NCBI GenBank assembly: GCA_029858965.1
Contig: JAOUDZ010000004.1
Location: forward strand, 50,625 to 114,624
Direction: 5' to 3'
Source of the DNA: Cyclobacteriaceae bacterium
GTDB lineage: Bacteria > Bacteroidota > Bacteroidia > Cytophagales > Cyclobacteriaceae
DNA: 64,000 nucleotides
Part shown: one piece after another, positions 1 through 64,000 of the stretch
Numbering within the stretch: the first letter of the stretch is position 1
How the letters are laid out: the number at the start of each line of letters is the position of its first letter
Made by a program: the position numbers and the translations under genes
The notes under the pieces: model-generated
What the model was told of the DNA's origin: nothing
The model's database searches: none
Seen by the model: only the letters and a program-made list of their open reading frames with translations

Positions 1-298
1 CAAATAGAACAGGGTCACCAGCGATTTCTGACTACTTGTTCTTAGCAAGACTAGGAAAACGATGGCTTGAATGAGCGACATTAATGGCCCTGCCGCCGGC
101 GTCATTATCTTCACAATAGGAGGGTCCGATTCATTTCCGGAAGTTGAAACATAATTGTGGTGCAGGACTGGATTTAAGCCGGTTGCCTTAGCAACAATGG
201 CATGCGCACCTTCATGAATAGTAGTGTTGAGTATGAAGCACAAGACGTATGTCAGAATGGAGTGAATAAGTAAATTGTTGTATGCATTCGATTTCATG
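1..298 (-). CDS. Partial membrane metalloprotease-like protein (HExxH, M50-like)
   Basis: The first 99 codons of a minus-strand gene run off the left edge of the window. The ATG is at 296-298. The product starts MKSNAYNN, followed by a hydrophobic helix (residues about 10-27) that leads into HEGAH, an HExxH zinc-binding motif, near residue 29. A second hydrophobic segment begins after MTPAAGPLMS (about 65-85). A zinc motif inside a membrane helix followed by an AAGP segment is the layout of site-2-protease (M50) proteins, and the family call rests on that. The second metal-ligand motif would lie outside the window, so activity cannot be judged. A small HExxH membrane protein that is not a protease is an alternative. 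Confidence 0.6.
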
Positions 299-682
299 GT
301 TTTTTCCTGTTAATTTCAATTACTTTTTTTGCATTTTTGATTAGCGATCTTTATGGTCTTTTCGCCGGACTCCAGGTCAGTTTATTTGTAATATAATAAT
401 CCATTGCTTTCTCGTTTGCGCTCAGGACCAGTTCAGAATTTCCATCGATGTAAAACAAAAGCCGTTACATAGCCTAACCTGTAACACTCGTATAAGGGAA
501 AGCATTATCCTATCTACAACTATCTTCATTTTTCCAATAATTCAGATCGTAGTCAAACGTTATTTGAATTTTGAGTTGCCCTTAGAAAGTAACGGTATGT
601 TTTATTAAGTGGGTTAGGAGAACATCCCAAATTGGACACAATGCCTGCCCTCAATTAATCGAAAGACCAGACAAATGCAACA
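299..682. other. Intergenic region, no gene seen
   Basis: This 384-base stretch lies between the start of the partial HExxH gene and the end of the GH20-type gene, both on the minus strand. It is AT-rich with T-runs near 301-335. No ORF with family resemblance, RNA gene or strong hairpin was recognised. It must hold the promoter of the leftmost gene, but no convincing TAnnTTTG box was assigned. Confidence 0.5.
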
Positions 683-3061
683 TTATTTAGTTTTAAAAGG
701 CTCCCTTTTTTTTACCTTACTTATAGCCGCTAATAGAATGGCGTTGCTGGACATTGGTTCAGTAACAGGCTTTCCATAGTCCTGTTTTAAGGCTTGATAA
801 TGATGAGATCCAAAAATATTTACTTCCTTTATTTTCTTCCCAAAGCGTTTGTTAACCCATTCGAATGCAAAGAATGATACCGGATTTATTTTCATATCTG
901 AGGAACAGGGAATTGGATCGGCTTCGTAACAATAGGCCCTTTGGTCAGCACCCGTGTCACCGATTCTTGTGTCAAGGCTTTTCTCTCCCCCTGGATTCCA
1001 CTCCAATATATTAACGCCATATTGGACAGGAACTATTTCCTTAAACCCGTCTTCATAGACAATTTCATACCAACCTAAAAGATCGGATGAATCAAAGTTG
1101 TTTGGAATATTAAAATAGGCCTTTTGATTTCCCGAAGGGGTTGCACAAGCGTGTAAGAATATAAGACTGCTAACGTCTTCATTAATGCCTATACCATTTA
1201 CGTTTTTTGGGAAGGGGTTGGCACCCACTCCTTCAGCACCAACAGCGATCACACAGTTTTCAGCGACCTTTGATGTTGTTAAGTTGAACACCTTGTTGTC
1301 TCTGCGAACCTCACCTGATTTTATTGTGCTTAGATTGATGTCAAAAACTTTGGAATTTTTTGACATATTGAAATGAGAAGATACATCAACAGGTTCAACT
1401 GTATCTCCATCTTCGCTTGGAACGCGCTCAGCTTTTAGGGCGGATCTGATGGAAGGCATTCGGTCCCAAACGATTCCAGGCATATCAATCTGCTTAACGG
1501 TGTGCGAAGACCAAACTAGATTTGCGCAGCCTAGAAAATCCAACAGAATGTCTTTGCCAAAATTAGCTTCATTCGTAGCAGCCCACGAGGAAGGCGCACC
1601 CCCTGCCAGAGAAATCTTCTTTATTCGTTCATCCCAATTGGGGATATTCGGTGTGAAGTTTCCATAGATCTGTGTGAATCCAAATTGCTTTAGGGCCATT
1701 TCTTTTAGTGTATCAACCCAAAACCAATTGAAGATCAGAATATCTTTTGGTATGGATTTCTTAACAACTTCAGGACTTACTGCTCCAGGTGTTCGGTATT
1801 TAATTCCCGTAGACGAAACTCTATCCTGATACGTTGTATCGCGCACACTTTCAAGTAAATAATCTCCCCACATCGCAAGTTTAATACCCTTCTTCGAAAA
1901 GTAGCTGTGTATTTTAGTTACATCCTCCGCGAATAAAGTTGAATAATCTTTCCCGCTACATAATGGGCATACCCCCATAGGCGCACCCCACCATTCATCG
2001 TGGCCTATATGTACCATCTTTGGTTTCATCACTTCTATATACTCATCGTATACATCAAACATCAGATCATAAGTTTTAGGGTTTGAGGGACAATACGTAT
2101 CGGGCCATCGGTCTCCCGGGTACTCCGCCAATTCCGGATGTTTTGTTAATAGATAATAACCGTGCGTGAGTGAAGGTATCTCCGGTATAACTTCTATAAA
2201 GTTCTGATTCGCTTGTTTAACAATATTTCTAACATCATCCTTTTCAATAATAAAACCATCACCTGCATCATAATGACTCGAGTTTTTCTCTTCCCCACGA
2301 AGCCCCTCTGTTGCATTAGATCGGGTATATTGCATATACTTTGTAAACGCTATCCAACCTGTATTGACCTCAGGATGTCTGTCCAGTCGCATACAATTTA
2401 ATTCAAGGACAACTTTGTTGAATTTGTATAGTGCCATAAAATCTCCCAGGAAGCGATTGAAAAAAGCTATGTTTTCAGGACCCGGTATGTAAAGCCTGAT
2501 TGCTCTAAAAGGAAAGTTAGGCCAGTCGCGAACTTCTACACCGGGAATACTTTTTCCCTTTCCAGGTTCCATCAGTTGACGTAAGGATTGAAATCCGTAA
2601 AAAGCTCCGGCATCATCCGATCCACCAATAATTATAGCATTACTGCTAACATGTAATATGTAGCCCTCCGAACCTGGATTCTTCTGCGTTAACACTACCT
2701 TATTAACATCACAATATTTTTTTATCAACGGGTTTTGAATGGACCCCATCACTACAATCTTCTTGTCTTTTGGTATATCTGTTCGTGTTACGATTTTTAA
2801 TGGAACACCGTACCGGTCGCTTAACTCACGTACCAACATTCTGGCAAGTGAAATATCCTTCTCACTTGCGTTTTGCGGAATAATAATGGATACAGTTTCA
2901 TCCAAAACAAAATCATCGTTGATAACCTTAAGTTGCTGTGGAATTGGGAAGATTAAGTGCCTTTCCTGTGCCATGCTTCCGATTGACCAACTTAGCAAGG
3001 AGCCCCAGATGACCGTTCTTAAAATGGATCGCCAAATTGTAACCGAGTGTATTTTTTCCAT
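683..3061 (-). CDS. Exported GH20-type beta-N-acetylhexosaminidase-like glycosidase
   Basis: Predicted exported glycosidase of family GH20, which removes terminal N-acetylhexosamine from glycans by substrate-assisted catalysis. Residues 1-31 form a signal peptide ending SMAQ. Residues about 35-165 fit the GH20b alpha/beta domain, and the barrel starts near FRAIRLYIPGP. The adjacent acidic pair expected at the active site lies in IGHDEWWG (D/E near 354-355). MWGDYL near 400 and FNWFWVD near 445 fit later barrel strands. The usual GGDE is GHDE here, so this is a divergent branch and its substrate is open. The last 250 residues form a separate beta-rich region. The gene follows the beta-helix gene by 113 bases on the same strand, so co-transcription for glycan degradation is plausible. 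Confidence 0.8.
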   Translation of the reverse strand: MEKIHSVTIWRSILRTVIWGSLLSWSIGSMAQERHLIFPIPQQLKVINDDFVLDETVSIIIPQNASEKDISLARMLVRELSDRYGVPLKIVTRTDIPKDKKIVVMGSIQNPLIKKYCDVNKVVLTQKNPGSEGYILHVSSNAIIIGGSDDAGAFYGFQSLRQLMEPGKGKSIPGVEVRDWPNFPFRAIRLYIPGPENIAFFNRFLGDFMALYKFNKVVLELNCMRLDRHPEVNTGWIAFTKYMQYTRSNATEGLRGEEKNSSHYDAGDGFIIEKDDVRNIVKQANQNFIEVIPEIPSLTHGYYLLTKHPELAEYPGDRWPDTYCPSNPKTYDLMFDVYDEYIEVMKPKMVHIGHDEWWGAPMGVCPLCSGKDYSTLFAEDVTKIHSYFSKKGIKLAMWGDYLLESVRDTTYQDRVSSTGIKYRTPGAVSPEVVKKSIPKDILIFNWFWVDTLKEMALKQFGFTQIYGNFTPNIPNWDERIKKISLAGGAPSSWAATNEANFGKDILLDFLGCANLVWSSHTVKQIDMPGIVWDRMPSIRSALKAERVPSEDGDTVEPVDVSSHFNMSKNSKVFDINLSTIKSGEVRRDNKVFNLTTSKVAENCVIAVGAEGVGANPFPKNVNGIGINEDVSSLIFLHACATPSGNQKAYFNIPNNFDSSDLLGWYEIVYEDGFKEIVPVQYGVNILEWNPGGEKSLDTRIGDTGADQRAYCYEADPIPCSSDMKINPVSFFAFEWVNKRFGKKIKEVNIFGSHHYQALKQDYGKPVTEPMSSNAILLAAISKVKKREPFKTK

Positions 3062-3174
3062 GAGGGCTTAGTTTAGGGGTGTATTCGGAAGTCTTTTCAA
3101 TTTTACTTTGGCTCTGGTTGGTCATGACCACTGAGGCATTTACGCTACTGAAGTGAATCCACCCTTTTTTATTT

Positions 3175-4440
3175 TTATTCCTGAATTACATTTCCAAGAG
3201 TATGACCACTCATTCTATTATTTTCTGTTTTCACGACAGGTGAACTTTTGCTGATAAAGATGGCAGCCTTTTGACTGCCGTTTTTGGTATCGCGTATTAT
3301 ATTGTCTTTCAATACTACATCCGTTGCATTGCCATAAAATGAAAATCCATATCCACCTTTAACAGTACCGTTATTTTCAACTGTATTGTTACTAAAAGTA
3401 TTGCGGTGGGGAGAATTCTTTTGATCTTCATATCTGAAATAAACACCATCACCACCATTCTCGTAAATGTGGTTCTTTTCAAAAAGCACATCGGAGTCTT
3501 TATGTCCCGTACTGATGCCAATTTCCTGATTATGATGAAGTTCGTTGCCTGAAACAACACTATGTTGAACTCTCCAGCACAAATACAATCCAACTTTGTT
3601 ATCATGGCTGTTGTTACCCTCGATTATTGAATTGGGTGAACCCGTTCCTGGATGCATACCCATATTGGTACATCCGTTGATTTCACAGTTTCGCACGGTT
3701 ACATTTTCAGTAATTTGCCAGGTGATACCTTCTCCGTTAAAATCCTTTACATGCACATTCTCGACGGTCACATTCCTTGATTTCATGATTACCACACCCC
3801 CACCGTTACATCCATCTAGACGATCGTTATTGGCCTTGTTCCCGTCAATGGTAAAATTTGACACGAAAACATTCTGTGCTCCGAAAACAGAGACACAGGA
3901 TCCGGCATTGGTGACCTTGCCATTTTGCTCGCTATCATAGTCCCTGATAAGATGGGTGTCTATGTAAATCACATTGCCAACAATATCGGTGATAATGCCG
4001 GTTGTCACATCCCAGCAGTCAGCATTTACATCATCCGTAACTTGTATACTCATCCCTACCGCAAAGCCTGATGCATCGTCAACTGTTAATTTGAGCTCAC
4101 CAAAATCAGCGTCAATGATAAATTTGGTGTGAAAGCCATCTATTCTTACTAGGATGGTCTCAGGCCCTGATCCGATGAGTTTGACATTTGAAGGAAGTCG
4201 GACAGGAGCCATAATGTTGTATTGGCCCGGATCCATTTTGACCGTACCGCCCTCGGCGGGAAGGGCGTCAACGGCTCTTTGAATAGCTTCGTTTGTATTT
4301 CCTGGCATATCTGCGGTTGGCCCTCCCACGCTAATAATCCGTTCTTTCGTCTTTGGACTGACAAGGGCATCGACGGTGAATTTACCCTCTTGTGCAACGC
4401 ACACATTGGTAAGCAGCAAGAAAGAAAGTAAAAGTCTCAT
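3175..4440 (-). CDS. Exported right-handed parallel beta-helix protein
   Basis: A 421-residue exported protein with a short signal peptide (LLLSFLLLTNVCVAQ). The N-terminal part (residues about 45-80, with AVDALPAEGGTVKMDPG) resembles the start of pectate-lyase or pectin-lyase-fold proteins. From about 190 onward the chain is built of 20-25 residue coils rich in V, N, G and I (for example VTVENVHVKDFNGEGITW), the pattern of PbH1 beta-helix repeats. Such proteins include polysaccharide lyases, epimerases and glycosidases. No family-specific catalytic residues were recognised, so the reaction is unknown. The gene lies upstream of the GH20-type gene on the same strand, which supports a role in glycan turnover. 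Confidence 0.75.
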   Translation of the reverse strand: MRLLLSFLLLTNVCVAQEGKFTVDALVSPKTKERIISVGGPTADMPGNTNEAIQRAVDALPAEGGTVKMDPGQYNIMAPVRLPSNVKLIGSGPETILVRIDGFHTKFIIDADFGELKLTVDDASGFAVGMSIQVTDDVNADCWDVTTGIITDIVGNVIYIDTHLIRDYDSEQNGKVTNAGSCVSVFGAQNVFVSNFTIDGNKANNDRLDGCNGGGVVIMKSRNVTVENVHVKDFNGEGITWQITENVTVRNCEINGCTNMGMHPGTGSPNSIIEGNNSHDNKVGLYLCWRVQHSVVSGNELHHNQEIGISTGHKDSDVLFEKNHIYENGGDGVYFRYEDQKNSPHRNTFSNNTVENNGTVKGGYGFSFYGNATDVVLKDNIIRDTKNGSQKAAIFISKSSPVVKTENNRMSGHTLGNVIQE

Positions 4441-4825
4441 ATGTTCAAGTTTTAACGGTACATGGTCTTATTTTAATTCCCTTCCATCACGATTTCCATA
4501 GCTGAAGGTATCCAATTTATTTTTTCCTTCCTAAATCTAAAATGCGTACCTTTTTAACTGCTACGTTACTACTTAAGTCTTGTGCGCGATTATTAAATTA
4601 ATGATAACTCCAGTAAAGACTATGTGATGGTGGCAACAGTGAACCCGATTAAATGAAGAGAACCGACTGGAAAATTGAGAATCTTGTAAGATACAGTCCC
4701 ACCCAAATGACGGTACTGGTAAAGGCGAACCACAGGCGCATTGACTTGAAGCTTTCATTATTCTTTTAGCTTTGTTTATTGTACGATGCACTGAGCCGAT
4801 AGCAAGCATTTTTAACTACTCCAAT
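4441..4825. other. Divergent intergenic region
   Basis: This 385-base gap separates the minus-strand beta-helix gene from the plus-strand DoxX gene and must hold both promoters. A good Bacteroidota-type promoter candidate for the plus strand lies at 4746-4774. No ORF with recognisable similarity was found. Confidence 0.5.
4746..4774 (+). promoter_or_regulatory. Candidate TTG-N18-TAnnTTTG promoter of the DoxX operon
   Basis: TTG at 4746-4748 is followed after 18 bases by TAGCTTTG at 4767-4774. This matches the -33/-7 consensus of the Bacteroidota primary sigma factor. The box ends about 50 bases before the ATG at 4826. The match is by eye, and short motifs of this kind can occur by chance in AT-rich DNA. 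Confidence 0.45.
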
Positions 4826-5248
4826 ATGAAAACTTTATTTTCAGTCTCGCCTATTTGGCAAAACGAAGCAATGGGCGTTATACGCATCGTTCTTGGTTTA
4901 TTAATAATTTACCATGGCCAGGAAGTGTTTAATGAATCGTTAATGAAAGAATATTTGGCGTGGGATACTTTTAAAGGACCTAACGGTGAAATGATGCTAT
5001 ACTTTGGAAAATCTTCCGAACTTATTGCAGGTATATTTTTGCTGCTTGGTTTATTCACGAGGATTGGTGCCTTACTGATCATTGGTACATTGTTATTTGT
5101 AACGTTTTTTGTTGGCAGCGGAAGGTTTTGGTATGAAGACCAACATCCCTTTATGTTTGTTATATTGGGCCTGGTTTACTTCTTTAATGGGCCTGGTGCA
5201 TGGAGTTTGGACAAGCTGATCTTTGGGGCGAGAGAAGACATCTCATGA
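4826..5248 (+). CDS. DoxX family membrane protein
   Basis: A 140-residue integral membrane protein of the DoxX family. The reading frame is open further upstream, but the ATG at 4826 gives the usual family N-terminus (MKTLFSVSP) just before the first helix. Four hydrophobic segments are visible: residues about 16-32, 62-80, 84-102 and 112-127. GVIRIVLGLLIIYHG and the LLGLFTRIGA segment are typical of the family. DoxX proteins are inner-membrane proteins with poorly defined roles in redox and stress pathways. The enolase-superfamily gene follows after 35 bases, so the two are probably one transcript. Confidence 0.82.
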   Translation: MKTLFSVSPIWQNEAMGVIRIVLGLLIIYHGQEVFNESLMKEYLAWDTFKGPNGEMMLYFGKSSELIAGIFLLLGLFTRIGALLIIGTLLFVTFFVGSGRFWYEDQHPFMFVILGLVYFFNGPGAWSLDKLIFGAREDIS

Positions 5249-5283
5249 CCCATTTCGGGATGGGTGCATTAATAAATAAGAAT

Positions 5284-6558
5284 ATGAAGAATACCAGGAG
5301 AGACTTTTTAGCCCAGGGTGCGATGGGGGCCACATTGTTGGCGGCAGGATGGAGCGGATGTCATTCGGCGAATGATTCCATATTGAATACGATGGAAGAG
5401 AAGTATAAGCTGCTCGATGATGCTGCGTCAGAACCGGTTTTGAAAGTGGAATTATTTCCATATCCATTGATTGTCGAAAAACTTGACTTGCTGAGATACC
5501 AAAATAATTTTATCTGCATTGTACGAACAGCAGATGGGGCAGAAGGGATATCGGTGAGCAACAATGCGCAAATGATTTCTCTTTATCCAATTTTCGTGAA
5601 CAGACTTCAGCCATTCTTTATCGGGAAAGATGCAAGGAATTTGGAAAAATTGCTGGAGGAAGTTTATGTTTATCAAAGTAATTATAAACTACAAAATCTG
5701 GCACTGTGGATCCCGCTTGCTACGATCGAATTTGCACTGCTTGATTTGTTGGGAAAAAAAGCCCAAAAATCAATGGGAGAGCTTATCGGTGAGATCCATA
5801 ATCCAAAAATTGCCGTTTATCAAGCCAACAATTACCGGGGTAAATCAGCAGAAGAATCCCTGGAGGGAATAAAGAAAGACGTAGCAGAAACGAAGGCCAA
5901 GGCCCTGAAATTTAAGATTGGCGGTCGTATGAGTAAGAACGCCGATTTCCCGGCAGGCAGAACAGAAAAACTGATCCCGCTGGTTCGGAAAGCCTTTGGT
6001 GACGAAATGATTATTTATGCGGACTCCAATGGTTCATACACCGTGAAAGAAGCGATCAGAATAGGAAAGATAATTGAAGAATATAAATTTGATTTCTATG
6101 AGGAACCGGTGCCGTTCGATTGGTATGATGAAACCAGACAAGTGGCAGTGGCACTACAGGTACCCATAGCAGGAGGGGAGCAGGAGCCAAGCCTGCACCA
6201 GTTCACGTGGTTGATCTGTAATGACGCCCTCGATATTGTTCAGCCTGACATGTTTTATTTTGGGGGAATGGTCCGGTCAATGAAAGTAGCCAGGATGGCG
6301 CATGCTGTTGGCAAACAATGCGTACCCCATATCTCAGGTTCCGGACTAGGATATTTGTATATGATGCATTTTGTTTCTGCAATACCTAATGCGGGTGAAT
6401 ACCATGAATTCAAAGGCTTCAATAGGACGTTACCAATTGAATGCAGTACTTCTTCGCTTGAAAGTGAGCATGGCGTTGTTACGGTCCCTTCGGGTCCTGG
6501 CCTCGGTGTAACTATTGATCCGGAATACATCGCAAAACATACGGTTGTAAAGGGGTAA
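5284..6558 (+). CDS. Exported enolase-superfamily (mandelate racemase/muconate lactonizing type) enzyme
   Basis: Enzymes of this superfamily abstract a proton alpha to a carboxylate with the help of a bound divalent metal. The chosen ATG at 5284 gives KNTRRDFLAQGAMGATLLAAG, a twin-arginine-like signal that is unusual for this mostly cytoplasmic family. The capping domain spans residues about 45-170 and the barrel follows. The expected catalytic residues are visible: the KxK pair in LKFKIGG (about 209/211), metal ligands in YADSNG (about 245), EEPVP (about 273) and GGEQEP (about 299), and a histidine in PHISGSG (about 349). Substrate specificity (sugar acid, dipeptide or other) cannot be read from these residues. 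The gene follows DoxX closely. Confidence 0.82.
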   Translation: MKNTRRDFLAQGAMGATLLAAGWSGCHSANDSILNTMEEKYKLLDDAASEPVLKVELFPYPLIVEKLDLLRYQNNFICIVRTADGAEGISVSNNAQMISLYPIFVNRLQPFFIGKDARNLEKLLEEVYVYQSNYKLQNLALWIPLATIEFALLDLLGKKAQKSMGELIGEIHNPKIAVYQANNYRGKSAEESLEGIKKDVAETKAKALKFKIGGRMSKNADFPAGRTEKLIPLVRKAFGDEMIIYADSNGSYTVKEAIRIGKIIEEYKFDFYEEPVPFDWYDETRQVAVALQVPIAGGEQEPSLHQFTWLICNDALDIVQPDMFYFGGMVRSMKVARMAHAVGKQCVPHISGSGLGYLYMMHFVSAIPNAGEYHEFKGFNRTLPIECSTSSLESEHGVVTVPSGPGLGVTIDPEYIAKHTVVKG

Positions 6559-7152
6559 TAAGGGCAAGCGGATATGCCGCACCTGGTTGTTTCATCTTTC
6601 AAAGTCACGGCTTGCGGCGCAATTGGTTCCATTTTTGAAATTGATGATAGAACCACTCCACCCCCTGATTTCAATATAACAATATAGGGATTGATACCAC
6701 CGGCATCGAAATCACCCGCAAAAAGCCAGCTTCTGTAAATTTTTCTAACAAAATCATAATGCGAGGTAGGAAATACGCCCGGCCAACTGTTGTTACACTG
6801 GATTTGGTGATGGGCGTTATTATCGATGCATATTTTCAGACTGATTCCAGAGATGATTCAAACCTTTCTAAGGGTAAGCGCCCCAATAGTTGTGAAGGTA
6901 ACGGTCAGAAAGTGGTGCTTGCGTTGGCAGGGATACGACCGGAGAAGCATAGGCTTGAGCCGGTATTTCATGCCATTGACAGAAAAGTGCCTTGAAATAT
7001 CCGTTTTTCGCCAATATTTTACGGGATTAGATGGCTTATGGTAATTAGCATTACTGTTTTTTTAGCCAAAACTACTTTACTAAGGTTTTTATAAGCGACC
7101 TTTTCTTTTTATGTGCACTTCCTTCTGGTACCCTTAACTTTGCTGTAAGTAA
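6559..7152. other. Gene-poor gap with possible decayed minus-strand coding remnant
   Basis: No intact gene is supported in these 594 bases. On the minus strand, about 6850 down to 6560, one frame stays open for roughly 80 codons with protein-like content, including WPGVFPTSHYDF and LFAGDFDAGGINPYIV. It has no start codon, and a stop lies immediately upstream. A shorter open stretch also exists in a neighbouring frame. This looks like the decayed end of an unrecognised gene. The 3' part (7020-7152) must hold the ccsBA promoter: TAACTTTG at 7135-7142 fits a -7 box, but no clear -33 TTG precedes it. Confidence 0.35.
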
Positions 7153-10100
7153 ATGAAAATTATTCTTGATTTTTTGAAAAAATACTTAAGTCCACTTTTT
7201 AATACCCGGGCTGCTGGTCTTTACATCCTTTGTTTTGCAATATCCATTGCGGTAGCCACTTTTATTGAGAATGATTTTGGTACCAGCTCTTCCCAGAAAG
7301 TTGTCTACAAGACGTGGTGGTTTACCGCCTTGCTCGCTTTATTCGCCGTCACTATTATCGTCAACATTTTCCGCTTCAGGATGATCCAGCAAAAGAAGTG
7401 GGCTTTACTAATGTTTCACTTAGCGATGATTATCATTCTGCTAGGGTCTGCAGTTACCCGGTATTTTGGATATGAGGGCGTAATGCATATCCGGGAGAAC
7501 GATGCTTCGAATAGCTTCTTATCTTCAGAAACCTATTTACAGTTCAACGTTTTTAAGGATGAGCAGTCCTATGCGTTTGACGAGCCGGTGCTCTTTGCCA
7601 CGCTGGGGAATAATCATTGGAAGGAGTCCTATTTGGTTGGAAAGGACCTGATTGAAGTTGAAGTAATCGATTTTATTCCAAACCCGATTCAAGTGCTGGA
7701 TGCTGACGCCTCCGGTCTCCCGACAATCAAAATTGTTATGGGTGGTATGGATGGCAGGGAGGAATACTTTGTGCGGCAGGGAGAAACCTACAGAATCCGG
7801 GATGCGATTTTTAATTTTCGTGACGAACAAATCCCGGAGGCAATAAACATAGCGTATCGAAATGACTCTCTCCTCATTAAGACCAGTAAGGTTTTGATGC
7901 AAACCGTAATGGCTACCCAGAAAAGGGATACGCTCTATCCAACTTCAGGCTATCATCCATTGATGTTAAGGTCATTATATACTGATGGCGTTAGTAGCTT
8001 CGTTTTTGGTGATTTCAATGCAAAAGGAGCAGTGCGCATTGACTCTGAAGGTCCAAAAGTAAAAAGCGAAAGTATGACTGCCCTCAAAGCAAAAGTTTCC
8101 GTAAACGGAGTTGCCGACACACTCTATATATATGGGGCAAAAGGACTACATGGAAGTCCTTCAACGACTGAACTGGATGGCCTTGGTTTATCAATTGCCT
8201 ATGGTGCAAAACATATTGCGTTACCGTTCTCACTCAAGCTATACGACTTCATTATGGAAAGGTATCCGGGTACCAACAGTGCAGTATCGTATGCCAGTGA
8301 AGTACAATTGATTGACACCAGGAAAAACCTGGAAGAGGACCACCGCATCTATATGAACCACATTCTGAACTATGAAGGCTATCGGTTTTTTCAGTCTTCT
8401 TTTGACAATGATGAACTGGGAACTTACCTCAGTGTTAACCATGATTTTTGGGGCTCATGGATTTCCTACCTTGGCTATACGCTACTGACGCTGGGTATGA
8501 TCATGACCTTGTTGAGTCGGAAAAGTAGATTCTACCAGGTTTCTCAAAACATTAAGAAACTTAGATTAAAAAGTGCCGCTTCGCTGGTGTTCGTTGCGCT
8601 CCTGCTAAGTATACCTACGATCACTTCAGCACAAAAGATAATCGATCAGGGGAATTTTCAAAACATTGTCGATGCTGACCATGCGCGCGCGTTTAGCAGG
8701 CTAATTGTTCAGGATCACAATGGCCGGATGAAACCGATCCATACGCTTACCCGGGAAGTGATGAGAAAGTTGGCTCGGAAAGAAAGCCTCAACGGGCTAA
8801 ATGCCGATCAGATCATTTTGGGAATGTTTGTTAACAGCCGAGACTGGATTGGAGTGCCCATGATCAGCCTGGGCCAGCATGAAGCAATCCACAAACTTCT
8901 CGGGGTCTCTGAAAAGATGGCTTCCTATAAGGATTTTTTTGCGCAGAATGGTGAATACCTGCTGAATGATGAGGTCAGCGTTGCGTATAGCCTCCAGCCT
9001 GTTGATCGGGGTGTCTATGAAAAAGAGCTGATGAAAATTGATGAAAGGGTGAACATAGCAAACATGGTGTATTCGGGCACCCTGTTCAAGATGGTACCTG
9101 TGCCAGACGACCCCAACAATACCTGGGCCGCTGTTCAGGTATCAGGCCATAACCATGGTGAACCAAACACGCCATTGGCGACAAAATTTTTTGAATCGTA
9201 TAAGTCCGCGCTGGCAGAGGCGATGGTTACAAATGATTATAGGCTGGCAGGTAAAATGTTAAGCGAATTAGCATCGTATCAAAAGTCAAAAGGTGGGGCA
9301 TTGATGCCTTCGCCTTCGGAAATTAAGGCAGAAATACTCCTCAATAAATTGAATATCTTCAATCGATTGGCCGTTTTGTATTCATTGTTGGGCGTTGCGT
9401 TTTTGTTCTTTCTATTCTTCTCCGTTTTCCGACCCGACACTAAGCTAAGCACTGTACACAAAGTGTTACTTGGGTTGGTGATCGCCAGCTTTGTTTTCCA
9501 CACGATTGGTCTGGGTATGCGATGGTATGTGTCGGGCAGAGCGCCCTGGAGCAATGGTTATGAGTCAATGATTTACATAGCCTGGACTACGCTCCTGGCC
9601 GGTGTAATATTTGCCAGAAAATCTTTCGGTGGCTTGGCTGCGACGATGACCTTGTCCGCTACCGTATTGCTCGTAGCCAGTTTGAGTTACCTCGACCCGG
9701 AAATCACACCTTTAGTTCCTGTGCTCAGATCGTATTGGTTGACCATCCATGTGTCCATGGAAGCCGGGAGTTATGGATTCCTAATGTTAGGGGCCATCAT
9801 AGGACTAATCAATTTAATCCTGATGGTTTTCCTTACCACCAGGAACAAGGACAAAATTCATCATCAGATCAGGGAGATGTCATACCTGAGTGAAATGACT
9901 TTGATAGGTGGCTTGTTTATGATCAGTATAGGAACTTACCTGGGTGGCGTTTGGGCTAATGAATCATGGGGCAGGTATTGGGGCTGGGATGCGAAAGAGA
10001 CGTGGGCTTTGGTGACTATCCTGGTCTATGCATTTATCCTGCACATGCGGATTATCCCTAAAATGCAAGGGCTGTTTGCCTATAATTTTGCTACAATTTT

Positions 10101-10281
10101 TGGGCTGGGATCGGTAGTCATGACCTACTATGGTGTCAACTATTACTTATCCGGATTGCATTCGTATGCTGCCGGAGATCCTGTTCCCATACCACAATGG
10201 GTATACATTGTGATCACCTCGATCTTGATTATTAGTATACTGGCTTTTTGGAAGAAACGAATGCACAACATCACCACGTAA
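7153..10281 (+). CDS. ccsBA: Fused cytochrome c synthase CcsBA (ResB-ResC type, system II)
   Basis: A single 1042-residue polypeptide joins the CcsB/ResB part (helices near 20-40, 50-70 and 80-95, a large periplasmic domain, then a helix near 435-455) with the CcsA/ResC part (residues about 730-1040). It carries out system II maturation: haem export and thioether attachment to CxxCH apocytochromes outside the inner membrane. The haem-handling WWD-type motif WGRYWGWDAKETWAL lies near 937-951. The middle periplasmic region (residues about 500-720, with HNGRMKPIHTL) is typical of Bacteroidota CcsBA. The gene heads the multihaem cytochrome block, which would need large amounts of c-type haem ligation. 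The next gene starts 167 bases downstream. Confidence 0.93.
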   Translation: MKIILDFLKKYLSPLFNTRAAGLYILCFAISIAVATFIENDFGTSSSQKVVYKTWWFTALLALFAVTIIVNIFRFRMIQQKKWALLMFHLAMIIILLGSAVTRYFGYEGVMHIRENDASNSFLSSETYLQFNVFKDEQSYAFDEPVLFATLGNNHWKESYLVGKDLIEVEVIDFIPNPIQVLDADASGLPTIKIVMGGMDGREEYFVRQGETYRIRDAIFNFRDEQIPEAINIAYRNDSLLIKTSKVLMQTVMATQKRDTLYPTSGYHPLMLRSLYTDGVSSFVFGDFNAKGAVRIDSEGPKVKSESMTALKAKVSVNGVADTLYIYGAKGLHGSPSTTELDGLGLSIAYGAKHIALPFSLKLYDFIMERYPGTNSAVSYASEVQLIDTRKNLEEDHRIYMNHILNYEGYRFFQSSFDNDELGTYLSVNHDFWGSWISYLGYTLLTLGMIMTLLSRKSRFYQVSQNIKKLRLKSAASLVFVALLLSIPTITSAQKIIDQGNFQNIVDADHARAFSRLIVQDHNGRMKPIHTLTREVMRKLARKESLNGLNADQIILGMFVNSRDWIGVPMISLGQHEAIHKLLGVSEKMASYKDFFAQNGEYLLNDEVSVAYSLQPVDRGVYEKELMKIDERVNIANMVYSGTLFKMVPVPDDPNNTWAAVQVSGHNHGEPNTPLATKFFESYKSALAEAMVTNDYRLAGKMLSELASYQKSKGGALMPSPSEIKAEILLNKLNIFNRLAVLYSLLGVAFLFFLFFSVFRPDTKLSTVHKVLLGLVIASFVFHTIGLGMRWYVSGRAPWSNGYESMIYIAWTTLLAGVIFARKSFGGLAATMTLSATVLLVASLSYLDPEITPLVPVLRSYWLTIHVSMEAGSYGFLMLGAIIGLINLILMVFLTTRNKDKIHHQIREMSYLSEMTLIGGLFMISIGTYLGGVWANESWGRYWGWDAKETWALVTILVYAFILHMRIIPKMQGLFAYNFATIFGLGSVVMTYYGVNYYLSGLHSYAAGDPVPIPQWVYIVITSILIISILAFWKKRMHNITT

Positions 10282-10448
10282 AGTCCATTGTGTTGCAGGT
10301 CTGTTTGTAAGGAATAAATCTGTAAAACTGATGAAGTTTATCAATGACCGGAACTCCAGATTGGATTTACCTTGATACAAGGTGCTGAGTGTGATGGGAT
10401 TAAGAAATGAAGAAGATTATTAAATCATCAAATAAATGAGCTTTATCA

Positions 10449-11297
10449 ATGACCAAACCTGTTCATAGAATTTATGTCGGGACGATGGTGCTGGCCGTTA
10501 TAGCCGTAACGGCGTACCTTATATACACAGGGTATTCCTATTATGATAGTCCGCTGGAGGAAAGGTTTTATCATCCCCGTCACGACTGGTTTAAACCAAG
10601 TGGTGCCTTTGGGCATGGCCTGGGTATTTTGGGTACGCTGATGATATTGTTCGGGGTCTCAATTTATATTGCCAGGAAGCGATACAATTTTCTAACAAAA
10701 CAATTAAGACTGAAATACCTGCTGGAGTTTCATATTTTCCTTTGCACGCTTGGTCCTATCCTAATTCTTTTTCACACTGCTTTTAAGTTTGGCGGAATTG
10801 TTTCCATTGCCTTTTGGAGTATGGTTGCCGTTGTATTAAGCGGTGTTATAGGCAGATTTGTATATATACAGATACCCCGTACCATTGAGGGGAGGGAACT
10901 TACACTCAACGAGGTGAAGCATATGCAGGAGGGTTTGTCGGATACGTTAAAGAGAAGTATTGGAATTGATGATCAAATAGCCCGCACGATCGTCAGCCTG
11001 ACTTCAGGTCATCACCCATCCGGAAATGGTTCAGGTCATCTTGGAAATAGAAAGGCAATTGGAATCATCAGAAAAATTCTCAGACAAAGAAAAATTGGCA
11101 GGAAACAAAGAAGATATATTATCAAATTGGCGAAAGAAGAAATTTCCTTATCCAATAAAATAAGGCGATTACAGACGATGCAAAAACTATTCAAATACTG
11201 GCACGTTGCACATTTACCCTTTGCGTTGATTATGCTGATCATACTGATCATCCACGTTGCAGTTACGTTATCGTTTGGATATAAATGGATATTCTGA
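10449..11297 (+). CDS. Membrane cytochrome b-like protein with two H-x13-H haem pairs
   Basis: A 282-residue membrane protein with five hydrophobic helices (residues about 9-28, 50-75, 88-110, 115-137 and 252-275). Two helices each carry histidines 14 positions apart: H95/H109 and H255/H269. This is the ligand spacing that holds two stacked b haems in cytochrome b and ferric-reductase-type proteins. A basic, charged cytoplasmic-type loop (about 140-245) separates the two halves. I do not recognise a named family. Its stop codon overlaps the start of the flavoprotein gene (TGATG), so the two products are probably translationally coupled partners carrying electrons across the inner membrane. 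Haem binding is inferred from spacing only. Confidence 0.7.
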   Translation: MTKPVHRIYVGTMVLAVIAVTAYLIYTGYSYYDSPLEERFYHPRHDWFKPSGAFGHGLGILGTLMILFGVSIYIARKRYNFLTKQLRLKYLLEFHIFLCTLGPILILFHTAFKFGGIVSIAFWSMVAVVLSGVIGRFVYIQIPRTIEGRELTLNEVKHMQEGLSDTLKRSIGIDDQIARTIVSLTSGHHPSGNGSGHLGNRKAIGIIRKILRQRKIGRKQRRYIIKLAKEEISLSNKIRRLQTMQKLFKYWHVAHLPFALIMLIILIIHVAVTLSFGYKWIF

Positions 11298-12631
11298 TGG
11301 AAGAAGTATTTATTGAACAAGTAGTGATGTATGGCGCCGCAATTTTATTGTGTGCAGTCGTAGTCTATTTTTATTTGAGACAGAATAAGGTTACTTCATC
11401 TGTGACGCGGCACAAAGTGGCTATTGCCAAAGCGGAGGGATTATTTGAGCCCGTTTCGCTGCATCCTTATATAGACCTTAATACTTGTATCGGTAGCGCT
11501 GCATGCATCTCGGATTGTCCGGAAAAAGATATTTTGGGGCTGATCGATGGCAAGGCGACTGTCATCAATGCTTCAAACTGTGTTGGTCATGGCGCATGCT
11601 TTCATGCTTGTCCTGTTGAGGCCATATCGCTCCGGATCGGCACGGAAGCGAGGGGTGTGGATTTGCCGCATGTCAATGAAAACTTTGAGACTAACGTATC
11701 CGGTATCTATATCGCAGGAGAACTGGGAGGAATGGGATTGATTAAAAACAGCGTTGAACAAGGCCAGCAAGCGGTGGAATACATGGTGAAGCGCAAAAAG
11801 AAAGCAGGGCAAGATGCGCTTGACATTGTTATTATTGGCGCAGGGCCTGCAGGTATTTCCGCGTCACTAGCCGCAAAAAAACACGGATTAACGAGTATAA
11901 CGCTTGAACAAGATTCTTTAGGGGGAACGGTTTATACCTTTCCGAGAGCAAAAGTTGTTATGACCTCACCGATGAACCTGCCCTTATTCGGGAAGGTGAA
12001 GTTGACGGACACTTCGAAAGATGAGTTGCTGGGAATTTGGAAAAAAGTGATTTCAGAAAACAGTCTCAGGATCAAGGAGAATACCAAAGTAAAAGATATC
12101 CTGCCTATGCAGAATGGGGCGTTTAAAGTAGTAACAGCGGGAGGTGATCAATACATAAGCAATAATGTTCTGCTTGCCATCGGGCGCAGGGGGAGCCCGA
12201 GGAAATTAGGGATCAAGGGTGAGGACCTGCCAAAAGTTGCCTATCGCCTGATAGAATCCGAGAGGATTTCGAACAAGAAAATAATAGTGGTAGGCGGGGG
12301 AGATTCGGCTGTAGAATCCGCCTTGCTGTTGAAAGACAGAAATGAAGTTATTCTCTCCTATAGAAAGGATAAATTCTCTCGGCTGAAGCCAAAAAACAAA
12401 CATAATGTGGAGCGTGCTGTTGCAGATCACTCGCTCAAAATGATGTTTAACTCTGACCTGGTCTCCGTAGATTCAAAATCGGTATCGATGAATGTTGATG
12501 GAGAAAATAAGGTACTGGAGAATGACCTGGTCTACATTTTTGCCGGAGGAGAAATGCCCACAGAATTCCTTCAAAAGGCGGGCATAGAGATTTCAAAAAG
12601 ATTCGGACATATTGTGAAAAAGCACGGCTAG
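11297..12631 (+). CDS. Membrane-anchored ferredoxin/FAD/NAD(P) oxidoreductase
   Basis: A 444-residue flavoprotein; an in-frame ATG at 11285 is an alternative start. An N-terminal helix (about 10-26) anchors it. Two ferredoxin-like motifs follow at residues 64-75 and 95-106. In both, the second cysteine of the usual CxxCxxCxxxCP is replaced: by Ser in CIGSAACISDCP and by His in CVGHGACFHACP. A thioredoxin-reductase-like fold comes next, with a dinucleotide site GAGPAGIS near 178 and a second one, VVGGGDSAVES, near 330. No CxxC redox disulfide is visible, so this is unlikely to be a true thioredoxin reductase. It may pass electrons between NAD(P)H, Fe-S and the membrane cytochrome b-like partner. 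The direction of flow is unknown. Confidence 0.8.
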   Translation: MEEVFIEQVVMYGAAILLCAVVVYFYLRQNKVTSSVTRHKVAIAKAEGLFEPVSLHPYIDLNTCIGSAACISDCPEKDILGLIDGKATVINASNCVGHGACFHACPVEAISLRIGTEARGVDLPHVNENFETNVSGIYIAGELGGMGLIKNSVEQGQQAVEYMVKRKKKAGQDALDIVIIGAGPAGISASLAAKKHGLTSITLEQDSLGGTVYTFPRAKVVMTSPMNLPLFGKVKLTDTSKDELLGIWKKVISENSLRIKENTKVKDILPMQNGAFKVVTAGGDQYISNNVLLAIGRRGSPRKLGIKGEDLPKVAYRLIESERISNKKIIVVGGGDSAVESALLLKDRNEVILSYRKDKFSRLKPKNKHNVERAVADHSLKMMFNSDLVSVDSKSVSMNVDGENKVLENDLVYIFAGGEMPTEFLQKAGIEISKRFGHIVKKHG

Positions 12632-12637
12632 ACGGAT

Positions 12638-14230
12638 TTGAAATTCTTTTGGATACATATCATCACGACGTTATTGTCTGTTTCAGTCAGCTTCGGACAA
12701 ATATCACCAGGTGATCTATCCACTGCACATGCCAAATTTGAAGGGATGAGCAATTGTACGCAATGCCATGATCTGGGAAAGAAGGTTTCCAGCATCAAGT
12801 GCCTGGAGTGTCACAAAGAAATCCAGTCACTGGTTAGTCAAAAAAAAGGATACCATTCCAGTGCTAGCGTAACCAACAAAGATTGTTTCGCATGTCACAG
12901 CGAACACCATGGAAGAAACTTTGATATGGTTCGATTTAATGAAAAGCAATTCAACCACGACCTTACCGGGTATAAACTTGAGGGTAAGCATGCTGTCATT
13001 GAATGCCGTGATTGCCACCGACCGGATTATATACAAAACGCTGAGTTAAGAAAAAACAAAAACACTTTTCTGGGTTTGAAACAAGAATGCCTGTCTTGTC
13101 ATGAAGACTTTCACCAAAAGACCTTATCAACGAACTGCGTGGCTTGCCATGACATGAAGGCGTTCAGGCCAGCGTCAAAGTTCGATCACAACCTCGCTAA
13201 ATTCAAACTCACCGGTAAGCACACGGAAGTTGATTGTAAAGAATGCCATAAAGTAAGCACCAAAAATGGAAGGGAATTTCAGGCATTTACAAATATCCCC
13301 CATAACGATTGCGTGGCCTGTCACAAGGACCCTCACAATAATCGCTTCGAGGGCAAATGCACACAATGCCATACCGACAGATCATTTTCTGAGTTCATCG
13401 GCAGGAATCGCTTTGACCACAATACAACTGATTTCACCCTAAACGGAAAACACAAGACAGTAGATTGTTTTAAGTGCCACAAAAATACCACGGAAGCGGC
13501 CATGGTTTTCAGCTTTACGCCAAAGGTCTCTGAAACGCAATGCGCGTCTTGTCATAAGGATGTTCACAAGGGTAAGCTGGGAAACAATTGTGCCAAATGC
13601 CATGCGGAAACAAGTTTTATAGCACTAAAATCAGAGACAAAAGCCACTTTTGATCACGATGCCACTGACTATCCGTTGGAGGGTAAGCATGTGGTTGTGG
13701 ATTGCAAGAAATGCCACAAAGGTAGGTACACAGAGGCGATAAATTTCTCTGCCTGCAAAAACTGCCATGCAGATTATCATAAAGCCGAATTTGCAAGAAA
13801 TGGTACTTCCCCAGACTGTGTTGAATGTCATACGGTACAGGAGAAATTCAATTACAGTTTATATTCGCTCGACCAGCATCAGGCAACAAAATTCCCGTTG
13901 GCCGGAGCGCACTCGGCCACTCCGTGTTTCTCATGCCATGTCAGTGAAGATAGATGGTCGTTTAAGAATAAGAGTTCATCCTGTTCGCAGTGTCACAAGA
14001 ATGTTCATGGTGATCGTTTTGCAGTAAAGGGAATAACGGACTGCGAACGATGTCACGATTCTGATAGTTGGTTCCCCAGTAAATTCGACCATAATCTGAC
14101 TGCCTTTCCGTTGGATGGCCGTCATGCTGATGTTGAATGCCGCTTATGTCATAAGCCTGTTGAGAAGGAAGGAAAGATTTTTGTGCAGTACACTATAGCC
14201 AAACACCAATGTATAGATTGTCATCAATAA
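12638..14230 (+). CDS. Exported 20-haem cytochrome c (cytochrome c3-like)
   Basis: A 530-residue exported protein with 20 CxxCH haem-attachment sites spread along its length. A TTG start at 12638 is chosen because it directly precedes a good signal peptide (IITTLLSVSVSFGQ) and no ATG sits before it in frame. The flavoprotein stop is only six bases upstream. Repeats of the form FDHN-x-T-x-F-x-L-x-GKH-x-x-V-x-C-x-x-CH put extra histidines beside each haem, which fits bis-His ligation as in c3-type wires. Its last codons (CIDCHQ, stop) overlap the next cytochrome gene by 22 bases. The expected location is the periplasm or cell surface, carrying electrons in chains of haems. Confidence 0.9.
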   Translation: MKFFWIHIITTLLSVSVSFGQISPGDLSTAHAKFEGMSNCTQCHDLGKKVSSIKCLECHKEIQSLVSQKKGYHSSASVTNKDCFACHSEHHGRNFDMVRFNEKQFNHDLTGYKLEGKHAVIECRDCHRPDYIQNAELRKNKNTFLGLKQECLSCHEDFHQKTLSTNCVACHDMKAFRPASKFDHNLAKFKLTGKHTEVDCKECHKVSTKNGREFQAFTNIPHNDCVACHKDPHNNRFEGKCTQCHTDRSFSEFIGRNRFDHNTTDFTLNGKHKTVDCFKCHKNTTEAAMVFSFTPKVSETQCASCHKDVHKGKLGNNCAKCHAETSFIALKSETKATFDHDATDYPLEGKHVVVDCKKCHKGRYTEAINFSACKNCHADYHKAEFARNGTSPDCVECHTVQEKFNYSLYSLDQHQATKFPLAGAHSATPCFSCHVSEDRWSFKNKSSSCSQCHKNVHGDRFAVKGITDCERCHDSDSWFPSKFDHNLTAFPLDGRHADVECRLCHKPVEKEGKIFVQYTIAKHQCIDCHQ

Positions 14231-16323
14231 TATTGGCACTCGTTGGCTTTCTTTTCCAAACCTATGCACAGTCGCCGCATGGCGATGCACTTAAGCTGGA
14301 TTGTGCGGCTTGTCATGACGCGTCTGGATGGTTACCGGTGAGAGATACACTTCACTTCGATCATAATGTGTCGAACTTCCCGCTAACGGGAAGCCATCAG
14401 TTAGTTGATTGCAAATCATGTCATACGTCCCTGGTCTTTGGAAATGCTTCCACCCAGTGCGTTGATTGTCATACCGATATTCACAGCATGACCGTTGGTA
14501 ATGATTGCGCCCGATGCCATACGCAACAAAGTTGGATCGTTGACAATATTCCCGAGATCCATGAACAAAATGGATTTTCCCTGGTTGGGTCGCACGGCTC
14601 ACCAAGTTGCGTGGAATGCCATATTTCTGAGACGAGCTTAAAGTTTAATCCGATAGGAAATGATTGTATTAACTGTCACCGAGAAGATTATGCAGCAACC
14701 AATAATCCGGATCATCAGAAACTGGGTTTCTCTGCTGATTGTGTTGAATGCCACGATCCTGCTTCGTTAGGATGGACTGCAGGACTTGTTGAGCATGATT
14801 TCTTTCCGCTAACCATGGGGCACAATATTGCGGACTGCAAGCAATGCCATCTAACTGAGAATTATGCTGATGCTTCTCCGGAGTGTGTGAGTTGCCATTT
14901 GGACAATTACACAGCTACCACTAATCCCGATCACGCCCATGCGGGCTTCTCTAACAACTGTGCCGAATGCCATACTACCGGTGGATGGAGTCCGTCCTCA
15001 TTTGATCATAACATAGTATATCCATTGATTGGCGCGCATGAGGCCGTAGCCAATAACTGCGCCCTCTGCCATGTGGATGGTTATTCAAATACACCCAATA
15101 CGTGTGTAGGATGTCATTTGGATGATTATACAGCCACAACTGATCCGAACCACGCGGATGCCAAGTTCCCGCAAGATTGCGCACAGTGCCACGACGAGAA
15201 GGCCTGGGCTCCGTCCTCTTTTGATCATAACACCGTTCATCCGCTTCTGGGTGCGCATAGCGCCATTGCTAATAATTGCATGCTTTGCCATGCTAATGGT
15301 TACGCGAATACACCAAATACCTGCGTAGGATGTCATTTGGATGATTATACAGCCACCACTAATCCTGATCACGTGGATGCTAAGTTCCCACAAGATTGCG
15401 CGCAATGCCACGACGAAAAAGCCTGGACTCCGGCTGATTTTAACCACAATAGCATATACCCCTTGCTCGGTGCACACGCTGCAGTTGCAAACGACTGTGC
15501 GCGCTGCCACGCTCAGGGATACGCAAACACGCCAAATACCTGCGTGGGATGCCATTTGGACGATTATAACGCCTCCGCTAATCCAAATCATACGGACGCC
15601 AATTTCCCCAAGGATTGTGTGCAATGCCATGATGAGACCGCCTGGATTCCAGCCGACTTTAACCATAACAGCATATACCCGTTGACGGGTGCGCATGCTC
15701 CCATCGCCAATGATTGCGCACGCTGTCATGCTCAGGGATACACAAACACACCCAATACCTGTGTAGGGTGCCATTTGGATGATTATAGAGCCACGACGAA
15801 TCCAAATCATGCGGACGCCAATTTCCCCAAGGATTGTGTGCAATGCCATGATGAGACCGCCTGGATTCCAGCCGACTTTAACCATAACAGCATATACCCG
15901 TTGACGGGTGCGCATGCTCCCATCGCCAATGATTGCGCACGCTGCCATGCGCAGGGGTACACAAATACGCCAAATACCTGTGTAGGATGCCATTTGGATG
16001 ATTATAACGGTACGTCAAAACCCAATCACAGCAGTGCCCTATTTCCTAAGGATTGTACGCAATGTCACGATAATACGAGATGGGTACCGGCCGATTGGGA
16101 TCACGACGGTATGTATTTCCCAATATACAGCGGGAAACACATAGAGGCATGGAATTCATGCACGGACTGTCATACGAGCGCCAGCAATTATGCGGTGTTC
16201 AGTTGCATTGATTGCCATAAACACAGCAATCAGTCTGAAGTGACCAACCAGCATCAGGGTGTAAGGGATTTTGTCTACGCAAGCGCGGACTGTTTGTCAT
16301 GCCACCCAAGAGGAACAAAATAA
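14209..16323 (+). CDS. Exported 28-haem cytochrome c with five trihaem modules
   Basis: A 704-residue exported multihaem cytochrome with 28 CxxCH motifs. The signal peptide is LSSIILALVGFLFQTYAQ. The ATG at 14209 lies inside the end of the upstream cytochrome gene, and the same arrangement is kept at the paralogue at 18859, which supports this start. Nine haems lie in the N-terminal part, 15 in five tandem 73-residue modules (three haems each), and four at the C-terminus. Modules carry conserved FDHN/FNHN, GAH and PNH histidines, likely distal haem ligands. The protein is almost the same as the 485-residue paralogue apart from three extra modules. It is probably a long periplasmic or outer-membrane-associated electron wire. 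The redox partner and acceptor are unknown. Confidence 0.92.
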   Translation: MYRLSSIILALVGFLFQTYAQSPHGDALKLDCAACHDASGWLPVRDTLHFDHNVSNFPLTGSHQLVDCKSCHTSLVFGNASTQCVDCHTDIHSMTVGNDCARCHTQQSWIVDNIPEIHEQNGFSLVGSHGSPSCVECHISETSLKFNPIGNDCINCHREDYAATNNPDHQKLGFSADCVECHDPASLGWTAGLVEHDFFPLTMGHNIADCKQCHLTENYADASPECVSCHLDNYTATTNPDHAHAGFSNNCAECHTTGGWSPSSFDHNIVYPLIGAHEAVANNCALCHVDGYSNTPNTCVGCHLDDYTATTDPNHADAKFPQDCAQCHDEKAWAPSSFDHNTVHPLLGAHSAIANNCMLCHANGYANTPNTCVGCHLDDYTATTNPDHVDAKFPQDCAQCHDEKAWTPADFNHNSIYPLLGAHAAVANDCARCHAQGYANTPNTCVGCHLDDYNASANPNHTDANFPKDCVQCHDETAWIPADFNHNSIYPLTGAHAPIANDCARCHAQGYTNTPNTCVGCHLDDYRATTNPNHADANFPKDCVQCHDETAWIPADFNHNSIYPLTGAHAPIANDCARCHAQGYTNTPNTCVGCHLDDYNGTSKPNHSSALFPKDCTQCHDNTRWVPADWDHDGMYFPIYSGKHIEAWNSCTDCHTSASNYAVFSCIDCHKHSNQSEVTNQHQGVRDFVYASADCLSCHPRGTK
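14959..16053 (+). repeat. Five tandem 219-bp units encoding trihaem modules
   Basis: Units begin at 14959, 15178, 15397, 15616 and 15835, each exactly 219 bases (73 codons), and the sixth CxxCH-D block starts at 16054. Each unit encodes three haem sites of the order CxQCHD, CxxCHA and CVGCHLDDY. The units starting at 15616 and 15835 are nearly identical at the DNA level over their first 170 bases or so, pointing to recent duplication or gene conversion. Confidence 0.95.
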
Positions 16324-16325
16324 CG

Positions 16326-17918
16326 ATGATTTTGAAGAGCGTATCCATATTGTCATTATTGGTGCTAAGCCCTCTGTTTTGCTTCGCTCAAAACAATACC
16401 GAAGTGCTGCAGGGCAAAGTGACCTTCATTACTTCCAATAATGCGTATGTGAAATTTTCCGACACAAGAAATATCTCCATTGGTGATACGCTGCGTCTGC
16501 TCCGCGGTACAACCTTGAGCCCAAGCCTTATTGTAAAAAATAAGTCTTCTACATCTTGTGTGGCGATCATCCTGAACGGGGCCGATGTGAAAGTGGACGA
16601 CAAAATCATTTTTAGGTCAAAAGCCCCCATTGATCAAAAGCGCATTGACGATCCGAACAACGGTACCAAAATCAATTCTGACAAAGTAGGCGCGTCAACT
16701 AGGCGAAGCAATAAAATCAACGGAAGCGTTTCTGCAGCCAGTTACAGCACGATATCCTCCACCAGAGGTAATGTGACGAGGGCCATGTATCGTCTTTCAT
16801 TTAATGCACCCCAGATCAATAATTCAAAATTCTCGGTGGAAACTTATATGAACTACAGGCAAACTTTCGTACCAAAAGATACTATGTCACTTCAGCCAAA
16901 AGATGTTTTCAACATTTACAATTTGGCCCTAAGGTATGACGTTACACCCACGATGTCATTAATAGTGGGGAGGAAAATCAATCCCAAGGTGTCATCCGTT
17001 GGGGCTATTGATGGATTGCAGGCGGAAAAGTTTTTTGGTAATTTTTATGCAGGCCTGCTCGTCGGTTTCAGGCCGGATGTTATGGATTATAAGTTCAATT
17101 CAGATCTACTGCAATATGGCGGCTACATAGGCTTGAAAAGCGACAACAAAGAAATGTATTCCCAGACTACACTGGGTTTCCTGGAGCAGAAGAACAACGG
17201 CAATATAGACAGGCGATATACTTACTTCCAGCATTCCAGTACAATAGGTCGCGCGCTAAACATTTTTTCTTCGTTCGAGCTTGACTTATACAATAGGGTA
17301 AATGCCGACTCTGTTGGCAAGCCCAGGTTGACCAATTTTTACGTTTCACTTGCGTATCGCATAGGTCGCAAGGTCGACTTTAGTGTTTCATACAATACGC
17401 GTAAACAAATCATATACTATGAAACCCTAAAAACCGAAATTGAACGGCTCCTTGACGATGATAATGATATCGCCCGGCAGGGCATGAGATTCAGAGTGAA
17501 TGCCAGGCCCTTTAAAAATATCAGCATAGGATTGAGCTACAGCAAGAGATTCCAAAGCAACGACCACAATAATTCTGATAATTACAACGGATATATAAAT
17601 GTGTCAAAAATTCCATGGATTGGAGGAAGTCTATCCCTGAATGCCAATCGGAACACATCTTCTTATATGGAAAGCAATATTTTATCTTTTAGACATTCAA
17701 GACCTCTGATCAAAATGAAGTTGGACGCCGATCTGTATTACCGAATTGTTGACTACACCTACTTGAGCAGCGAGCTAATTACCAAACAAAACTATTACGG
17801 TATCTCCCTATCGTACCGGATAACGAAGAAAATGTCCGTCACCGTTCTGGGGGAATTGGCTGCTACAGCTACAGAAGAAAATTATAGGGTAAATACCAGG
17901 CTAATTCAGCGCTTTTAA
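16326..17918 (+). CDS. Predicted outer-membrane beta-barrel protein of the cytochrome locus
   Basis: A 530-residue exported protein. The ATG at 16326 gives a signal peptide (MILKSVSILSLLVL...CFAQ). Residues about 25-110 form a small beta domain (GKVTFITSNNAYVKF, then VKVDDKIIF) like an SH3- or OB-type barrel. From about 150 on, alternating polar and hydrophobic strands with aromatic ends (GNVTRAMYRLSFNA, YRIGRKVDFSVSYNTR) run to a C-terminus of NTRLIQRF, with the terminal Phe typical of outer-membrane barrels. I do not recognise a named family. Lying directly after the 28-haem gene, it could be the barrel of a porin-cytochrome conduit, analogous in idea to MtrB or PioB. That role is inferred from position only. 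A decayed second copy starts at 20319. Confidence 0.65.
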   Translation: MILKSVSILSLLVLSPLFCFAQNNTEVLQGKVTFITSNNAYVKFSDTRNISIGDTLRLLRGTTLSPSLIVKNKSSTSCVAIILNGADVKVDDKIIFRSKAPIDQKRIDDPNNGTKINSDKVGASTRRSNKINGSVSAASYSTISSTRGNVTRAMYRLSFNAPQINNSKFSVETYMNYRQTFVPKDTMSLQPKDVFNIYNLALRYDVTPTMSLIVGRKINPKVSSVGAIDGLQAEKFFGNFYAGLLVGFRPDVMDYKFNSDLLQYGGYIGLKSDNKEMYSQTTLGFLEQKNNGNIDRRYTYFQHSSTIGRALNIFSSFELDLYNRVNADSVGKPRLTNFYVSLAYRIGRKVDFSVSYNTRKQIIYYETLKTEIERLLDDDNDIARQGMRFRVNARPFKNISIGLSYSKRFQSNDHNNSDNYNGYINVSKIPWIGGSLSLNANRNTSSYMESNILSFRHSRPLIKMKLDADLYYRIVDYTYLSSELITKQNYYGISLSYRITKKMSVTVLGELAATATEENYRVNTRLIQRF

Positions 17919-17930
17919 ATAGAAAACACC

Positions 17931-18707
17931 ATGAAGATGAATTATATATTAAAATTGATCTGTATGGGCACCGTCATACTGATCGTGATGGCGCGTTGTA
18001 CGAAGAATCCAAAAGTCATTGATGCTTCTTCAAACAACATCGGCACAGCGGAAGGTTCAGGTATTTTCTCTGAAGATCAACGGCCGGCAATTCCCGATTT
18101 GTCAAAACAATCGCTCGGATCTGACCTGCATACCGTTACCGTAGAAGAGGTACTACCAACCTCGCGTTATGTTTACCTTCGTGTAAAAGAGGGAAAGGAA
18201 GCGTTTTGGATTGCTACGAATAAGCAAGAAGTGTCGGTTGGGGAAATATATTTCTATCGTGGTGGTTTGATGAAAACCAACTTCGAAAGTAAAGAACACA
18301 AACGTGTATTCGATAGATTGTATTTGGTGTCCGCGATTGTGAAGGCAGATCATGGTAATCAAAGCACACCGATTGAATCGAAATCCTCCGGCACTAGGCC
18401 TGCGAAGGAGGTAGACGTAAAAGGCTCCGTTAAAATTGCAGATTTGGTGGCTAATCCGGCTAAGTATGCAGGAAAAACCATACAAATCAGCGGTCAATGT
18501 GTGAAGATCAATCCCAACATTATGGGCCGCAACTGGGTACACTTGCAGGACGGAAGCAAGGATGATTATGATCTGGTCATCACTTGTGCTGTCCAAATAC
18601 CCGTCGGGCATACGGTTACTTTGACTGGCAAAGTAGTACTCAATAAGGATTTTGGAGCTGGCTATCAGTATGATATTTTACTGGAAGAAGGGGCGATTGT
18701 GGAGTAG
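17931..18707 (+). CDS. Lipoprotein with C-terminal OB-fold (NrfJ-like) domain
   Basis: A 258-residue predicted lipoprotein; an ATG at 17937 is an equally possible start. The hydrophobic leader ends VIVMARC, with Cys as the likely lipidation site. Residues about 55-135 form a first beta domain with VEEVLPTSRYVYLRV. After a linker, residues about 163-258 (VKIADLVANPAKYAGKTI, then GRNWVHLQDGSKDDYDL) match the OB-fold domain found in NrfJ-like proteins, which often accompany multihaem cytochromes. It follows the barrel gene after 12 bases and is probably in the same operon. A fragment of its 3' end reappears near 20510-20530 in the collapsed duplicate. Its function is unknown; assembly or stabilisation of the redox complex is a guess. 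Confidence 0.68.
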   Translation: MKMNYILKLICMGTVILIVMARCTKNPKVIDASSNNIGTAEGSGIFSEDQRPAIPDLSKQSLGSDLHTVTVEEVLPTSRYVYLRVKEGKEAFWIATNKQEVSVGEIYFYRGGLMKTNFESKEHKRVFDRLYLVSAIVKADHGNQSTPIESKSSGTRPAKEVDVKGSVKIADLVANPAKYAGKTIQISGQCVKINPNIMGRNWVHLQDGSKDDYDLVITCAVQIPVGHTVTLTGKVVLNKDFGAGYQYDILLEEGAIVE

Positions 18708-18879
18708 ACAGATGGTCATTTAGGTATAAGCTTTCATTCAGTATGCAGTGTCATAAAAATGTTAACGTTGATCGTTTGCCTGTTGTATGCCGCCTTAGCC
18801 ATAGGCCTTTTGAGCTGGGGGGAAAGATTTCTATTCAGTACACTATTACCAAACATCAATGTATAGACTGTCATCAATA
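18708..18879 (+). pseudogene. Decayed duplicate of the 3' end of the 20-haem cytochrome gene
   Basis: These roughly 170 bases align with 13950-14230, the last 280 bases of the 20-haem gene, with an internal deletion of about 105 bases and several substitutions. Recognisable matches include AGATGGTC at the start, CAGTGTCA (a CxxCH remnant), and the final segment TGTATAGACTGTCATCAATAA, which still reads CIDCHQ-stop. The frame is broken upstream. The retained end contains the start region of the 19-haem gene, which may explain why it has persisted. Confidence 0.85.
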
Positions 18880-20316
18880 ATATTGGCACTCGTTGGCCTT
18901 CTTTGCCAAACCTATGCACAGTCGCCGCATGGCGATGCCCTTAAGCTGGATTGTGCGGCTTGTCATGACGCATCTGGATGGTTACCGGTGAGAGATACAC
19001 TTCACTTCGATCATAATGAGTCGAACTTCCCGCTAACGGGAAGCCATCAGCAGGCTGATTGTAAACAATGTCATACTTCGCTGGTCTTTGGAAGTGCTCC
19101 TTCACAATGCGTTGATTGTCATACCGATATTCATAGCATGTCCGTCGGTAATGATTGCGCCCGATGCCATACGCCACAAAGTTGGATCGTAGACAATATT
19201 CCGGAGCTGCATGAACAAAATGGATTTCCACTGGTAGGATCGCACAACACGCCAAGTTGTGCGCAATGCCATATCTCTGAGACCAGCTTAAAGTTTAATC
19301 CGATTGGAAATGATTGTATTAACTGTCACCGAGAAGATTATGCGGCGACGAATAACCCGGATCATCAGAAACTGGGTTTCTCTAGTGATTGTGTTGAGTG
19401 CCATGATCCTGCTTCTATAGGATGGACTGCGGAACTTCTTGAGCATGATTTTTTTCCGCTAACCATGGGGCACAATATTGCGGACTGTAAGCAATGCCAT
19501 TTGACAGAAAATTATGCCGATGCCTCTCCGGAGTGTGCGAGTTGCCATTTGGACAATTACTCAGCCACCACTAATCCCAATCACACAAACGCAGGCTTCT
19601 CTAACAACTGTGCTGAATGTCATACTACAGGTGGATGGACTCCGTCCTCTTTCGATCACAACACCGTATATCCATTGATAGGCGCGCACGATGCCGTAGC
19701 AAATAACTGCGTTCTCTGCCATGCAGATGGTTATTCAAATACACCCAATACCTGCGTAGGATGTCATTTGGATGATTATACAGCCACGACGAATCCGAAT
19801 CATGCGGACGCCAATTTCCCCAAGGATTGCGCGCAATGCCACGATGAGAAAGCCTGGATTCCAGCCGACTTCAACCATAATAGCATTTACCCGCTGACGG
19901 GTGCCCATGCCGCCATCGCCAATGATTGCGCACGCTGCCATGCTAACGGTTACGCCAATACACCCAATACCTGCGTAGGATGTCATTTGGATGATTATAA
20001 CAGTACTTCTCAACCCAATCACGCGAATGCCCAATTTCCTAAGGATTGTGCGCAATGTCACGATAATACGAGATGGGTACCGGCCAATTGGGATCACGAT
20101 GGTATGTATTTCCCCATATATAGTGGTAAACACAAAGAGGCGTGGAATTCATGCACGGACTGTCACACCAGTGCCAGCAATTATGCGGTGTTCAGTTGCA
20201 TTGATTGCCATCAACACAGCAATCAGGTTGAAGTAACGAACCAGCATCAGAATGTCAAGAATTTTGTCTACGCGAGCGCGGACTGTTTCTCATGCCACCC
20301 AAGAGGAACAAATTAA
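18859..20316 (+). CDS. Exported 19-haem cytochrome c, short paralogue with two trihaem modules
   Basis: A 485-residue exported cytochrome with 19 CxxCH sites, highly similar along its length to the 704-residue protein at 14209. The signal peptide is LSSIILALVGLLCQTYAQ. It has the same nine-haem N-terminal part and four-haem C-terminal part but only two of the 73-residue modules, so the length difference is exactly 219 residues. The ATG at 18859 again sits inside a CIDCHQ-stop sequence, here part of a pseudogene. Its frame is intact and its haem motifs are all kept, which suggests selection for function even though its duplicated neighbours decayed. It may be an alternative shorter wire or a dosage copy. 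Confidence 0.9.
   Translation: MYRLSSIILALVGLLCQTYAQSPHGDALKLDCAACHDASGWLPVRDTLHFDHNESNFPLTGSHQQADCKQCHTSLVFGSAPSQCVDCHTDIHSMSVGNDCARCHTPQSWIVDNIPELHEQNGFPLVGSHNTPSCAQCHISETSLKFNPIGNDCINCHREDYAATNNPDHQKLGFSSDCVECHDPASIGWTAELLEHDFFPLTMGHNIADCKQCHLTENYADASPECASCHLDNYSATTNPNHTNAGFSNNCAECHTTGGWTPSSFDHNTVYPLIGAHDAVANNCVLCHADGYSNTPNTCVGCHLDDYTATTNPNHADANFPKDCAQCHDEKAWIPADFNHNSIYPLTGAHAAIANDCARCHANGYANTPNTCVGCHLDDYNSTSQPNHANAQFPKDCAQCHDNTRWVPANWDHDGMYFPIYSGKHKEAWNSCTDCHTSASNYAVFSCIDCHQHSNQVEVTNQHQNVKNFVYASADCFSCHPRGTN
19609..20046 (+). repeat. Two tandem 219-bp trihaem units
   Basis: Units begin at 19609 and 19828, and the following CxQCHDNTRW block starts at 20047, so the period is 219 bases as in the longer paralogue. 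The first corresponds to the first module of the 704-residue protein (AECHTTGGW), and the second to its later PADFNHNSIYPL-type modules. Confidence 0.93.
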
Positions 20317-20318
20317 CG

Positions 20319-20530
20319 ATGATTTTGAAAAGCGTAACTATATTGTCATTGTTGTTTTTAAACGCCCCTTTTTGCTTTGGTCAAAACAATACTGAATTGC
20401 TGCTGGGCAGGTGATCTTTTTTACCTTCAGCCCAAGCTTTATTGTAAAAAATAAGCCTTTCGCTTTCGTACCAGATAACGAATAAAATATTTTGTTGCAG
20501 TTCTTCTGGAAGAAGGGGAGATTGTGCAAT
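20319..20530 (+). pseudogene. Collapsed duplicate of the beta-barrel and OB-lipoprotein genes
   Basis: Directly after the 19-haem gene, ATGATTTTGAAAAGCGTA (20319) matches the start of the barrel gene at 16326. The match continues through the signal peptide (FCFGQNNTE) and then frameshifts. Segments matching 16513-16555 and then the barrel gene's 3' end near 17805-17850 (CGTACCAGATAACGAA) follow. The last bases (CTTCTGGAAGAAGGGGAGAT) blend into the 3' end of the lipoprotein gene at 18679-18704. About 2.4 kb has shrunk to about 210 bases by internal deletions, and no functional product is possible. Confidence 0.85.
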
Positions 20531-20893
20531 GGGTCCTGATTAACTTTACACAATGAAACGTTTTAAGTAACCAATCTTATCGGTTGAATAATACATCACT
20601 TAAAATTCCTGTGAAGAACAAGCAACGATGCATGCAATATACCCCTCCACAGATGTAATCATAATCAGGTTCGTGCTGAATTATACCTGCGTGTTGGCGT
20701 TCTGTCCCTTACCGCAGGCATTGCCGCTTTGGCAAATAGGTTCTTGTTATGAATAAATAAACTATTGCCAAATTTTGATTGCAGCTTCTGCTCAATTGCT
20801 GGCATGCAAAATTCCCTGGAGTCGTATTGCTGAAATTAACTAAATTGGCCCGTCCACCTGCGCAATGCAAGGCGTGTTTTTCAAATTTAGTTT
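20531..20893. other. Intergenic region after the cytochrome block
   Basis: No gene or clear repeat was recognised in these 363 bases. It separates the decayed end of the tandem duplication from the CoA-transferase gene and should contain the promoter of the latter. No confident promoter box was assigned. Confidence 0.45.
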
Positions 20894-22240
20894 ATGAAAG
20901 ATGTACCACAGCTATCCGCTGAAGAGGCCGTAGCATTCGTAAAAGATGGAGATGTTTTATTGTGTGGCGGTTTCGGCATGACGGGCAATCCCGTTCATTT
21001 ACTTCATGCATTAGCAAACACGGATGTTAAGAACCTGACCTTCATCGGCAATAATGTCGGGGAACCTAACCTCGGGGGAGGTCGCTTGTTGTTAAATGGT
21101 CAAATAAAAAAGATGATCGGGTCTTTTTTTACAAGCAATCCTGACGCGGTCCAGGCGGCACAAAGCCAAAGCATTGAATATGAACTGCTCCCACAGGGAA
21201 CATTGGCGGAAGCAATCAGGGCCGGAGGTGCGGGTATTGGTGGATTTTATACGCCCACATCGGTTGGAACAGTTTTGGCAAAAGGCAGGGAGACAAAAAT
21301 AGTAGATGGTATCGAGCAGGTTTTTGTGAAAGGTATTCGTGGCAACATAGCATTCATCAGGGCGTGGAAAGCGGATACCGCGGGGAACCTTACCTATCGC
21401 ATGACGGAGCGGAATTTTAACCCCTCCATGGCAATGGCGGCAGACCTTGTTGTTGCCGAAGTAGAAGAGATCGTAAATGTAGGAGAGATTGATCCCAATT
21501 TTGTCCATACACCCGGTTGCTTTGTTGACCACCTTGTACAGGCACATATTACACCCGAATACCTGGGAACCTCTTCTTCTGTTGGTTCAGCTAAAAAAGT
21601 AAGTGAATCGAGAATAAACATGGCCAGGCGCGCTTTAGCTGAACTGAAGCGTGGTGATGTCGTCAACCTCGGGATTGGTATTCCAACACTGGTATCTGAC
21701 TTCATCAAGCCTACAGATGGTATTATTCTCCATACTGAAAATGGAATGCTAGGTGTTGGCCCAAGCCCTTCTGATGGTGGCGGCGCAATGGATTACCCTG
21801 TTAATGCAGGAAAAATTCCCGTCACCGCTTTACCCGGAAGCAGCTACTTTGATAGTTGTGACTCGTTTGCCATGATCAGGGGAGGTCATGTGGATGTCGC
21901 CATCATGGGAGGTCTGGAAGTCGACGCGAGAGGAAATCTTGCCAACTGGGCAGTTCCTGGAAAGCCACTGCTCGGAGTCGGTGGTGCAATGGATTTGGCT
22001 ACCGGCGCAAAGAGATTAATAATCACACTCACGCATACCAATCCCGATGGAACTTCCAAGATTGTTCCGGCTTGTACGCTGCCGATTACTGCCGTTGAAG
22101 CCGTTGATGTTGTGATTACAGATTTAGCCGTTTTTATTTGTGATCTGAGCAAACTGGTATTGATTGAGCTTATGCCGGGCGCAACGCTGGAAGAGGTCAG
22201 GGCTAAAACGAAGGCAAAGTTTATAGAGAAACTCAAATAA
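20894..22240 (+). CDS. 3-oxoacid CoA-transferase, fused A and B subunits
   Basis: A 448-residue family I CoA-transferase in which the alpha part (residues about 1-225) and beta part (about 235-448) are fused, as in SCOT-type enzymes. It moves CoA between a donor such as succinyl-CoA and a 3-oxo acid such as acetoacetate in the cytoplasm. The alpha part shows the glycine-rich CoA-binding segment [13 protein letters not shown] and [10 protein letters not shown]. The beta part shows [12 protein letters not shown] and the catalytic glutamate in [11 protein letters not shown] (near 290). The exact acyl substrate cannot be read from these motifs. No partner genes of ketone-body or amino-acid breakdown adjoin it. 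A palindromic repeat at 22259 lies 18 bases after the stop. Confidence 0.87.
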
Positions 22241-22258
22241 AACTTCTGATAGACAACA

Positions 22259-22334
22259 GGCGCAAGCGTCTCGCTTGCGCCCACAACCTAGTCAGTGTCC
22301 CACTGAAATGTAAATCATTTCAAACATAAATCAA
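22259..22334. repeat. REP-like palindromic repeat, type A (76 bp)
   Basis: A near-perfect hairpin with 10-base arms (GGCGCAAGCG, 22259-22268, and CGCTTGCGCC, 22272-22281, loop TCT) is followed by a tail containing GTGTCCCACTGAA and ending in AAATCAA. The same hairpin-plus-tail layout occurs at 31624 and 31734. It sits just after the CoA-transferase stop and could also act as a transcription terminator, although no T-run follows. Confidence 0.8.
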
Positions 22335-22437
22335 CATGGGTTGGCGTCGGCGGATAGTAGATCTTATACTTTTAGCTCACTAATTTGGACAACGACTTTC
22401 CGGGTGTAAATTTACAGAAATCACATTCAATCAAATG

Positions 22438-22457
22438 GCGCAAGCGTCGCATGTGTT
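22438..22457. repeat. Half copy of the GCGCAAGCG repeat
   Basis: GGCGCAAGCGTCGCATGTGT carries the left arm and part of the loop of the family seen at 22259, but the right arm is lost. It lies 19 bases upstream of the DUF3144 gene. Confidence 0.55.
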
Positions 22458-22475
22458 TACAAAATTGAAAAAAGT

Positions 22476-22739
22476 ATGAGTGGGGAAAATGACAAAATAC
22501 CGCGTTCTGTAATGGCCGACAAGTTCATCGCGCTAGCGAACGAATTCACTGAAACTGAACCCAAAGAACGGGTCGGCGCTGCCATTATGTTTGCTGCCGC
22601 CAGATATAATGCGTTTGAGGCCTCAGGAAAATCCAGCAACCTATTAAAGGATAAGGGTGACGTACTGAATTGGTACAGTAAAGAATACCAAAGAATGCTG
22701 GACGCAAACATTGATGATTTGATAGCGATGAAATCTTAG
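22476..22739 (+). CDS. DUF3144 family small protein
   Basis: An 87-residue soluble protein matching the DUF3144 family in length and layout: MADKFIALANEF, then VGAAIMFAAARYNAF, then YSKEYQRMLDANIDDLI. It is mostly helical, with no signal peptide. The function of the family is unknown. A degenerate palindromic repeat lies just upstream and the MpaB/DUF2236-like gene starts 62 bases downstream. Confidence 0.8.
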   Translation: MSGENDKIPRSVMADKFIALANEFTETEPKERVGAAIMFAAARYNAFEASGKSSNLLKDKGDVLNWYSKEYQRMLDANIDDLIAMKS

Positions 22740-22801
22740 CATGTTTGATCTTGAACATTTTGTAGCATTCTGCGCTTTTATAAGACGGTAGAACCCTTGC
22801 T

Positions 22802-23833
22802 ATGAAAACCACTAAAACTTTTTTGGATAAACAACGTCTTCTGGGAGATCATGACGCTGATCATTTGGTCCAAAACATCTTCCTGGGTAATAAACAATCT
22901 GATTTGTACAGGTTCCTCCAATTGTCAGTAAGTGAAATTGAAAAGGCAAGAAAATCAAGTCGTGTAAAGGAATTTCTACTAAGAAAGCATCAGCAACCTG
23001 TTTGGTTTGATGCAGGCAGGCTTCTACGCGGTCAACAGGTCTTTGAAACATATGCCGCTGAGATGATGACTTTGCTTGGTGTGCTGGCGTTGCCGTATTG
23101 CTACGCTGGTACGCCGGGAAACAAAGCACTCTACCTATCTGATAAGATGCGTCAATCTCCCGGCAAACGATTGACAGATACTGCGCAGTTTATCATCAGC
23201 GTCTCAACACCGGGCAATCTCACCGCAGATAATATTGGACCTGTTCAAATCAACAAGACAAGGCTCATTCATGCTATTGCCCGCTACCATATACAAAAAG
23301 GAAATTGGGATATGGATTGGGGACTTCCCATTAACCAGGAAGATATGGCTGGTACTAACCTTGCGTTCTCTTATATTATTTTGGGAGGATTAAATCAGTC
23401 TGGTTTTGAACTGTCCGTTAAACAAAAAGAGGATTTTATTTTCTTATGGCGTTACATCGGATATCAACTTGGAATTGATGAAAACTTGTTACCAAGTTCA
23501 TTGAAGGAGGCCTCTCTCCTTACGAATGTAATTAAACAGCGCAATTTCAAAAGCTCATTTGAAGGAATCGAACTCACCAGGGAGTTGCTACACTACTATC
23601 GGTCCATTGTACCTTCAGATAAGGCCTATTTTGTTGACGCTCAGGTGCGCTATTTTTTGGGTGCCGAAATTTCCAGCTTTATTGGCCTGCAGTCAGAATA
23701 CTTCAAGGACATGATCACCAACTTTATGAACTCCATTAAGGAGGTGCAGAATTTTCTATTTGCACACAAGAGCAGTTATGGGGCAATGATTGCCAATCAT
23801 CGCCAGTTGGTGAGTAAACTTGAAGGACGATAA
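22802..23833 (+). CDS. Oxygenase MpaB/DUF2236 family protein (latex-clearing-protein-like)
   Basis: A 343-residue, largely helical protein of the DUF2236 family, which includes MpaB-type oxygenases and haem b-dependent rubber oxygenase Lcp. The segment NKTRLIHAIARYHIQKG near 157-175 matches the conserved Arg/His region in which Lcp-type proteins place the axial haem histidine. GLPINQEDMAGTNLAF (near 182-198) is a second typical segment. There is no signal peptide, so it is probably cytoplasmic. The substrate is unknown, and haem binding is a family-based expectation. The next gene on the same strand begins after 172 bases. Confidence 0.75.
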   Translation: MKTTKTFLDKQRLLGDHDADHLVQNIFLGNKQSDLYRFLQLSVSEIEKARKSSRVKEFLLRKHQQPVWFDAGRLLRGQQVFETYAAEMMTLLGVLALPYCYAGTPGNKALYLSDKMRQSPGKRLTDTAQFIISVSTPGNLTADNIGPVQINKTRLIHAIARYHIQKGNWDMDWGLPINQEDMAGTNLAFSYIILGGLNQSGFELSVKQKEDFIFLWRYIGYQLGIDENLLPSSLKEASLLTNVIKQRNFKSSFEGIELTRELLHYYRSIVPSDKAYFVDAQVRYFLGAEISSFIGLQSEYFKDMITNFMNSIKEVQNFLFAHKSSYGAMIANHRQLVSKLEGR

Positions 23834-24005
23834 CATCAGAAGAAAGAGGATACTTGTAGGGAATTCTTCAGGTATTGGCTCAACTTAATGCAATTCACGT
23901 TTTTACTTGCTGCCTGCCGTAACGCGCCTTATGCATGCCTTTCGGCAGGATTTTGATTTGATAGTGCTTTTTCCTTATTTGATTAATGCTACCAAACAAA
24001 TCCAA

Positions 24006-25202
24006 ATGAGACGATTTTCAAGCATCCTAACCTTAACAGGTATTCTAATCTTCACAGGTCATACAATTGTTGCACAAGTTACAGACAGCGAGCTCAAGGA
24101 GAGATTTCAAAAGCGATCCACCCAAATGGAGCAAGAAGGGTTAGCAGAGCCATTCAAAGGAATAACAACGGATGGCACCGTTCAGAAGGGAATTTTTAAA
24201 ATCAAGGCAACCGGTGTTACAACAGAACCTGTTTTCAAGGCTGCGACGAGTTTTCTGAAATCATTAAATTCCGATCAGAAGAAACGGACAAAGTTCGTGG
24301 TTGATGATAGCGAATGGCGTAAATGGATGAACCAACACTTTTATGTTCGCCAGGGAGTGGGCTTTTATGAGATGTCAGAAGAGCAGCGGAAAGCTGCATT
24401 TGACTTGATGCATGCTTCTCTTAGTGCCAAGGGACTAAAGTTGAGCGAGGACATCATGAAACTGAACCATACATTGGGTGAAATAAACAATAACTTCCAG
24501 GAGTACGGTGAGTGGCTCTACTGGATCACCATCATGGGTGAACCTTCTGAAACAGAGCCATGGGGATGGCAGATGGATGGCCATCATTTAATCATTAACT
24601 ACTTTGTATTGGGAGATCAGGTGGTCATGACACCCTTTTTTGTTGGATCAGAGCCTGTAATCGCTGAGACCGGGAAATACAAAGGCACAACGATACTGCA
24701 GGAGGAGCAGCAAGCTGGACTGAATATGCTTAGGTCGCTGAACAATGATCAAATGAAGGATGCTGTCATTCAGGTATCAAAAGACGGCAATAATAATTTG
24801 ACGGAGGCTTTTAGAGATAACGTGGTTTTGGATTATGCCGGTGCATCAGTTTCCTCTTTTTCGGCGGATCAAAAAAAACGACTGCTCGCGCTGATCGGAC
24901 TTTATGTTGACAATATGGACGACGGCCACGCAAAAGTGAAAATGGATGAAGTCAAACAGTATATTGACCAAACATATTTTGCGTGGATTGGTGGCAGTGA
25001 TGACAAGTCTGTCTATTACTACCGGGTGCACAGCCCGGTTATCCTGATTGAGTTTGATCACCAACGACCGGTTGCAACGAGACAGTTGTATGGCACTGAT
25101 CCGCACAGGCAGCATGTCCATGTCGTTGTAAGAACACCCAATGGTAATGATTATGGAACTGATCTGTTGAGGCAGCATTACCAGCAGCACCCGCACAAAT
25201 AA
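24006..25202 (+). CDS. Exported DUF3500 family protein
   Basis: A 398-residue exported protein. The ATG at 24006 is preferred over the longer open frame because it gives a signal peptide (MRRFSSILTLTGILIFTG...VAQ). It is a full-length DUF3500 protein: WRKWMNQHFYVRQGVGFYEM, GEPSETEPWGWQMDGHHLI, and the C-terminal SPVILIEFDHQRPVA with HRQHVHVVVRTPNGNDYG. The conserved acidic and histidine residues suggest metal binding or catalysis, but the family has no firmly established function known to me. It lies upstream of the AraC gene with 68 bases between. Confidence 0.85.
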   Translation: MRRFSSILTLTGILIFTGHTIVAQVTDSELKERFQKRSTQMEQEGLAEPFKGITTDGTVQKGIFKIKATGVTTEPVFKAATSFLKSLNSDQKKRTKFVVDDSEWRKWMNQHFYVRQGVGFYEMSEEQRKAAFDLMHASLSAKGLKLSEDIMKLNHTLGEINNNFQEYGEWLYWITIMGEPSETEPWGWQMDGHHLIINYFVLGDQVVMTPFFVGSEPVIAETGKYKGTTILQEEQQAGLNMLRSLNNDQMKDAVIQVSKDGNNNLTEAFRDNVVLDYAGASVSSFSADQKKRLLALIGLYVDNMDDGHAKVKMDEVKQYIDQTYFAWIGGSDDKSVYYYRVHSPVILIEFDHQRPVATRQLYGTDPHRQHVHVVVRTPNGNDYGTDLLRQHYQQHPHK

Positions 25203-25270
25203 ACCTCCGTGGTAAGCTCGAGTCTAAAAAGATTAAATCATTATCTTTAATTGAAAAAAGTATTGGACAG

Positions 25271-26134
25271 ATGCTTAATTTCTATAAGATCGTAAAGGAA
25301 AACTTAAGTTTTAATCGATTTGAATTTAAGGAAACAGTTTGCCTGGAATACACATGCCCACTCGAGGCGGAACAAATTGGTATTTTTTCAAAAAATGATT
25401 ATTTGGTGCATGTTCTTAGCGGAAAGAAGACCTACAAGACTTTGCACGGTGAATGGACGCTGCTGCCGGGACAAACCCTTTATCTGAAGAAGGGAGCTGA
25501 GGTTATCCATCAGTATTTTGATGATGAATATTGTATGCTTGGCTTCTTTATTACTGATGACTTGATTAGAGAAACATATAAGGAAGTAAGCCGACAGACG
25601 AACCTGAACCTTCGCAAGGAAGCAGTAGAATTTACCGCGGCCGAAGTTCAACCTTCAAGCTTTCTGGAAGGATACTTTCATTCAATGCTAACCTATTTCC
25701 GAGGTGAAAACCGTCCGCCGGACCATATATTGGTTCTTAAACTTAAAGAGCTGTTGATTACGCTGATGAATTGTGATCCGGTGCTTACTGCTTATTTCAA
25801 AATACTTGCAGCAGCGGATAAACCCTCCTTGCAACAAATCATGGAAAATAATTTCTGTTTCAATCTCAGGCTCGAGGACTATGCAGAAATATCCCATCGA
25901 AGTCTTTCTACCTTTAAAAGGGATTTCCAGGAACAATTTGGTGAGTCTCCTGGTAAGTGGATATTAAAACGCAGAATTCACCATGCAGCCAATATTATTG
26001 CCAACTCAAATTTGAGCGTGTCTCAGGTGGCCTATGAATCCGGGTTTGAAGATTTGTCGCACTTCAGCAGGGTATTCAAAAAAATGATCGGAGCAAATCC
26101 AACAGATTACAAGAAGTCAATAACAAGCGCCTGA
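25271..26134 (+). CDS. AraC family transcriptional regulator
   Basis: A 287-residue regulator. The N-terminal half is a cupin-like effector domain (VLSGKKTYKTLHGEWTLLPG, typical of the AraC_N type). The C-terminal 100 residues form the double helix-turn-helix: MENNFCFNLRLEDYAEIS with RSLSTFKRDFQEQFGESPG, then the second helix pair VSQVAYESGFEDLSHFSRVF followed by GANPTDYK. It probably senses a small ligand and activates nearby genes. The neighbouring cysteine-dioxygenase-like gene starts 98 bases downstream on the same strand and is a candidate target, but this is inferred from position. Confidence 0.9.
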   Translation: MLNFYKIVKENLSFNRFEFKETVCLEYTCPLEAEQIGIFSKNDYLVHVLSGKKTYKTLHGEWTLLPGQTLYLKKGAEVIHQYFDDEYCMLGFFITDDLIRETYKEVSRQTNLNLRKEAVEFTAAEVQPSSFLEGYFHSMLTYFRGENRPPDHILVLKLKELLITLMNCDPVLTAYFKILAAADKPSLQQIMENNFCFNLRLEDYAEISHRSLSTFKRDFQEQFGESPGKWILKRRIHHAANIIANSNLSVSQVAYESGFEDLSHFSRVFKKMIGANPTDYKKSITSA

Positions 26135-26205
26135 TATGCAATATTGGACTGATTAGTCAAGTTAACGACCTTTTCAGCCAAACTTGGCGCCACAATAGTT
26201 CTCTC

Positions 26206-26226
26206 CTTTGTATTGTCAAACAAGAG
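26206..26226 (+). promoter_or_regulatory. 21-base leader sequence shared with 29737-29757
   Basis: CTTTGTATTGTCAAACAAGAG ends six bases before the ATG at 26233. It recurs at 29737-29757 with one difference. It may combine a -7-type TTTG element with the ribosome-binding region of the cupin gene. No function has been shown. Confidence 0.4.
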
Positions 26227-26232
26227 CGAACT

Positions 26233-26877
26233 ATGAAAACAACAACCAATCATCAGCCCAGGGGACAACACAGCATATTTAATTCATCCCTTTTTGTTGA
26301 ATCAAAAAAAGCATTTGGCTGGATTTCGGCGTATGGTGTCGGACAGCACAGTGCTGCCGATTTTAATCCCTCATCAACTGCCACGGACCTGTTGACAGCC
26401 AACGCCAAATACCAAATGGCACTCGGACAAATTCCTGACCTTTGGCAGGTATGCTTTGATTTGTATTCTACCTTCAACAACGCGGATGCTCCCTTCAACG
26501 CACTGCAGTTTATCCCTGTTCTAAGGAAATTGAATTCTATTAGTGAGGCAGAAATGGAGCTGTTTTTACGTAATCCGGAAACCAATCATATATTGATTCA
26601 TAATGAATTAATAAAAGTGGTGCTGATTCACTGGCACCCCGGAAAAACCAGTGGTATTCATGGTCATCCTAAAGGAGGGTGTGTCTTTAAAGTTTTGTAC
26701 GGAAGCATAGAAGAAATGCGATATACATCCGGACCTTCGCCACAACTTTTGTCTGTTAGCAAGTGTGAAAAAGGGGCTATGGGATACATTGATGATCAAA
26801 TGGCATACCATGCAGTGGGTAATCCTTTTGAAACATCTGCCGTCAGTTTACATGTCTATACACCGGGACCGAAGTAA
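26233..26877 (+). CDS. Cysteine dioxygenase-like cupin protein
   Basis: A 214-residue cupin. HWHPGKTSGIHGHPKGGC followed by FKVLYGSIEE (residues about 135-165) resembles the first cupin motif of type I cysteine dioxygenase, where two histidines bind Fe(II). A later histidine in MAYHAVGNPF (about 194) fits the third ligand, and SLHVYTPG is the typical CDO end. It may oxidise cysteine or a related thiol to a sulfinate in the cytoplasm. The specific thiol cannot be told from the sequence. Two palindromic repeats lie between its stop and the convergent cyclase gene. Confidence 0.78.
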   Translation: MKTTTNHQPRGQHSIFNSSLFVESKKAFGWISAYGVGQHSAADFNPSSTATDLLTANAKYQMALGQIPDLWQVCFDLYSTFNNADAPFNALQFIPVLRKLNSISEAEMELFLRNPETNHILIHNELIKVVLIHWHPGKTSGIHGHPKGGCVFKVLYGSIEEMRYTSGPSPQLLSVSKCEKGAMGYIDDQMAYHAVGNPFETSAVSLHVYTPGPK

Positions 26878-26885
26878 TAATAACT

Positions 26886-26908
26886 GGCGCAAGCGTCTCG
26901 TTTGCGCT
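26886..26908. repeat. REP-like palindromic repeat
   Basis: Arms GGCGCAAGCG (26886-26895) and CGTTTGCGCT (26899-26908) flank a TCT loop, eight bases after the cupin stop. The tail seen at 22259 is not conserved here. The hairpin may also serve as a transcription stop between the convergent genes. Confidence 0.7.
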
Positions 26909-27010
26909 AGTAATGGTCACGGATTCTAAATTTTCGGCGCATAAAATTAGGATAGCGGTTGGTTGGCGTTAATTAGCTTCAGCTGAATCAGCGGACATTG
27001 AAAATTATTT

Positions 27011-27035
27011 GAGCACAAGCTGGACGCTTGCGCTC
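27011..27035. repeat. REP-like palindromic repeat
   Basis: GAGCACAAGC and GCTTGCGCTC are complementary (one G-T pair) around TGGAC, eight bases beyond the stop of the minus-strand cyclase gene. Together with the copy at 26886 it brackets the space between two convergent genes. Confidence 0.65.
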
Positions 27036-27043
27036 GAAAACAG

Positions 27044-29575
27044 CTACTTCTCACGAACAAATTTCAATTCTTCACCTGCTTCCCGCTGACGGATGATTTG
27101 TCGAAATACTTTCTTGGCGGCCTCGGCTTTGTTTCTCCAACGATCCGCCACAACCATAAATCGCGGGTTCTTCCTGATAGGGTCCAGCATCGGGTCTGTA
27201 TCCAGCCAATAATAAGTCAGTAACGTACCGGCCCAGGAAATATCTTCATGCTCGATGATGTCCAACGCACCTTCGATATCACCCATGTATGCTTTAGTGA
27301 TGGCGAGGTCGTAGTAGGTATAAGTCAAGCTGCCACCCCAGTTTGAAATTAGGTGCTGGTCAATATCCTTCTGATTAAGTTTTATCTGTTCATTGAAATA
27401 TTTCATCGCTTTCTCCTTTTCACCCTTTTTCCAGAACACCATTCCCAAGCGCTGACGGCCGGAAAAATACGCGGTGGTATCCTGCAGATCTTGTTCACCT
27501 TCCAACGATCGCAACCAGAATTCCTCAGCCTTATCCAGGTTTCCTGCTTTATAGTAATTCCATGCAATATTATCAATACTGTTCACACTATTTTTCACAC
27601 TGGAATAGCTATTTATAGCGCCATAAAAGTCTCCTTCCAGGGAACTAAGGCGGGCAAGGGCTTCTTTTGGTGCGTTCAAATCCGGCGCCAGTTTTTGGGC
27701 TTGAAGATAGAGGTTTCTGGATTTATGGAATTCTCCAATGTCTCTGTAAATGTCCCCCCATTGCAAATAATATTGGGGATCTTTTTTACTCCAGTTTAGC
27801 TCGATGGACTGGATAATCATAGGTACTCCTCTTGCAGGCTCATTTTCCTTTAATAGAAAGCTTCCAAGCTGCCAAAGAACGAATGGATTATTAGGCTCCA
27901 ATGCGTACGCCTTTTCAAAATCCATTCCCGCTTTATTGTAGTCACCCAGGGAATTACCTGTAATAATTCCTCTTACAACATATCCATCGGCAATCTCAGG
28001 ACCAGATGCTATTGCCTTATTTGCTAGTGCCAGCGCGGAATCCAGCCATATTCCCCTGGGTAATGTATAAGAATCATACAAGGTCCTGGACAATAATGCA
28101 TACGCCTCAGCAAAATTGGGGTCCATTAAAATGGCTTGCTGGAGGAGTTCAATTCTACCGTTTAACTCTCCATAATTGGAATTGTTCCAGAGCTCACGGG
28201 CCCTTAAATAGTAATCATAAGCAGTAATATTTTCTGTCCCCGTGGAGAAAATACTTTTCTCTCTTCCACTGGATAATTTAAGTTCCAATATCCTGGCTAT
28301 CTCCCTGGCTACTTCAGATTGGATGGCAAATATCTCGGTGAGTTCCCTGTCATAAGTTTCAGACCAGATATGGGCATCTGTTTCCACATCGATCAACTGC
28401 GCACTGATCCGAACCATGTTTCCTGCTTTCCGAACGCTACCCTCCAGTATTGTTCCTACTCCCATTTCCTCTCCAATCTGAGCAATGCTCGGCCGGTCTT
28501 CCCGGTATCGTAAAGTAGAGGACCGGGATTTAACGTTAAGGTCACCAATCTTTGCAAGATGATTTAGAATATCCTCCTGGATTCCGTCACTGAAGTATAA
28601 CTGGTCGGGGTCATTACTCAGGTTATCAAAAGGCAGGACCGCTATAGATCTTCTTTTCAAATTAGCTATTGCATTCCTTTTGACAGAATCAATGCTGCTC
28701 GACATGTATTTCGGGAAAGCCATGAGCCCAACAATAATGATTAGCAAAATGATGATTATTACATTGCCGGTGAACGGTTTCTTTTGCGTATCCGAATAGG
28801 GGTTTATCCACGCTTTCTTGGAAGTGACACGGACAAAACCTTCAGGGCTTCTTTCGTAACTCCATGCCAAGTAGAAGGAGAGAGGTATTCCAAGAACCAG
28901 TAAGGCATAGATTACATATTCAACAATCTGGCTTAGTTCCACAAATTTCAGCATGCTTATTACTGTACCAGCAACTGCGAGATAAGTGAGTTCCGCACGG
29001 ATTACGTTGCGACGTTGAAGTTCCGCGAGGAGTCTTCCTGAAAGGTTTTTTTCTTCCGTCTGCTTAGGTTGCGGAAGGAATTCACCCCGAATGGCATAAG
29101 TCTTCACGGGGTAATCCACGTTCTTGAGCGTCAGTTCGCCAAGGTATGCTGTCTGTATATCAGGTTGACTACGGACTGCCTTTTGAACCGTGTCGGATAT
29201 GTATATTCCGCCAGGATCAGCAATGGACTCTAACCTTGACGCGACGTTAACACCATCCCCATAAATTTCACCACCCTCAGTCCTGATTTCACCTAGATGG
29301 ATGCCGATACGAAGATTGAGTTCATGATCTCCATGAAGGGCTTGCTGAATTTCCATGGCGCAATAAATAGCATCGGAGGCAGTGGGAAAGCTGGCGAGGT
29401 TTCCATCCCCCATTTCTTTCAGCAGAGAACCATTGTGTTTTTCGATCAGTGGCTTCTGCACTTCGCGATTCTTCCTCACCATTTCCATCGCCTTTGGCTC
29501 ATCTTTGCCCATCATCGTAGTGTAACCAACGATATCGGTAAACATAATGGCAGCGAGCTGGCGGGTCGAGGTCAT
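27044..29575 (-). CDS. Class III adenylate/guanylate cyclase with TolB-like and TPR domains
   Basis: An 843-residue signalling protein. The N-terminal class III cyclase domain (residues about 5-180) has FTDIVGYTTMM with the metal-binding Asp, MGDGNLASFP, and GEIYGDGVNVASRLES. Hydrophobic helices lie near 205-245 and 275-292. Residues about 310-440 (AVLPFDNLSNDPDQLYFSDG, GTILEGSVRKAGNMVRISAQ) match the TolB-like N-terminal domain common in such cyclases. The C-terminal half (about 470-810) is a series of TPR repeats. The product would make a cyclic nucleotide, with the outer part acting as a sensing or scaffold module. This architecture is common in Bacteroidota. No effector gene adjoins it. 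Confidence 0.88.
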   Translation of the reverse strand: MTSTRQLAAIMFTDIVGYTTMMGKDEPKAMEMVRKNREVQKPLIEKHNGSLLKEMGDGNLASFPTASDAIYCAMEIQQALHGDHELNLRIGIHLGEIRTEGGEIYGDGVNVASRLESIADPGGIYISDTVQKAVRSQPDIQTAYLGELTLKNVDYPVKTYAIRGEFLPQPKQTEEKNLSGRLLAELQRRNVIRAELTYLAVAGTVISMLKFVELSQIVEYVIYALLVLGIPLSFYLAWSYERSPEGFVRVTSKKAWINPYSDTQKKPFTGNVIIIILLIIIVGLMAFPKYMSSSIDSVKRNAIANLKRRSIAVLPFDNLSNDPDQLYFSDGIQEDILNHLAKIGDLNVKSRSSTLRYREDRPSIAQIGEEMGVGTILEGSVRKAGNMVRISAQLIDVETDAHIWSETYDRELTEIFAIQSEVAREIARILELKLSSGREKSIFSTGTENITAYDYYLRARELWNNSNYGELNGRIELLQQAILMDPNFAEAYALLSRTLYDSYTLPRGIWLDSALALANKAIASGPEIADGYVVRGIITGNSLGDYNKAGMDFEKAYALEPNNPFVLWQLGSFLLKENEPARGVPMIIQSIELNWSKKDPQYYLQWGDIYRDIGEFHKSRNLYLQAQKLAPDLNAPKEALARLSSLEGDFYGAINSYSSVKNSVNSIDNIAWNYYKAGNLDKAEEFWLRSLEGEQDLQDTTAYFSGRQRLGMVFWKKGEKEKAMKYFNEQIKLNQKDIDQHLISNWGGSLTYTYYDLAITKAYMGDIEGALDIIEHEDISWAGTLLTYYWLDTDPMLDPIRKNPRFMVVADRWRNKAEAAKKVFRQIIRQREAGEELKFVREK

Positions 29576-29736
29576 TTTGTCAAATTACGTAAAAATATGT
29601 AGAAACTTCCCGTGATGATGCAGCTGATCCAGCGCAATCTTGAAGGGAGTGGGAGGAATGATAAAAACTCTAACAGAAGGGTCTCGATTATAAGCTATAA
29701 CTTTTCATCTCTCTGAATATTATCAATTGTTTCATT

Positions 29737-29757
29737 CTTTGTATTGTCAAACAGGAG
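29737..29757 (+). promoter_or_regulatory. Second copy of the 21-base leader, with no gene after it
   Basis: CTTTGTATTGTCAAACAGGAG matches 20 of 21 bases with the leader at 26206. Here it is followed by no plus-strand coding region, only by a short AT-rich stretch and the hairpin at 29798. It may mark a lost gene or a short transcript. Confidence 0.35.
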
Positions 29758-29797
29758 AACTCCATCTATTTTAAATAGGTACAAGTTTGTATAATAT

Positions 29798-29824
29798 CAG
29801 CGTCCGCTTGCTATGCGGACGCTG
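29798..29824. repeat. REP-like perfect hairpin
   Basis: CAGCGTCCGC (29798-29807) and GCGGACGCTG (29815-29824) are perfectly complementary around a seven-base loop. The arm sequence matches the right-hand hairpin of type B repeats (compare 63197). It lies 49 bases after the stop of the minus-strand repeat protein. Confidence 0.7.
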
Positions 29825-29872
29825 AATGATTTGTACACAGACGGGAGCTTGCGACAGGCGTTATCGGCAAGA

Positions 29873-31426
29873 TCAACGCCTTCCGCTATGCTGCCCACCC
29901 GAACTTTTCCCGCCGCCACTATTCCCTGAACGTTGAGCACTCGAACCTCCTGATGATCGTTGAATGCTCGAACCTCCTGATGATCGCTGAATGCTCGAAC
30001 CCCCCGAGGGCCGCTGGATGTTAGAACTTCCGGATGACCTTTGAAAGTTTGAACTTCCAGATGATCTTTGAATGTTAGAGCTTCCAGATGACCGTTGTAT
30101 GTTCGAAATCCCTGACGATCGCTGAACGTTAGAACTTCCGGACGACCTTTGAATGTTAGAACTTCCCGTCGATCGCTGAACGTTAGAACTTCCGGACGAC
30201 CTTTGAATGTTAGAACTTCCTGTCGATCGCTGAACGTTGGAACTTCCCGTCGATCGCTGAACGTTAGAACTTCCCGTCGATCGCTGAACGTTAGAACTTC
30301 CCGTCGATCGCTGAACGTTAGAACTTCCCGTCGATCGCTGAAAGCTTGAACCTGCAGTTGATCGCCGAATGTCAGAACTTTCCAACAATCCGCCATACGA
30401 TCGCGGCGAAACATTGGCAGCACTTCGTGAACTGGATGTGGATCGATCTGCAGAAGATAAATCATTCCGTTTTGCAGATGATCTTCCATTATAGCCATCC
30501 TTACCCTGCACCTGACTCCAGGTACTGGTTGACGATCTGGAGGTCGTACGCTGACCGGAACTTGAAGTCAGTCTTCCATTAGCATCGTAACGATTCGCGC
30601 TGTTGTTTAGGCGGCCATTAGATGCACCACCATTATATCGGTTTCGTCCGTCATCATATCGGTTTCGTCCGCTATAATCATTGCGCGTTGATCTGTAGTG
30701 CGCAATCTGCGTGTGATGCCTGTTGTGAACAATTACCGACGTAGTTCTGTAAGGCCTGTAAAGATGCTGTGCATAATAAACCCTGTGCGAATAGCAAACC
30801 GAGTAATAAGGTCTGTATGGCCTCCACCAGGAGTAATAATCATAGTAAGCATAAGGACTCCAGGGCCTCCACCAATATGGCCTGTAACTCCATCTCCAGG
30901 GCGAAACCCAAACGGAATAGTAAGGACCATAAATATACTGGACCGAAGGCCACGCCCAGACATTCACAACGGTTCGTGCCGTGCTTGTGCCAGCATTGAC
31001 CCGCACTTCTCGGGTTGGCTCAATGATAGTTTCAACACCATAAACGTCTTCATCGCCGGTGATTTGCAGCACTGCTTTACCATCGGCCAATTTTTCTAAC
31101 TCGATAACGGCAACATCCTGCGTCTCCGATTCAGAGACAATTGCTTGCAGAATAAACGCGTGTACGTTGCCTTCGGTCCGATCGACTACACGGATGTAAT
31201 CAATATTACCATCACCGTTGAGGTCAAGGTTGTTTACCTTTGAATCAGCGGAGTTGAGCAGCCGTTCAAATTCTTCCGGAGATGCTGACTTTTTGAATAA
31301 TTCAAGCGCACCCTCAAGACTAAAATTATCTCCCGGTACTTCCAATTGACCCTGACCATAAGCAGCTGCACTTCCTATTATGAGGAAAAACGACGCCAAC
31401 ATCTTACTTAACCCAAGCGTTTTCAT
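29873..31426 (-). CDS. Exported aromatic-rich protein with a 9-residue tandem repeat tail
   Basis: A 517-residue exported protein with signal peptide LASFFLIIGSAAAYG. Residues about 30-150 form a compact acidic domain (NLDLNGDGNIDYIRVVDR, a calcium-type loop). Residues about 165-240 are extremely rich in W, Y, P and R (WRWSYRPYWWRPWSP). Residues about 255-345 are low-complexity S/N/R. The C-terminal third is about 17 copies of a nonapeptide of the type SSNVQRSTG. I do not recognise a characterised family, although aromatic-rich proteins of this kind occur in Bacteroidota. A cell-surface or matrix role is possible but unproven. The repeat array is prone to length change. Confidence 0.7.
   Translation of the reverse strand: MKTLGLSKMLASFFLIIGSAAAYGQGQLEVPGDNFSLEGALELFKKSASPEEFERLLNSADSKVNNLDLNGDGNIDYIRVVDRTEGNVHAFILQAIVSESETQDVAVIELEKLADGKAVLQITGDEDVYGVETIIEPTREVRVNAGTSTARTVVNVWAWPSVQYIYGPYYSVWVSPWRWSYRPYWWRPWSPYAYYDYYSWWRPYRPYYSVCYSHRVYYAQHLYRPYRTTSVIVHNRHHTQIAHYRSTRNDYSGRNRYDDGRNRYNGGASNGRLNNSANRYDANGRLTSSSGQRTTSRSSTSTWSQVQGKDGYNGRSSAKRNDLSSADRSTSSSRSAANVSPRSYGGLLESSDIRRSTAGSSFQRSTGSSNVQRSTGSSNVQRSTGSSNVQRSTGSSNVQRSTGSSNIQRSSGSSNVQRSTGSSNIQRSSGSSNVQRSSGISNIQRSSGSSNIQRSSGSSNFQRSSGSSNIQRPSGGSSIQRSSGGSSIQRSSGGSSAQRSGNSGGGKSSGGQHSGRR
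29930..30382 (-). repeat. 27-bp coding minisatellite (about 17 units)
   Basis: A tandem array with a 27-base period encodes a nonapeptide of the type SSNVQRSTG. Units near 30220-30340 are almost identical and diverge towards 29940. Because the period is a multiple of three and lacks stops, other frames on both strands also stay open across the array. Those frames are by-products of the repeat. Confidence 0.92.
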
Positions 31427-31623
31427 AACATTCTTTGTTTGGTTATCATATACTATACAAAGAGCGCGCCAAAGAAGAAAAGGCCCCAGGAGGCTAAATT
31501 ATTTGCTTTCTCTTGCTAATGAACTACATGCCTTGATTTATATTGAGCAAATCAGCCCGATCCTGATTACTTTAGCTCAGAACACTCCATGGTAATGCTT
31601 ATTGCCGTTTCTTGCTATATTAC

Positions 31624-31700
31624 TAGCGCAGGCGTCTCTCCTGTGCTTATAACCTTTTCTGTGTCTCACTGAAGAATAATACCCTTTAAGCACAAATCAA
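31624..31700. repeat. REP-like repeat, type A
   Basis: Hairpin arms AGCGCAGG (31625-31632) and CCTGTGCT (31640-31647) are followed by GTGTCTCACTGAA and a tail ending AAATCAA, the same order and spacing as at 22259 and 31734. The arms are more diverged than in the other copies. Confidence 0.7.
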
Positions 31701-31733
31701 TAAACTTCCCAGCGGTTTCATAGTCTTTTATTT

Positions 31734-31811
31734 GGCGCAAGCGTCCCGCTTGTGCTCTAAGCCTTGTAGGTGTCTCACTGAAAACACGAAATTTTTCAAA
31801 ATATATATCAA
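31734..31811. repeat. REP-like repeat, type A
   Basis: Hairpin arms GGCGCAAGCG (31734-31743) and CGCTTGTGCT (31747-31756) are followed by GTGTCTCACTGAA and a tail ending in ATATCAA. It is in the same orientation as the copy starting 110 bases upstream, so the two form a direct pair. Confidence 0.75.
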
Positions 31812-31894
31812 AACAGTAAATACGAGCTACCCCGTACAATTGGTCCATAAGTTTTTAGCTAAATTGTGTTTCACTTTGCATACTTTAAGCAACC

Positions 31895-32857
31895 ATGATC
31901 ATTCTGTCCAATGACGAAATCACTTCACTGCTCTCCATCGAGGAAATTATTGCCGCTGTAGAATCTGCTATGGTGGCTTATGAAGAAAATGTTTTTAAGG
32001 TCCCGCAACGAATGCACCTGGACAATGGGCCCAATACTTTTTTGTGTATGCCTTCATTCGGCAGTCAATATTTTGGAACAAAATTAGTTTCGGTTGTGCC
32101 TGGAAATAGCACCAGGAGCTTACCGGTGACCAATGGAGCCATGGTGTTGAATGATGCCAAAACGGGTTTGCCCATAGCACTCTTGAACGCTACTAAACTT
32201 ACTGCGCTTCGCACCGCTGCCCTGGGGGCCATTGGCGTTCGTTATCTTTCTCCTGAAGATGAAACTTCCATTGGATTGATTGGCTGCGGTTTACAAGGAG
32301 TGCATCAGGCGATATTTGCCTGTTCGGTTCGTAAGATTTCGAAAGTGTATTACCTATTTAAGTCAGCAGAAAAATCTTCCGCATTGGTATCCTTTATACA
32401 AAAGTATCACCCAGGGGTAGTCGTTGAAGCGTGTCACTCACCAACGGAACTGCTGAGCAAGACCAGCATCATAATAGCCGCCACTACTTCGTATGATCCG
32501 GTATTACCGGATCTTCCTGAGTTGCTCAGGGGAAAACATTTTATCAGCATTGGATCTTATAAGCCTTCCATGCAAGAATTTCCCGATTCGGTTTACAGAC
32601 TTGCCGGAAGTCTTGCCATTGATTCTGAATTTGCACGACATGAAGCCGGCGATATTATTAACCCGGTAAAAAAGGGTATCTTGAAAGATGAAAATGTTTT
32701 CACGCTTGGAAAAGTTATTATCGGTATGCGCACGCTTGATGTCAAGGATACGACAGCTTACAAATCCACTGGCATGGCATTATATGATTTATTTGTAGCG
32801 CAGGCGATGTACGAAAAGGCCCTGGAGCAAAACAGAGGAACAAATATTGAACTTTAA
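31895..32857 (+). CDS. Ornithine cyclodeaminase/mu-crystallin family protein
   Basis: A 320-residue NAD(P)-dependent enzyme. Residues about 50-115 hold the substrate-binding segment (FGTKLVSVVPGNS, TKLTALRTAALGAIGVRYL), with the Lys and Arg that contact substrate carboxylates in the family. The Rossmann nucleotide site GLIGCGLQGVHQ is near 126-137, and GSYKPSMQEFP near 222 fits the C-terminal active-site region. Members include ornithine cyclodeaminase, alanine dehydrogenase and ketimine reductases, and the sequence does not settle which. The serine dehydratase gene starts 65 bases downstream on the same strand, hinting at amino-acid breakdown. Confidence 0.83.
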   Translation: MIILSNDEITSLLSIEEIIAAVESAMVAYEENVFKVPQRMHLDNGPNTFLCMPSFGSQYFGTKLVSVVPGNSTRSLPVTNGAMVLNDAKTGLPIALLNATKLTALRTAALGAIGVRYLSPEDETSIGLIGCGLQGVHQAIFACSVRKISKVYYLFKSAEKSSALVSFIQKYHPGVVVEACHSPTELLSKTSIIIAATTSYDPVLPDLPELLRGKHFISIGSYKPSMQEFPDSVYRLAGSLAIDSEFARHEAGDIINPVKKGILKDENVFTLGKVIIGMRTLDVKDTTAYKSTGMALYDLFVAQAMYEKALEQNRGTNIEL

Positions 32858-32922
32858 TGAATACAGCGGATCATTCAAGCTATCTTTAGCTTTCCATTTT
32901 ATAAAGACAAAACCGTAAGACT

Positions 32923-34512
32923 ATGGAAACCTACCCCAGTATATTCAACGATGTTATTGGCCCAGTCATGCGAGGACCCTCAAGTTCTCATTGTGCAGCC
33001 TCATTAAGAATTGGCAGAATATGTCGGGACCTAATGGATTCCGAAATCCGGGAAGTTTATATTGAATTTGATCCCAACGGTTCTTTAGCAACAACACACA
33101 AAGGTCAGGGTTCAGACATGGGATTGTTTGGTGGCTTTCTGGGCTGGGAGGCATTTGAAGAACGATTGCCGGATTATTTGCAGGCCATAGACGAAGCGGG
33201 AATCAAGACTAAGATCGAAATTCACCCTATCGGCGCCACGCACCCCAATACGTATAAGATTACACTCCGGAATGAAAAAGAAACAAGAGAACTGACAGCC
33301 ATCTCCATTGGTGGCGGAATGATAGAGGTCATCGAAATAGACGGTGCTATGGTATCAATGGCGGGAGATTTTCATGAGACGCTAATTTACTGTAACACGC
33401 CCGGCAACATTGTTGAATTTATTGAACGGGCTTTCCCTTGCGATGAAGTTAAGGCACATCAGGGAAAGTCAAATTTCATTGAAATAAAGTCCAATAAGTT
33501 TCTACCCCCTGGATTGTGTGAAGAGCTTCTGGCCATGGAAGAAGTGCTGTTTATCAGGAAGCTAAATCCTGTTCTTCCGGTGGGGTCAAGAAAGGGTCTG
33601 ACGGTTCCTTTCATCACTGCGGAAGAAATGCTTGATTACAACAAGGACAAAAATCTCCAATTGTGGGAACTGGCTGTTGACTATGAAAGTATTCGGGGTA
33701 ACATCTCGAAGGAAGAAGTCTTTGAGAAAATGAGGGAGATTGTAGTGATCATGCAGAATGCGATCACCCTGGGGCTAAAAGGAACGGAGTATGCTGACCG
33801 CATTTTGGGAAGTCAATCGGTGGGATTCCAACAACGGTTGAAAGAAAATAAACTTGTGGAGGGAGACGTATTGAACAAGGTGATCATGTTCACATCCGCC
33901 ATGATGGAAGTAAAGAGTTCAATGGGTGTTGTTGTGGCTGCGCCTACAGCTGGATCTTGCGGTGCCTTGCCAGGAGCTATCATTGGAATAAGTACTGAGC
34001 TTGGCATCCCGCAGGATGAAGTGGTGAAAGCGATGCTCGCGGCCGGAATCATTGGCGTATTCATTGCAGCGCATGCAACATTCGCGGCTGAAGTCGGAGG
34101 ATGCATGGCGGAATGTGGATCGGGATCAGGAATGGCGGCCGCTGGTATAGTCGGATTAAAGAATGGTACGCTTGATCAATCCCTGGCGGCGGCCTCGATG
34201 GCACTGCAATCGTCGTTAGGCATGATCTGTGATATGATCGCAGACCGTGTAGAAGCGCCGTGCCTGAATAGAAACGTAATGGCGGCTACCAATGCGCTTT
34301 CTTGTGCGAATATGGCGCTGTCAAATTACAATCATTTGATTCCGTTGGACGAAGTAATTGAAACGATGAAAAGGGTGGGGGATGCCATCCCCAACACGCT
34401 GCGCTGCACCGGTCTTGGTGGATTGGCGATTACCAAAACAGCAAAAAAGATTGAGGCCATGCTGGAACAAAATGAAAATGAGAGGAGCAAGACTTTTTTT
34501 AAGGTCTGCTGA
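32923..34512 (+). CDS. sdaA: L-serine ammonia-lyase, iron-sulfur type, fused beta-alpha chain
   Basis: A 529-residue enzyme that converts L-serine to pyruvate and ammonia using a [4Fe-4S] cluster. The beta part (residues about 1-165) has the signature VMRGPSSSHCAASLRIGR, followed by an ACT-like region (ELTAISIGGGMIEVIEIDG). The alpha part (about 230-520) has AAPTAGSCGALPGAI and GGCMAECGSGSGMAAAG, with the cysteines expected to bind the cluster, and RVEAPCLNRN. The fused order is as in single-chain bacterial serine dehydratases, but with a longer linker than the roughly 455-residue enterobacterial enzyme. The start gives the family-typical N-terminus. The TSUP permease gene follows after 24 bases, probably in the same transcript. 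Confidence 0.9.
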   Translation: METYPSIFNDVIGPVMRGPSSSHCAASLRIGRICRDLMDSEIREVYIEFDPNGSLATTHKGQGSDMGLFGGFLGWEAFEERLPDYLQAIDEAGIKTKIEIHPIGATHPNTYKITLRNEKETRELTAISIGGGMIEVIEIDGAMVSMAGDFHETLIYCNTPGNIVEFIERAFPCDEVKAHQGKSNFIEIKSNKFLPPGLCEELLAMEEVLFIRKLNPVLPVGSRKGLTVPFITAEEMLDYNKDKNLQLWELAVDYESIRGNISKEEVFEKMREIVVIMQNAITLGLKGTEYADRILGSQSVGFQQRLKENKLVEGDVLNKVIMFTSAMMEVKSSMGVVVAAPTAGSCGALPGAIIGISTELGIPQDEVVKAMLAAGIIGVFIAAHATFAAEVGGCMAECGSGSGMAAAGIVGLKNGTLDQSLAAASMALQSSLGMICDMIADRVEAPCLNRNVMAATNALSCANMALSNYNHLIPLDEVIETMKRVGDAIPNTLRCTGLGGLAITKTAKKIEAMLEQNENERSKTFFKVC

Positions 34513-34536
34513 ATCCTTCCGTAAACTTGCTGCATA

Positions 34537-35391
34537 ATGATTGCTATCATCTGGATTTCACTGGCTGCACTTTTCTTGTGGTACACTTTTGTTTTAGCAA
34601 AGGATTTCTTAAGGCACAAAAATAATCTTGAACACAGTAGTTGGCTTAAGACAGGACTCATTGGTTTTGTTGTTAATTTTTTTGACGTCCTTGGAATCGG
34701 AGCATTTGCTCCTCAAACTGCCCTGCTGAAATTCACCCGGCAAACCGAGGATAAAATTATTCCGGGAACATTGAATGTAGCCAACACCCTGCCGGTCTTA
34801 TTCCAAGCCCTGATTTTCATCACTGTAATTGAAGTTGATTCTTTAACGCTCATCGTGATGCTGGTGGCCGCTGCTGCAGGGGCTATCCTTGGTGCTGGTG
34901 TTGTTGCAAAACTATCGGAAAAGAAGATACGCCTTACTATGGGGTTTGCTTTGTTTGTTACTGCTGCTTTCATGTTTGCCGGAAATATGGAGTGGATTCA
35001 GGGAGGAGGCGATGCCATTGGACTTTATGATGTCAAGTTGATCATCGCTGGCGTGGCAAATTTTTTTTTAGGGGCTTTGATGACAGCCGGTATAGGGCTA
35101 TACGCTCCCTGCATGGCATTGGTATTTGCGCTGGGCATGTCACCCAAAGTAGCGTTTCCCATTATGATGGGTTCCTGTGCGTTCCTGATGCCGCCCGCAT
35201 CTATTCGATTTATTCGGGAAGGGGCCTACAATAGAAAGGCTTCCGTGGCTATGGCAATCCCCGGAGTAATCGCAGTCCTTATCGCGGCTTTCATCGTAAA
35301 GTCTTTACCCCTGAATACGCTTCGATGGGTAGTCATTGTAGTTATACTGTATACTTCAGCGGTGATGCTGCGTGCAGGGTTCCGCAAATAG
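34537..35391 (+). CDS. TSUP (TauE/SafE) family permease
   Basis: A 284-residue membrane protein with about eight hydrophobic helices. The conserved TSUP start (FVVNFFDVLGIGAFAPQTAL, about 48-67) and its internally repeated counterpart (GALMTAGIGLYAPCMAL, about 180-196) are both present. Family members are thought to export sulfite, sulfoacetate or other small anions. The substrate here is unknown. It follows the serine dehydratase gene by 24 bases, so it may carry a product or related compound, although this is only positional evidence. Confidence 0.85.
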   Translation: MIAIIWISLAALFLWYTFVLAKDFLRHKNNLEHSSWLKTGLIGFVVNFFDVLGIGAFAPQTALLKFTRQTEDKIIPGTLNVANTLPVLFQALIFITVIEVDSLTLIVMLVAAAAGAILGAGVVAKLSEKKIRLTMGFALFVTAAFMFAGNMEWIQGGGDAIGLYDVKLIIAGVANFFLGALMTAGIGLYAPCMALVFALGMSPKVAFPIMMGSCAFLMPPASIRFIREGAYNRKASVAMAIPGVIAVLIAAFIVKSLPLNTLRWVVIVVILYTSAVMLRAGFRK

Positions 35392-35582
35392 TCTATTAAC
35401 AGTGTTGTTGGGCAGACTTTTCTTCTCACGCGACAGTGCGTTCGACGATACTACTTCGATTCGGATTTCACAGGAATAACTTGTGCTCAATACCGATGCG
35501 GCTGGGTTAACTGGCCAGGTATTTTTAAAAAAAGTGATCTTGGAATTTAATTTCTTCTTACCTTCATGATCATCCCTCATCC

Positions 35583-36914
35583 ATGCTCTTCAGTATTCTT
35601 CGCTTTTTACTCAGACTATCCACCAAAGGATACTTCCGATCAATTTATGTAAAGGGTGTGGAACATATCCCGGATATGGGCCCGATTATAATTGCATCCA
35701 ACCATCCGAGCGCCTTTATGGACCCCATTTTATTGAGTACCAAGATCGACCGTAAATTATTTTTTCTGACCAGAGGAGATATCTTCAAAACGCGATTCAC
35801 TGCCTTTCTGTTAAGCATGCTCAATATGATACCGGTGTATCGAAAAGTGGATTCAACTGATCGTGAACAAAGAAATGATGCGATTTTTCAAAAGTGTTTT
35901 GAACACTTAGCCAAAGGAAAACCAATATTGATATTTCCCGAAGGGACAAGCAAAACGGAGCGTAAACTAAGACCCGTAAAAACTGGCACTGCAAGAATTG
36001 CCCTTGGTGCTGAGGCGCTTCATGAATTTAAACTTGGCGTTAAGGTCATTCCCGTCGGAATCAATTACGCCAATCCTCATATTTTTAGAAGTGATGTGTT
36101 TGTCAACTTTGGCGAACCCATTGATATCAGTGAATTCAAAGATATCTACCTCCGGAACGATCGTGAAGCGGTAACCGCTTTGACTGAACGCATTAAGGCA
36201 GAAATGGAGAATCTATTCGTAGTTGTTGAGGATGAAAGACTCGAGAACATAGTAGGACAAATTGAAAAATTGTACCGCAGCAAATTACGGGGAACCAGCG
36301 ACCTTAAGGACAAGGGAATATTGGATTTCTATATATCAAAGGATATTGTGATGGCCATTGACTACCATTTCAAGCATCACCCCCAAAAACTAGCGGCTTT
36401 TCACACCAACATTACTGCGTATTTGAATGGTCTTAAAGAATTGCACATTCGGGATACCCAGGTACGTGCATCGAGTCTCAACATAGATGTTGCCAGGTCC
36501 GTTTTCTTTTTTGCCGCAGGCCTTCCATTGTTTTGCTTTGGTGTTTGTACAAATTATTTGCCTTTCAAATTATCCCAATTGATTTCCCGTAGTTTACGCG
36601 TAAAAGATAGCTTTGTGGGCTCCATAAAATTGTCTGTTGGGATGTTCACGTTTCTTTTGGTGTATACGGTACAGTTTCTAGGGATGACTTACTGGATAAG
36701 CGTGTGGTGGGCTATAATTGTTTTAGTTTCATTCTATCCGGCGGGCGTGTTTTCTTTAATGTATATCAGGAAATACTTGGAGATGATCGGTACGTTAAAA
36801 TATCTAAGACTCTTTATGGACAAGGGTGACCTTGTTGCAAAGCTTAAATTAACGCGGCAGGAATTAATTGATGAGTTGGAGGAAGGTAAAGAAGAGTATC
36901 TTGCACAGCGGTAA
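35583..36914 (+). CDS. PlsC-type acyltransferase with C-terminal membrane domain
   Basis: A 443-residue lysophosphatidic-acid-type acyltransferase. The catalytic motif SNHPSAFMDP (NHx4D type) is near 39-48 and the acyl-acceptor motif FPEGTSKTER near 118-128. A central charged region (about 215-290) follows. Two or three hydrophobic segments (about 300-325, 350-370 and 375-400) form an added membrane domain. The length is nearly double that of a plain PlsC, so it may be one of the long acyltransferases acting on glycerolipids or other envelope lipids. The precise acceptor is not known. It stands alone between intergenic gaps. Confidence 0.83.
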   Translation: MLFSILRFLLRLSTKGYFRSIYVKGVEHIPDMGPIIIASNHPSAFMDPILLSTKIDRKLFFLTRGDIFKTRFTAFLLSMLNMIPVYRKVDSTDREQRNDAIFQKCFEHLAKGKPILIFPEGTSKTERKLRPVKTGTARIALGAEALHEFKLGVKVIPVGINYANPHIFRSDVFVNFGEPIDISEFKDIYLRNDREAVTALTERIKAEMENLFVVVEDERLENIVGQIEKLYRSKLRGTSDLKDKGILDFYISKDIVMAIDYHFKHHPQKLAAFHTNITAYLNGLKELHIRDTQVRASSLNIDVARSVFFFAAGLPLFCFGVCTNYLPFKLSQLISRSLRVKDSFVGSIKLSVGMFTFLLVYTVQFLGMTYWISVWWAIIVLVSFYPAGVFSLMYIRKYLEMIGTLKYLRLFMDKGDLVAKLKLTRQELIDELEEGKEEYLAQR

Positions 36915-37310
36915 GATGATAGTGCGTTCAGCTTATTTGAAAATTCTTTAAGCATTTTGCCGCTGCCCGCTCCCTGTTGGAGAACGTTGATGCGCAACAT
37001 GAGTAGGAAATACGATTATTGCCTCTTCAGCATTTACTATTCCCTCCATTTACAATAACTACGCTTTAATGCTATCGATCATTCAGGTTTTTGAACCACA
37101 AATGAAATTCAGCAGAACCTGATAAACAATCCTAAAATTCTAAACTTTAAGTGGGCTGACGGCCTGAAAGAGGTGTTAACAGAATTAGCGCTAAAGGGAA
37201 GCATAGAATAGTTGCATGGATCCATCTCTCAATAGTACCGATTGGTCGAATTCCCAAAACTCTAATTCGCTGCATTCGTTAACTTAACCATGTTTAAACA
37301 AGCAAATTCT
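36915..37310. other. Intergenic region, no gene seen
   Basis: These 396 bases between the acyltransferase and YceI genes contain no supported ORF, repeat or RNA gene. An in-frame ATG at 37290 could extend the YceI protein by seven residues. The promoter of the YceI gene should be here, but no good TAnnTTTG box was found. Confidence 0.45.
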
Positions 37311-37835
37311 ATGAAAAAACTAAATTACTTACTGACCGTTGCTGTTCTGATTTTCGTGTCGGCTTTCACTTTTATCCAATCACAAGACTGGAAAGTTGCT
37401 GAAGGATACTCAATAAAGTTTGATGGCGGGGACCCCTCCGGAGAGTTTTCCGAATTGAAAGGCACAATCAAGTTTGATGAGAAAAACCTGGCCGACGCCA
37501 AGTTTGATATGACGCTGGATGTAGCTTCCATCAACACAGGAAACGGCATGAAAAATACTCATGCCAAGAGCGAAAAATGGTTTGATGCAGAAAAATATCC
37601 CACCATTGCTTTTACTTCTTCCGCCATCACCAAAACAAGTACGGGCTTTGAGGCTAAAGGTACATTAGAAATGCACGGCGTAAAAAAAGAAGTCATCATT
37701 CCATTTACGTTTGACAATAATACCTTTGCAGGTAATATTGAAGTAAACCGTTTTGATTTTGGCCTTGATGATGGCAAACATCCTAAAATGGGAACCATAT
37801 TGAAAGTCTCTATTACTGTTCCGGTCACCAAATAA
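37311..37835 (+). CDS. YceI family exported protein
   Basis: A 174-residue exported protein. The ATG at 37311 is chosen because it directly starts the signal peptide KKLNYLLTVAVLIFVSAF; 37290 is an alternative. It has the lipocalin-like YceI barrel: GYSIKFDGGDPSGEFSELKG, FDMTLDVASINTGNGMKN, HAKSEKWFDAEKYPTIAF and GTLEMHGVKKEVIIPFTF. YceI proteins bind isoprenoid or other lipid-like ligands in the periplasm. The GTG-started membrane protein gene follows after three bases, so they are likely co-expressed. Confidence 0.88.
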   Translation: MKKLNYLLTVAVLIFVSAFTFIQSQDWKVAEGYSIKFDGGDPSGEFSELKGTIKFDEKNLADAKFDMTLDVASINTGNGMKNTHAKSEKWFDAEKYPTIAFTSSAITKTSTGFEAKGTLEMHGVKKEVIIPFTFDNNTFAGNIEVNRFDFGLDDGKHPKMGTILKVSITVPVTK

Positions 37836-37838
37836 GTT

Positions 37839-38249
37839 GTGCTAAAAACAATTCTCATACAATCGCTGGTTGCAGGGATATTGGCTGCTGTAGCGGCCAA
37901 TATCTACAACCAGATATATTTTTTTGCTACGCTGGTGGATTACGAAAACATTATAAACCCGGGTAGCTTGGTTGGATTTAACCTGTTGGTATCCTTGTTG
38001 GCCGGGCTGCTTTACTTACTCCTGACCACGCTTTTCAAAGCTAAGGGCGCCATCATATTTAATTTCGTATATAGTGTCGGATCGTTTGCCTGCGTGATCA
38101 TTCCCATTGCCATAACGCTACCACTTTCAACACCTTCTCCGGAATTATTTCCGGGGCTTACAGTGCCCATGGTTTTCTTCCCCGCGTTATCCTGGATGAC
38201 GATTGACCCGTTGTTTAAGAAGGTAGGGTTTGAAATAAAGACCAATTAA
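37839..38249 (+). CDS. Small four-helix membrane protein (DUF6069-like)
   Basis: A 136-residue membrane protein with a GTG start three bases after the YceI stop. Four hydrophobic helices lie near 5-24, 43-65, 70-92 and 105-120. The layout (LVAGILAAVAANIYNQIYF, then LVGFNLLVSLLAGLLYLLL) resembles DUF6069-type proteins. No function is known. Its tight spacing suggests translational coupling with YceI. Confidence 0.65.
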   Translation: MLKTILIQSLVAGILAAVAANIYNQIYFFATLVDYENIINPGSLVGFNLLVSLLAGLLYLLLTTLFKAKGAIIFNFVYSVGSFACVIIPIAITLPLSTPSPELFPGLTVPMVFFPALSWMTIDPLFKKVGFEIKTN

Positions 38250-38284
38250 AGGTACTTACCGGTACATCATTGACGTAGGTTGTA

Positions 38285-39334
38285 CTATTCCAGCGTATTC
38301 CACCACGCGTTGTTCATGTTTTCTGCTGCGGTGAATGGCTGCCCGATTTGAGGCGTGGAAAGTGCAACATGCTTACGAATAGCCTCTTTGGTGAATCGTT
38401 GAATAGGATCTTTCCAATGGTGTTGTGCCAACGCAAAACCGCCCCAATGTACAGCCATTGATTTCATTACGCTCGCATCAATAGCTGCCTGCACACTTTC
38501 TTCGGGGAACATGTGGATTTGGTGCCAGTTCTCGTTGTACTGGCCACACTCGATAATGCCAAAATCAAAAGGGCCAAGGCGTTTGCCCACTTCCTTGAAG
38601 TGTTCGCCATAACCACTATCGCCGCTGAAATAGATATTTTCTCTTGCAGTCTTGAATACCCACCCGCCCCACAATGACTTGAATCGATCACTAAATCCCC
38701 GACCAGAGAAATGCCGGGAAGGCGTGAAGGTAATGGAAATGTCTTCAAATGATTTATTATCCCACCAATCTAATTCAGTGATAGCATTTTTATCAATGCC
38801 CCAGCTAATTAAATGTCGTGCAACGCCCATGGCAACAAAGTAGTGCAGCGTTTTCGACTTAAGTTTTGTGATGCTGGCAAGATCCAGGTGGTCATAATGG
38901 TCATGAGTGAGTAACATCAAATCGATAGGAGGTAGGGTATCAATGATGTCAAGGGCATGAGCAGAGAATCGTTTGATTTTAAAAGGTGCAGTGGGCGCAG
39001 CGTCTGGGCCAAGCATCGGGTCGATGAGCAAGGTTTTATTATTCATCCGCATCAGAATTACGGAATGGCCATACCAAATCATTTTCGTTTCATCAGCTGA
39101 AGCTAGAAATTCTTTGCTGTTGAAAGGGACTATAGGAAGTGGCTTAACAGGATGTCGCCCCTTGGAATCGTAAATTTGTTTGTAAAGGAGCTTGGGTAAT
39201 TTCCGGAGGCTGAACGCCATGGTCGTTTCCATCAGATTCTGGAATTTACCACCCTTCCAATTGTGTGATTTGCCGTACTGGTCGCTCAGCTGCCTTGTTA
39301 CTTTTCCTCCGAATTGTTTCATGGTGCCAATCAT
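38285..39334 (-). CDS. MBL-fold metallo-hydrolase (UlaG/NAPE-PLD-like)
   Basis: A 349-residue metallo-beta-lactamase-fold enzyme. The metal motif THDHYDHLD (HxHxDH) is near 140-148. Later ligands fit SPSRHFSGRG (about 205), FSGDSGYGEHF (about 238) and AVHWGGFALAQHHW (about 293). The N-terminal region before the fold (about 1-65) is basic. The layout matches UlaG-like lactonases and NAPE-PLD-type phosphodiesterases, which act on phospholipid-like or lactone substrates; which applies is open. Its ATG overlaps the stop of the epimerase-like gene by four bases, showing translational coupling. Confidence 0.82.
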   Translation of the reverse strand: MIGTMKQFGGKVTRQLSDQYGKSHNWKGGKFQNLMETTMAFSLRKLPKLLYKQIYDSKGRHPVKPLPIVPFNSKEFLASADETKMIWYGHSVILMRMNNKTLLIDPMLGPDAAPTAPFKIKRFSAHALDIIDTLPPIDLMLLTHDHYDHLDLASITKLKSKTLHYFVAMGVARHLISWGIDKNAITELDWWDNKSFEDISITFTPSRHFSGRGFSDRFKSLWGGWVFKTARENIYFSGDSGYGEHFKEVGKRLGPFDFGIIECGQYNENWHQIHMFPEESVQAAIDASVMKSMAVHWGGFALAQHHWKDPIQRFTKEAIRKHVALSTPQIGQPFTAAENMNNAWWNTLE

Positions 39335-40011
39335 GCGTCCCTTTGATTGGAAAGTTGAATGATATCTTTCGGCGTAATGATGTTCTTTCCAAATCCATAC
39401 AGCGTAGCATTGATCATCGCCAAACCAACTTGCGTGGTGTCAACAACGGCATTGGGCGTTAACTTTTTGATTAACTTAATCAACCACGTAAGGTTAGTGA
39501 TGAGGAAGCGGTACATCTTACTGCTGGGTTTTATTCCCCTTAAAGGGATTATGGCCCCGGGCCTGAAAGCAAAGGCCTGCTTGAATCCCAGTTTAAAAAT
39601 ATCGTTTTCTGTTTTGCCTTTTACGCGTGCCCACATGGTGCGACCTTTTTCGGTGGAATCAGTACCCTGTCCTGACACATAAGTACAGGTCATCTCGGGA
39701 TTTATGCTTACCAAAGTTGCCGCCAGTGCCAAAGTGTAGTCATGGGTAAGCTTGAAGTACTCTTCTTCACTTAATCCAGCAGCACTTACACCCATACACA
39801 GATAACAGGCATCATATCCGGCCAGTTGATCATTAACATTGGAGTAATCATCAAAACTACTGATAATAAGCTCCTTAAGCTTTGAATGATTAATCCCAAG
39901 TGGGGTTCTTCCGATTGATAACACCTGCGCTACGAAGGGATGATCCAGGCACTCCAAAAGAACACCTTTGCCAACCATACCGGTGCCGCCTGTAATGATT
40001 ACTTTTTTCAT
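39331..40011 (-). CDS. NAD(P)-binding Rossmann-fold protein (atypical SDR-like)
   Basis: A 226-residue protein whose ATG at 40011 immediately starts a Rossmann fold (KKVIITGGTGMVGKGVLLEC). The long open frame before it (to 40038) is less likely coding. It resembles atypical short-chain dehydrogenase or epimerase-like proteins. YVSGQGTDSTEKG and FRPGAI are typical, but the classical YxxxK pair is not evident, so catalytic function is uncertain. Its stop overlaps the start of the MBL-fold gene by four bases in an ATGA-type junction. Confidence 0.78.
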   Translation of the reverse strand: MKKVIITGGTGMVGKGVLLECLDHPFVAQVLSIGRTPLGINHSKLKELIISSFDDYSNVNDQLAGYDACYLCMGVSAAGLSEEEYFKLTHDYTLALAATLVSINPEMTCTYVSGQGTDSTEKGRTMWARVKGKTENDIFKLGFKQAFAFRPGAIIPLRGIKPSSKMYRFLITNLTWLIKLIKKLTPNAVVDTTQVGLAMINATLYGFGKNIITPKDIIQLSNQRDA

Positions 40012-40127
40012 GGGTCTTGCCTTTGAAGTCCAATCCATAAATTAAAACAACTAATAACTGTGTCAAAACTTATTGCGTTTCATAACGCATAATGCCGATT
40101 TTATGCCTGGTGTTTTTCAAAGCGTCG

Positions 40128-40580
40128 TTAAACATTGTGCACTACTTTCTGTGCTGCTTTCTTAACAATTTCGATATCGTTAAATCCTCTGAAGCCACTA
40201 AATCCGACAGAGAGCAATGTGTCGCTATCAATTCGAATAGGTTGACCTCCGATCCAGCCGATGAGATCAGGAAGTGCGATTGGAGAATCTTCGGGATTCA
40301 TTTCTCCGCCAAAGACAATCTTCTCATAATCCCCTGTTTTGTGACCGGTAATCCATACCTGACTTGCTTTTTGCCAGGCAATACTGAAAAACTTCCGCTG
40401 CTTTAATCGATCGTTTCCAAATACCTTTCCATATATTCTGCCCGTTTCTGTTATGATGCAAACGGCTGCATTCCCTTCCGATATTTTCCAGTCGTCCGGA
40501 CTGCTTCGGTAAGTTGAAATCTCCTCCTCCAGCGCCGCGAACAATGAAGTGACAATTTTATCAAGCTTTGTGCTATCCAT
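40128..40580 (-). CDS. GlcG/HbpS-like heme-binding family protein
   Basis: A 150-residue cytoplasmic-type protein resembling the GlcG/HbpS (DUF336) fold. It has an N-terminal helix, then AAVCIITETGRIYGKVFG, RLKQRKFFSIAWQKASQVWI and the C-terminal GGQPIRIDSDTLLSVGFSG with VKKAAQKV. Some relatives bind haem or sense oxidative stress, while others sit in glycolate or diol operons. No haem-ligand residue was confirmed here. Roughly 120-140 bases separate it from its neighbours, so it is probably its own unit. Confidence 0.65.
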   Translation of the reverse strand: MDSTKLDKIVTSLFAALEEEISTYRSSPDDWKISEGNAAVCIITETGRIYGKVFGNDRLKQRKFFSIAWQKASQVWITGHKTGDYEKIVFGGEMNPEDSPIALPDLIGWIGGQPIRIDSDTLLSVGFSGFRGFNDIEIVKKAAQKVVHNV

Positions 40581-40722
40581 AATATCATATAATTAATAGT
40601 GACACGACAAACCTAAACGTATGAAAATTTGCTATGAAGTTTTCGTGAATCGGAAAGAATATTGGACAGATTTGTTTATCACGACAGATAGATTTTAAAA
40701 CTTTAGTGAATTGTTTTGAATT

Positions 40723-41712
40723 TCAAGAGAATAGTATTTCTTCAATCGCACTTATCTCTGCCTTCGAAAGTTTAAGGTTAGATTGAATGTTAACTGCGTC
40801 TTCTATCTGTGATACCTTGCTGGCGCCTATAATTACCGACGTTATGCGTGGGTCTCTCAGGACCCAGGACAACGCGAGTTGCGACATTTTCTGTCCCCTT
40901 TGCAGGGCAATGGCATTCAATTTTTTTACTTTTTCAATCTTGTCTTCAGAAATATCAGCGGACTTGAAATAAATGGATTTGGAAGCCCTTGAACCGGCAG
41001 GGATACCACCAAGATATTTGTCCGTGAGAAGACCCTGGAACAATGGGCTAAACGCCACACAACCAACTCCGTTTTGTTCCAGGACATCTAGCAATCCATC
41101 TTCCACCCACCTTTGAAACATGCTGTAAGATGGTTGATGCACCAGACAGGGTGTACCAAGTGATTTCAAAATAGCAATGGCTTCCTGGGACTGCTTCGCA
41201 TCATATGAAGAGATGCCTGCATATAATGCCTTGCCGGACCGAACGATATGGTCCAGTGCCATCATCGTCTCTTCCATTGGGGTTTCCGGGTCAGGCCGGT
41301 GGCTGTAAAATATATCGACATACTCAACCCCCATACGCTTGAGACTTTGATCACAACTTGCTATCAGATATTTCCGGGAACCAAAATCGCCGTAAGGCCC
41401 CGGCCACATATCCCATCCCGCTTTTGAGGTAATAATCAGTTCATCCCTGTAATCTTTCAAATCTTCCTTTAAAATTTTTCCAAATGTTTTTTCTGCAGAA
41501 CCATATGGAGGACCGTAGTTGTTGGCCAGGTCAAAATGTGTAATGCCAAGGTCAAAGGCCCGAAGCACCATTTTTCTCGCATTTTCAAATACATCAACTT
41601 CGCCGAAGTTGTGCCATAAGCCGAGCGATATTACCGGCAGGCGCAACCCACTCTTACCACATCGGTTGTATTGCATTTTTGTGTACCTGCCTTCAGCTGG
41701 AGTGTATTTCAT
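40723..41712 (-). CDS. Aldo/keto reductase (YghZ/Gpr-like)
   Basis: A 329-residue NADPH-dependent TIM-barrel reductase. The usual tetrad is visible: Asp in FDLANNYGPPYGSAE (about 58-72), Tyr in the same segment, Lys in ELIITSKAGWDMWPGPYG, and His in DIFYSHRPDPETPMEE. The GWDMWPGPYG insert and the YSHRPDPETP segment are typical of the E. coli YghZ group, which reduces glyceraldehyde 3-phosphate and aldehydes such as methylglyoxal. The ATG at 41712 is used; 41676 would trim 12 residues. It lies alone between gaps. Confidence 0.88.
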   Translation of the reverse strand: MKYTPAEGRYTKMQYNRCGKSGLRLPVISLGLWHNFGEVDVFENARKMVLRAFDLGITHFDLANNYGPPYGSAEKTFGKILKEDLKDYRDELIITSKAGWDMWPGPYGDFGSRKYLIASCDQSLKRMGVEYVDIFYSHRPDPETPMEETMMALDHIVRSGKALYAGISSYDAKQSQEAIAILKSLGTPCLVHQPSYSMFQRWVEDGLLDVLEQNGVGCVAFSPLFQGLLTDKYLGGIPAGSRASKSIYFKSADISEDKIEKVKKLNAIALQRGQKMSQLALSWVLRDPRITSVIIGASKVSQIEDAVNIQSNLKLSKAEISAIEEILFS

Positions 41713-41884
41713 GTTTAGTTATTGCGAATAATTACCTCACTAAAAAAGTATTTCCATTCTGTGGCCGAGAAAGAAGCGCAGGTGGCTATGTCGATGACTC
41801 ATGAATGATATACGAGTAAACGGTCAGACTACCCCTCCATTAAAATCTCTTGGCGAAGGTATTGTGGAAATTGATGATCGGTTG

Positions 41885-42769
41885 TTACTTTAATTTGGTG
41901 CTGAAAAATTCAACCGTCCGTTGCCATGCCAGCGCTGCGGCAGGCTTGTCGTAACGGGGAGTGGTATCGTTGTGGAAGCCGTGATTCACATCCGGATAAA
42001 TATAGGCTGTATATTCCTTGCTATTATCTTTCAGTGCTTTTTCATAGGCGGGCCACCCTTCATTTACCCGCGTGTCCAGGCCTGCGTAATGAATTAATAA
42101 TGGCGCCTGGATCTTTGTGACATCTGCTGCTGATGGCTGCCCACCGTAAAATGGAACAGCTGCCTTTAGATCAGGGATGCGCACGGCCATCATATTCGAA
42201 ATCCAGCCACCAAAGCAAAATCCTACAACCCCGACATTTCCAGTGCATTCAGGATGAGTTTTAAGGTGTTGTGCGGCCGCGATAAAATCCTCCAGCATTT
42301 CATTGCGATCGCGCTTGCTTTGAAGCGCCCTTCCATCATCGTCATTACCGGGATAGCCGCCCAAAGGCGTAAGTGCATCCGGCGCTAAAGAGATAAACCC
42401 GGCGAGCGCCGCCCTTCTTCCAACATCTTCGATGTAAGGATTAAGTCCGCGGTTCTCATGCACTACCACGATTCCCGGCAGCTTACCTTTTGCATCTAGG
42501 GGCCGTGAAAGCAAGCCGCGAATTGAACCACCTCCCTTGGGAGAATCATAGGTAATGAATTCAGACTTAAGGCGTGGATCATTTGGCTGAACCTGAAGCA
42601 TATTATAATTCGGAGAGATGAAACTAAGCAGTGATGCGACCGTAACGCCGCCGACAGCATACATTGACAACTTGTCCAGAAATATTCTTCGGTCAATACG
42701 GTTATGGGCATAGTCATCGTAGAGGTCAAAGACTTCCTGCTTGATCTCTTCTTTTCTAATTTCTTTCAT
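41885..42769 (-). CDS. Dienelactone hydrolase family protein with N-terminal signal/anchor
   Basis: A 294-residue alpha/beta hydrolase. The ATG at 42769 ([10 protein letters not shown]) is preferred; 42796 would add nine residues. The N-terminus carries [20 protein letters not shown], a possible twin-arginine-like signal or anchor, which is a common feature of one dienelactone-hydrolase subgroup. The catalytic triad is visible: the Cys nucleophile in VVGFCFGGW (about 165), Asp in [10 protein letters not shown] (about 223) and His in DVNHGFHND (about 255). It would hydrolyse lactones or other esters in the periplasm. No natural substrate is evident. Confidence 0.85.
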
Positions 42770-43031
42770 GATAGCGTCTTTTTGTATTTCCACCAATTTA
42801 TATGTACGATTGCCAAAAGTTAATGATTTTAGTACTTTTCTTCCCTATATCTAACCAGGAGATTATTCAATACAACATAGCACCCGAAAAGAAACGACAC
42901 AAGCGCGCTTATTGAATGGATCGCAGCAGATAAATATACTTGCCCATGCACCTTTCTACTGTTCATGTGCTAGTTTTGCCCGACATTTTAGGATTAAGAG
43001 GGAGTCATTCCGGTAACTTAATACACTATTC

Positions 43032-44165
43032 ATGAACGCAATCAAACTTTTTCTGCTGCTGTATGTACTTTCTCTCTCTTCAAATCTGTCGGCTCAAACT
43101 TCCCCATATATATACCATTTGCTGATAGGTACATACGCTGTTGAAGGTAAGCCCAATGGTATTCATGTGTACAGGTTCAATGCTAAAAGCGGCGAGTACG
43201 ACGCGGCGCAGCCCGTGACTGAACTATTAAATGCTTCCTATCTGGCAATCAGCCGGGACAGAAAGAATGTATATGCAGTCAGCGAGGGTGGAGGAGGAAG
43301 TGTCAACGCATATGCCTTCAATCCTGAGTCAGGTGCGCTTACATTTATGAATAGCGTTCCCGCACAGGGGCCTTGCTATGTTTCCGTGGATAACAAAAAG
43401 AAAGTAGTTTTCACAGGCAATTATGGAGGAGGAAGTATTGTCTCGGTTCACCTGAACAAAGATGGATCGTTCGTAGAAGAAAATGTCCAAACACTACAGC
43501 ATAAGGGCAGCAGCATTGTAAAGGGGAGACAGGATAAGCCGCATGTCCATTCTGTTGTGTTGTCATTGGATGATCGCTATCTGCTGGTGCCGGATCTGGG
43601 CACCGACAAAGTTTACCAGTATCGCATTGATGCAATGCAAGAGAAAGCGCTTGCAGCTGCTGATGTCCCTTTTCTGCCGGTGCACCCGGGGGGCGGTCCG
43701 AGACACCTGACATTTCACCCGAATGGCAAGTATGCTTATCTCGTCCTGGAACTGGAAGGTGCCGTGATGGCGCTCGATTACCGCGATGGAAAGCTTGCAG
43801 CGAAACAGACTGTCAGCATGGCGCCCCCCGATTTTAAGGGTCAGGTATCCGGTGCCGACATACATGTTTCGCCCGATGGCAAATTCCTGTACGCATCCAA
43901 CCGTGGGGATGCCAATGAAATCGCCATTTTTTCCATCGATAAGCAGGGGAGACTAGCTTCTAAAGGTCGCCAGTCCGTGTTCGGAAAAACACCCCGTAAT
44001 TTCGTGATTGACCCCACCGGAAATTTTCTGCTTGTAGCAAATCAGAATACCAACGAAGTTATCATTTTTAAGCGCGACAAGACGACCGGACAACTAACAC
44101 CTACCGGAAAAAAGATTGAAGCCGATAAGCCTGTATGTTTAAAGTTCGTGGCGGTTGGTCAATAG
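43032..44165 (+). CDS. Exported lactonase family beta-propeller protein
   Basis: A 377-residue exported member of the 6-phosphogluconolactonase-like lactonase family (seven-bladed propeller). Signal peptide: IKLFLLLYVLSLSSNLSAQ. Typical family segments are GTYAVEGKPNGIHVYRF, LNASYLAISRDRKNVYAVSE, PHVHSVVLSLDDRYLLVPDL and GPRHLTFHPNGKYAYLVLE with a final GQLTPTGKKIEADKPVCLKF. The conserved His/Glu/Arg residues suggest enzyme activity. As it is exported, its substrate may be an extracellular lactone instead of 6-phosphogluconolactone. The SnoaL-like gene starts 68 bases later. Confidence 0.87.
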   Translation: MNAIKLFLLLYVLSLSSNLSAQTSPYIYHLLIGTYAVEGKPNGIHVYRFNAKSGEYDAAQPVTELLNASYLAISRDRKNVYAVSEGGGGSVNAYAFNPESGALTFMNSVPAQGPCYVSVDNKKKVVFTGNYGGGSIVSVHLNKDGSFVEENVQTLQHKGSSIVKGRQDKPHVHSVVLSLDDRYLLVPDLGTDKVYQYRIDAMQEKALAAADVPFLPVHPGGGPRHLTFHPNGKYAYLVLELEGAVMALDYRDGKLAAKQTVSMAPPDFKGQVSGADIHVSPDGKFLYASNRGDANEIAIFSIDKQGRLASKGRQSVFGKTPRNFVIDPTGNFLLVANQNTNEVIIFKRDKTTGQLTPTGKKIEADKPVCLKFVAVGQ

Positions 44166-44233
44166 TCATTGGTAATTGGTAAGAAAATTGGCAATAGTGT
44201 ATATTTTAACAGCTTGAATTACAAACTTTATTC

Positions 44234-44695
44234 ATGAATGATTACAATTCCGTTTTTAAAAAACATCTCTGCTTTGCTTCCTTGATGGTTGTTTCGATAT
44301 CCTATCAAACTGCTGCACAATCTCAGGACGAAACCCTGCTGGCACAAGCACTCGAGCGATTCAGAATTGCGATGGTGCAACCAGACAGTGTGGTATTGGC
44401 AGATCTTGCTTCTGAAGACCTGGAATATGTTCATTCCAGTGGTACAGTGAGAAACAAAAAGGATTTTATTGATGAATTTATAAAGCGATGGACCGATGTT
44501 ACCAACGTGACTATTTCCGATCAAACTATTAGAATTACCGGCGACAATGCTATCGTAAGGCATCGGCTGGTGGCAGATTCCAAAAAAGCCGGATACCCTC
44601 CGGTCATTGATATTATCGTTCTGATGGTTTGGAGAAAGGAGAACGGCAGGTGGAAGATGCTGGCCCGCCAAGCAGCCAAAATACCAGGTAAATGA
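44234..44695 (+). CDS. Exported SnoaL/NTF2-like (DUF4440) protein
   Basis: A 153-residue protein with a hydrophobic N-terminal export signal (ASLMVVSISYQTAAQS) followed by an NTF2-like fold: LAQALERFRIAMVQPDSVVL, LASEDLEYVHSSGTVRNKKD, and the C-terminal strand pair VLMVWRKENGRWKMLARQAA. DUF4440/SnoaL-like proteins may be enzymes or binding proteins; nothing fixes a function here. It is downstream of the lactonase gene and may share its transcript. Confidence 0.8.
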   Translation: MNDYNSVFKKHLCFASLMVVSISYQTAAQSQDETLLAQALERFRIAMVQPDSVVLADLASEDLEYVHSSGTVRNKKDFIDEFIKRWTDVTNVTISDQTIRITGDNAIVRHRLVADSKKAGYPPVIDIIVLMVWRKENGRWKMLARQAAKIPGK

Positions 44696-44737
44696 AACGC
44701 TGATTCAAGGCCAATACTTGTAGCCGGCAGTTGCGCA

Positions 44738-46450
44738 TCAATATGCCTTCGTCACGCGTCTGACCTTGCCATCAGCCTTAGTGATGATGTACAATTCTTT
44801 TTTAAATTGATCATAGGCTATCCGCAAATGCAACCGTTTTGTCTGACTCATCTCCTGGAGATTTGTTTCTTTACCATCTTGTTTGATAGCTAATTCGTAT
44901 ATGGTGGAATCGCTGAGTTGCGGATCGATGTTCAGGTAAAACAATCTTCCATTGACAATGTCTCCAAAAATATATTTGTTTTTCAAGGCGGCAATCTCAC
45001 CATCATAGACATAGCCGCCACTAATGGCGTTTCCTTCCTCATGATCGTATTGCACAAAGGGTCTTTTGTAGAAGTCTACGTCGGGATTTCCAAGCTTGAA
45101 AACTGTTTTTAAATCCCTCAGCGTCGCTATTCCGTAGACGCCTTCCCGATTAGGCCAGCCATAGTCACCACCATACTCGATGATGTTAAGCTCTTCAATG
45201 TTTGATTCACCAATGTCTGTTGCCATCATTCTATTGCCATTCGCTTTATCCCACGCCATACGATGAGGATTTCTGAAGCCAAAGGCATAGATCTCTTTTA
45301 CGGTCAGCGGATCTTTTTCGTGAACAAATGGATTGCTGTCAGGGATTCCATACATACCGTTACGGCTGTTGCTTCCCGCAGGGTCAATTCTCATGATGGT
45401 ACCGAGGAATGATTTTAGATTGTGCCCCAATTCCGGCCGCATAATGTTGTTAGAACCCCCGTCACCATATCCAATGTAAAGCAAACCATAATCAGGATCA
45501 CCTTTTTTCAGCCCGGGAATAAATGCGATTTCCTGGCACCCGTGTCCGAACGTCGGTGCGTGAAGACGTAGCAGCTCCCGATGCGTCCCGGAGAAGACCC
45601 TGGCATTTACATCATCCATTTTCCATTCCGAAATCACCCACTGCACCTCTGACTTTATGGAATCTGAAATTATGTAATCCGCCAGCTGCCCTTTAAACGT
45701 TTCGGCATGACTGATATAGATAAGTCCATTGTTGAGAAAGTTGGGGTGAAAATCAAAGCTCCCGACACCAGTTGCAATGCCCGGTCCGCTCTGAAAATTT
45801 TCTATTTGTGCCCTTACGTCCAGAAAGATCTCAGCGGTGCCATTTTTGACCCTGTACAAAACACCCTGCTGATCACTTGCAACCAAAGTACCGTCCCCCG
45901 AAGGATGGGCTCTCAAGGTAACAACACCCAGGTCCGCTGAATTACTGAGCCGGGGCAGTTGAACCACTTCCGTTAATGCTACGGCCAATCCTGATTTCTT
46001 AACCGGTGCCACAAGCCTTCCAGTTAATCCCGCTTCATCGCTTTTCTTCTCTATGGCTAACGGTTCTAAAGCATGCAAATTGGTTTGATATTGAAGATAT
46101 GCCAGGATGGAGCGGATATCTGATTCCTCCATTCCTTTAAATGAAGGCATGATCAGTTTGTACCTGTGCTGGAGTAAACGTGCTCTTTCCTCTCCCGATT
46201 CAATTGCTTTCGATGGATCGCTGATAAAGTTCACCAAAATTTTTTCAGAAAGCACTTTTGTGATCCCACCCAGAGGAGGTCCAATGCCATCCTCCTGAAG
46301 TCCGTGGCAAGACATACAATGTTTTGTAAAAAGAGCCTTTCCTTCAGCAACGGTAGTATCATCGGATGGATAATCCTCACCAGGTAAAAGGTAGATGATG
46401 GCACCAACAACAATTACAATAGCGATTGAATAGAGTATGAATCGTGTCAT
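44738..46450 (-). CDS. Cytochrome c-fused PQQ-dependent sugar dehydrogenase
   Basis: A 570-residue protein anchored by an N-terminal helix (FILYSIAIVIVVGAIIYLL). A class I cytochrome c domain follows (residues about 30-105) with CMSCHG near 44-48 and a Met ligand probably in LIMPSFKGM. The rest (about 150-570) is a glucose/sorbosone dehydrogenase-type propeller: FDFHPNFLNNGLIYISHAE, PTFGHGCQEIAFIPG, GLLYIGYGDGGSNN, IYAFGFRNPHRMAWDK and YDHEEGNAISGGYVYDG. It would oxidise a sugar in the periplasm and pass electrons to its own haem. PQQ binding is a family expectation. The cytochrome comes first, the reverse of some fused dehydrogenases. Confidence 0.85.
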   Translation of the reverse strand: MTRFILYSIAIVIVVGAIIYLLPGEDYPSDDTTVAEGKALFTKHCMSCHGLQEDGIGPPLGGITKVLSEKILVNFISDPSKAIESGEERARLLQHRYKLIMPSFKGMEESDIRSILAYLQYQTNLHALEPLAIEKKSDEAGLTGRLVAPVKKSGLAVALTEVVQLPRLSNSADLGVVTLRAHPSGDGTLVASDQQGVLYRVKNGTAEIFLDVRAQIENFQSGPGIATGVGSFDFHPNFLNNGLIYISHAETFKGQLADYIISDSIKSEVQWVISEWKMDDVNARVFSGTHRELLRLHAPTFGHGCQEIAFIPGLKKGDPDYGLLYIGYGDGGSNNIMRPELGHNLKSFLGTIMRIDPAGSNSRNGMYGIPDSNPFVHEKDPLTVKEIYAFGFRNPHRMAWDKANGNRMMATDIGESNIEELNIIEYGGDYGWPNREGVYGIATLRDLKTVFKLGNPDVDFYKRPFVQYDHEEGNAISGGYVYDGEIAALKNKYIFGDIVNGRLFYLNIDPQLSDSTIYELAIKQDGKETNLQEMSQTKRLHLRIAYDQFKKELYIITKADGKVRRVTKAY

Positions 46451-46723
46451 TTCGGAAAATTAAGAATTAACGCTGTAATGACAGCAGCGCTAAAAATTGA
46501 AGCAATGTTGAATATGCCATGATTCTGGTATTTGTTAACTTCAGGCGTTTCTGGGCGTATGCGGTGGTAGAAAGTGTATAATAATAATAGTGATTCCATT
46601 TGGGGATTGTAATTCACAAATCAATATTGCCTGTAAGGTTTAGACACAGTTTTGGAATGATGTCAATGATTTTCTACTTTGTAAAAGTCTTATTCAATTA
46701 ATGTATAACCAATTTAGAATTCT

Positions 46724-47239
46724 ATGAAAAATCTATTTGCACTTGCAGGCTTGATCATCTCAATGAGCGCCTTTGGTCAAGGTCAGCTACAAAAGGAAGC
46801 TTCTGGTTCCCTGGCCTTTGCATCAGATCACATCATGCAACTTGCCCAGGCGATACCCGCTGAAAAATATTCATGGACGCCCCAGGATGGCGTACGATCT
46901 GTCCGCACTGTCTTGACGCACATTATTTCGGCGAATTATTTCTTTGCCACGAAACTGGGCGCGAAACTTCCTGAAGGTGTCAAAATGGAGTCGCTGGAAT
47001 TGGACCTGCAAAAAAAGGAGGATATTGCCGCCGCCCTTAAGCAATCCTCCGCCCTCATTGTAGATGCCGTCAAGAACGCAAAGGACGCGGACATGGCAAC
47101 CAAAGTCGAATACCCCTTTCCGGGCGAATACACTAATATGTCCTCAATCCTGATTGCCCTTTCGCATGCCAACGAGCACCTGGGACAACTGATTGCATAT
47201 GCCAGGACCAATGGAATTAAACCCCCATGGAGCGAGTGA
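46724..47239 (+). CDS. DinB family protein with signal peptide
   Basis: A 171-residue DinB-fold four-helix bundle with an N-terminal export signal (LFALAGLIISMSAFG). Three metal-binding histidines are expected in the family and fit ASDHIMQLAQ (about 34), RTVLTHIISANYFFA (about 68) and SHANEHLGQLIAYAR (about 146). Some DinB-like proteins are thiol-dependent transferases, but exported ones are of unknown function. A terminator-like hairpin lies about 30 bases after the stop. Confidence 0.82.
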   Translation: MKNLFALAGLIISMSAFGQGQLQKEASGSLAFASDHIMQLAQAIPAEKYSWTPQDGVRSVRTVLTHIISANYFFATKLGAKLPEGVKMESLELDLQKKEDIAAALKQSSALIVDAVKNAKDADMATKVEYPFPGEYTNMSSILIALSHANEHLGQLIAYARTNGIKPPWSE

Positions 47240-47269
47240 ACACTTTTAATCACTATGTCTAAAGAAAAA

Positions 47270-47300
47270 AAGTCTCCCGGTTTGGGTGACTTTTTTATTT
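47270..47300 (+). terminator. Rho-independent-type terminator after the DinB gene
   Basis: AAGTCTCCC (47270-47278) pairs with GGGTGACTT (47284-47292) around GGTTT, with one mismatch, and overlaps a run of six T bases (47291-47296). Confidence 0.7.
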
Positions 47301-47424
47301 AATGGAACCTTGACCGCTTCTGCAATCCTGGAAGGCGAAACTGACAGTGAATGATTCATCAGGACGCTTACGCTTGCCTGCAAAAACTTCGTACCGTGGA
47401 TTTCTGCTGACATGAACCAACCCA

Positions 47425-48834
47425 TTAAAAGTACTTACAGTCCCCCCAATACCGGCAAGCCCATGATATCCAGGTGCTCCAATTGGGGCCGGTACTATGC
47501 CCACCGGCGTGCTGCCGAAACGCAATATCACCACTTACCAACGGTGTGCCAATGATGGGAAATTCTGTTGTCGCCAAATCATTTCCGCCGAGCAATTTGT
47601 AAACAGGACCTGCATGGACAGCCCCCAAAAACATTCCCTTCGCATCTACCCATTGGCCTTCAACTTGTGGCGATCCTGAGCTTATGAAAACAGGCCTGGG
47701 GGCACATAGCGCAACTAGTTCATGTGCATCAACGGGTAGGTCGTCCGGAGTAAGTGTACTTGCGTACTTGATAAAATTGCCACAAAACCAATGATACTCA
47801 CCTGTGCCAGCGAGATTCTCAACCTGCTCGCCAAACACCCTCCGCAAGATCTTTGTACCGCCAGCACCGGAGGATCCAACAAAAGCCAATGAAAACCGGG
47901 GCTCATAGGCCATTGCCAGCACAGCAGCTTTGCCGTAACGGGATAACCCTTCAATGGCTAATCGCTTTTCGTCTACATCTGCGTCGGTCTCGAAATAATC
48001 AACGGCACGGCTAGCGCCCCAAGCCCAGGCCCGCAGCGCACCCCAGTCGTCAGGCCTACGGGGCTCGCCTTTGTTCACTAACCCAATGATCCCCTGACGG
48101 AGACCAGCTCCATTATCTGCCTGTATGCTTGTGGGATTTAGTATCGCATAGCCCCAGCCTCTGGCGATCAACTGCTCCTTCCAGCCAGGTTCGGCAGCGG
48201 AAATCAGGCGATTGGTCTGCACTGGCGTAATGTTTCCAAAGGGCCACCGGATAAAACCAAACTCCATCACTACAGGCACAGGCCCTCTTGTATTTATTGG
48301 TGTCACCAGTACCAGCTCAATCTCCACCTTTATGCCGGGAAATGAGGTGTTATCTACAATTCCCGTTAGTGTTTTTTCTTTTATGGGATAGTTGCCCAAG
48401 GTAGTGTCTTTTACGGAAACCAAACGCCAGGTAACCGCGGGGACGTTTTTAGGTAAACGACCGTAAACTTCCCGATCAAAATCTTCTACGATTTCCGGCC
48501 GGCGTTTTTCCCACCAGTCTTTTGGTGACTTTACGGCTACGCCATTCTTCAGTATCAACGGATCCGGCAACACATACTTATTTACTTTGGATTCGTCTCG
48601 GTTCGCAGCATTGGGTGCCTCCGGGTTTCCTGATGGGCCAGGCCTGTTGGCGACGGTGATGCCCAGCTGCTGTTTCATCTGCTGATGATCCATGACGGAA
48701 ATCCTGGAAATGCTATCCCGGGAGGCTTGCGATAACTGGGCCTTACTAATGGTATGACCTAGAAGAAGTGTTAGCAGCAGTACGTTTTTCATAGACATTT
48801 TTTTCTTCAATACAATACCGGACGCTTTGAGCAA
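47425..48834 (-). CDS. Exported CE15-like glucuronoyl esterase family protein
   Basis: A 469-residue exported alpha/beta hydrolase resembling family CE15, which cleaves ester bonds between lignin and glucuronic acid side chains of xylan. A start at 48798 (MSMKNVLLLTLLL) is an equally likely site for the signal peptide. The nucleophile motif GLSRYGKAA is near 295, matching the GxSRxGK pattern of CE15. GSSGAGGTKILRR near 317 and the terminal histidine in FRQHAGGHS (about 444) fit the family. FGFIRWPFGN and DWGALRAWAWGASRAVDYF are typical of bacterial CE15-like proteins. It follows the sialate O-acetylesterase gene by five bases, suggesting a two-gene unit for polysaccharide side-group removal. 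Confidence 0.78.
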   Translation of the reverse strand: MLKASGIVLKKKMSMKNVLLLTLLLGHTISKAQLSQASRDSISRISVMDHQQMKQQLGITVANRPGPSGNPEAPNAANRDESKVNKYVLPDPLILKNGVAVKSPKDWWEKRRPEIVEDFDREVYGRLPKNVPAVTWRLVSVKDTTLGNYPIKEKTLTGIVDNTSFPGIKVEIELVLVTPINTRGPVPVVMEFGFIRWPFGNITPVQTNRLISAAEPGWKEQLIARGWGYAILNPTSIQADNGAGLRQGIIGLVNKGEPRRPDDWGALRAWAWGASRAVDYFETDADVDEKRLAIEGLSRYGKAAVLAMAYEPRFSLAFVGSSGAGGTKILRRVFGEQVENLAGTGEYHWFCGNFIKYASTLTPDDLPVDAHELVALCAPRPVFISSGSPQVEGQWVDAKGMFLGAVHAGPVYKLLGGNDLATTEFPIIGTPLVSGDIAFRQHAGGHSTGPNWSTWISWACRYWGDCKYF

Positions 48835-48839
48835 GGTCG

Positions 48840-50789
48840 TTATCTTACCTGAACTTCAAAGGGTGAGGCTGGCAGCCCGTCTTGATTATAGAAATTTACA
48901 CCATCCGGATTATCGGCCCATGCGTATCGCACATACATAGGATGCGAAAGGTGCTCACTCCAGACTATGACTTTGTTATGCTGGATAATGGCATTGGCCC
49001 ACATGAACTTTTTATCACTTCCTGCAACGGCAAACCACTTGAGGTCCTCGCCATCCAGGGAAATCAGACCACCGCCAACATGGTCGAAACTAAGCACTAC
49101 CTTATTATCATTTACCACGGAATTGCTGTAAACTGGACCGGAGTAAACGATATTTTTTTCCTGATACGCAAGCTTCAACGCCGCCAACGCCAGGCGTTCG
49201 CCTACTGGTCTTTTATTTCCCGGGTGGATGTCATTCCATTCGCCCAGATCTATCGCTACTACCATCCCCGTATTTACCTCGCGCAATGCCTGGCTTTGTG
49301 CATCTCGCATGAGTGCCCAGTTGCTTTCGGCAGGCACATAATTTACGTCCATAAAATTTGGCAGTTGCACATACAAAAATGGTACATCCCCAAGTCCCCA
49401 CTGCCTCCGCCAATCAGCGATCAATGCAGGCAATAAACGCTTATATTCTTCTGGCCTGTCAGCATTGCTTTCACCCTGATACCAGATAATTCCTTTTACC
49501 GCGTAATTTGTCAATGGCGCTACCATGCCATTATAGAATGCGGTGGGTTGATTCCTTAAGATGATTCCTCCGACATCAACACCAACACTATCATATACTG
49601 CACCTACCTTAGCGTACCAGGTGCCTTTAAGGTCGATCGTGTCTCTTCCTGCCGCCAGGTAATAGGGTTTATCTGGAACAAAGCCTCCTTTTCCATTTTG
49701 GTTTATTACACGAATTACCAAGCTATTTTTTCCTTGGACCAATAGGCCAGCGCGAACTTCATATCTTCGCTGAGGGTACTGGTAAGTGGTATTGCCCACC
49801 GGTTCGCCATTAATATACAAGTAATCAGCATCAACGATCCTGCCCAGGGCAACTTGAGCAGGAATACCTGCCATGGAAACAGGAATATCCATTTCTCTTC
49901 TATACCAAACGATTCCATCAAGGTCCCGTATTCCCTGATCCTCCCAATATCCCGGAATATTCATGGCCTTCCAATTCTTTGGCAGGTAGGAGGGGTCGTA
50001 CCAGGGTGTTATTCCCGCTAAGCCTTTGTCTGACTGCCTCCTTCTTGCGATTTCCTGACTTCTGAGGTATGCGGTCCTGTTTACGCCATTAACATAGTTG
50101 CTGTCCTTGTTCTGCTGGATGGTGTTTAGCAAATCAGGAAACCCTTTCAGTCCCTCTTCACTGGTCCATGCTTCAATCCGTGAGCCACCAACACTTGCAT
50201 TAATTAACCCTATAGGTATAGCATATTTGTCGTATAGCTTTTTGGCAAAGAAATATGCTACCACTGAAAAGCGCAGTACATCCTTAGGCGTGGCTGACTT
50301 CCAACTTCCGTCAGGAATATCATCAGCAGGCCCTGGTAAGACCGGGTTAGTTTGAATCAGAAATTGTCTGATCTCCGGATAATTTGCCGCCGCTATTTCC
50401 TTGGCATATCGCTCCTTGTGCAAATCCAAATAATGGACCATGTTAGACTGCCCGGCGCATACCCAAACATCCCCTACAAGTATATTCCGAATGATAATTC
50501 CATCGCCACTACCGTGAATGTCCATAGTATAGGGTCCGCCCGCTGGCGAAGGTGTAAGCCAGACCTGCCATTTACGATCCACACCTGTTATTGCGGTGTA
50601 TTTTTTACCCTTAAAAGTGATTACTACCTTTTCCCGCTCATCTGCCCATCCCCAAATCTTCAGTTTCGTATCTCGCTGTATCACCATGCCGTCGCTGACC
50701 AGCTTGGGAAGACGGACTTTTCCCAGTACCATCGTGGCATGCAGCACAGACAGGAAGTAAAACAGGCTGATTATTATTCTTTTGTTCAT
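48840..50789 (-). CDS. Exported sialate O-acetylesterase family protein
   Basis: A 649-residue exported SGNH-type esterase of the SASA family. Signal peptide: SLFYFLSVLHATMVLGK. The nucleophile block WVCAGQSNMVHYLD is near 111-124, GIIWYQGESNADRPEEYKRL near 431, and the catalytic His is probably in NDIHPGNKRPVGERLALAAL near 548. Between them (about 275-400) lies a galactose-binding-like domain (IVWYRREMDIPVSM), common in these enzymes. Family members remove acetyl groups from sialic acids or from plant glycans such as xylan. With the neighbouring CE15-like gene, plant or algal polysaccharide deacetylation seems more likely, but this is inference. Confidence 0.85.
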   Translation of the reverse strand: MNKRIIISLFYFLSVLHATMVLGKVRLPKLVSDGMVIQRDTKLKIWGWADEREKVVITFKGKKYTAITGVDRKWQVWLTPSPAGGPYTMDIHGSGDGIIIRNILVGDVWVCAGQSNMVHYLDLHKERYAKEIAAANYPEIRQFLIQTNPVLPGPADDIPDGSWKSATPKDVLRFSVVAYFFAKKLYDKYAIPIGLINASVGGSRIEAWTSEEGLKGFPDLLNTIQQNKDSNYVNGVNRTAYLRSQEIARRRQSDKGLAGITPWYDPSYLPKNWKAMNIPGYWEDQGIRDLDGIVWYRREMDIPVSMAGIPAQVALGRIVDADYLYINGEPVGNTTYQYPQRRYEVRAGLLVQGKNSLVIRVINQNGKGGFVPDKPYYLAAGRDTIDLKGTWYAKVGAVYDSVGVDVGGIILRNQPTAFYNGMVAPLTNYAVKGIIWYQGESNADRPEEYKRLLPALIADWRRQWGLGDVPFLYVQLPNFMDVNYVPAESNWALMRDAQSQALREVNTGMVVAIDLGEWNDIHPGNKRPVGERLALAALKLAYQEKNIVYSGPVYSNSVVNDNKVVLSFDHVGGGLISLDGEDLKWFAVAGSDKKFMWANAIIQHNKVIVWSEHLSHPMYVRYAWADNPDGVNFYNQDGLPASPFEVQVR

Positions 50790-50915
50790 GGTGTAGTATG
50801 CGTGAACGCGATGAGCAAGGCGTGTTAAAATTCACAGACTCCAAAGTTAAAAATTACTTAGCGGTCAGCGCTATCTGCAGGCAGTGAATATTAAAACAAT
50901 ACATAATCAATCCTG

Positions 50916-50974
50916 CTCGCGCAAGCGTCCGCTGTGCGCCAGGGGGTTTCGGCGTCCGCTGGTGAAACGCGAGG
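50916..50974. repeat. REP-like repeat, type B (double hairpin)
   Basis: A left hairpin built on GCGCAAGCG and GTGCGC is followed by a right element GGCGTCCGCTGGTGAAACGC (50951-50970). The same two-part order recurs at 55901, 58475 and 63164 and, degenerate, at 51813. Confidence 0.75.
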
Positions 50975-51016
50975 GTATACACGAGATATTCATCTCAAAT
51001 TATGTTTATTCCTAGC

Positions 51017-51063
51017 CAAGTGGACACTTGAAGTAATGTGGGCACAAGCGAGACGCTTGTGTC
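51017..51063. repeat. REP-like hairpin pair
   Basis: CAAGT/ACTTG around GGAC (51017-51030) is followed by GGCACAAGCG (51041-51050) pairing with CGCTTGTGTC (51054-51063) around AGA. A related pair (GGACACTTG and CACTTGAG) occurs at about 58567-58602. Confidence 0.65.
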
Positions 51064-51230
51064 AGTTGGTGTTGGGGTGGGAAAGAAAAAGGATACTGAA
51101 TATTAGGAAATTGCGGCACATCCTTCTCACTTAGCCGTCGAAAAAAAATAGTATAACGTGAAATCAGAAGTCCTGGAAAACAAAAAAAAATACTAGTTTC
51201 ACGCTCAAATAAATAACCAAATACAGAAGG

Positions 51231-51758
51231 ATGAAGAAAATCTATATCGCTACGCTGTTCAATTTTGTTATGTTCTCCGCGGTTGCTCAAACTGAAGAAA
51301 AGAAAAATGCCATTATCGAGGATGCTGAAATGGCAAAAAAAGAGTTTCTTAAAAGTGATTGGCAAATGAAAAAGCATTTTAGCAATGCCTACGGGTATGT
51401 CATTTTTCCAAATGTAGGCAAAGGTGCTGCGGTTGTTGGCGGAGCCGCTGGAAATGGCGTCGCATATGAAAAGGATGAAATGGTTGGTATGGCAAAATTA
51501 ACGCAAATCAGCATTGGGTTTCAATGGGGAGGACAAGCCTATAGAGAAATCATATTTTTCGAGTCCAAGGAAGATATGGATCGTTTCAAGCAAAATAACA
51601 TTGAATTTTCCGCCCAGGTTTCTGCGGTGGCTGCAACGGCCGGAGCATCTGCTAACGCTAAATATACCGAGGGTGTTCTGGTTTTTACAATGCAAAAAGG
51701 AGGGTTGATGTATGAGGCATCTGTCGCTGGACAGAAATTTAAATTCAGTGAATTTTAA
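51231..51758 (+). CDS. SYLF (Ysc84-like) lipid-binding domain protein
   Basis: A 175-residue protein covering one SYLF domain: EFLKSDWQMKKHFSNAYGYV, IFPNVGKGAAVVGGAAGNG, ISIGFQWGGQAYREIIFFES and a final strand MQKGGLMYEASVAGQKFKF. The N-terminus (ATLFNFVMFSAVAQ) is a probable export signal. SYLF domains bind phosphoinositide-type lipids in eukaryotes; bacterial members are little understood, probably envelope proteins. It is a single-gene unit flanked by repeat-containing gaps. Confidence 0.85.
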   Translation: MKKIYIATLFNFVMFSAVAQTEEKKNAIIEDAEMAKKEFLKSDWQMKKHFSNAYGYVIFPNVGKGAAVVGGAAGNGVAYEKDEMVGMAKLTQISIGFQWGGQAYREIIFFESKEDMDRFKQNNIEFSAQVSAVAATAGASANAKYTEGVLVFTMQKGGLMYEASVAGQKFKFSEF

Positions 51759-51812
51759 GATCTATAGAATACTGCTGTTTTTCCTTATTCTGTCTTAGTC
51801 TCGTATCCCGTT

Positions 51813-51872
51813 GGCGGGTCAATGCCTCCGCTTTGCGCTCAACACCGCAAGTCCGCTGGTGTGTCGCGCGAG
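51813..51872. repeat. Degenerate type B palindromic repeat
   Basis: CCTCCGCTTTGCGCTCAACA followed by AAGTCCGCTGGTGTGTCGCG keeps the order of the type B left and right elements with several mismatches. It lies between the SYLF and glycogen synthase genes. Confidence 0.55.
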
Positions 51873-51988
51873 ATCCCTTTCAGGCACGATTTATACGAGG
51901 CTTACCTTTTTACGGGACGATTCAATAAAATGCATTTGCCGACACATACTGACATTTTATTTGTTATAATTACTTGAAATAGCACGCC

Positions 51989-53206
51989 ATGAAAGTACTC
52001 TTTTGTACCAGGGAATACCCGCCTTATGTTTACGGTGGTGCCGGCGTTCATGTGGAGTATCTTGCCCGTGAATTATCCAGGCTAATGGATGTTGAAGTGC
52101 GATGCTTTGGCGATCAAGACACTAAAAACGATCAATTGAGAATTCTGGGGTTCAAAGCGGATGAGCTTCATCTTGAAAATACCAAAACCGAAATTGCTCC
52201 CATCTTTAATACGCTGAATACCTGCGTTCAAATGAATAGCGGAGTGATGGATGCCGACATCGTACACTGCCATACCTGGTACGCCCAGTTTGCGGGCATT
52301 TTATCAAAACTCTGCTATGGAACACCCCTTATAGTGACCACGCATTCCCTGGAGCCCCTCAGGCCATGGAAAAAGGAACAATTGGGTAGAGGCTACGATG
52401 CTTCGTCCTGGATTGAAAAGACGGCCATTGAAATGGCCGATGCTGTCATCGCTGTGTCAGCAGAAACCAAACAAGACGTGCTGAAACACTTTAATGTCGA
52501 AGAAAATAAAGTTAGCGTGATATACAATGGCATAGACCTTGACGAATACAACATCACGAGCGAATCATCAGCATTGGACAAATACAAGATAGATAAATCC
52601 AAACCCTACGTACTTTTCGTGGGGCGCATAACACGACAAAAGGGTATTATCCATTTGGTGAACGCCATAAAATATATCGACAATGAAACTCAGATTGTTT
52701 TGTGCGCCGGAGCTCCTGACACGGAAGACATCGGCCGTGAAATGAAAAACAGTGTTGAAAAGGTTCAGCAAAACAGGCAAAATGTGATTTGGATACCTGA
52801 AATGTTGAGCAAAAAAGAGATAATCCAGTTGTATTCCCATGCAGCTGTATTCTGCTGCCCTTCGATTTACGAGCCTTTTGGTATCATTAATATTGAAGCA
52901 ATGGCTTGTAATACTGCGGTGGTAGCGAGTAGTGTCGGTGGTATCAAAGAGGTCGTAGTCGATGGTGAAACGGGAATCCTGGTTCCTCTTGAACAGGAAA
53001 AGTCGGCCCCCTTTGAAGCCTCTCATCCGGATAAGTTTTCAAGGGATCTTGCAGCGGGCATTAATAAATTGATGGCAGCTGAGCAATTGAGAGAAACCAT
53101 GGGCACTAACGGTAGAAAAAGGGTAGAACAATACTTTGATTGGAAGGCAATTGCCAAACAAACTGAAGACTTATACAAAACAATATTGAAACATGCTAAA
53201 AACTGA
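51989..53206 (+). CDS. GT4 glycogen synthase (Corynebacterium/GlgM type)
   Basis: A 405-residue GT-B glycosyltransferase. The start (MKVLFCTREYPPYVYGGAGV) has the GG loop that binds the sugar nucleotide. HCHTWYAQFAG, TTHSLEPLRPWKKEQLG and the C-terminal SIYEPFGIINIEAMAC (E-x7-E motif, near 294) match the actinobacterial glycogen synthase group (TIGR02149), not the classical GT5 GlgA. In that group GlgM condenses ADP-glucose with glucose 1-phosphate to maltose 1-phosphate, while other members elongate glucan. The stop overlaps the glgC start by 14 bases, so ADP-glucose supply is coupled to use. Confidence 0.83.
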   Translation: MKVLFCTREYPPYVYGGAGVHVEYLARELSRLMDVEVRCFGDQDTKNDQLRILGFKADELHLENTKTEIAPIFNTLNTCVQMNSGVMDADIVHCHTWYAQFAGILSKLCYGTPLIVTTHSLEPLRPWKKEQLGRGYDASSWIEKTAIEMADAVIAVSAETKQDVLKHFNVEENKVSVIYNGIDLDEYNITSESSALDKYKIDKSKPYVLFVGRITRQKGIIHLVNAIKYIDNETQIVLCAGAPDTEDIGREMKNSVEKVQQNRQNVIWIPEMLSKKEIIQLYSHAAVFCCPSIYEPFGIINIEAMACNTAVVASSVGGIKEVVVDGETGILVPLEQEKSAPFEASHPDKFSRDLAAGINKLMAAEQLRETMGTNGRKRVEQYFDWKAIAKQTEDLYKTILKHAKN

Positions 53207-54461
53207 TGTCTTAGCGATCATTCTTGGCGGAGGCCAGGGATCGCGTTTATACCCTTTAACTGCCAAGCGCTCTAAACCCGCTGTGCCCATAGCCGGGAAG
53301 TACAGACTGGTGGATATCCCGTTATCCAATTGTCTTAATTCAGAGATCTACCGGATGTTTGTGCTTACCCAGTTCAATTCTGCATCGCTAAACCGCCACA
53401 TTAAGAATACCTATCATTTCAGCTTTTTCAGCAACGCTTTTGTGGATCTCCTCGCCGCGGAACAAACTATGACGAGCAAGGATTGGTTCCAGGGGACCGC
53501 AGATGCTGTGCGACGAAGCATGCATCACTTTCTCAAGCATGAATTCAAATATGCATTGATCCTTTCAGGCGATCAGCTGTACCAGATGGATTTCAATCAC
53601 CTCATCCAAAAACACATTGATAGCGGCGCAAGGATTACGGTCGCTACGCAACCGGTAACGGCAGCAGATGGCACATCGTTCGGTATTTTAAAGACCGACA
53701 ATGACAGTTTGATCACTAGCTTCGTTGAAAAACCAAATGCGGAGGAAATCCTAAAATGGAATTCCGAAGTAAGTGATGAGATGCAGGCGTCAGGACGTTT
53801 GTACCTGGCCTCAATGGGCATCTACGTATTTGATAAGGATTTGCTGATTGAGCTTATGGACGACCCAAGTACCAATGATTTCGGAAAGGAAATCATACCG
53901 CAGTCGATCGGAAAACACAAGGTACTCGGTTATCAATTTGAAGGGTATTGGACGGACATCGGAAATATCGATTCCTTTTTTGAGGCTAACCTGGGTTTGA
54001 CCGATCATATTCCAAGCTTTAATCTGTTCGATAATAAACAGCGAATCTATACGCGGGCTAGAATACTTCCTACCTCGAAGATATCAGGCACGATGATAGA
54101 GGAGTCCGTCATCGCTGACGGATGCATCATTCATGCTGCGAAAATTGAGAAATCAGTCATTGGAATCAGGTCGAGAATAGGAAAAGGAACCACTGTGATC
54201 AGGACATACATGATGGGCAGTGACTATTATGAAACGCTTATAGAAATCCAGGACCACCTAATAGACGTCCTGATGGGGATTGGAGAAGGGTGTCACATTG
54301 AAAATGCAATTCTTGATAAAAGCTGCAGGATCGGAGATAATGTAACCATAATAGGTGGGGACCATTTGGAAAACCAGGAAACTGATTTATACGTAATTTC
54401 TGGAGGAATAGTGGTCGTGAAAAAAAGTGCTACTATACCCAATGGTTTTGTGCTCAAATAA
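53193..54461 (+). CDS. glgC: Glucose-1-phosphate adenylyltransferase (ADP-glucose pyrophosphorylase)
   Basis: A 422-residue enzyme making ADP-glucose from ATP and glucose 1-phosphate, the first step of glycogen synthesis. The nucleotidyltransferase signature AIILGGGQGSRLYPLTAKRS is near 8-27, followed by KPAVPIAGKYRLVDIPLSN. SGDQLYQMDF (about 129, metal-binding Asp), the glucose 1-phosphate site in SFVEKPN (about 171) and YWTDIGNIDSFFEANL (about 251) are all present. The left-handed beta-helix domain occupies the last 130 residues. Allosteric control cannot be judged from sequence. It overlaps the upstream glycosyltransferase gene. Confidence 0.93.
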   Translation: MLKTDVLAIILGGGQGSRLYPLTAKRSKPAVPIAGKYRLVDIPLSNCLNSEIYRMFVLTQFNSASLNRHIKNTYHFSFFSNAFVDLLAAEQTMTSKDWFQGTADAVRRSMHHFLKHEFKYALILSGDQLYQMDFNHLIQKHIDSGARITVATQPVTAADGTSFGILKTDNDSLITSFVEKPNAEEILKWNSEVSDEMQASGRLYLASMGIYVFDKDLLIELMDDPSTNDFGKEIIPQSIGKHKVLGYQFEGYWTDIGNIDSFFEANLGLTDHIPSFNLFDNKQRIYTRARILPTSKISGTMIEESVIADGCIIHAAKIEKSVIGIRSRIGKGTTVIRTYMMGSDYYETLIEIQDHLIDVLMGIGEGCHIENAILDKSCRIGDNVTIIGGDHLENQETDLYVISGGIVVVKKSATIPNGFVLK

Positions 54462-54500
54462 TGATCTTTGTTCAATTGGGCGAATTATGTTGTTCTGAAT

Positions 54501-54525
54501 CACGCGGACGCTTGCACCAGATGTG
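54501..54525. repeat. Degenerate palindromic repeat fragment
   Basis: CACGCGGACGCTTGCACCAG and the bases after it keep the GCGGACGCTTG core of type B repeats but no complete hairpin. It lies between glgC and the interrupted lipoprotein gene. Confidence 0.4.
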
Positions 54526-54602
54526 CATTGATGGAGTTGGCTAATTATATTATCCTGTCAGCGCCAACTGGAATCTCATAGGTCTATATCGATTATACCA
54601 AC

Positions 54603-55886
54603 ATGAAATATTGTTTAATACCAATAATCACAGTATCGATCTCTCTTGCTGGTTGTGGCAATGAAGACGCGCTACCCGAAATTCTGCCAAAGACTTTACC
54701 GAAGACATTCTACACGATTTCAGTAGACCCAGCCTATACTGGAGGGATGATAGAGAATTGGGTTTTTGCGACCGATTCAAACGGGGAATTACTTGATGGC
54801 AGATCATTCATACCCGGTGATGAAGTGCAGCTGGAATCCACCACCGAGGTTAAAAACAATTTCAATATACATTTCTTAGCTGTTGACCAACGGTCAGACA
54901 AGCCTTACCTTACGCTAACGACATTCAACGAAGTGGATGCGAATGGCTCCTGGAAGTTAGTTAATCCGCTGCCGGAAAATCACACTGAGGCCAATGTAAC
55001 AGGCGAAGTACAAATAAAAATTCTCAATTATCCGGACCAATCCGATGTTAGTTTTAGTGATAATATCAAAATCTCCGGACCAATGGGAAATCAGATTACT
55101 TCCATGACAATGTCAGGAACAACGGTAGATGTGGCCGTGGCGTTAACTGATAATAATTCAAATCTGATTCTTTCATTTTCTAAATACAGGCACGCTTATT
55201 ACACTGAAATTATGGCACCGGTTTCAGGTTCATAAATAACACTTGACGCCGAATTGGACCTTAAGCAAGTCGAGAAAGAATTCACTTTATATTTTACAGA
55301 AAGTATATATACCTACATAGGATTCTATGGATATAAGATCGGAGATGATGCTGCTAATACGGGTTATATTATCTCTGAGCGGGTTGATAACGATGGCAAT
55401 ATGTTCGGCGGATTTGGCGAGATAAATGGTTTTGATTTATACCGGACCGTCATAAGTTTCAAACAGGACAATTATTCGAGAACCTATTATAAATTGGGAT
55501 CCGCCATGGAGTATAATCCTTATTTTGGCCAACCCTTAACTTCCGTTAGTAAACCACTGATAGCCGATTTTTCTGCCATGGTCGGCGTTCCGTACCTGAA
55601 ATCCTCCATTTTTTTCGACAATCCTGCTAGCGGTGATCTGGAATGGGAGGTCGTTAGTCCAAGATCACAAGTTATCCCTGAGCTAAAGTTCATGATCAAA
55701 GAAGTGCCCACGGAGCTCAAAGCGAAGTACCCCTCGCTAAACTTAAACGAAATAAGCTTTAATCATGGGTCCGCCGTTCAGTATATGGATGATTTTACAT
55801 ACAAGGATTTCATTCTATACCGTTCAAATATTAATGATGCGGTAAAAAGGGCTTCTAATGAATACTATTATTATGAATGGGAGTAG
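54603..55886 (+). pseudogene. Lipoprotein gene interrupted by one in-frame stop
   Basis: The ATG at 54603 starts a lipoprotein leader ending SISLAGC, and the frame runs to a TAA at 55233-55235. The same frame then continues without interruption for another 217 codons to 55886, and its content (GFYGYKIGDDAANTGY, FYLKSSIFF-type beta segments) looks like a continuation. No ATG starts the second part; only a TTG occurs at 55254. The simplest reading is one gene of about 428 codons with a single nonsense change or a sequencing error. The protein is not from a family I recognise; the first half resembles a beta-sandwich surface lipoprotein. If the stop is real, a truncated 210-residue product may still be made. 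Confidence 0.75.
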
Positions 55887-55900
55887 GAGATATCCAACCC

Positions 55901-55950
55901 GCGCAGGCATCCGCTTGTGCGCTAGTAGTTACAACATCCGCTGGTGAAGG
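55901..55950. repeat. REP-like repeat, type B
   Basis: GCGCAGGCATCC and GCTTGTGCGC form the left hairpin; the right element is CATCCGCTGGTGAAGG. The order and spacing match 50916 and 58475. It lies between the interrupted lipoprotein gene and the receptor cyclase. Confidence 0.7.
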
Positions 55951-56168
55951 AATGGGATAGACCTTGTGAAAAGCATCTTGCTTTAAGTTAAGTGGGTATT
56001 TCAAATTGGATGGGAACAGGCGAACGGTTTCTCCGGCTGGGTTGATGGACTGCAAATAGCGTGGTCATTATTCAGCCAGGACCTCATCATCATCCAACTG
56101 ATGAAAATCATTTTTTAAACCTGCTGACTAATTTACCTTAGATAGGTGGATCATATTTGCCAAAGAAT

Positions 56169-58457
56169 ATGAGATCAGTAATTATTTTTCTTTGTTGTAT
56201 TATTTCCTTATCGGCCCACAGTTCATACGACCCATCTTTTGATTCAACCATTATTCCTTGCCGTTTGAGCAAAGTATTTTCAAACGTGACCAGCCCAGAA
56301 TTACCTTTCAGGCATACACGATTTTATGAAGGGGTACAGCATATCACAGACCAGGACTACTCATTAGATGATGTATTGGATGAAGAACGCTGGAGGACCG
56401 AGGGCCGTTTCAATTCTCTTCAGGCTTACAATTGTCAGGATACTTTCTGGTTACGGGTCCTGGTGATCAACACAGAACCTACCGATGAAACTTATCTATT
56501 CTATTTGCAACGATGGACCAGTATTGATCTTTACCTGCCAAATCAAGTCGGACACTACAAAGTGCAACACAATGGGCTGCGAAGTAACTACCACCAAAAA
56601 TCATTTAGGGATCCTAATAATTATTTCAAGTTGGATATGGCGGCCGGGGATTCAGTTATAATCCTGGCCAGGGTTCATGCTGATTTACCGAGCGTGACCA
56701 TCCCACCTGAACAATCATTTTTTATTGCCCAGGTAGATGAGCATGATTATAAGGAAAAGAAGATTTCTAATGCAAGGTTCCTACCTTTCCAGGGGTTTCT
56801 ATTAGCGCAAGCAATTTATGGGGTCGTAATCTTTTTCTTAATTCGAGAAAAAATTGTTTTCTATTTCTTCCTGCTCTCCCTGGGAAATTTCCTTTATGAC
56901 GGATTTACTTACCCGCAGGATAGTCTGCTGCAACTGTTTCCTACACTACAGGTGTATCAAGTTATACTCGCCAACCTTTCCGTACAGCTGATCCTGATAG
57001 GTGCTATTTTTTTTGTGGCAGAATATGTCGAGTTGGGTAGCCTTATCAAGCGAAGCAGGAAATATCTGAGCTACTTCCTGTGGTTTGAGGTGCTATGGTT
57101 GATACTTTCTGCAGGGATGATGATCTATAACTATGAAATTGTAAAATGGTTCAATCTTTCTCCCCAGAATGACCATCGTCTGTTTCAGTTTCATACCAGT
57201 ATCGGACTTCTATTAGCTGCGGTGGCATTTGCCCTGGTTTTCATAATTCCCTTTTATGGAATCTTTCGAAAGGTTAAACACACCTGGTTATTGACAATTT
57301 CCACTGTCTTCCCGGCGTTAAGCGCAGTAGCTTATAATATTGTGTCTATCCGGGATATCGTAAGCAACAAAGTTACCTTGTATGAATTAACATTTCTTGA
57401 TAATGGGATGTCTTCATCCTATGCGTTTGTTCAGTTCGGTGAATTCGTGTTCATACTGGTCTTCGCAATTATCGTTGGGCTCAAGGCCAAAGGACTCTAC
57501 CAGGAGAGGCGAATGGCGCTTGAAAAGCAAATGGAAATCGAAAAGAGAGCGGCCAAAGAACTTAGAGAGGTTTTTGCAGCGACCGATCGATTCGTTCCTT
57601 ATGAGTTTATTAAATCCCTTGGACGCAAGCATATTACTGACGTTGAGCTTGGAGATCATGTTGAGCGGGAGGTGACTGTATTGTTTGGAGATATTCGCAA
57701 CTATACGGGGTTGTCAGAAGCCATGACAGCAGAAGAAAATTTTCAATTTATCCGGATATTTAATGGGTTGATGAGTCCGATTATTCATCAGCATAAGGGC
57801 TTTATTAATCAGTATCTTGGCGATGGCATTATGGCTCTTTTTCCTCATGAACCTACTGACGCATTGAAGGCGGCTATAGCTATGCAGCAGCAATTGCATC
57901 AATACAATATTCAAAGATTGGCAAATGGCTCAACCGAAATTAATATGGGAATTGGTTTTCACACTGGCAGTCTGGTAATGGGGATAATCGGTGATGCAAA
58001 GAGAATGGATGCTACCACCATTGCCGATGTCGTTAATACTGCTTCACGAATTGAGAGCCTTACCAAGTATTTTGGTACCAGCATTCTGCTCAGTGAAGAA
58101 AGTCATCAGAGAATATTGAGCACCAATGACCAGATTTCTGAGCCAGGTTTTCAATTTCGATACCATGGTCTGGTTCAGGTAAAAGGCAAAAAAAAAGCTA
58201 TAGGTCTGTACGAGTGTTTTGACGGCGACTTGCCGGAAATCAGAAACCTGAAAGCTGAGAGTTCCGCTCATTTTCAAAGTGGTGTTGATCATTATTATCA
58301 AAAAGAATTCACCATGGCAAAGGCCAACATCGCAAAGTGTCTCGCAATTTTTCCCGGGGATCGAAGTGCAAATCACTTCTATCAGAAAATTGTCAAAGTG
58401 CTTGAGATGGGTGAAACAGAAACATGGACTGGCATTGAACAAATGGAATCCAAATAG
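56169..58457 (+). CDS. 7TMR-DISM receptor with class III adenylate/guanylate cyclase
   Basis: A 762-residue receptor cyclase. An ATG at 56169 directly begins the signal peptide (RSVIIFLCCIISLSAHSS). The extracellular part (residues about 35-195) matches the 7TMR-DISM sensor domain (FWLRVLVINTEPTDETYLFY). Seven hydrophobic helices run from about 205 to 440. A short coiled coil (EKQMEIEKRAAKELREV) links to the cyclase domain (about 500-690), with the metal Asp in VLFGDIRNYTG, YLGDGIMALFPH and IADVVNTASRIESL. It probably senses a carbohydrate-like or other surface ligand and makes a cyclic nucleotide. TPR-like sequence fills the C-terminal tail (HFQSGVDHYYQKEFTMAKAN). Confidence 0.87.
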   Translation: MRSVIIFLCCIISLSAHSSYDPSFDSTIIPCRLSKVFSNVTSPELPFRHTRFYEGVQHITDQDYSLDDVLDEERWRTEGRFNSLQAYNCQDTFWLRVLVINTEPTDETYLFYLQRWTSIDLYLPNQVGHYKVQHNGLRSNYHQKSFRDPNNYFKLDMAAGDSVIILARVHADLPSVTIPPEQSFFIAQVDEHDYKEKKISNARFLPFQGFLLAQAIYGVVIFFLIREKIVFYFFLLSLGNFLYDGFTYPQDSLLQLFPTLQVYQVILANLSVQLILIGAIFFVAEYVELGSLIKRSRKYLSYFLWFEVLWLILSAGMMIYNYEIVKWFNLSPQNDHRLFQFHTSIGLLLAAVAFALVFIIPFYGIFRKVKHTWLLTISTVFPALSAVAYNIVSIRDIVSNKVTLYELTFLDNGMSSSYAFVQFGEFVFILVFAIIVGLKAKGLYQERRMALEKQMEIEKRAAKELREVFAATDRFVPYEFIKSLGRKHITDVELGDHVEREVTVLFGDIRNYTGLSEAMTAEENFQFIRIFNGLMSPIIHQHKGFINQYLGDGIMALFPHEPTDALKAAIAMQQQLHQYNIQRLANGSTEINMGIGFHTGSLVMGIIGDAKRMDATTIADVVNTASRIESLTKYFGTSILLSEESHQRILSTNDQISEPGFQFRYHGLVQVKGKKKAIGLYECFDGDLPEIRNLKAESSAHFQSGVDHYYQKEFTMAKANIAKCLAIFPGDRSANHFYQKIVKVLEMGETETWTGIEQMESK

Positions 58458-58846
58458 ACGCCAGGTTGGCCTATCTCGCGCAAGCGTCCGCTTGTGCGCT
58501 CAAGGATTCCAGCGTCTGCTGGCGAAGCTTGCATCAGCTCGTTGGGCTTGATTTAATTCACGCAGGCACTTGAGATGGGATATGCACATGCGGACACTTG
58601 CGCCTGGTGGTGATGGCAACCTTCGCAGGACTTTGCTGCTCCAACCTCAACTGTGTGAAGGTATTGCAAAGCTTTAATATTGAAACTGCGGGTAAGGCTT
58701 CTGTCATCTAGGCCATGCTGAAGATATCATCTTTCTTCAGCATTGTCTTGCTTTCAAGTTTTCTAGAGCCAAATGCTTTGTGGTAAACTTCTTTGCTTCC
58801 TTGGCGATGTAGTGGCCAGATGGAAAACGACTGGCTATTTGTTGAA
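58458..58846. other. Intergenic region with palindromic repeats
   Basis: This 389-base gap between convergent genes holds a type B repeat (58475-58531) and, at about 58560-58610, a second set of short arms (CACTTGAG, GGACACTTG, GCGCCTGGTGG) like those at 51017. No gene is supported. Confidence 0.5.
58475..58531. repeat. REP-like repeat, type B
   Basis: The left hairpin GCGCAAGCG and CGCTTGTGCGC starts at 58478; the right element CCAGCGTCTGCTGG (58509-58522) is followed by CGAAGC. This is one of the best-preserved double-hairpin copies. Confidence 0.8.
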
Positions 58847-59515
58847 TCAATGTTTGTAACTAATCGCCACACCGCCACCGACACGGTCAACGGTCGTCGT
58901 ATAATTGTCCAGACTGAGGACGTACTTCAGGTACGCTCTCGTACCGGACATTCCACGGGTGGTGGAGTCAACATTGTGTGCCGTAAAACAACCACCTGAT
59001 TTTAATTTTGGCGCTACATCCTTGAAGTAATTGGTATACCAGCCTTTATCGGCATCACTGAATACAAAATCAAATGGGCCGTCGACCGTTTTGACCAATT
59101 CATGCGCATCGGCTAATCGTGCATCAATAAATTTGGATAAACCGGCTTCTTTGAAATTGGCTAGTGCCTGCTGATGTCTTGACTCGTCGATTTCAATGGT
59201 GATGAGTTTTCCTCCGGTCTTGCTCAGCGCCCAGGCAATCCAGATACCGGAATGCCCGGTTGACGTTCCAATCTCCAATCCCTGTGTGTAACCGTTGTCG
59301 ACGATTATTTTGTACAACAATTCCCCATCGGAAACGGGGATATTCAGGTCATGCCATTTTCCGGCATGCTTTTTTAGAAAAGCTTTCACCTGCTTATCCA
59401 GTGCTGTGTCATTTGCACTTTCCTTCAGGGACTCTTGTGCCTTCGTGCATTGACCAAGAAATACGGTCACCAGGAGAATAAGGATGAAAGGGCGGGAGCA
59501 TAGTGTTGTTTTCAT
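58847..59515 (-). CDS. Exported class I O-methyltransferase
   Basis: A 222-residue SAM-dependent methyltransferase of the caffeoyl-CoA/catechol O-methyltransferase type. The ATG at 59515 gives a hydrophobic leader (FILILLVTVFLGQC) that is probably a signal peptide or lipoprotein signal; 59545 would add a ten-residue tail. The SAM motif EIGTSTGHSGIWIAWAL is near 93, followed by ITIEIDESRHQQALANF, and the metal-binding DADKGWY near 167. Export of such an enzyme is unusual because SAM is cytoplasmic, so either the leader is an anchor or the protein has another role. It stands alone, convergent with the receptor cyclase. Confidence 0.8.
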   Translation of the reverse strand: MKTTLCSRPFILILLVTVFLGQCTKAQESLKESANDTALDKQVKAFLKKHAGKWHDLNIPVSDGELLYKIIVDNGYTQGLEIGTSTGHSGIWIAWALSKTGGKLITIEIDESRHQQALANFKEAGLSKFIDARLADAHELVKTVDGPFDFVFSDADKGWYTNYFKDVAPKLKSGGCFTAHNVDSTTRGMSGTRAYLKYVLSLDNYTTTVDRVGGGVAISYKH

Positions 59516-59747
59516 GGAGTCGCTACGGTGTATTAGGTGACGCAAATAATTTAAGTAACTAATGTAAAACTATAGTAAGATGATTTTAAGTCATTGAATT
59601 TTAGATTATTAAAGCCTTTTACTCAAGGAATACTTCTCTCTGAGGTGCTCACCGGATTCTACTTATTTGAATTTTGTAACAAGATATTTGTAATCCCTAA
59701 TTAAATTCGAAGTGAAAAGACTCAATTGGAAAAAAAATCAGAATATC

Positions 59748-60206
59748 ATGGCATCTATTAACCTGAATGTAAACGGGAAAACGCAGGCTGTTGACGTTGA
59801 CCCCAAAACACCTATGCTTTGGGTGTTGCGCGATCACATGAATCTTGTGGGAACGAAGTTTGGATGCGGCGTCGCGGCGTGCGGAGCGTGCACCATCCTG
59901 CTTGATGGAAACGCTGTACGCTCTTGCCAGCTACCAGCTTCTGCGGCTGAGAATAAGGAGATCACTACCATTGAGGGTCTGTCAGAAAATGGCGATCACC
60001 CGGTACAGAAAGCCTGGCTGGAAAATGACGTACCTCAATGCGGCTATTGTCAGTCTGGCCAGATCATGAGCGCGGTTTCATTGCTCAACAGCAACCCCCA
60101 TCCAACAGACGAGGAAATTGAGGCCGCGATGAACGGAAATATTTGCCGGTGTGGCACATACGTCAGAATTAAGGCAGCCATTAAAACTGCCGCCAATACG
60201 ATTTGA
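59748..60206 (+). CDS. iorA: Isoquinoline 1-oxidoreductase alpha subunit-like 2Fe-2S protein
   Basis: A 152-residue two-cluster [2Fe-2S] protein, small subunit of a molybdenum hydroxylase. The ATG at 59748 is chosen over a GTG at 59712 because it starts the standard sequence [14 protein letters not shown]. The plant-type cluster motif [13 protein letters not shown] is near 43-55, and the second cluster motif [11 protein letters not shown] with the later [14 protein letters not shown] fits the xanthine dehydrogenase family C-terminal part. It overlaps in function with the large subunit gene 20 bases downstream. The physiological substrate may be an N-heterocycle or an aldehyde. Confidence 0.9.
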
Positions 60207-60226
60207 CAAACTAAAAAGCGTCCAAC

Positions 60227-62491
60227 ATGACCATCGTAAAGACTACCATAGGAAGGAGATCGTTTTTGAAGGCCTCAGCGCTGGCAAGCGGAGGCTTGAT
60301 GCTAGGATTCAATTGGCTGATGTCCTGTGAATCCAAGCCAGAAGAGGCGTTGACCATGCCGAAAGAGTGGTTTGAGTTGAACGGTTATCTGAAAATTGGA
60401 GAAAATGGCGTCGTCACCATTATGTCACCAAATCCTGAAATTGGACAAAATGTGAAGACATCAATGCCTATGCTTGTCGCGGAAGAGCTGGATGTGGACT
60501 GGATGAAAGTTATAGTTGAACAGGCTCCGTTGAACACCGATATATTCACCAGGCAGCTAGCCGGCGGAAGCCAGTCCATCAGGCAGAGCTGGATAGGGCT
60601 CAGGACCGCAGGCTGCGCGGCGCGGCAGATGCTCCGCGAAGCTGCTGCCGCCGCATGGCAGGTCCCGGTAAATGAAATTACGACGGAGGCAGGTACGCTA
60701 CGCCACGCTCCCAGTGGTAAGTCCGCGGGATATGGCGAAATGGCTGCTGCAGCTGCTAAAATTCCTGTACCAAAAGAAGTGGAACTGAAGAATGTCAAAG
60801 ACTTCAAGATTATTGGTACACCCAGAAAAAATGTGGACGGTTTGAAAATTGCGACAGGCAAGCCGTTGTACGGGTTGGACTATCGGAAAGATGGAATGCT
60901 CATCGCCATGATAGCACATCCACCGGCATTTGGCTTGAGATTGAAAAGTGTTGATGACTCAGCGGCCAGGGCAATGCCTGGGATCAAAGATATTTTCACC
61001 ATAAAGACATACGAGGACAGCTACGCAAAACATATGTTTGATGCGACAGCTTTCAATGATCTTGTGGTGGTGGTAGGCAACACAACCTGGGAGGTGATGA
61101 ATGCCCGCAAGGCGCTAAAGTTAGCGTGGGAGCCATTTGAAAGTTACGATGAAACATATGCGCATTTTATGACTGGAAATAAGATGGCGGTTAAAGTTCC
61201 TGCCGGTCTTGAGAACACAACCATGCATATGCAAAAAATGGCTGAATACGCTGCGATACCCGGAAAGGTTGTTCGCAAGGATGGTGACCCCGAGGCGGCA
61301 TTCAAAAAGGCAGCGAAGGTTATTGAACGCAGTTATTCCGCGCCTTTTCTTGCCCACAACACGATGGAGCCGATGAACTTTTTTGCCCATGTCACCGACG
61401 ACATGGCTGAATTGGCTGGGCCCGTTCAGACGCCGGAGTACATGGAGAAAAGTGTAGCAGCCCGTCTTGGGTTGCCGTTGGAAAAGGTGGACATCCAAAT
61501 GACACGCATGGGGGGAGGATTCGGCAGGAGACTATATGGGCACTTTCTGGTTGAAGCTGGCGTAATTTCTCAAAAGATGAAGGCACCTATTAAGCTTATT
61601 TATGCCCGCGAAGACGACATGACGGATGGTAATTTTCGGCCATCGTATCATGCACTATACCGGGCGGCGCTGGATGCTGATAACAACCTCATTGGATTCC
61701 AGGTTCGTGCAGGAGGTATTCCTGAAAGCCCGCTGTTCGCCAACCGCTTCCCGGCTGGCGCAGTGGAGAATTATGTTGCAGAGGAGTGGTCTATCCCGTC
61801 GAATATCAGCATAGGTGCATTTAGGGCGCCGCGATCTAATTTCATTGCCGGAGCTGAACAGTCTTTCCTGGATGAAGTAGCGGAAGCTGCGGGCAAAGAT
61901 CCCATTTCGTTTCGTCTGGAACTTTTGGAGCGCGCAAAGAGTAACCCTGTAGGGGAAAATAATGATTATGAAGCGGATCGCTACGCCGGTGTGCTATCAT
62001 TGGTAAAGGAAAAGTCAAACTGGGGGGAAGAAACACCGGGGGTATTTCGCGGCGTTTCTGCCTATTTCTGTCACAATAGCTATGTAGCACACGTGATTGA
62101 CCTCGTGATGGAAAATGGTACGCCGCGGGTTGAAAAAGTACATTGTTCAGTTGATTGTGGTATTGTAGTGAATCCAATCGCTGCCAAGAATCTCGTGGAA
62201 GGAGGAAGTGTTGACGGTATAGGCCATTCTATGTACAGCGGTTTGACTTTCACTGATGGCGCACCCGATCAAAGTAATTATGACAAGTATCGCCTGATAC
62301 GCCATCGTGAAGCACCAAAAGCCATTGATGTGCATTTTGTGAAAAATGAAATAGATCCAACGGGCCTGGGTGAGCCACCATTTCCGCCAGTGATGGGAGC
62401 GCTTGCCAATGCCCTTTACAAGGCCACTGGAAAGCGTGTTTATTCACAGCCTTTTATCAAGGACTTGCAGTTGTCTTCACTGCGGATGTGA
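60227..62491 (+). CDS. iorB: Molybdopterin-binding xanthine dehydrogenase-family large subunit (IorB-like)
   Basis: A 754-residue molybdenum hydroxylase large subunit. The N-terminus RRSFLKASALASGGLMLGFN is a clear twin-arginine signal, so the complex may be exported folded. Two aldehyde-oxidase-type domains follow; typical segments are NVKTSMPMLVAEELDVDW, QLAGGSQSIRQSWIG, RSYSAPFLAHNTMEPMNFFA and RMGGGFGRRLYGHFLVEA. The C-terminal region has GLGEPPFPPVMGALANALY, with the active-site Glu. With IorA it would hydroxylate an aromatic N-heterocycle or oxidise an aldehyde, passing electrons to the 2Fe-2S subunit. No cytochrome partner subunit is adjacent. Confidence 0.88.
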   Translation: MTIVKTTIGRRSFLKASALASGGLMLGFNWLMSCESKPEEALTMPKEWFELNGYLKIGENGVVTIMSPNPEIGQNVKTSMPMLVAEELDVDWMKVIVEQAPLNTDIFTRQLAGGSQSIRQSWIGLRTAGCAARQMLREAAAAAWQVPVNEITTEAGTLRHAPSGKSAGYGEMAAAAAKIPVPKEVELKNVKDFKIIGTPRKNVDGLKIATGKPLYGLDYRKDGMLIAMIAHPPAFGLRLKSVDDSAARAMPGIKDIFTIKTYEDSYAKHMFDATAFNDLVVVVGNTTWEVMNARKALKLAWEPFESYDETYAHFMTGNKMAVKVPAGLENTTMHMQKMAEYAAIPGKVVRKDGDPEAAFKKAAKVIERSYSAPFLAHNTMEPMNFFAHVTDDMAELAGPVQTPEYMEKSVAARLGLPLEKVDIQMTRMGGGFGRRLYGHFLVEAGVISQKMKAPIKLIYAREDDMTDGNFRPSYHALYRAALDADNNLIGFQVRAGGIPESPLFANRFPAGAVENYVAEEWSIPSNISIGAFRAPRSNFIAGAEQSFLDEVAEAAGKDPISFRLELLERAKSNPVGENNDYEADRYAGVLSLVKEKSNWGEETPGVFRGVSAYFCHNSYVAHVIDLVMENGTPRVEKVHCSVDCGIVVNPIAAKNLVEGGSVDGIGHSMYSGLTFTDGAPDQSNYDKYRLIRHREAPKAIDVHFVKNEIDPTGLGEPPFPPVMGALANALYKATGKRVYSQPFIKDLQLSSLRM

Positions 62492-62750
62492 AAATTGAGG
62501 CTGTGCAGTAAGTGAGCATACAGCCAATCAGTTGTAATAGGACGATGTTTAAAAATATACACTGCGCAGTGGCCTGGCTGAAAAGTGGGTCTTTGGGAGG
62601 CGTTACAAAACATGAACGCGTCAAGATTTATTCATCAATGATATTGTTGATACTATTCCTATTCTTCAGAAATGGCCGACTGGCCGGGTATTTATAGACT
62701 ATTGAGTCTTAAGGACTTATTTTAATGTAAATCTTAATTATTACCAACCT

Positions 62751-63116
62751 GTGAAATCAAAGGTGATAAGTCGAATTATGATCTTGCTGGTTGCTGTGAC
62801 TCTAATAACCAGCTGTGGAAGTGACGATGAGCCTGCTGGCAAACCGGATACCATTACTTACAAGATTAGCGGGACAGGAGTAATTTCAGGAATAGCAAGT
62901 ATTGAGTACACCAATGCGGATGGAATTAACACAAATCTTAATAGTGCGCTACCTTGGGAGTTAAGTTTTGATTCAAAATTTGATGACGCCGAGACGCTAA
63001 CCCTTCATGCGACTTCCGACGTTGAAATATCAGGGGAAATCTTGATTAACGGTACTGTGGTAGATTCTGAAATTGGGGGAAGTATTATCACCATAGTATA
63101 TGCTTATACTCCTTGA
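62751..63116 (+). CDS. MmpS-like lipoprotein
   Basis: A 121-residue lipoprotein with a GTG start (62751). The leader ends ILLVAVTLITSC, with a lipobox Cys. The mature part is one beta-sandwich domain: TYKISGTGVISGIASIEYTN, ALPWELSFDSKFDDAETLTL and VEISGEILINGTVV. This resembles the MmpS transport-accessory domain found on its own in many bacterial lipoproteins. No transporter gene adjoins it. Confidence 0.7.
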   Translation: MKSKVISRIMILLVAVTLITSCGSDDEPAGKPDTITYKISGTGVISGIASIEYTNADGINTNLNSALPWELSFDSKFDDAETLTLHATSDVEISGEILINGTVVDSEIGGSIITIVYAYTP

Positions 63117-63163
63117 GAGTTTGTTAAGTTGATCGTAGATTCTGGCGTCAGCTCACCACCTCG

Positions 63164-63219
63164 CACCAGCGGACGCTTGTGCGATTAGCGTTTCCAGCGT
63201 CCGCTGGTGAAACGCGCGG
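63164..63219. repeat. REP-like repeat, type B with 14-bp arms
   Basis: CACCAGCGGACGCT (63165-63178) is the exact reverse complement of AGCGTCCGCTGGTG (63197-63210), an 18-base loop apart, followed by AAACGCGCGG. This is the most symmetrical copy. It lies between the MmpS-like gene and the decayed T9SS gene. Confidence 0.8.
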
Positions 63220-63243
63220 ATTTACGCAAAATCTAACCGTTGT

Positions 63244-63900
63244 ATGAAATTTACAATCCTTGCCATTTTGCTAGTATTCAACATTCTTGTGCCCGTGCTT
63301 TCATCCAGGGCACAAACACTCGATCAGCAAATTACATTTAACACAATACCGCAAAAGACTTTTGGAGATGCTCCATTCGATTTGGTAGCAACAGCAACAT
63401 CCGGATTGTCGGTCACTTTTTCCAGCAGTAACTCATCCATTGCTACCATTGCCAGATCTGCGGTGACAATTAATAGCAAGTTCTAGTTCTGGTCTCCCTG
63501 TTACATTCACCAGCAGCAATCAGGCTATCGCCACAATTTCAGGAAATGTTGTAACGCTGGTTGGCGAGGGTCAGGCAACAATTACAGCCACTGTGCCTGG
63601 TAATCAAAACTTTCGGGCGGCCACAGCTACTCAACCTTAGACGGTTGAGCTAGTCACAGCAACAGAAGAGTTGGTAAATCAAGCTGTAAGCAACTACCAA
63701 AATCCAACTGCTGACAAAATTATGATAGAGATAAATTCTTTTCACCCGGAGGAAGGAATGCGTTTAGAACTACGCAATATTACAGGATCAAAAGTTTGGC
63801 ATTTTGAAAGCGCTGGCAATACGATTGAACTTAGTTTAAATTATCTAGCAACGGGATCTATCTAATTAGCGCAGCACAGAATGATTAAATAGTTAGGGTA
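63244..63900 (+). pseudogene. Decayed type IX secretion substrate with Ig-like repeats
   Basis: The ATG at 63244 starts a signal peptide and an Ig/MBG-type repeat (FGDAPFDLVATATSGLSVTF) but the frame ends at 63484-63486. A repeat continues in another frame (SGLPVTFTSSNQAIATISGN, from about 63485) until a TAG at 63638-63640. The same frame then goes on through TEELVNQAVSNYQNPTADKI, the start of a T9SS C-terminal domain. The conserved end LATG-IYLI is split by a further frameshift near 63855, and KFVKK appears at about 63900 in the new frame after another stop. Three or more lesions make this a pseudogene. The original protein would have been a secreted, outer-membrane-exported repeat protein. 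Confidence 0.8.
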
Positions 63901-64000
63901 AAATTTGTCAAGAAAGAGGAATACTTCTCCAAACGGGTACAAGGTGAAGTATATAAGGGAATGAGTATTGAGAATTTAAAAAGGTGGCCCGTTACCAGAC

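Follow-up and report, generated by a model that had tools for sequence, protein, structure and literature searches.

The window, a 64,000-nt stretch of a Cyclobacteriaceae genome, carries a real and widespread set of electron-transfer genes (Table 1) that is to be counted with a known kind of system. Its best explanation, to which we give a probability of roughly 0.55, is a trans-envelope conduit fed by NAD(P)H and leading from the cytoplasm to the cell surface. In this model the flavoprotein would take electrons from NAD(P)H and hand them to the two haems b of the cytochrome b-like protein; from there they would cross the periplasm along a 20-haem wire and reach, by way of the barrel, an outer 28-haem wire. 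Candidate terminal acceptors are Fe(III) or Mn(IV) minerals, humic quinones and other cells. A preliminary description of this DNA had suggested such a link between NAD(P)H or quinone and the surface. With NAD(P)H as the source, that remains the best reading, and structure prediction bears out its barrel; direction, substrate and surface location are inferred, as are the order of transfer, the independence from quinone and the choice of the cytochrome that sits in the barrel.

Table 1 Features of the electron-transfer gene set (positions in the window)
Feature	Position	Strand	Details
CcsBA haem-c synthase	7153..10281	+	1042 aa; fused ResB/CcsB-type (System II); Pfam
Diheme cytochrome b-like membrane protein	10449..11297	+	282 aa; 5 predicted TM helices
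Membrane-anchored Fe-S flavoprotein	11285..12631	+	448 aa; N-terminal TM helix
20-haem cytochrome c, proposed periplasm-spanning (inner) wire	12638..14230	+	20 CxxCH
28-haem cytochrome c, proposed outer, length-variable wire	14209..16323	+	28 CxxCH
Four consecutive similar 73-aa (219-nt) three-haem units in the 28-haem protein	15097..15972	+	motif spacing 33-15-25
Predicted 22-strand outer-membrane beta-barrel	16299..17918	+	small N-terminal beta domain; C-terminal Phe
258-aa lipoprotein-like protein	17931..18707	+	weak GW (SH3-like) match
Partial duplication including 19-haem cytochrome (18859-20316)	18706..20459	+	blastn

The 67 CxxCH motifs that had been reported in three exported proteins were reproduced (20 + 28 + 19), with export judged by eye, as were all signal peptides, rather than by a signal-peptide predictor. 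Elsewhere in the window, just two more ORFs of at least 90 aa contain CxxCH, with one motif apiece. The 19-haem gene duplicates the 28-haem gene. It lies in a duplication that holds, in order, a remnant of the 3' end of the 20-haem gene, the 19-haem gene itself and a remnant of the 5' end of the barrel gene. By blastn, this region aligns with 14131-15413 (86.6% over 1287 columns) and 15664-16435 (86.0% over 776 columns), with further short matches to 13948-14019 and 16512-16548, and the 28- and 19-haem genes differ in length by 657 nt, or 3 x 219. Three independent cytochromes are rejected, since one of the genes is a duplicate with decayed flanks.

The cytochrome b-like protein was found in 40 of 395 sampled genomes of the phylum (E <= 1e-10), about one tenth. 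Among these 40 genomes, 39 also encode the flavoprotein (E <= 1e-70) and 31 give a barrel match (E <= 1e-5); at the same thresholds, the sampled genomes lacking the cytochrome b contained neither a barrel nor a flavoprotein with the Fe-S part. Counting against the best explanation, five barrel genomes (G119, G357, G420, G412 and G294) have their top barrel match at a distance or on a different contig. We compared gene order in the 69 loci whose downstream sequence spans 9 kb or more, leaving out 51 shorter loci and L130, where no cytochrome b ORF was called. Same-strand neighbours include the flavoprotein in 66 loci, the barrel in 64, and, as assigned by motif spacing, the inner cytochrome in 64 and the outer in 67. 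Two flavoproteins scored as missing (L129, L152) and the L152 inner wire were found just past the analysed stretch, and the L146 cytochrome b contains stops. We reject a chance cluster because the same neighbours recur between genomes. Near the source, two of 39 genomes searched encode the cytochrome b, the genome itself and one other; an oddity confined to one genus is rejected because the protein occurs widely elsewhere in the phylum. Cultured genera that carry it are Arenibacter, Yeosuana, Lutibacter, Aequorivita and Emticicia. Several of these are aerobic heterotrophs and, to our knowledge, are not known for extracellular electron transfer. In Emticicia oligotrophica the whole set is carried on a 100-kb plasmid, which makes the system testable there.

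The membrane protein, in which two H-x13-H pairs had already been noticed (H95/H109 and H255/H269), is predicted to be a five-helix diheme cytochrome b: it has five hydrophobic segments and an SGxxG motif at 131-135, and all four His are conserved without exception in the 32 homologues aligned. SGxxG and both Hx13H pairs recur in 240 of 240 relatives among the matches listed (120 close, 120 deep); in the phylum set the two pairs are found in 38 of 39 proteins and SGxxG in 39 of 39. Homologue counts refer to the best 120 of 7254, 120 of 1324 and 120 of 1075 proteins, the last being the deep cytochrome b search; the few of its 120 listed proteins with a taxon name belong to Bacteroidetes, Balneolaceae, Rhodothermales or Gemmatimonadales, or are labelled just 'bacterium'. 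The full WX3HX13H signature, with Trp before both pairs, varies more: it occurs in 120 of 120 deep relatives and none of 120 close relatives among the matches listed, and in 32 of 39 proteins of the phylum set. In the window protein one of the two Trp is missing, with Leu at the TM3 place. Its fourth and fifth segments are joined by a loop of 109 residues, 23 of them Lys or Arg, that is probably cytoplasmic. Solved structures were searched by sequence with the cytochrome b, the barrel and the 20-haem protein, and nothing useful matched.

The neighbouring protein bears out the anchored NAD(P)/FAD/Fe-S protein of the preliminary description, with a single hydrophobic helix at its N terminus, two motifs of the ferredoxin type (CxxSxxCxxxCP and CxxHxxCxxxCP) and an NAD(P)H-type NAD(P)/FAD module that is predicted to face the cytoplasm. 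In the second cluster motif, His replaces a Cys in 113 of 113 sequences. The FAD domain appears circularly permuted. In the structure model the Fe-S region is poorly predicted (pLDDT <50 over most of residues 54-124), which counts against the best explanation. Against the YpdA model TIGR04018 the protein scores 160.5 bits for a cut-off of 339.9, and with a score so far below the cut-off and a permuted domain order, identity with that enzyme is rejected. It differs from YpdA/Bdr and thioredoxin-reductase-like flavoenzymes in its apparent permutation, its membrane anchor and its two cluster motifs, and a literature search for a permuted, His-ligated flavoprotein returned nothing relevant among the matches listed.

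These two proteins bear on how electrons would enter the conduit. The cytochrome b could instead oxidise menaquinol, with outward flow driven by quinol and the flavoprotein working separately, as an NAD(P)H:quinone or cluster-repair enzyme. Pfam PF01292, which we take to be the cytochrome b561/NiFe-hydrogenase cytochrome b family, matches one of 120 distant cytochrome b homologues among the matches listed, which favours this possibility, as does the quinone-active diheme cytochrome b proposed for the PCC3 system in the accessible parts of its description (PMC5566968). We nevertheless consider it quite unlikely, because direct docking is suggested both by the strict co-occurrence of the cytochrome b with the flavoprotein and by its loop, which is basic and probably cytoplasmic. 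Feeding by NAD(P)H also fits distant three-gene plasmid modules in which a 2Fe-2S or FAD reductase gene directly precedes the cytochrome b gene, followed by a seven-haem cytochrome gene. Their cytochromes b are homologous (21-31% identical among the matches listed other than Emticicia). The modules differ in their reductase annotation and have no barrel or long wires among the neighbours listed; the proteobacterial plasmid stretches examined likewise hold smaller modules.

The two cytochrome wires behave differently. Inner and outer wires were assigned by their first motif spacings alone in 120 loci (the window and the Emticicia plasmid excluded, and 30 ORFs cut by contig ends dropped), and the counts come partly from related, non-independent genomes. 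Complete inner wires carry 20 (40 proteins) or 23 (58 proteins) haem motifs in 98 of 99 cases so classed, as would be expected if the rod is matched to the width of the periplasm; the single exception (12 haems, L008) is another protein, encoded upstream of the cytochrome b. Complete outer wires carry 9 to 85 motifs, and 75 of 82 fit 3n+1. The seven exceptions have 9 (three copies, L135-L137), 15 (L142), 38 (L164), 39 (L080) or 42 haems (L047, in which one motif is lost). In 19 close pairs, whose cytochromes b are more than 80% identical, the inner count never differs, whereas the outer count differs in 17, by a multiple of three in 16. Ten complete ORFs fit neither class. Five of them have outer-wire-like spacing and counts of 46, 25, 64, 13 and 19, all 3n+1; two are 19-haem inner wires without the first motif (L143, L150), one is a fragment of a split inner wire (L159), and two are other cytochromes in L162. 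Outer wires are built largely of a 73-residue three-haem unit that seems to be gained or lost whole. Tandem 219-nt repeats can collapse in short-read assemblies, so some outer counts may be too low, although collapse by whole units would leave the 3n+1 rule intact.

The barrel-like protein is indeed an outer-membrane beta-barrel by its structure model, which predicts with confidence an antiparallel transmembrane barrel of 22 strands. It would be the passage between the two wires. If the cytochromes were instead periplasmic, serving as a capacitor or feeding a periplasmic enzyme, the barrel would be an unrelated channel. The 28-haem protein, which has no recognised surface-export signal, would suit such an electron store or reductase. 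Yet all 31 barrel-match genomes encode the cytochrome b, the barrel lies near cytochrome genes in 64 of 69 loci, and the haem number of the second wire is free where that of the first is nearly fixed; we regard this periplasmic alternative as very improbable. Two results on the route of the outer wire to the surface count against the surface conduit: a lipobox pattern occurs in just 2 of 88 complete outer-wire copies, and none of the NCBIfam secretion-tail models matches the copies in the window.

The preliminary description had found no match to a characterised conduit and took the layout to be undescribed. Neither the barrel nor any protein of its genome matches PF11854 (MtrB_PioB). The view of the layout is only partly right, since the core is arranged as in PCC3, a proposed porin-cytochrome system of Alpha-, Beta- and Gammaproteobacteria published in 2017 (He et al., PMC5566968; PCC3 features are given here from the accessible parts of the sources). 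Both combine a porin, a periplasmic multihaem cytochrome, a second, haem-rich and variable one and an inner-membrane protein in one cluster, with a low residue-to-haem ratio. The PCC3 inner-membrane protein has about 300 aa, five TM helices, SGXXG and two HX13H (PMC5566968), features that the window protein shares. The PCC3 periplasmic cytochrome has a median of 21 haems (PMC5566968), with 21, 24 and 27 in Gallionellaceae (PMC10734462). This likeness is one of layout and published descriptions rather than of sequence comparison with Sideroxydans ES-1 Slit_0867-0870, and because Trp is not present before both HX13H pairs, we file the set as PCC3-like rather than as a PCC3 member. What appears new relative to the descriptions found, as far as their accessible parts go, is the near-obligate permuted Fe-S flavoprotein, added to a system described with four genes, the three-haem step rule, to which outer haem counts in Gallionellaceae are not restricted, and the spread in the phylum. 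The barrel has 22 strands in its model; for most, though not all, PCC3 porins many TM regions, up to 42, are given (PMC5566968). Putative conduits without homology to known ones have been noted in 'a number of Bacteroidetes' (PMC6344600, accessible part).

Likeness to PCC3 raises the possibility of inward flow, in which Fe(II), Mn(II), minerals or partner cells would reduce the outer wire, the cytochrome b and the quinone pool would receive these electrons, and the flavoprotein would spend part of them on reducing NAD(P)+. Reduction of NAD(P)+ by iron-level electrons is uphill, which speaks against this model. The genome encodes three COX1-type oxidases, and these terminal oxidases could accept the incoming electrons. 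For the same reason the organism probably respires oxygen, which makes its need for an outward conduit less evident and counts against our preferred explanation. So does the proposal of inward flow for the related PCC3 clusters, whose core layout is common to the present set (PMC5566968, accessible parts). On the other side, the flavoprotein, near-obligate here (39 of 40 genomes), is absent from the four-gene PCC3 descriptions in those parts, and PCC3 itself was reported as down-regulated on Fe(II) in strain ES-1 (PMC8788666, likewise in part). We therefore hold inward flow to be unlikely.

Other known conduits are more remote. MtrCAB, MtoAB and PioAB share the logic of a multihaem wire with a barrel but have 10-haem cytochromes, against 20 and 28 in the window, and an MtrAB/PioAB conduit is rejected for want of an MtrB_PioB match. 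The best score against the decahaem MtrA model TIGR03508 is 35.7 bits for a cut-off of 192.2, and no CymA/NapC-type gene in the cluster scored above cut-off in Pfam or NCBIfam. Fold searches listed no MtrB-type barrel among their matches, an absence that carries no weight. In haem numbers, which this comparison covers, OmbB-OmaB-OmcB (an 8-haem periplasmic and a 12-haem outer cytochrome; PMC6344600, accessible part) does not correspond to the 20, 28 and 19 of the window.

Taken further, the outward NAD(P)H-fed conduit might be an unbroken, quinone-independent line from cytoplasm to surface, made of the permuted His-ligated Fe-S flavoprotein, the diheme cytochrome b, a fixed haem rod and a modular outer wire whose three-haem cassettes are resized within a genus to set its reach. 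This stronger version is tentative, and we lean against it. If true, it would constitute a whole-envelope analogue of NADPH oxidase, widespread in Bacteroidota and their relatives and largely overlooked. A working conduit would mean that common polymer degraders have a hidden ability to exchange electrons with minerals, humics or other cells. Whether extracellular reduction is driven by NAD(P)H rather than by quinol can be tested directly on the flavoprotein, and the three-haem step rule yields wires of 10 to 85 haems, a natural series in which conduction can be measured against length.

Two further genes flank the set. As had been proposed, a haem-c synthase adjoins the cytochromes: CcsBA has the ResB (Pfam, 4.8e-22) and Cytochrom_C_asm (1.1e-37) domains of a System II synthase, both above cut-off, and scores 171.9 against the CcsB equivalog model, under that model's cut-off of 187.6. 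It is the sole full-length match in its assembly. Another contig carries 845-aa and 236-aa ORFs with a Cytochrom_C_asm domain, which we read as putative CcmF and CcmC. Because this second haem-lyase gene set sits elsewhere, CcsBA may serve the present cluster; that it lies near the cluster in just 24 of 69 loci counts against the best explanation, as does the presence of the lipoprotein-like gene in just 29 of 69. The latter gene is an addition to the parts listed in the preliminary description. Its product gives a Pfam GW match (0.0026) under the cut-off. A lipobox pattern is found in 26 of 32 homologues, the window copy being atypical by eye, and the second half of the protein, also by eye, is possibly OB-like.

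The multihaem cluster of the preliminary description was borne out: 67 CxxCH motifs (20 + 28 + 19) lie in three open reading frames, at a density of 25.1 to 26.5 residues per motif, and the named neighbours are present. From 10449 to 18707, adjacent genes overlap or lie no more than 13 bases apart, as in an operon.

Genes of the multihaem cluster in the window, with haem-binding motifs from motif counts
Product	Coordinates	CxxCH motifs
CcsBA	7153-10281	
Membrane protein (cytochrome b), 282 aa	10449-11297	
Fe-S flavoprotein	11285-12631	
20-haem cytochrome	12638-14230	20
28-haem cytochrome	14209-16323	28
Barrel-like protein	16299-17918	
Lipoprotein-like protein	17931-18707	
19-haem cytochrome	18859-20316	19

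In an alignment of 32 homologues, H95, H109, H255 and H269 of the membrane protein are invariant, a pattern that, judging from sequence, fits two haems b coordinated between a pair of helices. The protein has five hydrophobic segments; the fourth and fifth are joined by a 109-residue loop, which probably faces the cytoplasm, given its 23 Lys/Arg versus 9 Asp/Glu. Among the matches listed, SGxxG and two Hx13H pairs occur together in all 240 relatives (120 close and 120 deep), compared with 0 of 1200 shuffled control sequences. Trp stands four positions ahead of each of the two pairs in 120/120 deep versus 0/120 close relatives among these matches, and in 32 of 39 members of the phylum set.

In a scan over 84,980 species genomes, 252 cytochrome b loci were confirmed; the best 80, which were kept, bear names from Flavobacteriales, Saprospiraceae, Cyclobacteriaceae and others. 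Within the 37 of these best 80 that have 9 kb downstream of cytochrome b, the order cytochrome b, flavoprotein, inner (20-haem type) cytochrome, outer (28-haem type) cytochrome, barrel is exact in 30; six have an additional outer cytochrome or stop before the barrel, and one carries the first genes in extra copies. Neighbours were counted in the 69 loci with 9 kb downstream out of 121 (80 named, 40 unnamed, one plasmid): flavoprotein in 66, outer cytochrome in 67, inner cytochrome and barrel in 64 each, lipoprotein in 29 and CcsBA in 24. The flavoprotein comes last in many deeper branches, with the set otherwise retained. In six deep-branch loci (L149, L150, L151, L153, L154, L161), cytochrome b and flavoprotein are separated by an additional ORF, 196 to 212 aa long.

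Cytochrome b is present in 40 of 395 genomes sampled from the phylum, and a flavoprotein match in 41, 39 of the latter being cytochrome b genomes. The match in one cytochrome b genome (G415) covers only part of the length, and the two matches outside these genomes are confined to the FAD portion of a longer protein. G177, the sole genome of the 40 compared without flavoprotein, has a cytochrome b homologue (locus L146) interrupted by two stops; partner genes were not found near it, and this cluster is apparently decaying. Barrel matches occur in 31 of the 395 genomes, all within the 40; the best match is far away or on another contig in five of the 31, and in two of these a weaker match adjoins the cluster. 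Second, better-scoring barrel homologues lie away from the cytochrome b cluster at G294:C26:36527-37933, which has two in-frame TAG codons, and G412:C11:479-1927. Near the window the gene set is rare, cytochrome b being present only in the window's own genome and one other of 39 searched; another genus has it in 6 of 12.

The best reading of the set is a conduit from NAD(P)H to the outer wire. Electrons would pass from NAD(P)H through FAD to the Fe-S of the flavoprotein, from there to the two haems b of cytochrome b, on to the inner wire, and would then reach the outer wire via a cytochrome inside the barrel. NAD(P)H is proposed as the donor because the flavoprotein is near-obligate and because plasmids carry distantly related modules of three genes, which group a 2Fe-2S or FAD reductase with cytochrome b and a seven-haem cytochrome. 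Plasmid matches fit this module unevenly, and not all fit well. On an Alteromonas macleodii plasmid (L095:7974-16588), a module of 2Fe-2S reductase, cytochrome b and seven-haem cytochrome immediately precedes [NiFe]-hydrogenase genes. In the Methylocystis and Roseomonas plasmid loci, by contrast, cytochrome b has no annotated cytochrome gene next to it; cytochrome b of Methylocystis and Sphingobium is not flagged by the profile used here, and the reductase adjoining cytochrome b in BTAi1 is a short one that borders a transposase. Four reductase-adjoining plasmid cytochrome b genes (L091, L092, L093, L096) lie near copper-resistance or multicopper-oxidase genes. Separately, an 830-aa protein (L178:2426-4918, minus strand) combines an apparently circularly permuted FAD/NAD(P) module, as in the flavoprotein, with a membrane domain bearing Fer4_5 and dicluster 4Fe-4S motifs, and appears to be a further membrane-bound NAD(P)H dehydrogenase.

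Haem numbers were counted in complete ORFs, assigned as inner or outer from their first motif spacings only. On this assignment, inner cytochromes have 20 (40 proteins) or 23 motifs (58 proteins), with one unrelated exception (n = 99), and 75 of 82 outer cytochromes follow 3n+1, with 10 to 85 motifs and 20 of 25 distinct counts fitting; assembly repeat collapse may affect outer counts, and the 3n+1 rule would survive it. The binomial value for this fit, 4e-28, is too small because the sampled genomes are related. Close relatives were compared as 19 pairs of loci sharing more than 80% identity in cytochrome b. The inner count is equal in every pair; outer counts are unequal in 17, and the gap is a multiple of three in 16 of these, as in two Arenibacter (98% identical; 25 vs 16 motifs) and two Yeosuana (93%; 22 vs 31). 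The outer-wire unit in the window is a 73-residue three-haem repeat with motif spacing 33-15-25. A fixed inner and a free outer length are as expected if, as we infer, only the inner wire bridges the periplasm. The outer cytochrome of L084 has 85 motifs (2140 aa), equal to the largest number given in a 2017 study (PMC5566968), and that of L066 has 70.

The 19-haem gene lies in a partial duplicate: 18706-20459 repeats parts of 13948-16548 (main pieces about 86% identical), namely the 20-haem gene end, a 28-haem gene shorter by three units (657 nt), and the barrel gene start. Its reading frame is open amid flanking pieces of decayed appearance, and the codon differences in its first 400 codons are synonymous in 72 cases and non-synonymous in 55, which suggests that the gene has been kept.

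The layout had also been considered possibly undescribed. Its core is that of PCC3 (porin-cytochrome clusters), and this part of the claim fell; the flavoprotein-containing set and the three-haem (3n+1) rule were named nowhere in the titles and abstract starts of the papers listed, from a body of literature that leaves out most subscription journals, and the set is not described in the accessible portions of PMC11475568, PMC7399161 and PMC8446621. PCC3 is described as functionally untested in the accessible part of PMC12442390, and both PCC3 clusters of Sideroxydans ES-1 were down-regulated on Fe(II), according to excerpts of PMC8788666. In Gallionellaceae PCC3, as far as the available text of PMC10734462 goes, inner cytochromes have 21, 24 or 27 motifs, in steps of three, and the outer cytochrome, unlike that of the present set, does not obey 3n+1. 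The window membrane protein lacks one PCC3 signature residue and the ES-1 proteins were compared by description, so we file the cluster as PCC3-like rather than PCC3. Putative porin-cytochrome conduits in Bacteroidetes MAGs appear in the sections available of PMC6344600; another Bacteroidetes cluster, which comprises six multihaem proteins plus a single barrel and has matches in Bacteroidetes and Ignavibacteriae (PMC8258643, seen as an extract), may or may not be related to the present set.

Besides CcsBA, the window's own assembly has two ORFs with a cytochrome c assembly domain on a different contig; at 845 aa and 236 aa, they are interpreted as CcmF and CcmC, respectively. CcsBA may therefore be dedicated to the cluster. 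No MtrB match was found in this assembly, which has three COX1-type oxidase genes. In the matches listed, the closest homologues that bear a name include Cyclobacteriaceae and Chryseolinea. In cultured Emticicia oligotrophica DSM 17448, the 100-kb plasmid pEMTOL02 carries the complete set, from CcsBA to a GW lipoprotein (L088; record positions 78197-90781), so that the gene set may be transferable between lineages.
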